Of a stretch of 38,093 nt of DNA, positions 1 to 38,093 are shown in pieces. How positions within the stretch are numbered: position 1 is the stretch's first letter; every line of letters begins with the position of its first letter. Under the pieces are notes generated by a model that saw only the letters and a program-made list of their open reading frames with translations, was not told the DNA's origin and searched no databases. Source of the stretch: a virus. Position numbers and translations under genes: made by a program. The stretch spans positions 1 to 38,093 of IMG/VR virus record IMGVR_UViG_3300042879_002873; one strand, written 5' to 3'.

Positions 1-321
1 CGCCAAACGGCCCTGCGCTACGGATGTGGACGCATTGGCTGACAATTCGTTGATGGCACCGCCCACCGGCGGGAAAACCAGCGCCGCAGTCGCGGTGCTG
101 ACATAGACATGCACAGACGTTCCAAGCGGTTGCGTTGAAGGCAGCAAGACCGCCGTTTGGCCCGAAGCAGTCGTCACTTGGTTGATCGTGCCGGTAAGCG
201 GCGTGGCGGTTGCCTGCGCCGTTGTCGCGCCCGCAACCGGCGCCGGGATCGTTTCGCCTGTCAGATTGGCAAGCGCTGATGGCATACCAAGGCCCATCAT
301 GTCAGAACCAAGACCGTTCAT
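1..321 (-). CDS. Small structural protein, partial (C-terminus off left edge)
   Basis: The frame starts at ATG 321 and stays open to position 1, giving the first 107 residues. It begins MNGLGSDMMGLGMPSALANL and continues as an Ala/Thr/Val-rich, probably beta-rich stretch. The complete homologue at the other end of the window is 123 residues, so only about 16 residues are missing. It sits between a coiled-coil head protein and the gp4-like tail adaptor on the circular map, which suggests a minor virion component. I do not recognise the family. The missing end is explained by the circular permutation and is not a broken gene. Confidence 0.7.
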   Translation of the reverse strand, partial: MNGLGSDMMGLGMPSALANLTGETIPAPVAGATTAQATATPLTGTINQVTTASGQTAVLLPSTQPLGTSVHVYVSTATAALVFPPVGGAINELSANASTSVAQGRLA

Positions 322-541
322 TGTATCAATCCTCTTCCTGCGCCGCCCGGCGACGCTTGGGGTTAGCGGCCAACTCCGCCTGCAATCGCTCAAGGGCCGC
401 TTTGAGCGTAGCAATCTCGTCAGTCTGCGCCTCAATCTGGCGCTGCATCTCATGCGCGCCTTTCATGTTTGACGCGGCATTAAGAAACGCTTTGGCGCGC
501 TCCACATAAGCCCGCCCGCCCATGCCCAGGCGCTTGATGCC
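1..541. repeat. Left copy of diverged terminal repeat
   Basis: This stretch aligns without gaps to 37553-38093. I count about 47 substitutions in 541 positions (roughly 91% identity). Many changes are at third codon positions of the two genes it covers, so both copies look like functional coding sequence. The simplest reading is that the window is a circular phage genome of about 37,552 bp whose two ends come from different strain variants. A true tandem duplication is the alternative. Confidence 0.85.
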
Positions 542-928
542 TTCTTCGCCAAGACCGGCAAGCTGCTCCACCGTATGCACCTTCAGGCCGCGCATCTGGT
601 CGCAAATTTGCGGGTCTTGGGGAAACATCACCGCAATCGGCGTGCCGTCCGGCACTTGTTCCTGTTGGTTTGCGTATGCCTGCCACTGGCGCGGAAAGCG
701 CATCCGGTCCAGATCGGTCACTTCGCGGATCATCTGATCACGTTCGCCTGGCTGGATGATTTTGATGTAATCGCGCTTTTCATAAATCGGGCGCCCAGCT
801 TCCTGTGACTTGAAGGGCTGATGTTCCGAATGCGCGTAAAACTCCACATAAAGCCGGGCATCGCTGCCCATGGATACCGTGCCGTCGGGGTGGACCGTTC
901 CACCCATAAGCGCGAAATCGTCTGACAT
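326..928 (-). CDS. Head-associated coiled-coil protein, 200 aa
   Basis: A 200-residue protein encoded just after the decoration gene. The N-terminal half is rich in aromatic and charged residues. Around residues 115-140 there is a helix-hairpin-helix-like stretch (VEQLAGLGEEGIKRLGMGG). The last 60 residues form a predicted coiled coil rich in Gln, Glu, Ala and Leu, ending in a basic RRRAAQEED tail. The start follows a Shine-Dalgarno-like AAGGA. Position among capsid genes suggests a head or portal-vertex accessory protein, but I do not recognise the family. Its C-terminal third recurs at 37878-38093, differing at few residues despite many silent changes. Confidence 0.75.
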   Translation of the reverse strand: MSDDFALMGGTVHPDGTVSMGSDARLYVEFYAHSEHQPFKSQEAGRPIYEKRDYIKIIQPGERDQMIREVTDLDRMRFPRQWQAYANQQEQVPDGTPIAVMFPQDPQICDQMRGLKVHTVEQLAGLGEEGIKRLGMGGRAYVERAKAFLNAASNMKGAHEMQRQIEAQTDEIATLKAALERLQAELAANPKRRRAAQEED

Positions 929-951
929 TGGTTGTTCCTTGAAAATGGAAG

Positions 952-974
952 GGGGCGGGCGATATGCCCGCCCC
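952..974 (-). terminator. GC-rich hairpin between decoration and head genes
   Basis: A perfect 9-bp stem (GGGGCGGGC / GCCCGCCCC) with a 5-base loop lies 7 bases past the stop codon of the decoration gene. It is not followed by a clean T-run in either direction. It may be a partial terminator or an mRNA-stabilising 3' structure that sets the ratio of capsid to downstream transcripts. Confidence 0.45.
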
Positions 975-980
975 GTCCCG

Positions 981-1502
981 TTAAAGCGTCACGTCCACGA
1001 AAGGATAATTTAGGACGCAAGCGGTGGCGGCGGTTGAGGCGCCGTTCGCCGTGGTCAGGTAAATGCCCTGCACCTGAAACGAACCGGCAGTGCCGTCATC
1101 GTCCAGCGCGCCGGCAGTCGCCGTGGTATTCAAGCGCGCATTGGCCGCCGCGCTCGCCAGAACGCGGGCGGTTGCCGTGCCTTTCACCTGAACCCAGCCG
1201 TAACCGACAACGGTGCCAGAAGTGCCAGGAATAGCGGCAACCGTCACCCCCACAATCTGGCCACGCGCGTCGTTTGAGGTGCTGAGTTCAGTCGCCGCAA
1301 AAGCAGCAGTCATGAAAACGACAGTGCCAACAGCCAAGGCGGCAGAAGCCGAATTGGACACGCAAACAAACTCACCGTTCAAGGCGGAATGAATGCGAGT
1401 GCCAACCGCGATTGGCGAAGCCGGGATTTCCAGCTTGGTGCTGTCAACCGTCCACACGTCGAACGGATTGACGCCTTCGATATGAGAGATCGAAAAAGAC
1501 AT
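981..1502 (-). CDS. Capsid decoration-like protein, 173 aa
   Basis: A 173-residue protein encoded 15 bases after the major capsid gene. The sequence is rich in Ala, Thr, Val and Gly with short alternating hydrophobic segments, consistent with a small beta-rich capsid-binding protein. It begins MSFSISHIEGVNPFDVWTVD. Placement directly downstream of the coat gene is typical of head decoration or cement proteins that bind the expanded shell. No catalytic motif is visible. The role rests on position and composition. Confidence 0.6.
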   Translation of the reverse strand: MSFSISHIEGVNPFDVWTVDSTKLEIPASPIAVGTRIHSALNGEFVCVSNSASAALAVGTVVFMTAAFAATELSTSNDARGQIVGVTVAAIPGTSGTVVGYGWVQVKGTATARVLASAAANARLNTTATAGALDDDGTAGSFQVQGIYLTTANGASTAATACVLNYPFVDVTL

Positions 1503-1517
1503 TGTGTTGCCCTCCTA

Positions 1518-2525
1518 TTAGGCGCGCAGCACGCCCTGCAGGCGCGCATTGGAAAGGGTCATGTTGCCAGCCCAGCCGATCAGCTTCACCATGGCATCCT
1601 GGTTCACGCTGAAACGGTCAGGATCAAGCGGGACCATGTTGCGGTCACGGTGCGGACGGTAATGGATGTAATTCGTATTCAGGAAATACATCCGATCAAC
1701 CGGCGCGCCGCCAACCCCACCGGGGTCAGTGCTGAAGCCCTGGAAGCCGCCGTCGAGCATCACGTCAATGCTACGGCCCGCGCCGTAGTATTTCAGTGCC
1801 GCAAAACCGGCGCCGGCGGTGCGCTCATCGGTCACGCGCTGGATGGCCTGGAGACTTTCCAGATACAACCGATAGTAATTGTTATCCGCAACAATCAGGT
1901 CGGTCCCGTCATTGCCGCGAACCAACTGGATGGCAACGCGGTTCATGTAGGACTGCACATTGGCGCTGGTCACAGCCGCGCCACCGTCAGAAACGGCGGA
2001 AAAGCTGATGTTGCGCCAAAACTGCCATGTGCCGCGGTCAATCCCGCCAATGGTGCCAGAACTTGGCGAATTGGCGATTAGCGCTTGCAGGCCGGTAATC
2101 TGGCCAGAAGCGGTGCCGTCAGAATAGATGTCCGAGGACAAGCTATTCATGAAAGTGCGCTCGGCGTTCGTGATGCGGCTGTCAAGCAAATCAATCACCG
2201 CCTCGCGTCCGCTGTTTTGCAGCATTTCAAGGCCGGAAATCGAAACCGCCACCGCCGCCTGGCGGATCGGGAACTCTGCCGCCGTCATGACGTCAGACGG
2301 CGCGATGTTCAGCACTTCATAGCCGGAATACCGGCGATAGGTGCCATTCATCGCGTATTCGATCTCCTGCACGATGGACCGGCCACCGGAGAAGGTCTTT
2401 ACCTTGCCGCGCTCGCGAAGGCGGTTCAGCAGGGCGTTGTTGCGGGATACGTTGTCGGCAAGTTTGCCGGAGCGGTTGCGAAGCGTGGTCGTCACGACTT
2501 CATTCAAGCCGGGGGATACGGCCAT
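1518..2525 (-). CDS. Major capsid protein
   Basis: A 335-residue protein that forms the icosahedral head. It starts MAVSPGLNEVVTTTLRNRSG and carries a helical segment with DNVSRNNALLNRLRERGKV, followed by alternating beta strands and a conserved-looking VSISGLEMLQNSGREAVIDL helix, as in HK97-fold coat proteins of short-tailed phages. A strong ribosome site (AGGAGA) precedes the ATG. It lies directly after the scaffold gene and before the decoration gene, the usual order in phage head operons. It has no N-terminal propeptide of the HK97 type, in keeping with a separate scaffold protein. Confidence 0.85.
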   Translation of the reverse strand: MAVSPGLNEVVTTTLRNRSGKLADNVSRNNALLNRLRERGKVKTFSGGRSIVQEIEYAMNGTYRRYSGYEVLNIAPSDVMTAAEFPIRQAAVAVSISGLEMLQNSGREAVIDLLDSRITNAERTFMNSLSSDIYSDGTASGQITGLQALIANSPSSGTIGGIDRGTWQFWRNISFSAVSDGGAAVTSANVQSYMNRVAIQLVRGNDGTDLIVADNNYYRLYLESLQAIQRVTDERTAGAGFAALKYYGAGRSIDVMLDGGFQGFSTDPGGVGGAPVDRMYFLNTNYIHYRPHRDRNMVPLDPDRFSVNQDAMVKLIGWAGNMTLSNARLQGVLRA

Positions 2526-2535
2526 GGGTTATCTC

Positions 2536-3585
2536 CTAAAAGGAAACGCTTGAAAACGCACGCACAAGCTCGTCGCGAACAGTGCCGGCAGTTGTCGCAT
2601 TGGTATTGACGCTCGGATTGCTTTTGATGCTGACAGCACGCTTTTTGGCATCCTCGGCGGCCTTGCGGGCCTCCGCGTCACGCTTGGCGTCGTCCGCTTT
2701 GCGTTGATCGGCCAAGATGCGCTCGCGCAGGTCGGGACGCGCCCAAACCGCCATGTCATAGGCATCCTTCAGGGACTTGGCTTCGCCAGCTTGTAGAAGA
2801 TTGCCCATGGTTACGCGCACTTGCTCAAAATGCGGATATGCCGCCGCGCCATCTGCCGCCTTCGTGCTTGCGAAGTCGGAAATAATGCGATGCTGTTCCG
2901 CCATTGTGTTGTCGTGCTGAATGCGCTGCTGTTGCGTCAGATAGCCCCGTAGCGTCGCCACTTCCTGCTGCAATTGCCCCAAGACGGGATCGGCAGACTG
3001 TAGCGGTGCTTGCGCGCCATTCGCAGGCGCAAGATTTGCGGGGTCCACACCATAGGAACGGGCAAGTTGGCGCAAGGCTTCGACCGGGTTTTCGTCAAGC
3101 GCGCGTTGGGCTTCAAACAGGACTTTCACCGCCTGTTCGGGCGCCATGCCTCGCCGCGAGATTTCCGTCTCGTATGCCTTCACCACTTCCCGCACCGGAT
3201 CTGGCGCGGTGTTGCCCATCGCAGGCTTGCCAACGGTAATCCGCCCCGCGTCCAAGTCCGCGCGCAACGCGTCTTGTGCAGCTTTGGGCAGGCGATCCCA
3301 GGCTAAGTTTGCGTCGGACGGCCATCCTTCGGGCGGTGCAACCTTTGCTTGGCTGCTGTCGCCTTCTGGCTGACGGGCTTCGTCCTTGGTTCCTTCCGCG
3401 TCGGGCGCTTGGCCTTCGGCGGGTTTTTCATCGGCGGCATAGCGACCTGCGTCATCGCGGCGCTCTTCCGGATCATTGGTTGCGGCGGGCGTGTCATCAC
3501 CGGCCACGCTTGAAAAGGCGGCTTCAATATCGGCGCGCACGTCATCGGCGGGCGCATCGGTTGCCCCGCTGTCCGAAAGTGTCAT
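2536..3585 (-). CDS. Scaffolding protein
   Basis: A 349-residue hydrophilic protein encoded immediately upstream of the coat gene. The N-terminal 80 residues are acidic and disordered (Asp/Glu/Ala/Pro). The middle contains helical segments and a coiled-coil stretch near residues 200-230. A Lys/Arg/Ala/Glu-rich helix (about residues 290-318) lies near the C-terminus. This acidic, helical pattern with a basic tail is typical of internal scaffolding proteins that co-assemble with coat protein and leave the procapsid. Sequence identity in this class is always low, so the call rests on composition and position. Confidence 0.8.
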   Translation of the reverse strand: MTLSDSGATDAPADDVRADIEAAFSSVAGDDTPAATNDPEERRDDAGRYAADEKPAEGQAPDAEGTKDEARQPEGDSSQAKVAPPEGWPSDANLAWDRLPKAAQDALRADLDAGRITVGKPAMGNTAPDPVREVVKAYETEISRRGMAPEQAVKVLFEAQRALDENPVEALRQLARSYGVDPANLAPANGAQAPLQSADPVLGQLQQEVATLRGYLTQQQRIQHDNTMAEQHRIISDFASTKAADGAAAYPHFEQVRVTMGNLLQAGEAKSLKDAYDMAVWARPDLRERILADQRKADDAKRDAEARKAAEDAKKRAVSIKSNPSVNTNATTAGTVRDELVRAFSSVSF

Positions 3586-3601
3586 GGGTTTGTCCTTTAG
3601 G

Positions 3602-3730
3602 TTATTTCAAGCCGGCGCCACGAACGCCCGCGTTATAGAGCAGCCGCAGCCGCTCAAAGAGATTGTCCTGATGTGCCGCGCGAATCATGGCGACGTAATC
3701 AGCCTTTGAGATCAACAGGTTTTCACTCAT
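3602..3730 (-). CDS. Small protein of head operon, 42 aa
   Basis: A 42-residue frame starting at ATG 3730 (MSENLLISKADYVAMIRAAH), overlapping the end of the preceding gene by 8 bases. It ends 16 bases before the scaffold start. The overlap and the gap-free fit between two confident genes support it as real. The protein looks helical and soluble. No function can be assigned. Confidence 0.55.
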   Translation of the reverse strand: MSENLLISKADYVAMIRAAHQDNLFERLRLLYNAGVRGAGLK

Positions 3731-4076
3731 AGATGCGCGTCTCCAAATTGGCCCCGTCAAGGCTTCCGGCACTCTCGACCGGCGGCGGCGTGTAGCCCTG
3801 TTCAAGCATCTGATAGGCCTGCGCCACGTCTTGCGCGACGCTGCCCATGTCATGCGCGGGCGCAGTCATGGCCGGCGCATCGTTGCCCATTTCGACCATC
3901 CCATGCTCGCGCGTGACGCGGCGGAAGGCGCTTTTGCTGTCCATCATCTCGCCCGTGGCGGGATGAAAGCAAGCGTTCATTGCGTCGGTCATAATGTAAG
4001 GCCCGACGCGCGGCGCGCGCTTGGCATTGGTAACGTCGCGCCATTGGCCGCCGTGCCAGATAAATTTGCGTGTCAT
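3723..4076 (-). CDS. Conserved phage head-region protein, 117 aa
   Basis: A 117-residue protein beginning MTRKFIWHGGQWRDVTNAKR. The middle contains the pattern DSKSAFRRVTREHGMVEMGND, which I recognise from a widespread small phage protein usually found between the portal and scaffold genes. Its function is not known to me. It overlaps both neighbours (ATGA at its start, 8 bases at its end), so it is translated within the head operon. Confidence 0.75.
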   Translation of the reverse strand: MTRKFIWHGGQWRDVTNAKRAPRVGPYIMTDAMNACFHPATGEMMDSKSAFRRVTREHGMVEMGNDAPAMTAPAHDMGSVAQDVAQAYQMLEQGYTPPPVESAGSLDGANLETRIYE

Positions 4077-4285
4077 GCGCGCTCCGCCTCGGCCAAAACG
4101 CGATCCATGGCGTCAACGCTTTTCATGGCATTTGCAAGGCGATTTGTAGCGCATTGCACATCTATAGCCGCCTTTACCATCGCTTCAGCCGTGCCTTCAG
4201 GATAATGGCGACCTTGCGCGGCGCGGTTGCGGATTGTCGTTTCTGCAACGATCCAACATTTGTTCGTAGAGTCTTCGTCGTCCAT
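4073..4285 (-). CDS. Hypothetical protein, 70 aa
   Basis: A 70-residue acidic-to-neutral helical protein (MDDEDSTNKCWIVAETTIRN). I chose ATG 4285 because an AGGG lies about 8 bases upstream. A GTG at 4291 that overlaps the preceding stop is the alternative and adds two residues. Its stop overlaps the next gene's ATG. No family is recognised. Its position implies co-expression with head genes. Confidence 0.55.
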   Translation of the reverse strand: MDDEDSTNKCWIVAETTIRNRAAQGRHYPEGTAEAMVKAAIDVQCATNRLANAMKSVDAMDRVLAEAERA

Positions 4286-4287
4286 TT

Positions 4288-4722
4288 TCACCCTATCAGC
4301 ATCAGCACGGTTTCATCATCATCAGCGTCGGCCTCCGCCCTCGCCTGAATGGCCGCGATGCGGGTTATCACTCGTTCAATCTGCGCCAGCGTTTCGGCCT
4401 GCCGGGCCAAGTCGCGCAGGCGTTGCACTTCCGCGCGGTAAGGCTCAGGCGCGGCTTGCGCGGCCTCTGCAATGGCTTGCCGCACTTCGGCGCGGGTTTC
4501 TGCCGCCGGTTCATCCACAAGCCCCAGGGCCGCGTCATATGCGGCGCCCAAGGCGTTGCGGAACGTGTCTTGCTCGTCGCGCTGCTGGTCGCGGCGCGCG
4601 GCCTGCAATTCCGCCAAGCGCGCTAGACGCTTGCGATCTTCCTTGGTGTAGAACCCGCCGCGCGTTTCAATAACGGGCGGCGGCGGTATTGCCCCTTGCG
4701 GCGCAAGAAGCGTTAGGAACAT
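4288..4722 (-). CDS. Coiled-coil protein of head operon, 144 aa
   Basis: A 144-residue, Ala/Arg/Glu-rich protein. After a Pro-rich N-terminus (residues 8-18) almost all the rest is predicted helix and coiled coil, for example around AEVQRLRDLARQAETLAQIE. It lies between a small unknown gene and the scaffold region. It could be a minor head protein or assembly factor. I do not recognise a family. Confidence 0.6.
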   Translation of the reverse strand: MFLTLLAPQGAIPPPPVIETRGGFYTKEDRKRLARLAELQAARRDQQRDEQDTFRNALGAAYDAALGLVDEPAAETRAEVRQAIAEAAQAAPEPYRAEVQRLRDLARQAETLAQIERVITRIAAIQARAEADADDDETVLMLIG

Positions 4723-4725
4723 GGG

Positions 4726-4902
4726 TTATTTGCCTTCAACGCCTGTGTTTTGCGGCGGCTCTGTGCCTGTTTCAACCGCGATAATGTTGTAGGGGTCATA
4801 GACTAGTTCATCATGCGGGTGCGGAAAGTCGTAAGGCCCCACGCCGTCCCAAACGATTTTTGCGATGCAAACGCCCGCGAGCATGACAGCATAGTAGCTC
4901 AT
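4726..4902 (-). CDS. Hypothetical small protein, 58 aa
   Basis: A 58-residue protein starting at ATG 4902, whose first base is the last base of the upstream stop (TGATG overlap). Residues 2-16 (SYYAVMLAGVCIAKI) are hydrophobic and could be a membrane segment or a buried strand. The rest is polar and Pro-rich. No function is evident. Coupled translation with the glycine-rich gene suggests it may assist that protein. Confidence 0.55.
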   Translation of the reverse strand: MSYYAVMLAGVCIAKIVWDGVGPYDFPHPHDELVYDPYNIIAVETGTEPPQNTGVEGK

Positions 4903-5837
4903 CAATAATACTCCACCACGATGCAAAGCCCGTCGCCACCATCGCCACCCGCGCCGGAGTCAGCGCCGTTGGTGGAAGCACCACCGCCACCGCCGCCCGC
5001 GCCGTAATTGCCACCATTGCCGCCCGCGCCGCCCGCGACCGTGCCAGCGGTATCGCCGGAAGCGCCACCGGCGCCAGACGTGCCGATGCCCTTCGTGATC
5101 TGCGCGCTGACAAGATAATCATTCAGCAATTGCAGCGCCCAGTTGTCTATCCCGTTCCCGCCAGGATTACCCGTGCCGCCGGTAGGGCCAGTATTTGCCG
5201 CTGATTGATTGCCGCTAATGTTATACGCCCGGCCACCGTCGCCGCCTTTGCCTGCGACATTGGCAGAAGAAATGCCGCCACCACCGCCGCCGCCGCCGGG
5301 GCCAACCGTTTCCATCGAGACCGCGCTGGCGTTAGCGCCGATGCCGCTCACCGGTCCGACGGCACCATTGACGCCCGCCACTGTTGGGAATTGCGGTGGG
5401 GTGGAGTTTGTAATCGAACCTCCCGCGCCGGCTGCTGATTGAGCCGTTCTGCCAGGACCACCGCCGGTGCCACCATCGGCGACTATCAATGATCCGAAAC
5501 TCGTATCCGTGCCGTTGGCACCTGCCTGCCCATCGGTGTTGTCGGTTGTGCGCGCCGCCCCGCCAAGGCCACCTGCGCCAATGGTAATCGTTTCGGTCGC
5601 GCCCAATTCATTAGCCATCAACCACCGCGTTGCGATTGCGCCACCGCCACCACCGGCGCCGCCTGTGCGAACAGCGCCAGCCGCACCGCGCCTGCCGCTG
5701 CCACCACCCGCAGCGGCACCGACGCAAACAACAAGGGCCATCTTCAAGCCGGGCTGCTTTACCCAGGTATCGCTGCTCGTGTATTCCCTGATGTTATAGC
5801 GCAGCCCATTCGGCCCGCGTGTGAGACTGCCGAACAT
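4902..5837 (-). CDS. Glycine-rich fibre or appendage protein, 311 aa
   Basis: A 311-residue protein. Residues about 10-40 resemble the entry strand of phage glycine-rich domains (TSSDTWVKQPGLKMALVVCV). Most of what follows is runs of Gly, Ala and Asn with short spacers (GGGGGG stretches near residue 185 and again near 285). Such glycine-rich domains occur at receptor-binding tips and tail fibres, and may form polyglycine-helix sandwiches. It overlaps both neighbours by a base or so. Its location between portal and scaffold is unusual for a fibre and suggests a head-fibre or an inserted module. Confidence 0.6.
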   Translation of the reverse strand: MFGSLTRGPNGLRYNIREYTSSDTWVKQPGLKMALVVCVGAAAGGGSGRRGAAGAVRTGGAGGGGGAIATRWLMANELGATETITIGAGGLGGAARTTDNTDGQAGANGTDTSFGSLIVADGGTGGGPGRTAQSAAGAGGSITNSTPPQFPTVAGVNGAVGPVSGIGANASAVSMETVGPGGGGGGGGISSANVAGKGGDGGRAYNISGNQSAANTGPTGGTGNPGGNGIDNWALQLLNDYLVSAQITKGIGTSGAGGASGDTAGTVAGGAGGNGGNYGAGGGGGGASTNGADSGAGGDGGDGLCIVVEYY

Positions 5838-6340
5838 CAGGCTACCAGCGCCTCGGCTTGGACAGTCACCTGCGTATTGCTGGTATCCACGCGCCGAACC
5901 TCGATCTGATTGGCGTTGCTGATCCCGACAATCAAGCGAGAGGCGCCAGACAGCACCTGCATCCCGTTGCCCGCGCCGCCGCGTCGGTATTCAATCGCAA
6001 CGCTAGTGCTGTTGGTAAGGTCCAGCGCATCGCAAACAGAAGAACCAAAGGCGGTCCAATTCGTGCCGGTTGCTGCGGTAGTGAGAGTCAGGATGGTTGC
6101 CGATACCGCCAGCGGCACGGAAACCGGCACTGCCGCCGCGCGAAGCTCCGCATCGGTCAAAGCGCCCGTTACTGCAATGCTACCTGGCGCCGTGATTGGT
6201 AAAGGATTGGACGTGCTTACATCAACCGCAACGCCATCACCGCCAACGCCTAGCTTCACCCGCTGATGAAGAACGCCCGCGATGTTGTCCGCCGCAACAA
6301 TAGCGCCAGTGCCTGGCGTGTAGCCGATATTATCTGACAT
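5837..6340 (-). CDS. Beta-rich virion appendage protein, 167 aa
   Basis: A 167-residue protein beginning MSDNIGYTPGTGAIVAADNI. The N-terminal part carries the pattern HQRVKLGVGGDGVAVDVSTS followed by NPLPI, common at the N-termini of phage head- or tail-attached appendage proteins. The rest is Thr/Val/Ala-rich and probably beta-sandwich. It is encoded directly after the portal, with overlapping stop and start, and directly before the glycine-rich protein. The two may form one appendage. Confidence 0.55.
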   Translation of the reverse strand: MSDNIGYTPGTGAIVAADNIAGVLHQRVKLGVGGDGVAVDVSTSNPLPITAPGSIAVTGALTDAELRAAAVPVSVPLAVSATILTLTTAATGTNWTAFGSSVCDALDLTNSTSVAIEYRRGGAGNGMQVLSGASRLIVGISNANQIEVRRVDTSNTQVTVQAEALVA

Positions 6341-8589
6341 CAGTTCATCACCGTTTCAACGCCCATGGCGCGCCCATCAGGGCCTCTCACCACGCGCTTT
6401 GGCGCAGACATGGTTTGGGCAATCTGCGCCAGCGCCTGCATCTGCAATTGCGCCGTGCTGGCCTGCTGTTGCTGCATCGCTTCAAGGCTTTGGCCCAATG
6501 CGGCCAATGCCGCCGCCAATTCGCGCATTTTCGCCTCGCTTTCACCCATCAACGCTTCACGGTCAGGCAATAGCGCGTCCTTGCGCGCATCAGCCCGCGC
6601 CGCCTGGCCATCCTGCAACCGCTGGGCCTCAAGGCTTGCGGCCTGCGCCATCTCCGCTTCACGCAAGCCCATTTCACGGGCTTTTAGATCGGCATTGAAC
6701 GCCAATTCTTGCTCTCGCAGCATCAGCTCACGGCCCTTGATTTCGGCCTCCAGCGCCAAGCGCTGCTGATCGGCCTGCGCCTTCAACATGGCCGCGTCAG
6801 GCTGTTGCTGTTGCGGTTGCTGCGTCATCTGTTGCGCGCGCTGTTCAAGCGCCTGGAAAGCCTGCTCAATCGCGCCCTCAAGCTGCCGCCCGGCCCTAAA
6901 CCGCCGCGCAAGGAACACTGCGCCTTGCCCCACCACCGGCAGCAATTCCGGCGCTTGCTGCGCCATGGGCAGGCTGCTTGCCATGTAATTGCCCATCGCG
7001 GTCAGGAACTCAGTCGCGGCCTGCTTGTCGCCCTGTTCATCAATAGCAATCGTGCTGTCGGTCTCGATCTCAATGCGGAAACTCCGCATTGCATCTTGGC
7101 GCAGCAATTCCACCGCCGGCATGAAAGCCTGCTGAAATTCTGGCGCCTGCTCCTGCAAGCCCGACATCAGCGCAATCGTTTGCGGCTGGAAATGCTCGGC
7201 AATCACCTCCGCAGTCATGGCGATCAAGTCGCGCGCAAATCGCGCCACCTCGGCCTGCTGTTCCTGCAAGCGCAACGCGGCAAACTGGCCCTTGATCTGC
7301 TGCGCCGTGGCAGTCTCGGATGGTGCGGAATAGCCGCGCACGATATCCGAAATGCCAGTGATCTCGTAAATCTGCGCTTTCAACGCCTGTTCACGGCCCG
7401 TCAATTCACGGATGGTCGCAATTACGCCGTCCAGCGGCACGAAATCCATCACGCCGCGCAAGCCGCCTTTTTCGGAAAAGGCCGCCCAAGTATTGACCGG
7501 AATCAGCCGGTTATCGCCGCCCTCCTGGAACAAACGCCCAAGGCTTGCATCCTGCGATGCGTCATAGACGCCAGACACACGGCAAGCCTCGGTCAGCTTA
7601 GATAGGCGATAGGTGACATCGTCAAGGTCATTGGCCTGATCCTTGTATAACAGGAAATCAGGCGTCGGGATCAGGCTATCAGTCGTCAGGGTGGCAAACA
7701 ACGGCTTCGGGCAGGGGAAGAACTCACGCAAGCGCAGCGGGTCTTCGCGCTCATCAAGCGGCGCCTCGTAGCCCTTGGCAATCCAGCAAACCTTGCGCTC
7801 CGCCTTATCCCAAATCTCATAAACCTCAGCCCGCGCGGCCATGCCATCGCGAAAGCGCGCCTCTGGCGTGTCGGGATTGTCTTGCCGCAAGCGCGCATTA
7901 AGCGGCACCGCCCGGCCAATATCTTCACCAAATCGCTCAATCAATTCGGCGCGCGTCATCTGCACTTTGCGCGAAACCCATCGCACTTCGCGCCAGGTCT
8001 TGGCCGGCGACATAAGGTAATCGCGCCACGCCACATAATCATGCGCCACTTCTTCGAATACCAGCATATCGCCGGGTTCTTCTGGCGTCTCTGCCTCATA
8101 CTCGGAAGCGTCGTCAGTAATACCCACGCCCTCGGCAGGCGTCGGCGGCTGCATCTTTTCAAAGTGCGGCACATAGCGCAGCCAGGCCGTGCCACGGCCA
8201 ACAATCAACCGATCATCGCGCGCTTGCTTGATAACCTCGTCGAATTGGTCGCTGTCAGTCGCAAAGGTGACGGCGCGCTCAAGCACTTCCGCCGCCGTCC
8301 GTCCAATCGGATCAGCATCCTTGAAGCGTCGTTCAACCACCGGCTTCGCGCGGCGCGCGTAAAGCGCCGGCTGCAAGGTCGAGACATTGGACCAAAAGAT
8401 GTTGATGCGGCGCTCGCCGTCATCCGATGAAGACGCGTTCTTTCGCTCGTCGCGATATCGGTCCAAGCATCGCTGCGCCGTTTGATACCAGTCATTGCAC
8501 CACTGATCGGCCTGCTCGATCTCGACAATCCACCGGCGGTATTTGCCGGCAGGCGTGTCATAATCAAGATCGTCGGGTTCCTGCGACAT
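6340..8589 (-). CDS. Portal protein (P22-like)
   Basis: A 749-residue protein that forms the dodecameric DNA gateway at one capsid vertex. Its length is close to the P22 portal (725 aa), and it has the large podovirus-type body (residues 1-560). The long C-terminal helical part is rich in Gln, Ala and Glu (about residues 580-720, including QQPQQQQ), matching the extended helical barrel of P22-type portals. The central region contains FLLYKDQANDLDDVTYRLSK, typical of the family. It follows the terminase block as expected. The last 30 residues (KRVVRGPDGRAMGVE) resemble portal tails of other short-tailed phages. Confidence 0.88.
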   Translation of the reverse strand: MSQEPDDLDYDTPAGKYRRWIVEIEQADQWCNDWYQTAQRCLDRYRDERKNASSSDDGERRINIFWSNVSTLQPALYARRAKPVVERRFKDADPIGRTAAEVLERAVTFATDSDQFDEVIKQARDDRLIVGRGTAWLRYVPHFEKMQPPTPAEGVGITDDASEYEAETPEEPGDMLVFEEVAHDYVAWRDYLMSPAKTWREVRWVSRKVQMTRAELIERFGEDIGRAVPLNARLRQDNPDTPEARFRDGMAARAEVYEIWDKAERKVCWIAKGYEAPLDEREDPLRLREFFPCPKPLFATLTTDSLIPTPDFLLYKDQANDLDDVTYRLSKLTEACRVSGVYDASQDASLGRLFQEGGDNRLIPVNTWAAFSEKGGLRGVMDFVPLDGVIATIRELTGREQALKAQIYEITGISDIVRGYSAPSETATAQQIKGQFAALRLQEQQAEVARFARDLIAMTAEVIAEHFQPQTIALMSGLQEQAPEFQQAFMPAVELLRQDAMRSFRIEIETDSTIAIDEQGDKQAATEFLTAMGNYMASSLPMAQQAPELLPVVGQGAVFLARRFRAGRQLEGAIEQAFQALEQRAQQMTQQPQQQQPDAAMLKAQADQQRLALEAEIKGRELMLREQELAFNADLKAREMGLREAEMAQAASLEAQRLQDGQAARADARKDALLPDREALMGESEAKMRELAAALAALGQSLEAMQQQQASTAQLQMQALAQIAQTMSAPKRVVRGPDGRAMGVETVMN

Positions 8590-8882
8590 TACGCGAAAAC
8601 CCTCCTCGGAACAGTTGGCACAATCAAACTAGCCTTAAAGGGATTAGGCATTTCGCCAGCCCAGGCCGCGTTAACATGGAAACCTTGCAGCGATGCGGGC
8701 GGTTTAATCATGACGCCTTGGGGTGTGTATTCTGCCGGGTCATACAACGTGCCGCAGACGTCCAGCGCCACGGTCTCAGGCGGTGCAATCTGCCCATCTT
8801 CACGCGCAAAGCCCGCCGCGTCATAGGCCGCGTCAAAAGCCGCGCGATTGGTGAAGCGGTGGAACGTATAGGTCCAGGTCAT
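8589..8882 (-). CDS. Conserved small phage protein next to fibre, 97 aa
   Basis: A 97-residue protein (MTWTYTFHRFTNRAAFDAAY). The C-terminal half reads FHVNAAWAGEMPNPFKASLI. I have an impression of a recurring small protein found beside fibre genes in alphaproteobacterial phages, but I cannot name a family. It overlaps the fibre gene by ATGA and the portal start by one base. It may be a fibre-assembly or attachment partner. The role is inferred from position. Confidence 0.55.
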   Translation of the reverse strand: MTWTYTFHRFTNRAAFDAAYDAAGFAREDGQIAPPETVALDVCGTLYDPAEYTPQGVMIKPPASLQGFHVNAAWAGEMPNPFKASLIVPTVPRRVFA

Positions 8883-10009
8883 GCGGTTAGCGCCTGCAAA
8901 ACGCTGCTTGATAGGCTGGTTGGATAAATCACAATGCGGCGCATGTAGGTGATTGAATTGGAACCAGCACCACCAAAAGAAGCAAACCGCAATTGGGTCA
9001 TGGCAGGCAAAGTCAATCCAGTTGCGGTCCGGACTGTTCCACCGTTAGCAACAGATGCGACATTTCCGCCTGAGTAGGCCCCAATCTGTTTTTGCACCAC
9101 GCCAAGGCTCATTGCGTCTGTTGTTAAAAATGTGTTGACGCCACTAACCGTAACCACTAAATTCATTGTTGGCGACGCTGCGTTTCTTTGCGATAGTGAA
9201 AAGACATTATTGGAAGTGCCATCATTAAGCTGTGTGGAGTGATTGGTTGAGCCACCTGCGGAGGAAAAGCGCGCAACAGTCACAAATTCTAAAAGCAACG
9301 AAAATTCCGGTCCAATAGTTAAGTTTGCCGTGCCGGTTTCCGATGCCCGCGTCACTGATGCGGCGTTGGTAATGATTGGGCTGGTTGCAAAAGTGCCAAC
9401 CTCACATTGCGCCACGTCCACCGCAATCACGTCGCCGCTTGTCACCAAACGGAAGCCAATGACTGGATTGGTAATTGTCGCAAACGGAATTGCAAAGCGC
9501 TGCCACGCGCTGGTGAGCGTGATGGCGGTCCAAGACGCGCCGTTATCTTGTGTGATCTCCACCGTGCCGGTGCCGGTAATGCGCCGCGCAAAGAAGCTGC
9601 TGACATGCGTGGCGCTTGCCGACGTGATGGTTTGCAGCGCTGTTCCGTTGCCAGCCGTGGCGGTCAATTGTGAAGCCGTATTGGCCGCACCGTCAATGCC
9701 GGTGACGTTCAACGCGGCGGTAATGTTGGTCTTGACCCATGCCGCTTGCGTAAAATCGCGCGAATGCAAGGCGATGTTGGTCCGCGCGCCTTCAGTCAAC
9801 AAACCGCGCGCCGCAAGCGTTACAGGGTCATAATCAAAGCGCGGCACATCAGTCGCAGCTTGCGTCAGATTACCAGCGCTGTTGAAATACCAAGCCGCAG
9901 AAGCGCGCGTGAAAGTGATGCGCGGATCAAGACCGCCTGTTATAAAATCAAACACGGCGCCGCTGACGTTGCCGCCAGCCCGTAACCGCGTGTTGATGCG
10001 CTGGAACAA
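8879..10009 (-). CDS. Fibre-like receptor-binding protein, 376 aa
   Basis: The conserved part starts near GLDPRITFTRASAAWYFNSA, followed by ATDVPRFDYDP and RGLLTEGARTNIAL. This is a recognisable N-terminal pattern of prophage and phage fibre proteins, and a jelly-roll-like carbohydrate-binding region rich in Thr, Ser and Ala follows. The frame is open further upstream to 10165, but that part overlaps the preceding gene and is Arg-rich shadow sequence. I chose a TTG at 10009 with AGGGG about 8 bases upstream. The gene lies between terminase and portal, an uncommon place for a fibre, which suggests an inserted module. Confidence 0.6.
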   Translation of the reverse strand: MFQRINTRLRAGGNVSGAVFDFITGGLDPRITFTRASAAWYFNSAGNLTQAATDVPRFDYDPVTLAARGLLTEGARTNIALHSRDFTQAAWVKTNITAALNVTGIDGAANTASQLTATAGNGTALQTITSASATHVSSFFARRITGTGTVEITQDNGASWTAITLTSAWQRFAIPFATITNPVIGFRLVTSGDVIAVDVAQCEVGTFATSPIITNAASVTRASETGTANLTIGPEFSLLLEFVTVARFSSAGGSTNHSTQLNDGTSNNVFSLSQRNAASPTMNLVVTVSGVNTFLTTDAMSLGVVQKQIGAYSGGNVASVANGGTVRTATGLTLPAMTQLRFASFGGAGSNSITYMRRIVIYPTSLSSSVLQALTA

Positions 10010-10010
10010 G

Positions 10011-10307
10011 TTAGCGCCCCTGGCCCGCCGTGACGTAAAGCGTCGTGCTTTGCCCAGTCGCGCAGATGGCCGCGATCTGCGCCACGCCTGGCGCCTTGCT
10101 GACCACCTTGGACTGGCCCGCGCCAATCGGATAGCCCGCCGTGGTGGCAGACGCGCCAAAGGCAATGAAGCACGTCAGCGTGCCCAGGTTCTGCACCTCG
10201 ATCACGGAAGCCTGCGCCCCCGCCGCACCAAAACTGGCGTTACTGCTGGCATCCGTCACGGCAAGCGTGAGCGTCTCGCCGGGTGAAAACGGCGCACTGA
10301 TTGACAT
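10011..10307 (-). CDS. Small beta-rich virion protein, 98 aa
   Basis: A 98-residue protein from ATG 10307 (MSISAPFSPGETLTLAVTDA). It is rich in Ala, Gly, Ser and Thr with alternating hydrophobic residues. The pattern AGQSKVVSKAPGVAQIAAIC followed by GQSTTLYVTAGQG resembles small head-stabilising or fibre-base proteins. It lies 13 bases after the terminase stop and just before the fibre gene. It may anchor the fibre. There is no enzymatic motif. Confidence 0.5.
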   Translation of the reverse strand: MSISAPFSPGETLTLAVTDASSNASFGAAGAQASVIEVQNLGTLTCFIAFGASATTAGYPIGAGQSKVVSKAPGVAQIAAICATGQSTTLYVTAGQGR

Positions 10308-10320
10308 GGCTTGAACTCCA

Positions 10321-11790
10321 TCACCACCGCGAAGCGCGCGGTGCGGTTTTCCACAAGTCGTTGAAGGTGGCGGTGTTTGACGCGCCAACCGATACAATCG
10401 CGCCCGGCTGATGCACGGGCTTTTGCCGCACCCATGGGCGGCTCATGCAAGCGTAACGCGCCTCGTCCGGCGCGTGATCCTCGCCGTCGCTATCCACATC
10501 TTCCAGGCGGTCCGGGTCATGCTGCAACGCCGGCAATGTGCGGATTAGGTCGCGGCATGTGCTGAAAATCAGCAAGCCCGGCCCTGTTTCATCACCGCGC
10601 AGCCTGGCCCGAACCTGATCCCACCCGCCAAGCGCGCCTTGACGTGACACGCGGGCATTGTCCGCCGGACGGAAGAACACTTTGGCCGACCGCGCCATGC
10701 GCTCGCCGATGCTTGGGCCGCCGTCACTGCTGAAGATGGCCGGGTCTGCCACGCCGTGAAGGCCGTTCTCAGGCTTAGGGTCGCCCGCCTCACGTTGCGC
10801 GATGCCCTGCGCCACTTCCTCGGCGGTCATCCGCAAGCCTTCATTCGGCTTGCCGGTGCTGCCATACCATTCCCGGTAACGCACAAGCGCACCACGCGGG
10901 ATGTCTTGCAACTCGCCGTCAGACACGGCCCACCAGCCGACGCTGAAAGGCCTAGCGCTGCCCCAGTCCAAAGACCGGAACCGAAACCAATGCTCAGGCA
11001 ATTCGCGCGGCGCGATGACGTGCCGGCCCATGTCGAACTCGGGAAAGAAAGCTCCGGCGATGACGTTCCAGTCGCCCTCTAGCCAAGCCCTGACCAATTC
11101 AGGGGAACCCGATTGCATGATGCTGGCCACGTATTCAGCGCCAACGTGCTTGTTATCGGAAACGCGCGACGGGATATAAACTCTATCGCGGTTCAAGTCC
11201 TTGCCCGTGAAAGGGCATTTGAAGGTTTCAACAATGACCTTCCAGCCCATCGGAGCCGGGTCTATGTAGCGCGCCTTGATCCATTGATGTCCCGGCCCGC
11301 CGGGATTGCCCGTCAGGCGCATTCGGCAGGGAACGCCCGCACCGCTTCGCAGCGTGGCAAACAGTTTCAGGATCGGCGCCGGGCTTGGGAAGTTGCCCGC
11401 TTCCTCGACATAAACCCGCGTGTAACTGTGGCCCTGGTAGCTTTCGGCGTCCGCATCGCGTTCAAGATAGGCAAAATTCAATCGCCCGCCGCCAGGCATG
11501 ATGATACGCATGGGAACAACGGTAAATTGTGCCCCAATCATAGCAAACAGGGCCTTAGCGCGCTCGAAAGTTTCCAGCAATTCCGTCCGAGAACGGCGGA
11601 CTATCAGCCCAATGGCATGTTTGCCGTAGCGATCCGCATGAACGGCCCATTCGCCCAACATGCCGTCAGTCTTGCCGCCGCCGCGCGCCCCGCCAAAAAA
11701 AACCTCAAAGACCGGGCAGGTCAAAAGCGCCGTTTGCGGGCCTGCCTGGGGGCGCCAGACTACGCTTGGGGCTGATGCTGTTTCGCCCAT
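10321..11790 (-). CDS. terL: Terminase large subunit
   Basis: A 489-residue DNA-packaging motor. The ATPase domain has Walker A GGARGGGKT (residues 33-41) and Walker B followed by catalytic Glu in VYVEEAGNF (about 127-134). The C-terminal nuclease domain begins with LDWGSARPFSVGWW (first acidic residue near 273), and a second acidic position is in GVADPAIFS. Such enzymes pump DNA through the portal and cut it at the end of packaging. It overlaps the small subunit by 31 bp. Circular permutation of the window is in keeping with headful packaging. Confidence 0.93.
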   Translation of the reverse strand: MGETASAPSVVWRPQAGPQTALLTCPVFEVFFGGARGGGKTDGMLGEWAVHADRYGKHAIGLIVRRSRTELLETFERAKALFAMIGAQFTVVPMRIIMPGGGRLNFAYLERDADAESYQGHSYTRVYVEEAGNFPSPAPILKLFATLRSGAGVPCRMRLTGNPGGPGHQWIKARYIDPAPMGWKVIVETFKCPFTGKDLNRDRVYIPSRVSDNKHVGAEYVASIMQSGSPELVRAWLEGDWNVIAGAFFPEFDMGRHVIAPRELPEHWFRFRSLDWGSARPFSVGWWAVSDGELQDIPRGALVRYREWYGSTGKPNEGLRMTAEEVAQGIAQREAGDPKPENGLHGVADPAIFSSDGGPSIGERMARSAKVFFRPADNARVSRQGALGGWDQVRARLRGDETGPGLLIFSTCRDLIRTLPALQHDPDRLEDVDSDGEDHAPDEARYACMSRPWVRQKPVHQPGAIVSVGASNTATFNDLWKTAPRASRW

Positions 11791-12161
11791 AATTCGGCGT
11801 CCTCTGCCTCTGCCGGCGCCATGATGACATAGCCGAGCCGCTCGCCATTCGTGGTCACGTCCGTCCTGCTCTCAGGCGGCGCGATGCGATCCAATAAATC
11901 CTTAGCCGCCGCGTGGCCTTGCGGGTGCAACGGGTCCAAAGCGCGCGTGAATTGCGCTTCGAGTATCTCTTCCTTGCGCGCGGCAATCTGCGCCTTGATC
12001 TCGGCTGCCACTTCCTTGCCGGCTGATTTAGCCTCGCCGGTCGGCTGTTGCTCGCTGGTGAAAGCCTTGGCCGGGCCTGCGCCTGGCCCGTAGCCTGCGC
12101 CGCTCGCTGCGCCACCGTGGCCCCCGCCGTTGCCTTTGCGAGTTGCGGAACTGCGCGCCAT
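11760..12161 (-). CDS. terS: Terminase small subunit (probable)
   Basis: A 133-residue protein immediately upstream of and overlapping the large subunit. The first 45 residues are Gly/Ala-rich and low complexity. The middle (AAEIKAQIAARKEEILEAQF, then TRALDPLHPQGHAAAKDLLD) is helical, as in small terminases that assemble into rings and bind packaging sites. The identification rests mainly on position. A different frame across the same DNA is also open but does not reach the large-subunit start. Confidence 0.65.
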   Translation of the reverse strand: MARSSATRKGNGGGHGGAASGAGYGPGAGPAKAFTSEQQPTGEAKSAGKEVAAEIKAQIAARKEEILEAQFTRALDPLHPQGHAAAKDLLDRIAPPESRTDVTTNGERLGYVIMAPAEAEDAELWAKQHQPQA

Positions 12162-12173
12162 GTCTTGCCCATG

Positions 12174-12204
12174 AAAAAGCCCGGCAGCCTTTCCAGCTCC
12201 GGGC
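12174..12204 (-). terminator. Intrinsic terminator upstream of terminase genes
   Basis: Read on the minus strand, GCCCGGAGC pairs with GCT-G-CCGGGC (one bulged G) around a 7-base loop and is followed at once by TTTTT. This is a good Rho-independent terminator. It lies 13 bases upstream of the small-terminase start, so it would stop leftward transcription before the packaging and head genes unless read through. Confidence 0.7.
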
Positions 12205-12231
12205 GCAATTGTGAGTTATATTCCCTCGCTA

Positions 12232-12250
12232 CAAGCCCGGCGGGGGCTTG
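12232..12250 (-). other. Perfect hairpin after small-gene stop codon
   Basis: CAAGCCC and GGGCTTG form a perfect 7-bp stem with a 5-base loop, starting directly after the stop codon of the 69-residue gene. There is no T-run. With the terminator 28 bases further on, it makes a double-hairpin leader upstream of the terminase genes. It could be part of an antitermination or mRNA-processing site. Confidence 0.45.
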
Positions 12251-12460
12251 TCAAGGGGTTTTTGGCGGATCGGGCAGGGGCATCCAGTGGGTGGGTTCCC
12301 ATTCGTCATCTTCGGCCCATCCACCGCAAACCACCAAACGCCATTCGCGCGTCCATGGTTTTTCGCACCAATAAACCACGGCCATATCCGACGATTCCAC
12401 GTCATAACCCAATAAACGCGTCCCATCTTTCGGCGCGGTCTCAATAGGTTGCCATTCCAT
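12251..12460 (-). CDS. WQPIETAPKDG-family small protein, copy 2 (69 aa)
   Basis: A 69-residue protein from ATG 12460. It begins MEWQPIETAPKDGTRLLGYD and ends with WEPTHWMPLPDPPKTP. This layout, an N-terminal WQPIETAPKDG and a C-terminal W-P-x-HW motif, is a very common small phage protein family of unknown function. A paralogue lies at 13489-13722. It is the last gene before the terminator and is translated 3 bases after the HTH gene's stop. Confidence 0.75.
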   Translation of the reverse strand: MEWQPIETAPKDGTRLLGYDVESSDMAVVYWCEKPWTREWRLVVCGGWAEDDEWEPTHWMPLPDPPKTP

Positions 12461-12462
12461 GG

Positions 12463-12663
12463 TCAGGGTTTTCTTTTCGGCGCCGGCGTAGCATAAGCCG
12501 CTGCGGCGCGATCTTCCAGCCAATTTGAAACCGCCACCGGGATAGGCAGCGCCCCGCGCGCCCATTGGCGCACGGTCCCCTCGGCGTAGCCAAGCTGCCG
12601 GGCTAGGCCCCGCTGGGTCCAGTCCAGCAGGGTCAGGCATTCGCGGAAATGGGTGGGGGTCAT
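12463..12663 (-). CDS. HTH DNA-binding protein, 66 aa
   Basis: A 66-residue protein with a single helix-turn-helix: LDWTQRGLARQLGYAEGTVR followed by QWARGALPIP (residues about 13-43), as in small XRE or Cro-like regulators. The basic C-terminus ends PAPKRKP. It overlaps the upstream gene by ATGA and is transcribed from the promoter at 12959-12987. It is therefore a candidate regulator of that promoter's palindrome or of the late genes downstream. Confidence 0.75.
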   Translation of the reverse strand: MTPTHFRECLTLLDWTQRGLARQLGYAEGTVRQWARGALPIPVAVSNWLEDRAAAAYATPAPKRKP

Positions 12664-12914
12664 ACGCGCTCTACATCATAAAAAGGAAAACGACCGGTTA
12701 CGCGGTAATTCTCTCCATTGTTTGGAGGAAATACATCACGCACCCAGTTTTTGAAGGCCACAACCTCCCCCGGCTCCACCCGGTAAAAATAGGCGCTGCT
12801 GTCATAATCCACCCGGCAAATCCTGCCCTTGGGGCGGTTTTCTTCCGTGAAGGCATAGCCGAAACTCCCCGCGCGATGCGGTCCTGATTCTCGGCAAAAT
12901 GCAAAACTGGTCAT
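12660..12914 (-). CDS. Hypothetical protein, 84 aa, first gene of promoter unit
   Basis: An 84-residue protein (MTSFAFCRESGPHRAGSFGY) rich in aromatic residues, probably a small beta-fold. It is the first gene after the leftward promoter, with a 38-base leader. A GAAGAG about 9 bases upstream of ATG 12914 can act as ribosome site. I do not recognise the family. Confidence 0.65.
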   Translation of the reverse strand: MTSFAFCRESGPHRAGSFGYAFTEENRPKGRICRVDYDSSAYFYRVEPGEVVAFKNWVRDVFPPNNGENYRVTGRFPFYDVERV

Positions 12915-12958
12915 CGGGATATCTCTTCGTTACCGGGCTTGATTGCCTCGGTGCAATC

Positions 12959-12987
12959 CTTATACGCATATCGCGTATGGGATGCAA
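12959..12987 (-). promoter_or_regulatory. Leftward sigma70-type promoter with palindromic operator in spacer
   Basis: On the minus strand, TTGCAT (-35) is followed by a 17-bp spacer and TATAAG (-10). This is close to consensus. The spacer and -10 contain an inverted repeat, ATACGC and GCGTAT around 5 bases (12962-12978). That is an ideal operator position for occlusion of RNA polymerase. It should drive the genes from 12914 leftward. Confidence 0.7.
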
Positions 12988-12990
12988 GAG

Positions 12991-13016
12991 AAAAAAACGC
13001 ATCGCGCGCATTTTTT
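12991..13016 (-). terminator. Possible weak terminator hairpin with A/T flanks
   Basis: An A-run and a T-run flank a short GC-rich core (GCATCGCGCGC), overlapping the stop codon of the upstream gene. The pairing includes two wobbles, so it is a weak candidate. It would separate the early leftward operon from the promoter just downstream. Confidence 0.3.
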
Positions 13017-13492
13017 CACATCCCCCAAAACTCAGCCAAGCGCCGCAACCCCACCCGCACCGCGTCAGGATAATCAGGCGTCAGGTTCCAGCATATCGCC
13101 AGCTTGACCGGGTCTCGATATAGGTCCAGCGCCTCATCCGCCGCGCGTAACTGCGCCAGCAACCACACCAGCCTATCCGATGGCCCGTTAAACGCCCCAC
13201 CGCCTGGCCCGCCGCGCATGGCGGGCTTCCCCTCGGCCAGCAGCGCCGCCTCCTCTGACCACAGGCTGTATCGGTCCGCCGCCTCGTGCTGGGCGTCGGT
13301 CAAGCGGCCCTCGCTCCATTCGGCATGATACCACACCCGGACGCGGGCGCCTTGCACGGTGCGGCTGGGCTGGTCAGGATCGGCCCGGAAGCCGATCTCA
13401 AGCGCGCCGTTCCGGATGCGCTGGGCAGGGCCTAAATCGGCCTCATGCGGTGAGCGCCGCGCGCGCGCGGGTTTTGGCTTTGGCATGGTCAT
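13016..13492 (-). CDS. Hypothetical protein, 158 aa, end of early leftward operon
   Basis: A 158-residue protein starting at ATG 13492, overlapping the previous stop (ATGA). The N-terminus is basic (MPKPKPARARR). The rest includes DRYSLWSEEAALLAEGKPAM and a helical C-terminus ending VRVGLRRLAEFWGM. The basic head followed by a helical body suggests nucleic-acid binding, but there is no clear family. It is the last gene of the coupled operon. Confidence 0.6.
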   Translation of the reverse strand: MTMPKPKPARARRSPHEADLGPAQRIRNGALEIGFRADPDQPSRTVQGARVRVWYHAEWSEGRLTDAQHEAADRYSLWSEEAALLAEGKPAMRGGPGGGAFNGPSDRLVWLLAQLRAADEALDLYRDPVKLAICWNLTPDYPDAVRVGLRRLAEFWGM

Positions 13493-13722
13493 GACCTCGG
13501 CCCTTCCCATACTGCCCAATGGGTAGGTTCCCACCAAAGCAATTCCTGCCCGCAAGATGATGTGGAACTCCACCAGCCTGGCTTTTTGCCAAGCGCTCGC
13601 GCCATTTCATCATCGTTTTCCCACCATGCCAGCCTTACCAGCGGCACCGTGGCTTGATCAACGTAAATCAGCACGTCCCTGCCATCGCGGGGGGCTGTCT
13701 CAATCGGCTGCCAATCAATCAT
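13489..13722 (-). CDS. WQPIETAPKDG-family small protein, copy 1 (77 aa)
   Basis: A 77-residue protein from ATG 13722 beginning MIDWQPIETAPRDGRDVLIY and ending with WWEPTHWAVWEGPRS. It has the same family layout as the protein at 12251-12460, so the genome carries two paralogues. It overlaps the upstream gene by 8 bp and the downstream gene by ATGA. The function of this widespread phage family is unknown to me. Confidence 0.75.
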   Translation of the reverse strand: MIDWQPIETAPRDGRDVLIYVDQATVPLVRLAWWENDDEMARALGKKPGWWSSTSSCGQELLWWEPTHWAVWEGPRS

Positions 13723-13924
13723 GGTTTTTCGTCCTGTTTGGGGTCGTTGCCTGCAACCGCGCCGCAAGGGCTTCAAACCGCGCTACAAGCCCTTCCAGGT
13801 ATTCCCGGCCATCCTTGTCCAGCTTCGGGTGCTGCAAGCCGTCCTGGGCCGCTCTGGCGCGGCGCAAACAGTCCTCGGCAAGCGCATCGTCGGCATGGGC
13901 GCGCGCCACTTGGGCAGGGGTCAT
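13715..13924 (-). CDS. Hypothetical helical protein, 69 aa
   Basis: A 69-residue helical protein (MTPAQVARAHADDALAEDCL) with a charged body (KLDKDGREYLEGLVARFEAL). I chose ATG 13924 because it overlaps the upstream stop as ATGA, the rule in this operon. ATG 13933 adds three residues. It looks like a small coiled-coil protein. No family is recognised. Confidence 0.6.
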   Translation of the reverse strand: MTPAQVARAHADDALAEDCLRRARAAQDGLQHPKLDKDGREYLEGLVARFEALAARLQATTPNRTKNHD

Positions 13925-14382
13925 TTCCGCCATTGGCTTGCCCCCTTGTTGCCGCGCGGGATCAGCCTGGAGGCAATGGCGGAGGTCAGCCCTGCCGGCG
14001 GGTGCGGGTAATCGCCGTTCATCCCGGCTGCGACCCATGCCGCATGTTCCGCGTCCCACCGGTCGAAGGCCGCCTTGATGCTGGCCGGGGTCGGGTAATT
14101 GCGGGCGGGGTCAAAATTGCCCTCTGCGGTTTCGTTTCGGTTTGTGTTTTGTCTGGCTTGGCCGGGACGGGACCGGGACATGTCCCGCCCCGTGACACCG
14201 GGACAAAATCCCCCCCCCTTTAGGGGGGGGGGGATAGAATGTCCCGGTATGTGTCCCTCGCCGCCGGTCAAATTGTCCCGATTTGTCCCGATTTGTCCCG
14301 GCATGTCCCGGTCACTTTTGGGGGCAAATAGTGATAGTTGATTGCGCGCGATTACCATTTCAGACTGCCCAAACCGTGTCAT
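13921..14382 (-). CDS. Hypothetical protein spanning the repeat array, 153 aa
   Basis: A 153-residue frame from ATG 14382, or 145 from ATG 14358. The N-terminal half translates the GGGACA/TGTCCC repeats and the C/G homopolymer hairpin (PPPLKGGG) and looks unconstrained. The C-terminal half (about residues 90-153, RNYPTPASIKAAFDRWDAEH) looks like real protein. Its stop overlaps the next start by ATGA, which supports translation. The G/C homopolymer could cause slippage, so the exact frame over the first half is uncertain. Confidence 0.5.
   Translation of the reverse strand: MTRFGQSEMVIARNQLSLFAPKSDRDMPGQIGTNRDNLTGGEGHIPGHSIPPPLKGGGFCPGVTGRDMSRSRPGQARQNTNRNETAEGNFDPARNYPTPASIKAAFDRWDAEHAAWVAAGMNGDYPHPPAGLTSAIASRLIPRGNKGASQWRK
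14163..14310. repeat. Iteron-like array of GGGACA / TGTCCC repeats
   Basis: There are nine exact or near copies of CGGGACA or its complement in about 150 bp. They include a perfect 14-bp palindrome CGGGACATGTCCCG (14174-14187), an inverted copy at 14198-14205, and copies at 14239-14247 and 14252-14258. Four consecutive 10-bp units of the form AWTTGTCCCG lie at 14271-14310. Ten-base spacing puts these last sites on one face of the helix. This is the architecture of a replication-origin iteron set or a cooperative operator. It lies just downstream of the primase gene. Confidence 0.75.
14208..14235. repeat. C9-TTTA-G11 homopolymer hairpin
   Basis: ATC followed by C-run (9 Cs), TTTA, and an 11-G run then AT forms a very strong hairpin inside the repeat array. 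The G-run is a potential slippage site and could affect polymerase passage. Sequencing error in run length is possible. Confidence 0.6.
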
Positions 14383-16366
14383 GATGCACCCCTATTTGGC
14401 TCTTTTGGGCAAGCCCATCGGCTGCCCGGTTAAACGCTTTTTTCTTCGCCTCATGGCTATCAGCGGTTGAGCGCGCGAAGAATGTCTCACGCCATGCGTG
14501 CTTGCTGGTCGCGGCGGTTACGCCCGCTTGGGCGGCCTGGTAAGGCACCGGGCAGGGCTGTGTGGCCATCACGTCATGCAGGATGCGTAGCGCCATGGCC
14601 TCGCCGTTGGTGAGGCTCACGCGCGGCTTGGCGGGGCGGTCATCAGTAGGTTCCACCACGCAAGACGTGACCGGCTTTCCGCGATGATTTAGGCCCAGTT
14701 CCACACGCTTGAGGGTAAAGCCAAACACGCCGTCAATCTCCAGTTCGCGTTGCTTGGTGACGCGGGCGATGGATGGGCTGTCATTGTCGGCGCGGGAAAT
14801 CTCGATCTCGGTATCGGTTGCGGCTCGCAGCAGGCTATGGCCTCGGGCGCCTTGGGCTTGGTCTTTGCCTGAATGGTGTATCCAGGCCACATGCGCGCCG
14901 GTTGCTTGCCGGATGCGGTCGGAATTGGCAACCAAGGCGCCCATATCTTCTGGCGAATTTTCGTTGCCGCCGGCCATGGCGCGGCTCAGGGTATCCATGA
15001 CCACCAGCCCGACCGGGATCGCCATGCGGGCAGCGGCTTCAGCAATGGCGTCAATCAGTCGGGACGTGTCCGCGTTGGGGTCAAGCAGGTTCAACGCCAC
15101 CGGGATAATGGCGAAGGGAATTTCCTGCCCTGCCAGGCCGCACGTCAGGGCAAAGGCTGCCACGCGGTTGGCGATGCCGTGCGCGCCTTCCATGGCGCAG
15201 TAGATCACGCCGGCGCGATCCACCTCGCGCCCGCGCCATTCCAGCCCAAGCGCCACATGCAGCGCCAAGTCGGCCATGAAGAACGTCTTGCCGCAATTAG
15301 ATGGCCCGTAGGTGACTGACATCGCGGCCTTGATAAGCAGGCCTTCAATGAAATCCTCAGATTTCAGGGCTGGCTTCACGTCCTGGAAATAGATCAGCGG
15401 CAGGCCGGTCGGCTTAATGTCGGGGGCTACCTTCTCAGGCTCTAGGCCTATGTCCGGCTCCGGTTCCGCGATCCAATGGTCCGGCGGCGCTTCTCTGGGC
15501 GGCGGCTCCGGGCGCGTCTCGCGGTATTCCTCCACGATGCGCCGGACTAAGCGCGGCGGGGCTTCGCGGGGCTTGGCCATGCCTGCGCGGAATGCGCCGG
15601 CAAGGGTTTTCTGCGCTGCTGGGTAATCCTCGCAGCGGTGCCGGATGCCGGCCAAGGCCGATGCCAGCGCGGCGAAGGCTGGGCCCTCAATCAATTCGCC
15701 CGCCGCGACTAGACCGCCAATGCTAAACGCCGCGCGGTTTAGGGTGTCATGCTTGGCGCCGTCCGGGGCGCTTAGGATGGCCTGGCATTCATTGTCCAAG
15801 GCGGTCATGCCGTAGCGCGTGCCTTCGTTGGCTTGGCGAGGCGCGGGTGCCGGGCGCGGGGCTTCTGGCGCCTTGGGCGGATCTATCAGGTCCAGCAACC
15901 ATGCCGGCGCGGGCGCGGGCGCCATGGCTTCATCCACCAGATAGCCAGGACTTGGGGGCGCGATAATGTAGCCGCCGTTGCCGCGCACATCCACGCCAGC
16001 CGCGATCCGGCCCGCGCTGTTGCGAATGATCCTGCCCTGGGGCATGGCGAAAAGCAGATGAACCCCGCCGGATCGTGTCTTGTGCCGGCGCGTGTCCGGT
16101 AGCCTGTGCTGGTTTGCTGCCAGCCATTCCAGCCCGCCGCCGCCGTTCTTCACGTCAAGGTCAAGGCAGAAGAACCCGGACGTGTCCCCGGTTGGGACGC
16201 CGATCATGGCCGCGCCTGGGCTAGCGAACTGGCGCTGTATCTCTACCGCGTCATGCGTGGCGTCGTTGAACCCGTGTTGCGTGACGGGGCGCTTGTCATG
16301 CCCGCAGGCAAAGACCGGCAGGCGCATTTCCTGGGAAAGCCATAGGGCGCTTTGGGTCAGGCTCAT
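14360..16366 (-). CDS. Primase-polymerase / AAA+ helicase (replication protein)
   Basis: A 668-residue protein from ATG 16366, chosen because it overlaps the upstream stop as ATGA. The N-terminal domain (1-165) is a bifunctional primase-polymerase fold: DLDVK (metal Asp at 69 and 71), GGVHLLF (His near 103) and GVDVRGNGGYIIAPP. A linker follows, then a RepA/DnaB-like ATPase domain with Walker A GPSNCGKT (354-361), Walker B VVMDTLSRA (Asp near 458) and WIHHSGKD (about 495-502). It would prime and unwind DNA at the phage origin. A repeat array suited to initiator binding lies immediately downstream. Confidence 0.88.
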   Translation of the reverse strand: MSLTQSALWLSQEMRLPVFACGHDKRPVTQHGFNDATHDAVEIQRQFASPGAAMIGVPTGDTSGFFCLDLDVKNGGGGLEWLAANQHRLPDTRRHKTRSGGVHLLFAMPQGRIIRNSAGRIAAGVDVRGNGGYIIAPPSPGYLVDEAMAPAPAPAWLLDLIDPPKAPEAPRPAPAPRQANEGTRYGMTALDNECQAILSAPDGAKHDTLNRAAFSIGGLVAAGELIEGPAFAALASALAGIRHRCEDYPAAQKTLAGAFRAGMAKPREAPPRLVRRIVEEYRETRPEPPPREAPPDHWIAEPEPDIGLEPEKVAPDIKPTGLPLIYFQDVKPALKSEDFIEGLLIKAAMSVTYGPSNCGKTFFMADLALHVALGLEWRGREVDRAGVIYCAMEGAHGIANRVAAFALTCGLAGQEIPFAIIPVALNLLDPNADTSRLIDAIAEAAARMAIPVGLVVMDTLSRAMAGGNENSPEDMGALVANSDRIRQATGAHVAWIHHSGKDQAQGARGHSLLRAATDTEIEISRADNDSPSIARVTKQRELEIDGVFGFTLKRVELGLNHRGKPVTSCVVEPTDDRPAKPRVSLTNGEAMALRILHDVMATQPCPVPYQAAQAGVTAATSKHAWRETFFARSTADSHEAKKKAFNRAADGLAQKSQIGVHHDTVWAV

Positions 16367-16518
16367 TTCTTGGCGCCTTTCCGCTTCCATGTCTCAAAAT
16401 GCGCCTCGCGCTCGGCGTCCTCTACCGGGTCAGGCACGCGCTCGGCAAGGTTGCGGGCGAAGCGCTGGTAAAAGGCAAGGCGCTCTTCTAGAATGGATGG
16501 GACGGGTTCAGGGGTCAC
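16363..16518 (-). CDS. Small protein between nuclease and primase, 51 aa
   Basis: A 51-residue frame with a GTG start at 16518 that overlaps the upstream stop (GTGA). Its own stop overlaps the primase ATG (ATGA). It reads VTPEPVPSILEERLAFYQRF in its first 20 codons and has a basic C-terminus (TWKRKGAKK). The double overlap and exact fit in the gap are good evidence of translation. It may serve chiefly to couple translation of the primase, or bind nucleic acid. No family is recognised. Confidence 0.6.
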   Translation of the reverse strand: MTPEPVPSILEERLAFYQRFARNLAERVPDPVEDAEREAHFETWKRKGAKK

Positions 16519-16904
16519 TTAATCCACCCCCACTCCCTAAGCGCCGCCAGCGCGTCATCCACGCTCCGCACCACGGCGACCGGAAACCCGTCCGCCCGTA
16601 GCGCCGCGATTTCTTCCTGTTGCGCCGGCGTCAATCGCCCGGTTGCAGACTTGACTTCGAGAAACCCCACCAAAGGCCAGCCGGGCAGGCGCGGCATCCA
16701 CACACGCAAGTCAGGATCACCCGCAACCATGCCCAGGCGCTTCAACCGCATGGCGCTGGCAATGCTGCGCTTGCCGTCATTGGCCGCGTGACGGCTGCGA
16801 ATGCCGTGCAAAACCAGTGCTGCCCGGATGGCAATGTGAATTGCGTCTTCACTAGGCTGGGGCGCCTTTGGCTTGCGGGCACGTTCTGGCGCGGCGCGGG
16901 TCAT
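16515..16904 (-). CDS. VRR-NUC family nuclease, 129 aa
   Basis: A 129-residue nuclease from ATG 16904 (TGATG overlap with the upstream gene). The VRR-NUC pattern is clear: basic RLKRLGMVAGDPDLRVW (catalytic Asp near 65), then FLEVKSATGRLTPAQQEEIA (Glu 83, Lys 85, Gln 95), and VAVVRSVDDALAAL at the end. These are PD-(D/E)xK-fold enzymes, often resolving branched DNA such as Holliday junctions. In this operon it probably resolves replication or recombination intermediates before packaging. Confidence 0.88.
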   Translation of the reverse strand: MTRAAPERARKPKAPQPSEDAIHIAIRAALVLHGIRSRHAANDGKRSIASAMRLKRLGMVAGDPDLRVWMPRLPGWPLVGFLEVKSATGRLTPAQQEEIAALRADGFPVAVVRSVDDALAALREWGWIK

Positions 16905-17095
16905 CAACCAAACACCACAAGCAAAAAGATAATCAGCAGCTGCACAACAATCACGCACCGCAAGAAGCTAATAACATCAGATCGGAGCTTTCTGTTTTTG
17001 TCTTCAAGTTGCATTGCCATATCCATTGCTGCCAATTGCGCAAAGCCGGTTTCCATGTGGTAATATGGTGTATAGGGGGCTTGTTTTTCGCTCAT
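16904..17095 (-). CDS. Small C-terminal-anchored membrane protein, 63 aa
   Basis: A 63-residue protein. The N-terminal 40 residues are polar (MSEKQAPYTPYYHMETGFAQ). A single membrane segment lies at the C-terminus (about 44-62, FLRCVIVVQLLIIFLLVVFG), giving a tail-anchored topology. It overlaps both neighbours. It could tether replication proteins to the membrane or act on the host envelope. I do not recognise the family. Confidence 0.65.
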   Translation of the reverse strand: MSEKQAPYTPYYHMETGFAQLAAMDMAMQLEDKNRKLRSDVISFLRCVIVVQLLIIFLLVVFG

Positions 17096-17265
17096 GGTTC
17101 ATCCCTCACATGCTGATAGCTTTCGCCGTTGCGGATGCTGTAAATCACCTTTGGCGTGACGCCGTAATACTGCGCCAGCACCGGCCCCGGAATTGGATTG
17201 ACGCGAATTTCCCGCACGTCATCATCGGATAGCTTGCGGGCGCGCTTGAAGACGGCGCGGGTCAT
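17092..17265 (-). CDS. Small HTH DNA-binding protein, 57 aa
   Basis: A 57-residue protein from ATG 17265, overlapping neighbours by ATGA on both sides. It reads KLSDDDVREIRVNPIPGPVL then AQYYGVTPKVIYSIRNGESY, the compact HTH pattern of small phage regulators that resemble resolvase or HNH-associated DNA-binding modules (helix, A-x-x-YGV turn, recognition helix with I-x-x-IRNG). It is likely a transcription factor or accessory DNA-binding protein. It is small but convincing. Confidence 0.7.
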   Translation of the reverse strand: MTRAVFKRARKLSDDDVREIRVNPIPGPVLAQYYGVTPKVIYSIRNGESYQHVRDEP

Positions 17266-17417
17266 TGGCCAAGCACCACATCAAGGCGCCGCGACGCCTC
17301 CGTAAGCTCTTGCTCGGCAATCATCAAGCGCTCAAGCAATCGCAGCATATCCTCTTTCGCCACCATAACCACGGCAGGGCCGGCTTCCACCAGCGCGCGG
17401 TATTCGTCTGTTGTCAT
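17262..17417 (-). CDS. Hypothetical coiled-coil protein, 51 aa
   Basis: A 51-residue protein from ATG 17417 with a strong GGAGGAG ribosome site. It begins MTTDEYRALVEAGPAVVMVA. The rest is a predicted helix (LLERLMIAEQELTEASRRLD). Starts and stops overlap neighbours. No function is evident. Confidence 0.6.
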   Translation of the reverse strand: MTTDEYRALVEAGPAVVMVAKEDMLRLLERLMIAEQELTEASRRLDVVLGQ

Positions 17418-17599
17418 TGGCTCCTCCTCCGATATTCCGCCTGCGCCACACACTCGGCGCCATGCAAAAACTGCCCTTCGCGCAGCCAAAACCGCGCCAT
17501 GGCCTCGGCTTGCGCGCATGTGCGGGCAATGACCACGTCCTGATAGCAGGGCGCCTCGCCACCGCAAACCAGGAACAGGAATATGAAGGCGGGCTTCAT
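17414..17599 (-). CDS. Small exported Cys-containing protein, 61 aa
   Basis: A 61-residue protein with a short signal-like N-terminus (MKPAFIFLFLVCGGEAPCYQ). The LVCGG could be read as a lipobox-like site, with cleavage before Cys 12. The remaining residues include three more Cys (18, 28, 50) and are helical. It may be secreted to the periplasm or lipid-anchored and act in exclusion of other phages, but that is inference. It overlaps the methyltransferase stop (ATGA). Confidence 0.6.
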   Translation of the reverse strand: MKPAFIFLFLVCGGEAPCYQDVVIARTCAQAEAMARFWLREGQFLHGAECVAQAEYRRRSQ

Positions 17600-18600
17600 G
17601 ATGCTACCTGAAACAAACCAATCGCGTTATCATCCCGCATGTCTTGATTTACCTCGGAAATGTTTTTCACGGCTTGGCGGAAATAGCTTTCCTTTAATTC
17701 AACGCCAATTGCCCGCCGCCCTTGATACAAGGCACCATATGCCTCAGATCCCACACCCATAAACGGGGTCAACACCACGTCCGACGGATTGCTCCAAAGC
17801 TGAACGGCGCGATGAATAACGTCAAGTTGGAGCGGGTGTACGTGCTTTTCATCATCAGGATCACGCGCATCCTTATATGATAAAATCGCCTTGCATTTTC
17901 TGCCATCGCCGGCAACTTGCGAGTTAGCGGTGCGAATGTCCATCCAAACCGATGAGGCATATTGCCGCCAAATCCAATGACTGAATTTGTTTTGCGATTG
18001 CTCCGGTTCATCTCGATATTGCCACAAATCGGCTGGCACTTGGTTTGCTCCGTAGTATTCTTTTAATCCGCCGCCTTCATGCGTGATTGCTTCCGTATTT
18101 TCGCCGCGCTTGCGGAAAATCAAAAGGTAATCCGCCGCCGCAATGGTGGCGCCAGAGCTATCCTTGACAAGCGCCTTATGCTGAAGGTGCTTCAATCTGG
18201 TTCTTATGGCAACCGCCAAAGGCTCCTTCCAAATACAAACGCGACCTTGAAAATCGAACCCGTGCCGCGCGTGCAATTCAATCAGTCGCCCCGGCAAATC
18301 ATGGTACCCTGTTTTCTGCCCAGGGTTTGGGATGTCCATGCAATGCACGGCATTTATGCGTCCAGGCTTAGTCACACGCGAAAGCTGGCGCACCAAAAAT
18401 TCATAATGAGCATAAAAGTCATCATAGGTGGCATTATTGCTCATATCTCGGTCGTCGCTGCTGTAGTTATACAGCCCGCAAAAAGGCGGGGAATAAACCG
18501 ACAATCCAACAGAATTTGCCGGAAGATCGGAAACGACCTCAACGCAATCGCCATTATACAGCGCATAGCGCTCGGTTATCACTTGATCTATTAAAGCCAT
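17596..18600 (-). CDS. DNA methyltransferase (beta-class, SPPF motif)
   Basis: A 334-residue S-adenosylmethionine-dependent DNA methyltransferase. The catalytic motif IV is SPPF (37-40), typical of N4-cytosine or some N6-adenine enzymes. Motif X (KHVHPLQLDVIHRAVQLWS, about 252-270) and motif I (TPFMGVGS, 278-285, then GRRAIGVEL) come at the C-terminus, so the order IV-TRD-X-I is beta-class. No cognate endonuclease is nearby. It overlaps the SNF2-like helicase by 10 bp, so the two are made together. Likely roles are protection of phage DNA or marking DNA for regulation. Confidence 0.88.
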   Translation of the reverse strand: MALIDQVITERYALYNGDCVEVVSDLPANSVGLSVYSPPFCGLYNYSSDDRDMSNNATYDDFYAHYEFLVRQLSRVTKPGRINAVHCMDIPNPGQKTGYHDLPGRLIELHARHGFDFQGRVCIWKEPLAVAIRTRLKHLQHKALVKDSSGATIAAADYLLIFRKRGENTEAITHEGGGLKEYYGANQVPADLWQYRDEPEQSQNKFSHWIWRQYASSVWMDIRTANSQVAGDGRKCKAILSYKDARDPDDEKHVHPLQLDVIHRAVQLWSNPSDVVLTPFMGVGSEAYGALYQGRRAIGVELKESYFRQAVKNISEVNQDMRDDNAIGLFQVAS

Positions 18601-19958
18601 TTCGGTAACTCCTGATTTTTGTTGTGTTGTTTGAACCTTTCAAGGTTCATCGCATCGCGCATATGATCCACCATTACGCGAAACATTTTGTCGGTAGCCT
18701 CTGCCTTTTCCTTTCGGCTTGAGGCAACGCCGCGAAGGCTTTCGGTGCTGATATTGTGAATGGTGACCGGCTTCTTTTGCCCAAAACGCCACATACGCCG
18801 AACCGCCTGATAATACTGCTCAAAGCTATAGTCGGTGAAATAAGTGGCGGTTGATGCGTGCTGCCAATTGACGCCAAGCGCTGCGATTTTTGGCTTAGTG
18901 ACCAAGTGACGAATTTGGCCACTACGAAACGCCTTAAATTTCTCTTCTTTTTCTTCATCGCTGTCGCTGCCTGAAAGATTGACCGCACCCCGAACCATGC
19001 CGCAAATTGTGTCAGCCTCTTCGTTAAGATGGCACCACGATACACCGCACTCGGACGCTGATAAAATCTCAGCCGCCTTTTCGCACCGATCCCGAACAGT
19101 TGCCTTGCGTTCCTCTCGTTGCTCAGTCAATCCCTTGGCAGGAACCGGAAACAGCATCCCAGGCAACGGCGGGCTTTTGATTTCGTGATCAATCTCAATC
19201 AGCCCAGGCAAGATCCAATCGCGATCCTGAAAACCTAAATCGGAAGGCTTGCGAATAGCCCGCGCCCATGATGCGACCCAACGCCAAAAGTCTCGCTCGC
19301 CATGCGGCTTAAAACGCCACTTGGACCCAATAAAACCAGGGTGCAAGCTGTCCTCATCATTTTTGAAAAACTGCCCCAGCATGTCCATATAACCCAAATA
19401 TCCCAACGCCTCGGAAGATGTTCCAAGCTCTATGTAATCGTTGGGCGAAGGTGTTGCGGTAAACATACCGCGATACCGGCATCGCCGCATAAACTCCGTG
19501 ATCTGCGCCTTGAATGCGCCGTCAAAGTTTTTGAGAATGCTGCTTTCGTCGCAAATCACGCCGCCAAAAAGGTCAGGATCGAAATGCTTCAAACGCTCAT
19601 AGTTGGTTGTGATAATTCCGGCGCCATGCGGTATCTTGCCGTCAATTGACCGGAAAGCGCGCATACCAAACTTTTCTGCCTCCTCCACTGTTTGAGAAGA
19701 AACCGAAAGCGGCGCCATAATCAATACGGGCTTGTTTGTGTGGCGATGCACATTTTCAGCAAAGACAAGTTGCATTAACGTCTTGCCCAAGCCACAATCC
19801 GCAAAGGTTGCCCCCCTGCCTTGATAACAAGCCCAGTCAACCAAAAAACTTTGGAAATCATAACAATGCGGGTTTTCGTAAACGGGTTTAAACCCGTGCT
19901 GCCCGCCTATTTGCGATTTCGCAATCACAAACTCAGCATAAGCCGTGTCTAACGGCAT
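18591..19958 (-). CDS. SNF2-type DEAD-like helicase
   Basis: A 455-residue superfamily 2 ATPase. It has Walker A ADCGLGKT (53-60), motif Ia IMAPLSV, motif II CDESS (136-140), motif III FTATPSPND (166-173), and a C-terminal motif VI QAVRRMWRFGQKKPV with the arginine finger. The N-terminal YDFQSFLVDWACYQGRGATF is the Q-motif-like entry. It begins 31 bases after the GcrA-like gene with a GGAGG ribosome site, and overlaps the methyltransferase. Such helicase-methyltransferase pairs recur in phages. Its substrate is not known to me. It may remodel DNA for the methyltransferase or act in replication. Confidence 0.85.
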   Translation of the reverse strand: MPLDTAYAEFVIAKSQIGGQHGFKPVYENPHCYDFQSFLVDWACYQGRGATFADCGLGKTLMQLVFAENVHRHTNKPVLIMAPLSVSSQTVEEAEKFGMRAFRSIDGKIPHGAGIITTNYERLKHFDPDLFGGVICDESSILKNFDGAFKAQITEFMRRCRYRGMFTATPSPNDYIELGTSSEALGYLGYMDMLGQFFKNDEDSLHPGFIGSKWRFKPHGERDFWRWVASWARAIRKPSDLGFQDRDWILPGLIEIDHEIKSPPLPGMLFPVPAKGLTEQREERKATVRDRCEKAAEILSASECGVSWCHLNEEADTICGMVRGAVNLSGSDSDEEKEEKFKAFRSGQIRHLVTKPKIAALGVNWQHASTATYFTDYSFEQYYQAVRRMWRFGQKKPVTIHNISTESLRGVASSRKEKAEATDKMFRVMVDHMRDAMNLERFKQHNKNQELPKWL

Positions 19959-19988
19959 GTTTCATCCTCCATTTTGTTTTGCATGTTC

Positions 19989-20753
19989 TTACCTCCAAAC
20001 GCTCGGCGCGTTCCACCGCACGCGCGCTGCTTCAATGTCTGCCGCGCGCTGCGCCTTGCGTTCTTCCAGCGCCTTCTTTGGCGAAACAAGGCACAATTCA
20101 AAATGCGTGGCGCAGAATGCCGATGGACGGCCCATAGCGTTCTCCACAACGGGCGCCTCGCAGAAGCGATGCACGCGATCAGCGCTGCTGATGATGTATT
20201 GGCATTGTTTGTGAGAAAAGACCCGGCGCGGCGGTGCTGCCACAACCGCGCCGGGCAAGTTTTCAACCGGGAGGGAGGAAACCCGGCGCTCAACGGCGGA
20301 GGAAACGCCGGAGGAGGTGGCGGCACATGGCCGCGATGGGGAAGCCGCCCGCGCACCGGAAACGGGAAGTTCTCGATTACTGCGGGCGGCAGGCCGGGAC
20401 ACCATGCCCCGGCTTTTCGGTGACGCGCGGCGCCCGGCCACAAGGCCAAGAAACTTCGCGCGGTATGAAATGGCATGTGTGGTGCGGCCCATGCGGGCGC
20501 CGATTTCGGCAGTAGTCAGAAAACCGCCGTAAATGGCGCGCAGTGTCGCGTCATCTGCATCAGTCCAAGACTGAGACGCGGCAAGATTGATCGGCGACCC
20601 GCGCGGCGCCAGCATCAACCGATGCGCGCGGCCTATGACGCTATTCTTGCTAATGCCCATACGCGCGCCGATCTCGGCGGTTGTAAATCCCGCGTCCCAA
20701 TCGGCGGTAAGCTGCTGGTCGCGCTCAGGCGTCCATGGTGAAGGGCGGATCAT
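19989..20753 (-). CDS. GcrA-like regulator with duplicated N-terminal domain
   Basis: A 254-residue protein from ATG 20753 (ATGA overlap with the upstream repressor). Residues 7-48 (WTPERDQQLTADWDAGFTTA, then EIGARMGISKNSVIGRAHRL) match the DNA-binding module of GcrA. A second, similar module follows at 63-104 (WTDADDATLRAIYGGFLTTA). A Pro/Ser/Arg linker leads to a C-terminal Cys/His segment (Cys 184, 198, 214, His 217, Cys 221) like GcrA's C-terminal sigma-interacting part. GcrA in Caulobacter-type bacteria activates promoters carrying N6-methyladenine at GANTC. This phage version probably redirects host RNA polymerase. The duplication is unusual. Confidence 0.82.
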   Translation of the reverse strand: MIRPSPWTPERDQQLTADWDAGFTTAEIGARMGISKNSVIGRAHRLMLAPRGSPINLAASQSWTDADDATLRAIYGGFLTTAEIGARMGRTTHAISYRAKFLGLVAGRRASPKSRGMVSRPAARSNRELPVSGARAASPSRPCAATSSGVSSAVERRVSSLPVENLPGAVVAAPPRRVFSHKQCQYIISSADRVHRFCEAPVVENAMGRPSAFCATHFELCLVSPKKALEERKAQRAADIEAARVRWNAPSVWR

Positions 20754-20950
20754 TTCGCCGGCCTCCATTCCAATGCCTCGGCAAGCGCCTGGCGTTCAAT
20801 GCGGCGGCGCAGCATGGCTCGCAGCCGGGCGTGATGTTTATACGGGACGCCCTGGTAGCGCCAATTGCAAATGGCGTTCGGGCGGCAGCCCAGCGTTTCC
20901 GCCAGTTTTCGCGTGCCGCCGGCCAAGTGGATGATGTCTGAGACTGTCAT
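20750..20950 (-). CDS. Cro/YdaS-like HTH repressor
   Basis: A 66-residue protein, first gene leftward of the divergent control region. The HTH is GGTRKLAETLGCRPNAICNW followed by RYQGVPYKHH (residues 11-40), the pattern of YdaS/Cro-like phage repressors. The predicted -10 element ends 8 bases before the ATG, so its mRNA would be leaderless, as for lambda cI from PRM. It probably binds the 14-bp inverted repeat upstream and controls both early operons. It is co-transcribed with replication genes, so it may act as a Cro-type timer. Confidence 0.82.
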   Translation of the reverse strand: MTVSDIIHLAGGTRKLAETLGCRPNAICNWRYQGVPYKHHARLRAMLRRRIERQALAEALEWRPAK

Positions 20951-20957
20951 GGCCGGA

Positions 20958-20987
20958 ACCCTAACCGCGCGGCGCGGGGCTTGTCAA
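20958..20987 (-). promoter_or_regulatory. Leftward early promoter
   Basis: Minus-strand TTGACA (20987-20982) is followed by an 18-bp spacer and TAGGGT (20963-20958). The -35 box is the outer part of the left arm of the inverted repeat. Expected transcription start is at or within a base or two of the repressor ATG at 20950, so the transcript is probably leaderless. Confidence 0.65.
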
Positions 20988-21027
20988 TCATAAAAAAAAG
21001 CATTGTTCATTTATTTTATGATTGACA
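20982..21027. promoter_or_regulatory. Perfect 14-bp inverted repeat, candidate operator
   Basis: TGTCAATCATAAAA (20982-20995) and its exact complement TTTTATGATTGACA (21014-21027) face each other across 18 bp. Each arm contains the -35 hexamer of one of two divergent promoters. Arm centres are about 32 bp apart, close to three helical turns. One bound repressor pair could silence both directions. Confidence 0.8.
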
Positions 21028-21050
21028 CACGGCACGGCACGGCATAGGGT
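21022..21050 (+). promoter_or_regulatory. Rightward early promoter
   Basis: TTGACA (21022-21027), 17 bp, then TAGGGT (21045-21050), the same -10 sequence as the leftward promoter. The spacer has three tandem CGGCA units. The expected start is near 21057, giving a short leader before ATG 21086, which has GAGG about 9 bases upstream. Confidence 0.65.
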
Positions 21051-21085
21051 TACGCCATCGCAACCCGAACATGAGGCACCAAGCC

Positions 21086-21457
21086 ATGCTCAATCTTCTC
21101 CCCACGCAACCAGCCGAAACGCCAGCCAAGCACGAAGCGCTGGTAAGCCTGGCGGGTTATCGCGCCCGTCTGGAAAAGTGCCCGGATGACAAAAACGGCA
21201 ACTGGCACGAGGCCGCCACCACCGCTTGGACCTCGATGCTTGCGATTGAGAGCATGGTTTCGCGCTTGCTGGAAATCAGCGCCGACGCGCCAAGCCAAGA
21301 CGCCTCTGAGGCGATTGACTACGCAATTGACCAGCTTGTTGAAGCGGCTGGCACCGTGACCGCCGAAGCCGAACGCCGCGCGGAAGATGATGCCGTGAAT
21401 GGCGCCTTCTATCGCGCGATTGATAACTGGAACATGCGCCGGGGTGCCGCCCAATGA
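21086..21457 (+). CDS. First rightward early gene, hypothetical, 123 aa
   Basis: A 123-residue helical acidic protein. I chose ATG 21086 because GAGG lies about 9 bases upstream. ATG 21071 adds five residues. The sequence has HEAATTAWTSMLAIESMVSR and a long Glu/Ala-rich helical region (AAGTVTAEAERRAEDDAVNG). Being the first product from the early promoter, it could be a host-takeover protein. I do not recognise the family. Confidence 0.7.
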   Translation: MLNLLPTQPAETPAKHEALVSLAGYRARLEKCPDDKNGNWHEAATTAWTSMLAIESMVSRLLEISADAPSQDASEAIDYAIDQLVEAAGTVTAEAERRAEDDAVNGAFYRAIDNWNMRRGAAQ

Positions 21458-21579
21458 CTAAATTCGACCAAATCATGACAACGCTGGTTGCCGTTGTTTT
21501 TCTCGCTACATGCTTTGGGTTTATCGTTTGGGCCGGCGTGTTGCTTATGCTTTGGTTGCAAAGGCTGGTGCTGTCATGA
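21454..21579 (+). CDS. Small membrane protein, 41 aa
   Basis: A 41-residue frame from ATG 21454, overlapping the upstream stop (ATGA) and the downstream start (ATGA). It is mostly one hydrophobic segment (LVAVVFLATCFGFIVWAGVL, about residues 11-30), with a basic residue after it. Overlaps on both sides support it. The function is unknown. Confidence 0.6.
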   Translation: MTKFDQIMTTLVAVVFLATCFGFIVWAGVLLMLWLQRLVLS

Positions 21580-21743
21580 CACCTAAACGCATTATCTGGT
21601 GGATCGTTCTGGGCCCGCTTTGCGCGCTGCTGATCCTGACGTTTGTGATTGGCGTCGGCCCGGTCAACGCGGCGTTTGAGGCGTTATTTCAAGGCATCGC
21701 CTGGGTCGTGGCGGTGTGGCTCGTGCTGCTGGGGCTGGCGTGA
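21576..21743 (+). CDS. Small two-helix membrane protein, 55 aa
   Basis: A 55-residue protein (MTPKRIIWWIVLGPLCALLI) with two hydrophobic segments, about 7-26 and 36-54, separated by NAAFEALFQG. Its start and stop overlap neighbours. With the 41-residue gene it forms a pair of tiny early membrane proteins. They may alter the host membrane or exclude superinfecting phage. This is inference from topology only. Confidence 0.65.
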   Translation: MTPKRIIWWIVLGPLCALLILTFVIGVGPVNAAFEALFQGIAWVVAVWLVLLGLA

Positions 21744-21988
21744 TGAACGCTTTGCAGATTGCCACCGTTGCAGGGCTTCACGCGCGATGCGTCCTGAATG
21801 CCCGCGACCTTGAAGCATCGGCGGATCGCCACGACCGCGCCGATCCTGACCGCGCGTCACAAGCGCGCGATGACGCTGCGCAATGCCGGGCGGAAGCATC
21901 TGCATTGGCCGCGCTGCTGACAGCGGCGGGCGCGCAAGTGCTGATCCCCGATCCGGGACAGCTTTCTTTGTTTGGAGATGGACAATGA
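21743..21988 (+). CDS. Hypothetical protein with helix and SLF motif tail, 81 aa
   Basis: An 81-residue protein from ATG 21743 (TGATG overlap). It is mainly one Asp/Arg/Ala-rich helix and ends LIPDPGQLSLFGDGQ. The QLSLF sequence matches the consensus clamp-binding peptide (QLxLF) through which proteins bind the beta sliding clamp. It may therefore dock on the host DnaN clamp. That reading is inference from a short motif at an exposed C-terminus. Confidence 0.6.
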   Translation: MNALQIATVAGLHARCVLNARDLEASADRHDRADPDRASQARDDAAQCRAEASALAALLTAAGAQVLIPDPGQLSLFGDGQ

Positions 21989-22533
21989 CCGCTGACGAAA
22001 TCGCCGCGCAACTGCGGGATGCGCTGGCGAAAATTCGCCTGCCGCTTACTATGCAGGATTATGACGCGCATTCAATGCGCCTGGCGCTGATTGACGCTAA
22101 GGTCGCGCTGCCAGTCGCAGCGCGTGCGAATAGCTTGGAAGGCGCCCTCGACAAGACGGTTGACGCCATCATCGCGCTGGAAGCCGCCGAGGCTGAAGCT
22201 AGGCGCGCGGTGGAATACTGGACGCGCATTATGGCTGAATGCACCCATAGCGTTGCCAGGACGCGCGAAGCCTTGCGCGCGGCCCTTACTGAGTGCGGCG
22301 ATCCTGGCACGGTTGATGCGCGCGGGAAGCACCACGTTGCCACGTTGCGCGCGAATGGCGCCAAGTCGGCAGAGATCACCGATGAAGAGCTGCTGCCCGA
22401 GGAGTGTTTCCGCATCAAGCGCGAGCCGGATAAGGCTTACATCAAGTCGCGTTTGGTGCGTGGCGAAGAAATCCCCGGTGCATCGCTCAGGCAAGCGCCG
22501 CCCTCTCTTGTGATAACATCAAAGGAAAAATGA
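21985..22533 (+). CDS. Siphovirus Gp157-like protein, 182 aa
   Basis: A 182-residue protein from ATG 21985, overlapping the previous stop. A long helical body leads to LPEECFRIKREPDKAYIKSR, then GEEIPGASL and SLVITSKEK. This C-terminal pattern (E-PDK-x-x-IK, G-EEIPGA-L, L-I) is the signature of the Gp157-like family, found beside phage recombination genes. Family members have been linked with phage resistance to host nucleases or exclusion, but the mechanism is not settled. The RecT gene follows immediately. Confidence 0.75.
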   Translation: MTADEIAAQLRDALAKIRLPLTMQDYDAHSMRLALIDAKVALPVAARANSLEGALDKTVDAIIALEAAEAEARRAVEYWTRIMAECTHSVARTREALRAALTECGDPGTVDARGKHHVATLRANGAKSAEITDEELLPEECFRIKREPDKAYIKSRLVRGEEIPGASLRQAPPSLVITSKEK

Positions 22534-22534
22534 A

Positions 22535-23380
22535 ATGAGCATTACCATCCACAAGACCGCGCTGGAGCCGGCGACGCTGACGGAAGCCATGCGGTTTGCC
22601 GAAGTGCTTGCCGGGTCCACCATGGTCCCGCGCGATTTCCAGGGCAAGCCTGCCAATGTGCTTGTCGCCTTGCAATGGGGCCGGGAAGTCGGCCTTGGCC
22701 CGCTGCAAGCCTTGCAGAACATCGCCGTGATCAATGGCCGCCCCTCGATCTGGGGCGATAGCGCTATGGCGCTGGTGCGGGCGCATCCTGACTGCGCCAG
22801 CATCCAGGAAGGTGTGGACGGCGAAGGCGAGGCCCGGCATGGCTGGTGCGAAGTCACGCGCCGGGGCGAACAGCCGCAGCGCCGCACGTTCTCCATTGCC
22901 GACGCCAAGCGCGCCGGGCTTTGGGGCAAGTCTGGCCCATGGACGCAATACCCTGACCGGATGCTGCAAATGCGGGCGCGGGGGTTTGCTATTCGTGACG
23001 TGTTCCCGGATGCGTTGCGTGGCGTTCTGACACGCGAGGAAGCGGAGGACATGCCGCCCGAACCGCGTCATGTGGAAAACCTCGCCGATGCCCCTGCACC
23101 CGCCCCAGCGCCCGCCGCACGGCCCGCAGAGGCGTCTTTGCTGCTAATTGATCCCGACGCCATGGAATGCGTTTTCACAAGCATAGAGATGTGGCTTGAT
23201 GCCGCAAGGCGCGCGTTTGCAAGGCTTGCGGGTGATCCCGTCGCATTGCGCGCCTGGGCCGATGCGAACGCCGGCGCCTTTGCCGCTGTGGGGGAACGCT
23301 ACCCCGACACGGTTGCGAAAATTGGCGCGGCCATCACGGATCGTCTGGAAAAAACTCTTGAACAGGAACCCGCAGAATGA
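22535..23380 (+). CDS. RecT-family single-strand annealing protein
   Basis: A 281-residue recombinase that anneals complementary single strands. The RecT core is seen in MVPRDFQGKPANVLVALQWG, then REVGLGPLQALQNIAVINGR, PSIWGDSAMALV, and WTQYPDRMLQMRARGFAIRD with FPDALRGV (about residues 30-165). A Pro/Ala linker (about 185-200) leads to a C-terminal helical part of unknown role. The ribosome site AAAGGA precedes the ATG. The Gp157-like gene is upstream and an SSB-tip protein downstream, a typical recombination cluster. No partner exonuclease of the RecE type is recognised. Confidence 0.88.
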   Translation: MSITIHKTALEPATLTEAMRFAEVLAGSTMVPRDFQGKPANVLVALQWGREVGLGPLQALQNIAVINGRPSIWGDSAMALVRAHPDCASIQEGVDGEGEARHGWCEVTRRGEQPQRRTFSIADAKRAGLWGKSGPWTQYPDRMLQMRARGFAIRDVFPDALRGVLTREEAEDMPPEPRHVENLADAPAPAPAPAARPAEASLLLIDPDAMECVFTSIEMWLDAARRAFARLAGDPVALRAWADANAGAFAAVGERYPDTVAKIGAAITDRLEKTLEQEPAE

Positions 23381-23628
23381 GCGGATACGACAACACGAAC
23401 AAGGGCATCCTCGGGCGCAATGACCGGAAGACCTTGGACACTCACCCGGATTTTTCCGGCTCGATCAATGTGGATGGCCGCGATTATTGGCTGTCAGGCT
23501 GGATCAAGGAACGCAAGGACGGTTCCGGGCGGTTCTTCAGTTTGTCGGTCAAGCCAAAGGATGGCGCCAGCGCGCCAGCCGCGCCACGCCCGGCGCCTGC
23601 TGATCTTGACGATGAAATTCCGTTTTAA
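23377..23628 (+). CDS. Small protein with SSB-like acidic C-terminal tip, 83 aa
   Basis: An 83-residue protein. Residues 1-56 hold a compact beta-rich core (GILGRNDRKTLDTHPDFSGS then WLSGWIKERKDGSGRFFSLS). A flexible Ala/Pro stretch follows, ending DLDDEIPF. The acidic tip ending in PF is the protein-interaction tail of bacterial SSB, used to recruit repair enzymes. Together with its place after RecT, this suggests a small phage single-strand-binding or SSB-mimic protein. It has no full OB-fold of the usual 110 residues, so it may be a minimal version. Confidence 0.7.
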   Translation: MSGYDNTNKGILGRNDRKTLDTHPDFSGSINVDGRDYWLSGWIKERKDGSGRFFSLSVKPKDGASAPAAPRPAPADLDDEIPF

Positions 23629-23751
23629 CGCCAAAAGGACATTGGCGTGATGATTGACGCCCCGCTTCGTAGCGCGACTTGCCGCATCGCGGCGCTCCTC
23701 GCCGCGTCGCCCCGCATCGCAACTCAACGCAACCTTGAAAGGAATTGACAC
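23629..23751 (+). repeat. First copy of repeated leader
   Basis: This 123-bp intergenic stretch ends with CGCATCGCAACTCAACGC (23713-23730) and AACCTTGAAAGGA just before ATG 23752. The second copy (24346-24565) ends with nearly the same sequence before ATG 24566. A short frame at 23650-23748 is open but is low-complexity Ala/Arg. I regard the region as a repeated leader carrying the ribosome site for the gene after it. Confidence 0.6.
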
Positions 23752-24345
23752 ATGCAAGCCTCAGTAGCCCGCCTTACCATCACCGGATTGACGCCTTACA
23801 GCCAATCCCGTCAGCACGATGAACCAAAGCTTGAAGGCGAAAACCACGAAGCCTATGACGTGCGCACATGGCGCAGCAAGCTTTCCGTTGCTGTCAGAAA
23901 TGACGTGGCGACGGTTGTGATCCCCGCGCATGGACTGCACCAGTCCATTGCCGCCGCCGCCAAATACAGCAAGCGGCAGATACCCGGCCAGGGCAAGGCG
24001 ACTTGGACCGCCAAATTTTTGTCTGGCATTACGCTTATGGAAGACCCGGCGCTTAATCTTTCGCCGGATGCGGTGGGGTGTGTTACCATTTCCGCCAATG
24101 CTGACGGTGTTCGCGGCAGCGGCAAGCGCGTCCCGCGCCGGTTTCCAATCATCCCGCAATGGGAAACGACGTTTGACGTTTATATTCTCGATCCTATCAT
24201 CACTCAGGATGTTTTTCGGGAAATGGTGGAGATTTCAGGCATGTTCATCGGCATTGGGCGCTTCCGTCCTGAAAAGGGCGGCACCAATGGCCGGTTTAAG
24301 ATTTCGGCGCTGGCTTGGGAAGATAACCGAAAGCTGGCGGCGTAA
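23752..24345 (+). CDS. Conserved phage protein of unknown function, 197 aa
   Basis: A 197-residue protein recognisable as a recurring phage family beside recT and SSB-type genes. Landmarks are LTPYSQSRQHDEPKLEGENH (12-31), YDVRTWRSKLSV, a middle AAAKYSKRQIPGQGKATWTA, GSGKRVPRRFPIIPQWETTF and the C-terminal FIGIGRFRPEKGGTNGRFKI. The G-rich last motif and the beta-rich pattern remind me of RAMP-type folds, but I cannot confirm this. It could be an accessory factor of recombination or a nucleic-acid-binding protein. The ribosome site AAAGGA is in the repeated leader. Confidence 0.6.
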   Translation: MQASVARLTITGLTPYSQSRQHDEPKLEGENHEAYDVRTWRSKLSVAVRNDVATVVIPAHGLHQSIAAAAKYSKRQIPGQGKATWTAKFLSGITLMEDPALNLSPDAVGCVTISANADGVRGSGKRVPRRFPIIPQWETTFDVYILDPIITQDVFREMVEISGMFIGIGRFRPEKGGTNGRFKISALAWEDNRKLAA

Positions 24346-24565
24346 TGATTGCCGCTGTGCCCCGCTGCGCGGCGCTGCGCGGCGCATCGCTCCGCATCGC
24401 TCCGCAACTCAACGCGCCTTTGGGCAGCCTGGAACCGCTTCTGCGGCTCTGGGATGCCGAAGGGCATCAAGCGGCCTCGCTACTCGACTTTGCGCTGCGC
24501 AACTCGTCGCACCGCGCCGCAGCTTAACGCATCGCAACTCAACGTAATCTTGAAAGGAACCCGCA
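24346..24565 (+). repeat. Second, expanded copy of repeated leader
   Basis: A 220-bp gap with low-complexity blocks: tandem GCTGCGCGGC units (about 24364-24383), tandem CGCATCGCTC units (24383-24402), GCAACTCAACGC (24404-24415), CGCAACTCGTCGCACC (24499-24514), and CGCATCGCAACTCAACG (24528-24544) before GAAAGGA and ATG 24566. A 60-residue frame at 24345-24527 is open but is Ala/Leu/Arg low-complexity and probably not a protein. The repeats make this a candidate replication or regulatory element. Confidence 0.6.
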
Positions 24566-25063
24566 ATGATACAGACTGAAATCTCGGCAGACGCCCGCGC
24601 GATTGCTGACATCCTTATTGCCTGCCCAATTGGCGAAATGATCAGCCTCGCCGCCGCGTCAAGCGCCATCGGGCGCGACATTACCAAGTGCCGCCACATT
24701 TTGGCCACCGCCCGCCGCGTGGCATTGCGCGAAACGGGCGCCGTATTCAGCACGGAACCGCGCAATGGCTTGCGGCGCCTATCGGCAGAACGCGCAACGG
24801 AAGTGATCGGCCCGAACGCCAGGCGCCATATTCGCAAGGCGGCGGGCAGGGCGCGCAAGGTTCTGATTGCCGCTACTGAGGGCGCCAATGATCTGACGCC
24901 AGACGCGCAACGGCGCCGCGCCGCAGAAATCAGCGCGCTTGGCTTGATGGAGCATATTGCGCGCGACAACATGACGCGCCCAAGCGATGACGCGTCAACC
25001 AAACCCTTGCCGGTAGCGATTACGGCCCAAGCGTTTCTCGCGCGCATTCAGGCCCGCACATGA
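24566..25063 (+). CDS. Hypothetical basic protein, 165 aa
   Basis: A 165-residue basic, helical protein. The N-terminal part MISLAAASSAIGRDITKCRH then ILATARRVALRETGAVFSTE looks like a winged-helix or HTH DNA-binding module: helices at about 26-40 and 42-60, then a hairpin. The middle is Arg/Lys-rich (ARRHIRKAAGRARKVLIAAT). It is likely a nucleic-acid-binding protein. It is translated from the repeated leader upstream. I do not recognise a family. Confidence 0.6.
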   Translation: MIQTEISADARAIADILIACPIGEMISLAAASSAIGRDITKCRHILATARRVALRETGAVFSTEPRNGLRRLSAERATEVIGPNARRHIRKAAGRARKVLIAATEGANDLTPDAQRRRAAEISALGLMEHIARDNMTRPSDDASTKPLPVAITAQAFLARIQART

Positions 25064-25191
25064 CCGGCGGCATTTATCCCGGCCCTGGCCCTGATCGGCA
25101 GTGCCGGCCACTGAGGCGCAGCGATGCGCTGGCAATCTTGGCAATCTGCGGCGCTATTCTGGCGCTGGCTGTTTTGGGAGCGGTGATATGA
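25060..25191 (+). CDS. Tiny membrane protein, 43 aa
   Basis: A 43-residue frame from ATG 25060. It overlaps the upstream stop and the downstream start by ATGA. A basic stretch (RQCRPLRRSD, about 13-22) precedes a single membrane segment (ALAILAICGAILALAVLGAV, 23-42), giving an N-in topology. Overlaps on both sides support the call. The function is unknown. Confidence 0.6.
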   Translation: MTGGIYPGPGPDRQCRPLRRSDALAILAICGAILALAVLGAVI

Positions 25192-25529
25192 AAATCCGTG
25201 AAGGCGCGTATTACCAGACGCGGGGCGGCGATGTTGTTGGACCTCTAAGCGCTGTTTCTTGGTGTGACCGCACTTTCTCCGCGCTAGACCTGACATGGCA
25301 TGAAGATGGGTCTTATGTTCAGGGTGTTCCCGGTAACTTAGACCTCATCAGCGAAGTCTATGTCAGCGACACGCCGCCTGCCGATGCACCCGCGCCGGAA
25401 GCCAAAACCCTGCGCGATGAATTTGCGATGGCGCTGATGGATGCGGATGATTTTATGGTCGGCTTCAAAGAACACGCGGAGCAGTTATACCGCGCAGCCG
25501 ACGCGATGATGGAGGCGCGGAAGAAATGA
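25188..25529 (+). CDS. Hypothetical protein, 113 aa
   Basis: A 113-residue protein from ATG 25188 (ATGA overlap). The N-terminal half is a small beta-fold (MKIREGAYYQTRGGDVVGPL, SWCDRTFSALDLTWHEDGSY). A Pro/Ala linker leads to an acidic helix with FAMALMDADDFMVGFKEHAE. This layout, an N-terminal GG-x-VVGPL beta module plus variable tail, occurs in small phage early proteins of unknown role. Confidence 0.65.
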   Translation: MKIREGAYYQTRGGDVVGPLSAVSWCDRTFSALDLTWHEDGSYVQGVPGNLDLISEVYVSDTPPADAPAPEAKTLRDEFAMALMDADDFMVGFKEHAEQLYRAADAMMEARKK

Positions 25530-25894
25530 CCATTACCACGGAAGACGCGGAACAGTTGGCTACGGTCCATGACTGGACGGCAGAGGACGAGCAAACTTCT
25601 ATGGGCTTGCGCGCGGGCGCCAAAATGACCGCCGCCGCCCTCCGATCCCTTGCAGCCGAGCGTGATGCGCTGAAGGCCGAGGTCGAAAGGCTGAAAGCTG
25701 GCGGCTGCGCGCGGGGTCAAGGCACCACGCAATTCTGCGCCGAGGCGGTTGCGCTTCAGGCCGAGAACGCCCGGTTGCGGGAGGCGCTGATCTTGGCGCG
25801 TATCGCCGTATCCCATGCGTGTGATCTGAGTGATCGTATTCTCTACACGCAAGACTTACGCAGGATTGATGCGGCGCTGGGAGAAAAGGAATGA
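25526..25894 (+). CDS. Coiled-coil early protein, 122 aa
   Basis: A 122-residue protein with two coiled-coil segments, SLAAERDALKAEVERLKAGG (about 40-60) and AEAVALQAENARLREALILA (about 72-91), around a Cys-containing turn (GGCARGQGTTQFC). This resembles Ead/Ea22-like accessory proteins of temperate phages, which are not needed for growth in the laboratory. The C-terminus IDAALGEKE is typical of that group. The start overlaps the upstream stop. Confidence 0.6.
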   Translation: MTITTEDAEQLATVHDWTAEDEQTSMGLRAGAKMTAAALRSLAAERDALKAEVERLKAGGCARGQGTTQFCAEAVALQAENARLREALILARIAVSHACDLSDRILYTQDLRRIDAALGEKE

Positions 25895-26154
25895 GCGAAG
25901 ATCAGAAACGAATGCATATGAACAATAGCCATATTGTGCTTGCGGGCAGCTACTCCTTGCTGGTCACTGTGGCTGTTGACGACCATGGAAAATCCATAAT
26001 GTTCAAACTGCAAAAGGACGGCGGCGAGTTCATGTGGGTAAAAGCCCGTCCCGACGATGCTCGTGCAATCGCGCATTTAATAAACGCTGTGCTTTCAACA
26101 GATCAAGCAGTAGTCGGTGCCGGTAGTGTAAGTAAGCAAGGAGAAACACAATGA
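25891..26154 (+). CDS. Hypothetical protein, 87 aa
   Basis: An 87-residue protein. The middle (HIVLAGSYSLLVTVAVDDHG, then MFKLQKDGGEFMWVKARPDD) is a beta-sheet-like module, followed by a helix DARAIAHLINAVLST. The start at 25891 overlaps the upstream stop. ATG 25918 is a possible later start. No family is recognised. Confidence 0.55.
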   Translation: MSEDQKRMHMNNSHIVLAGSYSLLVTVAVDDHGKSIMFKLQKDGGEFMWVKARPDDARAIAHLINAVLSTDQAVVGAGSVSKQGETQ

Positions 26155-26366
26155 GCGACATAACCCGCGCTGAATTTGATGCGCTTGTGCAGAAGGTGGA
26201 GGAGATTCACCGGATGCTGAAATCACACATGGGTTTGTTGCCAGCCTACCCATATCCGACGCCGCAGTTTGTTCCAGGGCCGCGTGAAACCATCCCTTCG
26301 ACAACACCGCCATACGGGATGCGGGAGATAACTGCTCGGAACATGGGAGACACCGATGGACAATAA
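26151..26366 (+). CDS. Hypothetical protein, 71 aa
   Basis: A 71-residue protein with an N-terminal amphipathic helix (ITRAEFDALVQKVEEIHRML) and a Pro-rich, probably disordered second half (PAYPYPTPQFVPGPRETIPS). It overlaps both neighbours. The function is unknown. A short coiled coil could mediate oligomerisation. Confidence 0.55.
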   Translation: MSDITRAEFDALVQKVEEIHRMLKSHMGLLPAYPYPTPQFVPGPRETIPSTTPPYGMREITARNMGDTDGQ

Positions 26367-26751
26367 CGGATGGCCCGGCAAGCCTGGGGTGCCGCTGAAC
26401 CCGGAACGGGATGGGTGGCATTGGTTTGTCCGGGGCGATTTTTATAGCCTTGCGCTTTGGCATCGCGGGCATTTTACCTTCCAAGACACAACGGCATGGC
26501 CGGAAGAATTTTCGCAGCTTGATATGGCTTATGTCGGCCCATGCCTCACGCCCGCCGAAATGGAAGCGCGCGTCAAGGAAGCCCGGCGCCATGCGCTGGA
26601 AGAAGCGGCTCTGCGGTTGGAAGAACTGCATAAGAACCACAAATACAACCCGAAAACCGGGGAAGGTTCTGAGCATGACGTGGGCTATTATTGCGCTTTA
26701 TCCGAAGGCGCGGCATGGATACGCGCGCTGAAAGGTGAAGGCGATGACTAA
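26356..26751 (+). CDS. Hypothetical protein with WHW-rich N-terminus, 131 aa
   Basis: A 131-residue protein. The N-terminal 60 residues resemble small phage proteins with GKPGVPLNPERDGWHWFVRG and a Trp-rich beta module (LALWHRGHF). The C-terminal part is helical (ARVKEARRHALEEAALRLEE) and contains one NHKYNPKTGE turn. Such proteins are common in early regions, without known function. It overlaps its neighbours by 11 and 8 bp. Confidence 0.6.
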   Translation: MDNNGWPGKPGVPLNPERDGWHWFVRGDFYSLALWHRGHFTFQDTTAWPEEFSQLDMAYVGPCLTPAEMEARVKEARRHALEEAALRLEELHKNHKYNPKTGEGSEHDVGYYCALSEGAAWIRALKGEGDD

Positions 26752-27022
26752 CCCCATCCGCGCCGCGCTGGATGAGGCGGCAGAGGCGGTGCGTGTATCG
26801 TTTATCAAAGATGGCTCGTGTTATGGTGGTGACGCTTGCCACACCTTGCCCTGTAAATGCGCAAGCGATGCATCATCCCATGCTATCGCCGCGTTCCTTC
26901 GCGCGCTGCCGGACGATGCTGACCTTGTGTTGCCAAGCCTTGGCCCCATCGGCAGAGCCTTTCCAGTTGCAACCCTTGCCCAAGCCGTGCTTGCTGCCGC
27001 GAAGGATCAACCTAATGACTGA
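26744..27022 (+). CDS. Hypothetical protein, 92 aa
   Basis: A 92-residue protein from ATG 26744 (the in-frame GTG 26735 is possible). It begins MTNPIRAALDEAAEAVRVSF. Three Cys and a His (CYGGDACHTLPCKC, about 27-40) are close together and may bind zinc. The rest is helical (SSHAIAAFLRALPDDADLVL). The Cys cluster is the only distinctive feature. No family is recognised. Confidence 0.6.
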   Translation: MTNPIRAALDEAAEAVRVSFIKDGSCYGGDACHTLPCKCASDASSHAIAAFLRALPDDADLVLPSLGPIGRAFPVATLAQAVLAAAKDQPND

Positions 27023-27326
27023 CCCCGCCACCCTCCTGACCCTTGCCGAACGCTGCGAACAGGCAGCCGGGCCGGATAGGGAATTGGATCAAGACATTAC
27101 AAAGTTGCTTGTGCCGAACAATGCTACACATATTCATCGTTCGCGGCGCGCCTGGTCTTTTTTTGTTTACGATAGCGGAAAGGGGATTGAGTGGCTTGAA
27201 AACCAACCCTACACCGCCAGCCTAAACGCGGCGGTGACGCTGTATTCCGTGCTGCTCGAGGTCATCCCGTCATGCCCGCGTAAGGCCAGCGCCGCCGCGT
27301 TACGGGCGAGGGCGGCTACACAATGA
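27015..27326 (+). CDS. Hypothetical protein, 103 aa
   Basis: A 103-residue protein from ATG 27015 (8-bp overlap with the upstream gene). It begins MTDPATLLTLAERCEQAAGP, and the middle reads WSFFVYDSGKGIEWLENQPY. The pattern, an N-terminal LLxLAxRCE-AxGPDRELD helix then AxxLxxAVxLxxxVLP-x-ALRARAA, is widespread among small phage proteins of alphaproteobacteria. The function is unknown. Confidence 0.65.
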   Translation: MTDPATLLTLAERCEQAAGPDRELDQDITKLLVPNNATHIHRSRRAWSFFVYDSGKGIEWLENQPYTASLNAAVTLYSVLLEVIPSCPRKASAAALRARAATQ

Positions 27327-27556
27327 CTGACCGCACATTGCGCCTTTGGTATATGGTCATTTGGAGCGGTTACGATAATCCGTCGCTGATAGCAGCCAAT
27401 CTCCGCAATATGTCAGCGAAGCGCGTTGCGCGAATTATTAAGCTGCGAATTGGTTATGATCCCGGCATGACGGAAGCCGCATGGTGGGAAGCAAATCAGC
27501 AACGCTATTGGAATAGTTGGTTTCGCTGGCAATGGTATGATTTAATTCACGGATAA
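27323..27556 (+). CDS. Hypothetical Trp-rich protein, 77 aa, last rightward gene
   Basis: A 77-residue basic, Trp-rich protein (MTDRTLRLWYMVIWSGYDNP). The segment NPSLIAANLRNMSAKRVARI may be an HTH-like pair of helices. Its last 10 bases overlap the end of the endolysin gene on the other strand, so the two operons converge with no spacer. The ATG overlaps the upstream stop. Confidence 0.6.
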   Translation: MTDRTLRLWYMVIWSGYDNPSLIAANLRNMSAKRVARIIKLRIGYDPGMTEAAWWEANQQRYWNSWFRWQWYDLIHG

Positions 27557-28002
27557 ACCGCCGCCGGCAATTCAAAGTGCGGCCCATCAAGGAACGGCTT
27601 GCGCCCCATCGCGCGCCGCTCCGCCACATAGGCATCCTGCGCCGCCTTAGCGCGGCCCTGGGGCCAGTCTTGCACCAGCCTGCCCCATGCGCCGCCCCAG
27701 ATGATCGGAACGCCTTCCTTGCGCGCTGCATCGGCTACGGCGTCGGCAAGCGGAAAGAAGTGCGTCCAATTCCAGGACACGGCGTTGTCAACCAATGGCG
27801 CTATATCAATCGCGTGACCTGTCAGGTGGCGGCTATTCATGGTCTGCGAGGCGCCGGATGCCACAAGCTCCGCCTGTCGCTCGCGCGTCCGCAAGCCTTC
27901 CGTCACCCGGAACGTCGCCCCGCCTTCAGCCGCGCGGCGCACCACCCGCACCATGTCAGGATGCACCCCGGCCAGGCGCAATTCGCAGCGGGCGGAAATC
28001 AC
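27547..28002 (-). CDS. Endolysin, M15-family L,D-peptidase type
   Basis: A 151-residue peptidoglycan hydrolase of the L-alanyl-D-glutamate peptidase (VanY/M15) family. The zinc ligands are visible as SRHLTGHAIDIAP (His 59, Asp 66) and GPHFEL (His 142). The catalytic GLRTRERQAELVASG lies at about 36-50. No signal peptide is seen, so it needs a holin for release. It is the last gene of the late operon and overlaps the adjacent holin by ATGA. Confidence 0.9.
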   Translation of the reverse strand: MISARCELRLAGVHPDMVRVVRRAAEGGATFRVTEGLRTRERQAELVASGASQTMNSRHLTGHAIDIAPLVDNAVSWNWTHFFPLADAVADAARKEGVPIIWGGAWGRLVQDWPQGRAKAAQDAYVAERRAMGRKPFLDGPHFELPAAVYP

Positions 28003-28400
28003 CGCGCCACCCCGCGCAACTTCTCAAACGTCCGCAAGCCGCCGATTCCAAGCATGGCCAGCACCAGCTCGAAAAGGTGATCAAACTGGATGGCCGGCAG
28101 GTCGGCACGGATGCCCATTACCATCAGCGCCCAGGACGCCACCGGCGCCACCACGAACGCCCAGGCCAGCCCGGCGGCACATACCCATCCGATTGATGGC
28201 CGCCACCCGGCCACGAATACGCTGGAATGCCCGGCCTCAATCTTATTGACCTCGACTTGTGCCATTGCAGCCGCGTTGGCCGCTGTCACAAGCTGCTGTT
28301 CCATCTCGGCCTTGGCCTTTTCAGCCGCCGCGCGGTCAGGGATTAGCCGGTCAATCAGCGTGCCTAGCGCGGGCAGTAGGGCGGTCACTACGGGGATCAT
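27999..28400 (-). CDS. Holin-like protein (3TM family), 133 aa
   Basis: A 133-residue protein. The N-terminal half is helical (AAEKAKAEMEQQLVTAANAA, about 25-55). Two to three hydrophobic segments follow (GWVCAAGLAWAFVVAPVASW, about 71-90, and LFELVLAMLGIGGLRTFEK). The VFVAGWRPSIGWVC motif is characteristic of the 3-TM holin family also used in gene-transfer agents. It precedes the endolysin and should permit its escape to the peptidoglycan. Confidence 0.8.
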   Translation of the reverse strand: MIPVVTALLPALGTLIDRLIPDRAAAEKAKAEMEQQLVTAANAAAMAQVEVNKIEAGHSSVFVAGWRPSIGWVCAAGLAWAFVVAPVASWALMVMGIRADLPAIQFDHLFELVLAMLGIGGLRTFEKLRGVAR

Positions 28401-28411
28401 GGGTCAATCCT

Positions 28412-28699
28412 TCATCGTTGCACTTTGGGGAACGGCCCGCCCTGGATCATAAAGCCTTCCAGCGTGGCCATGATCGGCTTTTCAGCTTCAGTCAATTCTT
28501 CCGGGCGCTTTGCCAGCATGGCCCGCAGCGCGTTGCCCTGCTCGCGCATGGTTGGCGCCATTGGCCCGGCCTGCTGCATGACCGGATAACGCTCGCCGCG
28601 CATGTCCGGCGTGCCCATCAGGATACGCGCCAGCATTTCGCAATCCTCATTGCTCATAGGGCCGCGCGATTTCAGCGCGGCGGCCATGGGGTCATTCAT
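28412..28699 (-). CDS. Hypothetical late protein, 95 aa
   Basis: A 95-residue Met-rich, helical protein (MNDPMAAALKSRGPMSNEDC). It lies inside the lysis cassette, overlapping the upstream holin-like gene by 8 bp. The C-terminal part reads AEKPIMATLEGFMIQGGPFP. It has no membrane segment. It may be a cytosolic lysis regulator, such as an antiholin partner, but that is speculation. Confidence 0.55.
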   Translation of the reverse strand: MNDPMAAALKSRGPMSNEDCEMLARILMGTPDMRGERYPVMQQAGPMAPTMREQGNALRAMLAKRPEELTEAEKPIMATLEGFMIQGGPFPKVQR

Positions 28700-28985
28700 T
28701 GCCGGCGCGCTTCTTTAGCCAATTGATGATGAATGCCATCATGACTGCGCTCCCAATATGCCCAGCGACGGAAGCGCAAGCTGCGATTGCCAGGGGATGC
28801 GTCCAGCCTGCCATGATTGCAATGCCGCCGCCGATCACCCCGCAAGAAATGGCGCTTGGCGTTTCCAATGCGACCAACTTCCAATTCAAGCGCCGGCGCT
28901 CGTTTTTCAATTCCCGCCCAAGCGCCGCAATCCATCCTGACGCGGCGGCGAGCATGACGCTGATGAACATTTCTTCTTTGTTCAT
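28692..28985 (-). CDS. Holin-like membrane protein (LydA / holin 3_3 type), 97 aa
   Basis: A 97-residue protein from ATG 28985 (ATGA overlap). It has three probable membrane segments: about 7-22 (FISVMLAAASGWIAAL), 46-65 (SAISCGVIGGGIAIMAGW) and 70-90 (AIAACASVAGHIGSAVMM). A basic loop (RELKNERRRLNWK) lies between the first two. This matches the holin 3_3/LydA type. It ends in a basic tail (WLKKRAGNE). Confidence 0.7.
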   Translation of the reverse strand: MNKEEMFISVMLAAASGWIAALGRELKNERRRLNWKLVALETPSAISCGVIGGGIAIMAGWTHPLAIAACASVAGHIGSAVMMAFIINWLKKRAGNE

Positions 28986-29197
28986 CGGAACGGCCAAAAC
29001 GGCAGGAGCTTAATGGCCAGCACGGTTATGGCGCTTGTCAGGCCCGCCACCGCAACAATCACGCGCCAGCTTCCCTTTGCTTGGTCAAGCATTGTCCGAA
29101 CAGCGCGCATGTCTTCCGCTATTGCGGTAACTTGCTTTTGCAGGCTGATCACTTCAGCCTCAAGCCTACCGAAGTCGCGGGGATCAATCGGTGCCAT
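28982..29197 (-). CDS. XhlA-like lysis protein, 71 aa
   Basis: A 71-residue protein from ATG 29197, overlapping the fibre stop (TAATG). Residues 8-42 form a coiled coil (GRLEAEVISLQKQVTAIAED). The C-terminal membrane segment is VIVAVAGLTSAITVLAIKLL (about 48-67), ending WPFR. This topology, N-terminal coiled coil plus one C-terminal membrane helix, is that of XhlA/hemolysin-type phage lysis proteins. It is probably an accessory to the holin. Confidence 0.7.
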   Translation of the reverse strand: MAPIDPRDFGRLEAEVISLQKQVTAIAEDMRAVRTMLDQAKGSWRVIVAVAGLTSAITVLAIKLLPFWPFR

Positions 29198-30009
29198 TAT
29201 ACAACCCGCCAAACAAAACCGATCCAATTTTGCCCGGCAGCGGCAGTCCCAACTGTTGTGCCAGCCGCCGCTTCGCCAGCCGAAAAATCAGATATAACCC
29301 CGGAATTTAATCTCAATAAAAAATAAGACCAGCGGCCTCCCGCTGGCAAAACGGCGGCAGCACCAATCGCAAAATTTTGCGCCACCCAATACCCAACGCC
29401 AGCCGTGTTTTGTGGGATCGCTGGCGCCCCAATCGTGGATCGTGCTGCGGCACTGTCTGCCGAAGCTGCAAGCGTAGCGCCTAAGCCGCTTTGTGCATTG
29501 ATTAGCCTAAACCGCGTGCCGTCGTAAATCACAGTCACAATTGCACTCGCGGGCAAATCTCCTGCAATTAGCGCCACCGTGCCATTGCCTTTATTCAGCG
29601 CCACCGCGCCAAGGCTGTTGATGTTCAACGTGACCGCGCCAGTATTGGCCGCGCTGCTGATAAAACGAAATTCCTGCCCACCGCCGTATGCCGCCAAGGG
29701 CGGATTCAAGCTGATGGTGATGGCATTGGCCGTGCCGCCCGCGGTGCCGCCCCATAAAAAGGCGCCGTTTTGCGTCTGCCCAAGCGCGGCATAATCCGTG
29801 CGGGCTGTCCCGTCCGCAACGCCCGTATGCCGGAAATTGCCCATGGGCAAGTTGGCGGTCGGGATGGTTTGGCCGTCCCGCGCGATTGACGCGGTAAGGG
29901 CCTGCGCCATGTCGTTAAGGTCAGAATTGACTGACGTGGCAAGGATAGTCGTGCCGGAGACGTAATCAGATTGGGGGCGCGTGTAAGTGCCTGATCCATT
30001 GCGGGGCAT
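29197..30009 (-). CDS. Tail fibre protein, 270 aa
   Basis: A 270-residue fibre from ATG 30009, with GGAGA about 9 bases upstream. The N-terminal virion-attachment part reads MPRNGSGTYTRPQSDYVSGT then SVNSDLNDMAQALTASIARD, and NLPMGNFRHTGVADGTARTD follows. This is a common N-terminus for tail fibres of short-tailed phages. The C-terminal 150 residues are Ala/Gly/Thr/Ser-rich beta structure, probably trimeric. It lies between the ejection proteins and the lysis cassette. It likely recognises the host receptor. Confidence 0.82.
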   Translation of the reverse strand: MPRNGSGTYTRPQSDYVSGTTILATSVNSDLNDMAQALTASIARDGQTIPTANLPMGNFRHTGVADGTARTDYAALGQTQNGAFLWGGTAGGTANAITISLNPPLAAYGGGQEFRFISSAANTGAVTLNINSLGAVALNKGNGTVALIAGDLPASAIVTVIYDGTRFRLINAQSGLGATLAASADSAAARSTIGAPAIPQNTAGVGYWVAQNFAIGAAAVLPAGGRWSYFLLRLNSGVISDFSAGEAAAGTTVGTAAAGQNWIGFVWRVV

Positions 30010-30058
30010 GGGCGGGTTTCTCCATGACAAAAGGGGCGCAACCGGGTATGGTGCGGGG

Positions 30059-30265
30059 ATGGATTATGCTGTCGGATGGCGGTGTTTTATCGCCTGCATT
30101 GCGGGATCAGCCGCTTGGCTGTTGTTTCCGCCTACTGAAAACCCAATCGAACGATTGGCGTTTTCCCTTATTTGCGGTTTTGGTGCCGCTTGGCTTGCTG
30201 GCAAGCTATGGTCAGGGCTGGACCGCGTAGGCCGCGCCTTGTTGGCCCGTCAGCGCCGAGATTAA
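30059..30265 (+). CDS. Possible small membrane protein on opposite strand, 68 aa
   Basis: A 68-residue plus-strand frame with GGGG just upstream of ATG 30059. It has two hydrophobic segments (about 7-26, WRCFIACIAGSAAWLLFPP, and 32-53, RLAFSLICGFGAAWLAGKLW) and a basic tail (RVGRALLARQRRD). The gap between the two flanking minus-strand genes is about 200 bp, unusually large here, and the frame fills it. It overlaps the last 54 bp of the ejection protein gene. It may be a late-inserted superinfection-exclusion type gene, or chance. Confidence 0.45.
   Translation: MDYAVGWRCFIACIAGSAAWLLFPPTENPIERLAFSLICGFGAAWLAGKLWSGLDRVGRALLARQRRD
30137..30158 (-). terminator. Possible weak terminator in fibre leader
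   Basis: Read leftward, CCAATCG and CGATTGG form a short stem with a small loop, followed by GTTTTC. It lies between the ejection-protein stop and the fibre start. The short stem and impure T-run make it a weak candidate. It is inside the possible plus-strand gene, which complicates the reading. Confidence 0.3.
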
Positions 30266-31990
30266 GGCAGGCGTCACGCGCGGGCCGTTTTGAATTGCCT
30301 GATTGCGTAGGTATGCCTGCCCGGCTTCCGAGTTCATCAGCGCCTGCACAATGCGCGGAAGGAACATAGAAGATGCCGCGCCGGCAAGGCCACCAATCGG
30401 ACCTCCCGCCATGGTGCCGCCAATGCCACCGGCTGCCGCCAATTGGCCGGTAAGCAAGGCATTGGCCATGTTGTTGCCAGCCGTGCCGGTATCCGGCGGC
30501 GGACGAAGGACGCTTTGGCCAATGCGCGCCAATTCGTTCAGATCGCCGCGCCCGAAAGCATACCCGCCGCCCGTAGATTGATTGACCGCGCCACGTAAAG
30601 CCAATGGCGAGATCCTGCCTGTAGCGGCGGCTTCACCAGCGCCACCAGCGGCGCGGGATATAACCATCAGGTTTGCATAATCCCGGCGAAGCTGATCCCA
30701 CGCGGCGGCATCTTCCGGGCTTATGCTGTTATCCATTGCGGTGCGCAGCGTGTCGCGAAGATCACCAAGCGCCGCGCGCAAGTCGCCGTTGCTGGTGCTT
30801 CGCATAGATCGCCCAAGCGCGCTGTCCAGCATTCGATAGGATGCGCCAGGAATAACCGGATTAGGCGCTGTTTGCCCCGGCGCCAATGGCGCACCACCGG
30901 AGGAAGGTGGCGCCACCATCATGCCGCGCAATTGTTCAATGCGGGATTTGACCGGGCCGGCCAATTCGGCAGGAATAAACCGCAAGCTGTCTTCAATCTG
31001 CGCCAACCGGTTTTGCAAGTCAGGCGTGACGTTAAGCGTATTGCGATTGGCGATACTTTCAAACTCAGAACCAAGTTTTGACCGAATTGCGTTTAACGTA
31101 TCGGGGGAAGTATCGCCCGCCGCCGTGCCAGTGCGGCGCATAACGGCGCGCGTGAAGGCGTCTTCCGATCTCTCCCTAATGGCTCGCTGTCTTGCGCCAG
31201 TGAAGGGCAATTGCTCAAGGCGTCCTTCAAGGTTTTTCAGGAAACGGCTTCCGGTTGCCTGCCCCGCCGTTACGGGGATATTTTCACGCTCCGCCGCTGC
31301 TACCAATGCGCGATACTCAGCATTGCCCTGTTGCTGGATAGGCGTGATCAAGCGCGCGCCAGTTGCCGCTACGGTTGGCACCGCCAAGGCCGTAGCAAGC
31401 GCCGCTAAGGGGCTATCGGTTGCCTCACCTACTGCGCCCGCCGCTGTCCCGGCTACGGTCTGTAGCGCAGGCTGGGACGCCATCACGGTTGCCGCGCGAT
31501 TGACCAAAGAAGGCGCCACGCCCGCCGCAGGGGCGGTTGCAGCCGCCACGCGGCCGGCAGGGATAAGCATAGTGCCGACATCAACAAGCCCCTTGCCCGC
31601 GCCGCGCGCTGCAAGTTCTGCCGTGCCTTCGGGCGCAGGAGCCGCGCCTATTGTTGCTTCTAGGCCTTGCTCAATACCGCGCGTGTAAGCGCCCTCTGGC
31701 ATGGCTGGCAGGCCAGCCGCGCGTAATCCGCGATTGTAAAGGTCAGGCAGCGCGCCCACGACTTGACCAAGCCGCTCATTGAACCCGGCGCCCAATTGCC
31801 CCGCCAAGCGCGCGGCTCTTTCGCCAAAGCCTCGCTGTGGTGGCGATGTAAGATGCCGCAAAATATCCGCGTCAGAATGCCCGGCTTGCCGCGCTGCAGC
31901 AACGTCAAATTTGCGCTCTTGCGCCAGAAAATCAACAATTTCAGGATCAGAATACCCGGCTTTCCGGGCGCCTTGCACATCAAACGCCAT
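30212..31990 (-). CDS. DNA-ejection / internal virion protein, 592 aa
   Basis: A 592-residue protein from ATG 31990 (AAGG 8-9 bases upstream; a TTG at 31996 is possible). The N-terminus has two short repeats, GARKAGYSDPEIVDFLAQ and AARQAGHSDADILRHLTS, seen in phage ejection proteins. Long Ala-rich helices follow, with a Gly/Ala-rich hydrophobic stretch near the C-terminus (about 520-560, LAAAGGIGGTMAGGPIGGLA) that could cross membranes. This is the layout of P22 gp16-like proteins, packed in the capsid and released into the host with the DNA. No lysozyme motif is recognised. Confidence 0.72.
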   Translation of the reverse strand: MAFDVQGARKAGYSDPEIVDFLAQERKFDVAAARQAGHSDADILRHLTSPPQRGFGERAARLAGQLGAGFNERLGQVVGALPDLYNRGLRAAGLPAMPEGAYTRGIEQGLEATIGAAPAPEGTAELAARGAGKGLVDVGTMLIPAGRVAAATAPAAGVAPSLVNRAATVMASQPALQTVAGTAAGAVGEATDSPLAALATALAVPTVAATGARLITPIQQQGNAEYRALVAAAERENIPVTAGQATGSRFLKNLEGRLEQLPFTGARQRAIRERSEDAFTRAVMRRTGTAAGDTSPDTLNAIRSKLGSEFESIANRNTLNVTPDLQNRLAQIEDSLRFIPAELAGPVKSRIEQLRGMMVAPPSSGGAPLAPGQTAPNPVIPGASYRMLDSALGRSMRSTSNGDLRAALGDLRDTLRTAMDNSISPEDAAAWDQLRRDYANLMVISRAAGGAGEAAATGRISPLALRGAVNQSTGGGYAFGRGDLNELARIGQSVLRPPPDTGTAGNNMANALLTGQLAAAGGIGGTMAGGPIGGLAGAASSMFLPRIVQALMNSEAGQAYLRNQAIQNGPRVTPALISALTGQQGAAYAVQP

Positions 31991-31996
31991 GACCAA

Positions 31997-33754
31997 TCAC
32001 CTTTGGAAAGAGGAAAGGGGCGGGCGGGCCGTGCCGGGCGCCGCATTGCCGGGCTGGGCATTACGCGGATCAGGCGTTACGCCAGGTCGGGGCGCGGTCC
32101 AATCTATTTCAGGCATCCCGGCGGCGGCCCTCACGCGATTTGCGCCGCGTGTCGCAAAGCCTGCAAATTCGTCAAGCATTGCGTTGTAAGCGTCCATATT
32201 CGTGAGAACGCCGGTTATGCTTGCCGGGCGTCGCAACATTTGCTCAATCATCACGTTTTCACCGGGCTGCAAGACGCCGGTATTCAGCAAGCTTTCGTCG
32301 CGCATTGCCATTTTCAAAAGCTCATACGCTGATGTAAGCCTTTGGCCTTCTGCATCGCGCGGATTGAATGCTTGCAAGCCAGTTCTTCCACGAAACGGCT
32401 CAAGCGCTTGGCGAAAATTATTGATGGCGTCCAAAACGCGGCCTGTCCCGACAACGGCAGTGCGCGCGGCTTCGGTTGCCTGTGAGGAAGGACGCTCCGG
32501 CCTCACTTGCGTTGTGGTCACATTACCGCCACCCGGAAGAGCAATTCGGCTTTGCTCACCAACCATCGGCGGCATAGCAGTTGCATCGCCAGCGCGCGGC
32601 ATGACACCGGGCGCGGCGGGGGGCGCAATGGGCGCGGCAGGCGCGGGCATTTCTTGCGGCATGACAGGCGGCGCCATGCCAGCGCGCGGGCCTTGCACCA
32701 TAGGCGCGGGCGCGGCCATGTCGGGCATGGGCAGCCCAGGCGCGGCGGCTGGCACCGTGGCGCCACCACCCGCGCGGCGGAGTTGCCCGGCTGCCAAGGC
32801 GCGTTGCACAAAGTCAGGCATGGTCAGCGCTGGCACCGTTACCGCTCGACCGCTCTCTTGATCAAAATACGATTGCGGGCGCTGAGAAATGGAATAAGCC
32901 ATTTCAAAACGACGCTCTTGTTCAGGCGTCAGCGTCCCGGCTTCATACCCCGGCGCCAAGTCCGCAAGCAGGGCAGAAGCGTTTGCCGGCGTAAGGCTTG
33001 CCATAGTTTCACGCGCGGGCGCAGCCGGCGGCGCACTATAGCCCTGCACCGGGCGAATGGTGCCGCGATTGCCAACTTGCACCATCACGCGCTGGCCGCT
33101 TGCATCCGTCATTTCAGTAGGCTGGCCAAAACTCTCGCGCCCCGCCGCAGCGGTTGCCCTTGCCGCCGATGCGCGCTGCAAGGTCATTTGTTCCTGAAAC
33201 CGCCGCTCGGCGCGGTCGTCGTCAATGGACCGCCGTGCGCCAGCCGCCGCAAGCCTTACGCTCTGGTTTGGCGATGCCTCAAGCCTCTGCAACACGTCAA
33301 GGTTGATTTCCTGCCCATTGGCAAGCCGCACCATGCGCGGCGCGGGCGGTTCCGGCATTTGCGCGGGCGGTTGCGCGGGCGCTGTGACCGGCATAGCCAT
33401 ACCACCGGTAGGCGCAGGCTGCCCGGTCATTTCAGGGTTAGGGATAGGCGGCGGCAGGCTGCCCGGCGTAACCGGCGCAGGGCCACCCGGCTCGGCAGGC
33501 GCAGGCCCTCGCCCATACAATGCCGCAATCTGCGCGTCCGCCGTTTCGCGATCTTCGCGCATCAAACGGTCAATCCGCCGGTTTTCAAGGCCAGCCATAA
33601 CCCCGCCGATCAGCGCCGTGCCCATTTGCGCTAGACCGCCCGCATGACCGCCCACGTTGCGCGGCTTTAGGCTATCGGCAAGCAATTGATCGGACAGCCG
33701 CCCACGGCGCAGCGCCAGCGCAAGCGCGGGATTGGATGCGTAGGATTCAGACAT
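31997..33754 (-). CDS. Internal virion protein, Pro/Ala-rich, 585 aa
   Basis: A 585-residue protein starting MSESYASNPALALALRRGRL. The N-terminal 75 residues are helical with a Gly/Met stretch. Long Pro/Ala/Met-rich linkers occupy about 80-140 and 325-420. The C-terminal 150 residues form a helical domain (AINNFRQALEPFRGRTGLQA, MRDESLLNTGVLQPGENVMI). The position among ejection genes suggests a P22 gp20/gp7-type role in DNA entry. Low-complexity linkers are typical of proteins that unfold to pass the portal. Confidence 0.65.
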   Translation of the reverse strand: MSESYASNPALALALRRGRLSDQLLADSLKPRNVGGHAGGLAQMGTALIGGVMAGLENRRIDRLMREDRETADAQIAALYGRGPAPAEPGGPAPVTPGSLPPPIPNPEMTGQPAPTGGMAMPVTAPAQPPAQMPEPPAPRMVRLANGQEINLDVLQRLEASPNQSVRLAAAGARRSIDDDRAERRFQEQMTLQRASAARATAAAGRESFGQPTEMTDASGQRVMVQVGNRGTIRPVQGYSAPPAAPARETMASLTPANASALLADLAPGYEAGTLTPEQERRFEMAYSISQRPQSYFDQESGRAVTVPALTMPDFVQRALAAGQLRRAGGGATVPAAAPGLPMPDMAAPAPMVQGPRAGMAPPVMPQEMPAPAAPIAPPAAPGVMPRAGDATAMPPMVGEQSRIALPGGGNVTTTQVRPERPSSQATEAARTAVVGTGRVLDAINNFRQALEPFRGRTGLQAFNPRDAEGQRLTSAYELLKMAMRDESLLNTGVLQPGENVMIEQMLRRPASITGVLTNMDAYNAMLDEFAGFATRGANRVRAAAGMPEIDWTAPRPGVTPDPRNAQPGNAAPGTARPPLSSFQR

Positions 33755-33757
33755 GGA

Positions 33758-34603
33758 TTAATTCCTTGCCGCTGGCTGACCAGGCGCTGGCTGGCGCCCC
33801 ATACCGCCATAGGTTGCGTATTGCGCCCCACCACCAAGCGCAGCCGATCCCAGGCTATACATGCCCGCAAGCTGCGTCTGATATGCTTGGTTCCGCGCGT
33901 TAAACGCGTTGTTCAAAGACGCCTGCCGCATCGCCTCGGCCTGCATGTAATCGGTCGGCGCCACGCTGGTCTGCGGCGTGTTCACAAAGCTAGGCGCCTG
34001 CACTTGCTGACCGGTCAGCAGCGCCGCCGCCTCGTTCAAGGGGCTGGCGCGCTCGGTCAGGATTTCATTGATTGCCTGCCCGCGCCCCTGCAACAACAAT
34101 TGGTTGTAGGCGTCATTCTCGGCCTCGCCAATGCTGCGCATTGCCACGTCATAGGCTTGCGTGCCAGGCATTAAGCCTTGCTGGCGCAGGCGCGTGTCCA
34201 TAGCGTTGCGTCGTTCTGCCAAAACCGGGTTAAGCCGCCGGCTGCCCAGTTCCATCAAACGGCCTTCAACGGCTTCGTTGTTCAGGCTCAGCGGCGTTGC
34301 CAGTCTTTCCCGCACGGACTGAAGCTGTTGCACCCCGGCTTGTCCGTAGATGTCTTGCGCCTGCCGCGACAAGTCCAAGGCGCGTTGTTCTTCCGGCGCC
34401 AAGGATTGCACCGCTTCAAAGCGCGGCGTGCCGTCTGCCCAAGTGCCGATCTGGTTGAATTGCAAACTGCCGTAGGGGTCGCGCTGGTTGATGGCGTTTA
34501 GGCCAAATTGCGTGATGGCCGTTTCGCGGTTTGCCTTTGCAGCCGCCGCCGTTGTCGCAGCCGGATCGGGCGCGGCAGGCGCCTTTGGTGCTTTCTTGCC
34601 CAT
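33758..34603 (-). CDS. Internal virion protein / DNA-ejection component, 281 aa
   Basis: A 281-residue protein from ATG 34603 (AAAGGA upstream). It begins MGKKAPKAPAAPDPAATTAA. The sequence INQRDPYGSLQFNQIGTWAD and the helical repeats with LDLSRQAQDIYGQAGVQQLQ are typical of the first ejection protein in podovirus operons. The C-terminal 40 residues are Gly/Gln/Ala/Tyr-rich. It is encoded between the GNAT-like gene and the two larger ejection proteins. It may be equivalent to P22 gp7 by position. Confidence 0.65.
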   Translation of the reverse strand: MGKKAPKAPAAPDPAATTAAAAKANRETAITQFGLNAINQRDPYGSLQFNQIGTWADGTPRFEAVQSLAPEEQRALDLSRQAQDIYGQAGVQQLQSVRERLATPLSLNNEAVEGRLMELGSRRLNPVLAERRNAMDTRLRQQGLMPGTQAYDVAMRSIGEAENDAYNQLLLQGRGQAINEILTERASPLNEAAALLTGQQVQAPSFVNTPQTSVAPTDYMQAEAMRQASLNNAFNARNQAYQTQLAGMYSLGSAALGGGAQYATYGGMGRQPAPGQPAARN

Positions 34604-34605
34604 TC

Positions 34606-35034
34606 TCAATTCCTTTTGGCGAATAGCCGTTCAAAGTCGCGGCGCATGAAACCCATCACCGCGCCATGCACGCGCGGCGAAAACCAATCGCGCAAGGTGC
34701 CTTCCTGCTTAAACCCGACACCGCGCAAAAAACGCAGCGTGCGGGCCGCGTCATGCGGCACCATGGCCGTCACCCGGCGCAATTCGCATTGCACCAAGGG
34801 ATAATGCAACAAGGCCCTAATCACCCCGCGCTGCGCCCATCGTGGCGTCACGGCGGCGATGCTCATTTCGCAATTGCCCTCGGTAAAGCCGGAATACACC
34901 GCGCCCGCCACCAAGGCCGCGCCGTCATGCACGCCAATGGCGTAACCATCGCCGGCAGTGCCCGATGCGTGGGGAATGCGCGCAAAGACCCATTCCGCAA
35001 TTGCGCGATCCTCACCAAACACAAGTTGCATCAT
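34606..35034 (-). CDS. GNAT-fold protein in tail operon, 142 aa
   Basis: A 142-residue protein with a GNAT-type N-acetyltransferase layout. A central strand (GYAIGVHDGAALVAGAVYSG) is followed by MSIAAVTPRWAQRGVIRALL, where R-x-x-x-x-RG-I resembles motif A, and then the AARTLRFLRGVGFKQEGTLR helix-strand typical of this fold's end. Similar proteins occur in tail regions of many short-tailed phages, and the substrate is unknown. It overlaps the gp10-like stop by ATGA. It could modify a virion protein or a host target. Confidence 0.7.
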   Translation of the reverse strand: MMQLVFGEDRAIAEWVFARIPHASGTAGDGYAIGVHDGAALVAGAVYSGFTEGNCEMSIAAVTPRWAQRGVIRALLHYPLVQCELRRVTAMVPHDAARTLRFLRGVGFKQEGTLRDWFSPRVHGAVMGFMRRDFERLFAKRN

Positions 35035-36569
35035 AGCCCCAAGGCTTGCGCTGGTTCAAACACGATATCAAAGGCGGAAAGCTGCATAGTGAAGCCGCGC
35101 GTCTGCCCGGCCATCCGCACCGCCCCCACATAGCCGATCTTGCCAAGCGAAACCCATGGGCGGATCGTTTGCGTGCCGCCCCATGACGAAACATCCCACA
35201 CCGCGCTATCCCACAAGGCGGAAGTGTTGGTAAAGGACGGGACATTCTGCGCCGGCTGGTCACCATAATCCACGTCAAGCGCGATGCTGGCGTTAGGGTT
35301 ATCGGTCGCCTGGATCAACGGTCGCAGCAAGGTGAAGCGCTTTAACCGGCTTGGCACCTTGAAATCAGAAAAGGCAGTTTTCAAACCCCAGGCAATATCG
35401 TTGCCATTGTCACTTGTGCCGAAATCAGCCCGATACACAATGCCGCCGGCCTGCCCGCCGAAATACAGATTGCCTTGCCACGTCGCCCAACACGCCGCGT
35501 TGTGATTGGTGTAGCGGCACCAGGCGCCGGAGAGCGTGTTCATCACGTATTGAATGGCCACGGTTGTGCTGATCGGCACGTTCACAATCACCCGATGGCC
35601 CTCGGGAAACACCGTTAGGGACCATCCGAAGTTGCTGCCGTATTGCTGGACCGCTTCCGTAAATAGGCGCGTGATCTTGTCAGTGACGGAAGTGCGCGCC
35701 ACCACGCTGCGATCAAGGCCAAGCGCTTGCGTCAGGCTCACAACGCCGTCCACATTCATCAACGCAAAATCGCCGCCGGTCTGAATGAAGAACCGCCGGC
35801 CAATCGGCGCGCCAAGCAAAAACACACCCTGAAGCTCAAACGTTGTGGGGTTTGCCGGGTCAGTGCCGCGATACAAAGCCAATTCGCCGCGCGTGGAAAT
35901 GAAGCCTATGTAATCCTCAAGGCCTACGGCGGAACTGTCAAAGGTCGGGGCAATGATGCCCGCGATAGCGCCACCATGGCGCCAGACGCCGCCCAGGTCA
36001 ATCGCATTGGCCGCGCCCGAAATCGCGTCAGTCGCCAGATACCAAGCCTTCGTGGTGCCTTGCTCGCCAAACCAAACCCGGCGCTTCCATGTGGTGACGC
36101 AAAACAGATTGGCAGCCGTGACGCCCGTGATTGTTTGCGTCGCCCATGTGGTGCCGTTCCATGTGCGGACCCCATCGGCGCCATTGACCGCAATCAGGAA
36201 GCTTGCCGCCGTATTGGTGAAATTAACAAATTGAAACCGGTTATTGCCGAGGCCCGTTACCAGCGCCGTCCCCACCGCGCCCGCGCTGGATGCGTCAAAG
36301 ATGCTACCATTCGCCACCGCGAAAAGCTTAGGCGTCGGGCCGTTGTAATCCATTAGGGTCTCGACGGCGCCGGTCATGCCTGTTGCGTGCGATGTGTAGC
36401 CGCGCCGCACTTCCACCCAAGACCGCTCGGGGAAGATGTTGTCCAAGATCAGCGCATCGCTGGCAGGCATATTCGCCACGCTATCGCGCGCATTAAGGCC
36501 GCCGACCGGCGCCGGGAATTGCCGCGCCACCCCGCGCGACACGCGGGGCACCTGCCGGCGCGGCCTCAT
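35031..36569 (-). CDS. Tail hub / packaged-DNA stabilisation protein (gp10-like)
   Basis: A 512-residue beta-propeller-like protein of the P22 gp10 type, which closes the tail below the portal and keeps DNA in the head. It begins with VARQFPAPVGGLNARDSVAN and continues with ALILDNIFPERSWVEVRRGY, a pattern I know from these proteins. Repeats of short strands with Trp-Phe pairs follow (for example KRRVWFGEQGTTKAWYLATD). It overlaps gp4-like upstream and the GNAT gene downstream. The order portal-gp4-gp10 is conserved in P22-like phages, here split by the circular permutation. Confidence 0.78.
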   Translation of the reverse strand: MRPRRQVPRVSRGVARQFPAPVGGLNARDSVANMPASDALILDNIFPERSWVEVRRGYTSHATGMTGAVETLMDYNGPTPKLFAVANGSIFDASSAGAVGTALVTGLGNNRFQFVNFTNTAASFLIAVNGADGVRTWNGTTWATQTITGVTAANLFCVTTWKRRVWFGEQGTTKAWYLATDAISGAANAIDLGGVWRHGGAIAGIIAPTFDSSAVGLEDYIGFISTRGELALYRGTDPANPTTFELQGVFLLGAPIGRRFFIQTGGDFALMNVDGVVSLTQALGLDRSVVARTSVTDKITRLFTEAVQQYGSNFGWSLTVFPEGHRVIVNVPISTTVAIQYVMNTLSGAWCRYTNHNAACWATWQGNLYFGGQAGGIVYRADFGTSDNGNDIAWGLKTAFSDFKVPSRLKRFTLLRPLIQATDNPNASIALDVDYGDQPAQNVPSFTNTSALWDSAVWDVSSWGGTQTIRPWVSLGKIGYVGAVRMAGQTRGFTMQLSAFDIVFEPAQALGL

Positions 36570-37498
36570 GAACCAAACCCAGTATCAGGCACGTTGCCCG
36601 GCCCGATCAAGATAGGCCAGCGCCCGCGCGCCATGTCCAAGGTTGGGCTGGCGCCGTCCGTGGCCTCGGCCTGCTCCACCTGCCGCATCCAATCATCACG
36701 GAAGGCGGCATATTCCATGCCCTTTGATTGCAGCCAAAGCCATTTCACGCCCATCAGCATCAGGTCATCGGCAAAAACGCACGTGTCACTATCCGCCGTG
36801 AAGCGATCCTTTGGCGTGCCGTCCGCCGCCGTTGCCCAATGGGCTGAGATGTATTCAAAGGCTAGCGCGGCGGGGCTGTCTAGCGCCCCAGGCGGCGGCC
36901 AAATCCGAAACACGTTCTGACCACGCCCAATGAACCGGAAGCGCCGACGCGGCCCTGTCGCCACAATGCCGGACCGCATCCACTCATCTTCCTGGGGCGA
37001 CATCGGGCCGATCAATTCCCATCGCCGGGACCGGTCCCAGAAAGTGCGATCAATCGGCGCCAGCATGTCAACCGGCGCCGCGTAAACGTCCTGGCAGAAG
37101 GAAAGCGCCGCGCCGGTAGCCGTAAACGTGGCCGGTTGCGTCAGCGTGACCGTGTTGATGTCCACCACAGACGCAAGGCGCGTGGCCTGCGTCATGGCGT
37201 CGCCCAATACTGCCATCCTGCCGGCCAATAGCCCCGCCGTGCTGGCAATGCCCGTCACCGTCAGTGAATTGGACGTGACGTTGCCGGTCAGGTCAATTGG
37301 CGCAGCAACGCTGATGTTCCACTCGGTTTGCAGCGCGGTCCATTCACGGTTGCGAAGCAGCATTTCACCGCACCGATTGGCCAGCGCGCCAATCTGGCGC
37401 GTCTGATCATCGGTTGCCCCCGCCACCGAAGCGGGAATGGAACCAAGTCCCATTTCCGCCGCAACGGCCCGGCCAAGCTCAAGCCAAGTGTAAGGCAT
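36566..37498 (-). CDS. Tail adaptor / head-completion protein (gp4-like)
   Basis: A 310-residue protein that probably binds the portal's outer end. It begins MPYTWLELGRAVAAEMGLGS. The N-terminal helical core (RQIGALANRCGEMLLRNREW, about 34-53) and the C-terminal helical part (DDLMLMGVKWLWLQSKGMEY, about 243-262) enclose a beta-rich insert. This is the layout of phage gp4/gp6-like head-tail connectors. Encoded directly before the gp10-like gene, with ATGA overlap. Confidence 0.72.
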   Translation of the reverse strand: MPYTWLELGRAVAAEMGLGSIPASVAGATDDQTRQIGALANRCGEMLLRNREWTALQTEWNISVAAPIDLTGNVTSNSLTVTGIASTAGLLAGRMAVLGDAMTQATRLASVVDINTVTLTQPATFTATGAALSFCQDVYAAPVDMLAPIDRTFWDRSRRWELIGPMSPQEDEWMRSGIVATGPRRRFRFIGRGQNVFRIWPPPGALDSPAALAFEYISAHWATAADGTPKDRFTADSDTCVFADDLMLMGVKWLWLQSKGMEYAAFRDDWMRQVEQAEATDGASPTLDMARGRWPILIGPGNVPDTGFGS

Positions 37499-37501
37499 CG
37501 C

Positions 37502-37873
37502 TTACGCGCCGTATTGCTTTAGCCACTTGGTGGCGCTGACCCGCACGAAAGACGCCAAACGGCCTTGCGCGACAGATGTGGAAGCATTGGCGGACAATTC
37601 GTTGATGGCACCGCCAACCGGCGGAAACACCAGCGCCGCAGTCGAGGTGCTGACATAGACATTGACCGCAGTGCCGAGCGGTTGCGTTGAAGGCAGCAAA
37701 ACCGCCGTCTGGCCCGACGCGGTTGTCACTTGGTTGATCGTGCCGGTAAGCGGCGTGGCGCCAGACTGCGCCGTGCCAGCGCCCGCAACCGACGCCGGGA
37801 TGGTTTCGCCTACCAAATTGGCAAGCGCTGATGGCATCCCAAGGCCCATCATATCAGAACCAAGACCGTTCAT
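37502..37873 (-). CDS. Small structural protein, complete copy, 123 aa
   Basis: The complete counterpart of the partial gene at 1-321. It starts at ATG 37873 (the open frame extends upstream, but that is shadow of the coiled-coil gene). It begins MNGLGSDMMGLGMPSALANL, continues with LTGTINQVTTASGQTAVLLP and ends VSATKWLKQYGA. It is Ala/Thr/Ser-rich, and probably beta-rich. It ends three bases before the gp4-like start. It is likely a minor head-tail joining or decoration protein. Confidence 0.7.
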   Translation of the reverse strand: MNGLGSDMMGLGMPSALANLVGETIPASVAGAGTAQSGATPLTGTINQVTTASGQTAVLLPSTQPLGTAVNVYVSTSTAALVFPPVGGAINELSANASTSVAQGRLASFVRVSATKWLKQYGA

Positions 37874-38093
37874 TGTATCAATCCTCTTCCTGCGCCGCCC
37901 GGCGACGCTTGGGGTTAGCGGCCAATTCAGCCTGCAATCGCTCAAGGGCCGCCTTGAGCGTGGCAATCTCGTCAGTCTGCGCCTCAATTTGGCGTTGCAT
38001 CTCATGCGCGCCCTTCATGTTTGACGCGGCAGCAAGAAACGCCTTTGCGCGCTCCACATAAGCCCGCCCGCCCATGCCCAGGCGCTTGATGCC
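37553..38093. repeat. Right copy of diverged terminal repeat
   Basis: It aligns without gaps to 1-541 with about 47 substitutions. The most divergent block is in the C-terminal half of the small structural gene (right positions near 37662-37790). The 200-residue gene's C-terminal part is more conserved. Confidence 0.85.
37878..38093 (-). CDS. Head-associated coiled-coil protein, partial (5' end off right edge)
   Basis: The last 71 codons and stop of a second copy of the gene at 326-928. The visible residues end in the same RRRAAQEED tail and coiled coil. Over these residues I see essentially one difference (AAASNMKG against NAASNMKG), although the DNA differs at about 11 positions. The missing N-terminus is explained by the window edge. 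Confidence 0.75.
   Translation of the reverse strand, partial: GIKRLGMGGRAYVERAKAFLAAASNMKGAHEMQRQIEAQTDEIATLKAALERLQAELAANPKRRRAAQEED

Follow-up and report, generated by a model that had tools for sequence, protein, structure and literature searches.

The iteron array and hairpin described here very probably form a phage replication origin that the adjacent primase-helicase recognises through its own C-terminal domain, and comparison of related sequences suggests that this domain and the array are exchanged as one cassette. Both lie in a 38,093-bp virus record, IMGVR_UViG_3300042879_002873, which was analysed over its whole length (the window). Comparison with relatives documents the array, its conserved position, a hairpin in which stem pairs have changed on both sides, and a repeated word that changes together with the C-terminal domain, with the boundaries of the cassette visible in the DNA.

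The array (14163..14310) carries nine exact GGGACA/TGTCCC copies on both strands, together with degenerate ones. The word occurs 17 times in the window, and nine of these occurrences fall within the 135 bp at 14175-14309 (exact copies at 14175-, 14181+, 14200-, 14240+, 14252+, 14274+, 14284+, 14294+, and 14304+). Nearest to the primase-helicase gene, four GGGACA iterons on the minus strand follow one another in exact 10-bp steps (14273..14310; 14304, 14294, 14284, and 14274)—at offsets of 53, 63, 73, and 83 from the stop codon, positions kept in almost all close relatives—and two inverted iterons make up a perfect 14-bp palindrome, CGGGACATGTCCCG (14174..14187). An exact count thus confirmed the nine copies, the 10-bp register of four, and the palindrome, all of which an earlier note on this DNA had reported. 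Among 100 dinucleotide shuffles of the window, the maximum was 2 TGTCCC copies per 135-bp stretch versus the nine in the real sequence, and the rest of the real window held at most 5 copies of any 6-mer per 150 bp versus 9 in the array. Searches of Rfam returned no match near the gathering score, and a DNA search of a phage collection found no close relative. Cumulative GC skew, proposed in the earlier note as a way to locate an origin, had no extremum at the array, either in the window itself or in any of four complete relatives, save roughly in Caenibius p1 (array at 34.4-34.5 kb, skew minimum at 33.5 kb); the skew ranges of these five sequences were mostly close to block-shuffle noise.

Mid-array we found a C/G stem-loop that was absent from the earlier note (14199..14246), in which an inner C/G stem (14208-14218 with 14224-14235) is enclosed by inverted iterons (14199-14205 with 14240-14246). 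Folded as single-strand DNA, the array region gave z = -4.3. The stem exists in two versions among relatives, with three pairs altered on both sides and pairing kept in all cells; because the two versions probably reflect one event, they support pairing and are not a tally of independent changes. Short G+C-rich hairpins with a TTTA, TAAA, or TATA loop recur in the arrays of relatives: the core CC[TTTA/TAAA/TATA]GG was present in 59 of 83 arrays, at 2.75 per kb versus 0.014 per kb elsewhere in the loci (~200-fold).

The neighboring gene (14360..16390, minus strand), our proposed initiator, encodes a 676-aa primase-helicase comprised of a Prim-Pol, a RepA-like AAA_25 helicase, and a C-terminal domain. 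That the array adjoins this gene was borne out; it lies on the gene's 3' side. Both Pfam domains were recovered in the one protein above their curated cut-offs (Prim-Pol, PF09250, E 1.5e-29; AAA_25, PF13481, E 9.1e-33), the Pfam search found neither D5_N nor DUF927, and the PHROG match was to DNA polymerase/primase. By sequence, the sole solved relative was RSF1010 RepA (1g8y), a weak match. No family match was found for the last ~100 residues, and an alignment of these C-terminal domains contained no part conserved well enough for a profile. For residues 580-676 (14363..14653, minus strand), the proposed iteron reader, an AlphaFold2 model (pLDDT 85) predicts a winged helix at the level of general fold only, with its elements in order (H16-31, H38-42, E48-50, H51-61, H67-83, E87-90, E93-96). 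Structure matches of the model included the MCM C-terminal winged helix (Z 8.6), CAP (Z 7.9), and BlaI (Z 7.6); in a Foldseek search against the PDB the best E was 0.11, with none below 0.001, and the matches listed did not include the P4 alpha domain. Other replication and recombination genes lie near the primase, encoding a VRR-NUC nuclease, a DNA methyltransferase, and an SNF2-like helicase (16515-19958, minus strand) and a RecT-like annealing protein (22535-23380, plus strand).

Similar arrays accompany most homologous loci; those compared came from phage records, plasmids, viral contigs, and bacterial genomes. Within 300 bp 3' of the gene, 90% of 84 loci had one 6-mer in at least 5 copies versus 4% of 1876 background windows, and 81% had one in at least 7 copies versus 0.6%, though these loci include many close relatives and the counts are therefore not independent. 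The repeated word varies by lineage, with ~20 words that mostly take the form NNNNACA. Above about 69% protein identity the word is CGGGACA; others are CCGGACA, GGGGACA, GGAGACA, CCAGACA, TGCAACA, CGTAACA, AGTAACA, CGTGACA, CGCAACA, TCCGACA, CATCACA, CGAAACA, CGTCACA, ACTACA, GTATAA, ATCGGGG, and TGCGGAA, and there are still others. Rhizobium phages 16-3 and RHph_X2_25, for example, carry 15-16 CGTGACA copies in the ~435-bp gap 3' of the gene. No such array was found at ~10% of homologous loci or in several distant relatives, such as BFK20 and Caulobacter GB2A. Microcystis Mae-JY30, a Polaromonas plasmid, MW202711, L064, L083, L086, and L087 also yielded none, and L084 and L088 were doubtful. 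In one locus (L081), ten GGGACA copies and a CCCCTATAGGGG hairpin lie within a 3' extension of the primase-helicase frame, ~400 to 100 bp before its stop, so that the putative origin would be translated as a protein tail. Plasmid p1 of Caenibius sp. WL (L108), a 38-kb circular phage-plasmid, has 12 TGCGGAAG copies at 34379-34550 behind an AAA ATPase gene, the only replication gene annotated on it. The earlier note had named the conservation of the repeats in relatives as a check; an array proved to be kept in this place, and the word to be replaced only together with the reader domain.

Across 56 representatives, a permutation test showed that word distance tracks the C-terminal domain when the helicase is allowed for (partial r = 0.46, p = 0.0005), and tracks the helicase far less closely when the C-terminal domain is allowed for (partial r = 0.17, p = 0.04). 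Each word was set by the most frequent 6-mer, with its orientation assigned by hand, a possible source of noise in this matrix test but not in pairs of close relatives in which the word has been swapped. Three such pairs stand out: L056 and L057, where the helicase is 99%, the N-terminal part 94%, and the C-terminal domain 18% identical (CGGGACA vs TCCGACA); L037 and L039, with helicase 100% and C-terminal domain 51% identical (TGCAACA vs CGTAACA); and the Roseobacter phages CRP-823 and CRP-831, with helicase 100% and C-terminal domain 70% identical (ACTACA vs GTATAA), the array of CRP-823 lying at about 3.2-3.35 kb. The boundaries can be followed in the DNA. Between L057 and L060, the clearest pair, identity is ~84-100% through the helicase. 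It falls to 33-46% in the stretch that starts 300 bp ahead of the stop and ends 100 bp past it, and is back at 89-93% from 200 bp past the stop. Over the array it dips to 54-57% in L037/L039 and to 43% in CRP-823/831, both of which regain >90%, and two pairs with a common word show no dip. Since the dip is limited to the domain codons and the array, both differ as one segment between conserved flanks, for which recombinational exchange of reader codons together with array would be the simplest explanation.

L078 and Caenibius p1 have a different domain type in common and, with it, the word TGCGGAA. A word is not unique to its reader: L104 and L162 have shared words but otherwise different C-terminal domains. 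CGTGACA arrays were observed directly behind unrelated primase or primase-helicase genes (L178:7107-7346, L223:5572-5968, L175:3200-3491, L210:888-1192, and L242:2221-2497), the neighbors being of Toprim/Zn-ribbon type (phrog_35358) in L178 and L223 and of DnaG/D5 type in L175; the occurrence of this word with non-homologous initiators suggests convergence or origin exchange. Comparing C-terminal residues with iteron bases column by column (376 tests, 27 representatives) gave scattered signals confounded by ancestry, in which no recognition code was found.

The association also appears when the protein is left out of the search. We looked for the tripled iteron GGGACAAATCGGGACAAATCGGGACA in 2.9 million viral contigs and found it in 31, every one of which has a C-terminal domain of the window type or the L060 type directly upstream—though in one case the contig breaks off and leaves only the last 18 residues. 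As the homologue set already contained most of these contigs, the scan shows an absence of orphan arrays and not new lineages. The corresponding TCCGACA sequence, TGTCGGAAATGTCGGAAATGTCGG, had six matches, five with a domain of the L055 type (in one of them truncated at the end of the contig). The remaining match, L162, encodes a Prim-Pol/AAA_25 protein whose C-terminal domain is a different one, similar to that of the Roseobacter phages.

In its sequence anatomy the locus is that of an iteron-type origin, with nine copies directly 3' of the gene at a conserved position, and the array may well be an active one. The initiator would be a single polypeptide that unites primase-polymerase, RepA-like hexameric helicase, and C-terminal winged helix. 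We infer from the comparisons that the winged helix binds the GGGACA iterons, presumably cooperatively, with the 10-bp phasing placing four copies on one face of the DNA. Once bound, it could assemble or load its own helicase at the array; strand opening would then expose the hairpin, a likely melting or priming element, where the Prim-Pol domain might prime. Reader codons and array adjoin one another and span ~400-500 bp in all, so recombination in the conserved flanks would swap specificity and sites together. A further idea, which we hold to be possible but on balance somewhat doubtful, is that domain and array constitute a dedicated specificity cassette, repeatedly exchanged between phages and diversified to many words because selection favours escape from competing replicons or from defences that target origins, and that the natural pairs of domain and word would suffice to work out a recognition code for this winged-helix family.

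Whether the array might be an origin or a cooperative operator had been left undecided in the earlier note. The origin half of that proposal is favored, as the word changes with the winged helix of the primase-helicase and the anatomy resembles that of tested origins downstream of initiator-helicase genes (PMC4234260, PMC7581432); the operator half is not. Under the latter, a phage repressor, or the primase-helicase as its own regulator, would bind the array, and the array would act as a cooperative operator or terminator for the genes that follow the primase. Operators typically contain repeats and palindromes, the window encodes small HTH regulators, and a weak terminator-like match spans the hairpin on the minus strand. 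However, the array sits behind the gene and not at its promoter, a search for sites of the sigma-70 type found nothing promoter-like in the region, and most relatives lack a T tail after the hairpin. The word changes in step with the primase-helicase C-terminal domain and not with a separate regulator, which also disfavors the small HTH proteins, among the candidates for a binding test in the earlier note. We consider regulation of this kind unlikely.

Joint change of word and reader would equally be expected if the primase-helicase bound the array as a copy-control, incompatibility, or partition site, with the true origin elsewhere. Phage P4 offers a precedent in crr, a further set of repeats outside the origin to which the P4 initiator also binds. 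Yet no second cluster of the array word was seen in the window or in the four complete relatives, and hence no alternative origin with the same sites, and the conserved hairpin fits a start site better; we judge this explanation very unlikely. A packaging (pac/cos) site for the terminase can be credited even less: the large-subunit gene is indeed nearby (10321-11790, ~2 kb downstream), but the word follows the primase-helicase domain, the annotated cos end of Rhizobium phage 16-3 is at least ~3.5 kb from its array, and arrays beside such primase-helicase genes also occur on plasmid and chromosome records.

The array also overlaps an open frame of 153 aa (13921..14382, minus strand) that spans it and for which no family match was found. 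The overlap is real: among 23 close relatives, all but one keep the frame open across the array. The part of the frame that follows the array (..NYPTPASIKAAFDRW..) recurs in relatives, and the frame would be a small gene overlapping the putative origin. The exception is L027, where one extra base in the poly-G stem of the hairpin interrupts the frame, either through a sequencing error or as a sign that the frame is dispensable. Despite this openness, there is next to no chance that the array is a repetitive stretch of the overlapping protein maintained by protein-level selection: the codon frame changes at each 10-bp step, iteron copies lie on both strands, distant relatives (the Rhizobium phages, L032) have the array without the frame, and in L035 the word is replaced throughout with the peptide motif after the array still there, so that the repeats are not a protein feature and, as the earlier note held, are not explained by coding needs.

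If the locus is indeed an origin read by its own initiator, an origin location can be proposed for many phages and phage-plasmids, a large group with little annotation, by the simple rule of looking directly 3' of a Prim-Pol/RepA-like helicase gene; Caenibius p1 would be well suited to show whether a plasmid can replicate from an array of this type. The natural swaps, where a short segment differs between flanks that are ~90% identical, amount to ready-made experiments on how initiator and origin change specificity together. Should selection drive the exchange, its likely causes become testable—competing related replicons, or origin-targeting nucleases such as Odn of ICP1 (PMC8263062). Systems of this kind are already known. 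The variant seen here and its natural cassette exchange are apparently undescribed; we found no description of the arrays or the exchange in the searchable literature, which covers few subscription journals.

The closest parallels come from SaPI and SCCmec elements, phage P4, the plasmids pRN1 and RSF1010, and phage lambda. The C-terminal domain of SaPI Rep, like SCCmec Cch2 a self-loading initiator helicase, recognises short iterons directly downstream of its own gene (Ubeda 2007, as cited in PMC7581432), and that of SCCmec Cch2 binds repeats directly downstream of the gene (PMC7581432). The same layout of C-terminal domain and iterons directly downstream, with co-change of the two, is found here, and binding is a candidate property; their helicases are D5-type or DUF927, whereas here AAA_25 is fused to Prim-Pol and a conserved hairpin lies inside the array. 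In P4, a single protein, alpha, combines primase and helicase with a winged helix for binding the repeats of the origin (PMC4234260). The C-terminal winged helix, here predicted as a general fold, is the point of likeness, but P4 alpha has a Toprim-type primase and an SF3/D5 helicase in place of Prim-Pol and AAA_25, and no sequence relation to it was detected for the window protein. For the archaeal plasmid pRN1, a 100-bp stem-loop directly behind the ORF904 gene (Prim-Pol, helicase, and winged helix) is needed for replication (PMC4234260). Here, too, a stem-loop immediately follows a Prim-Pol gene, a likeness of anatomy only, and the protein has a predicted winged helix at its C-terminus, with AAA_25 and iterons in contrast to the SF3 helicase and iteron-free origin of pRN1. 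In RSF1010 (IncQ), the origin has iterons and ssi hairpins recognised by the primase RepB' (PMC4234260, PMC4538821); the RepA helicase type and the combination of iterons with hairpins are alike, but RepA, RepB', and RepC are separate there, while here there is one chain and the iterons are much shorter. The origin iterons of lambda lie at or inside the initiator gene O (PMC5043065), and ori-lambda carried on a multicopy plasmid interferes with the phage (PMC4488673). The L081 array likewise lies inside a reading frame, as ori-lambda does in gene O, although O is neither helicase nor primase and, with P, loads the host DnaB. The family thus belongs to none of P4, SaPI, SCC, and pRN1, from which it differs in its helicase, nor to RSF1010, from which it differs in its single chain.
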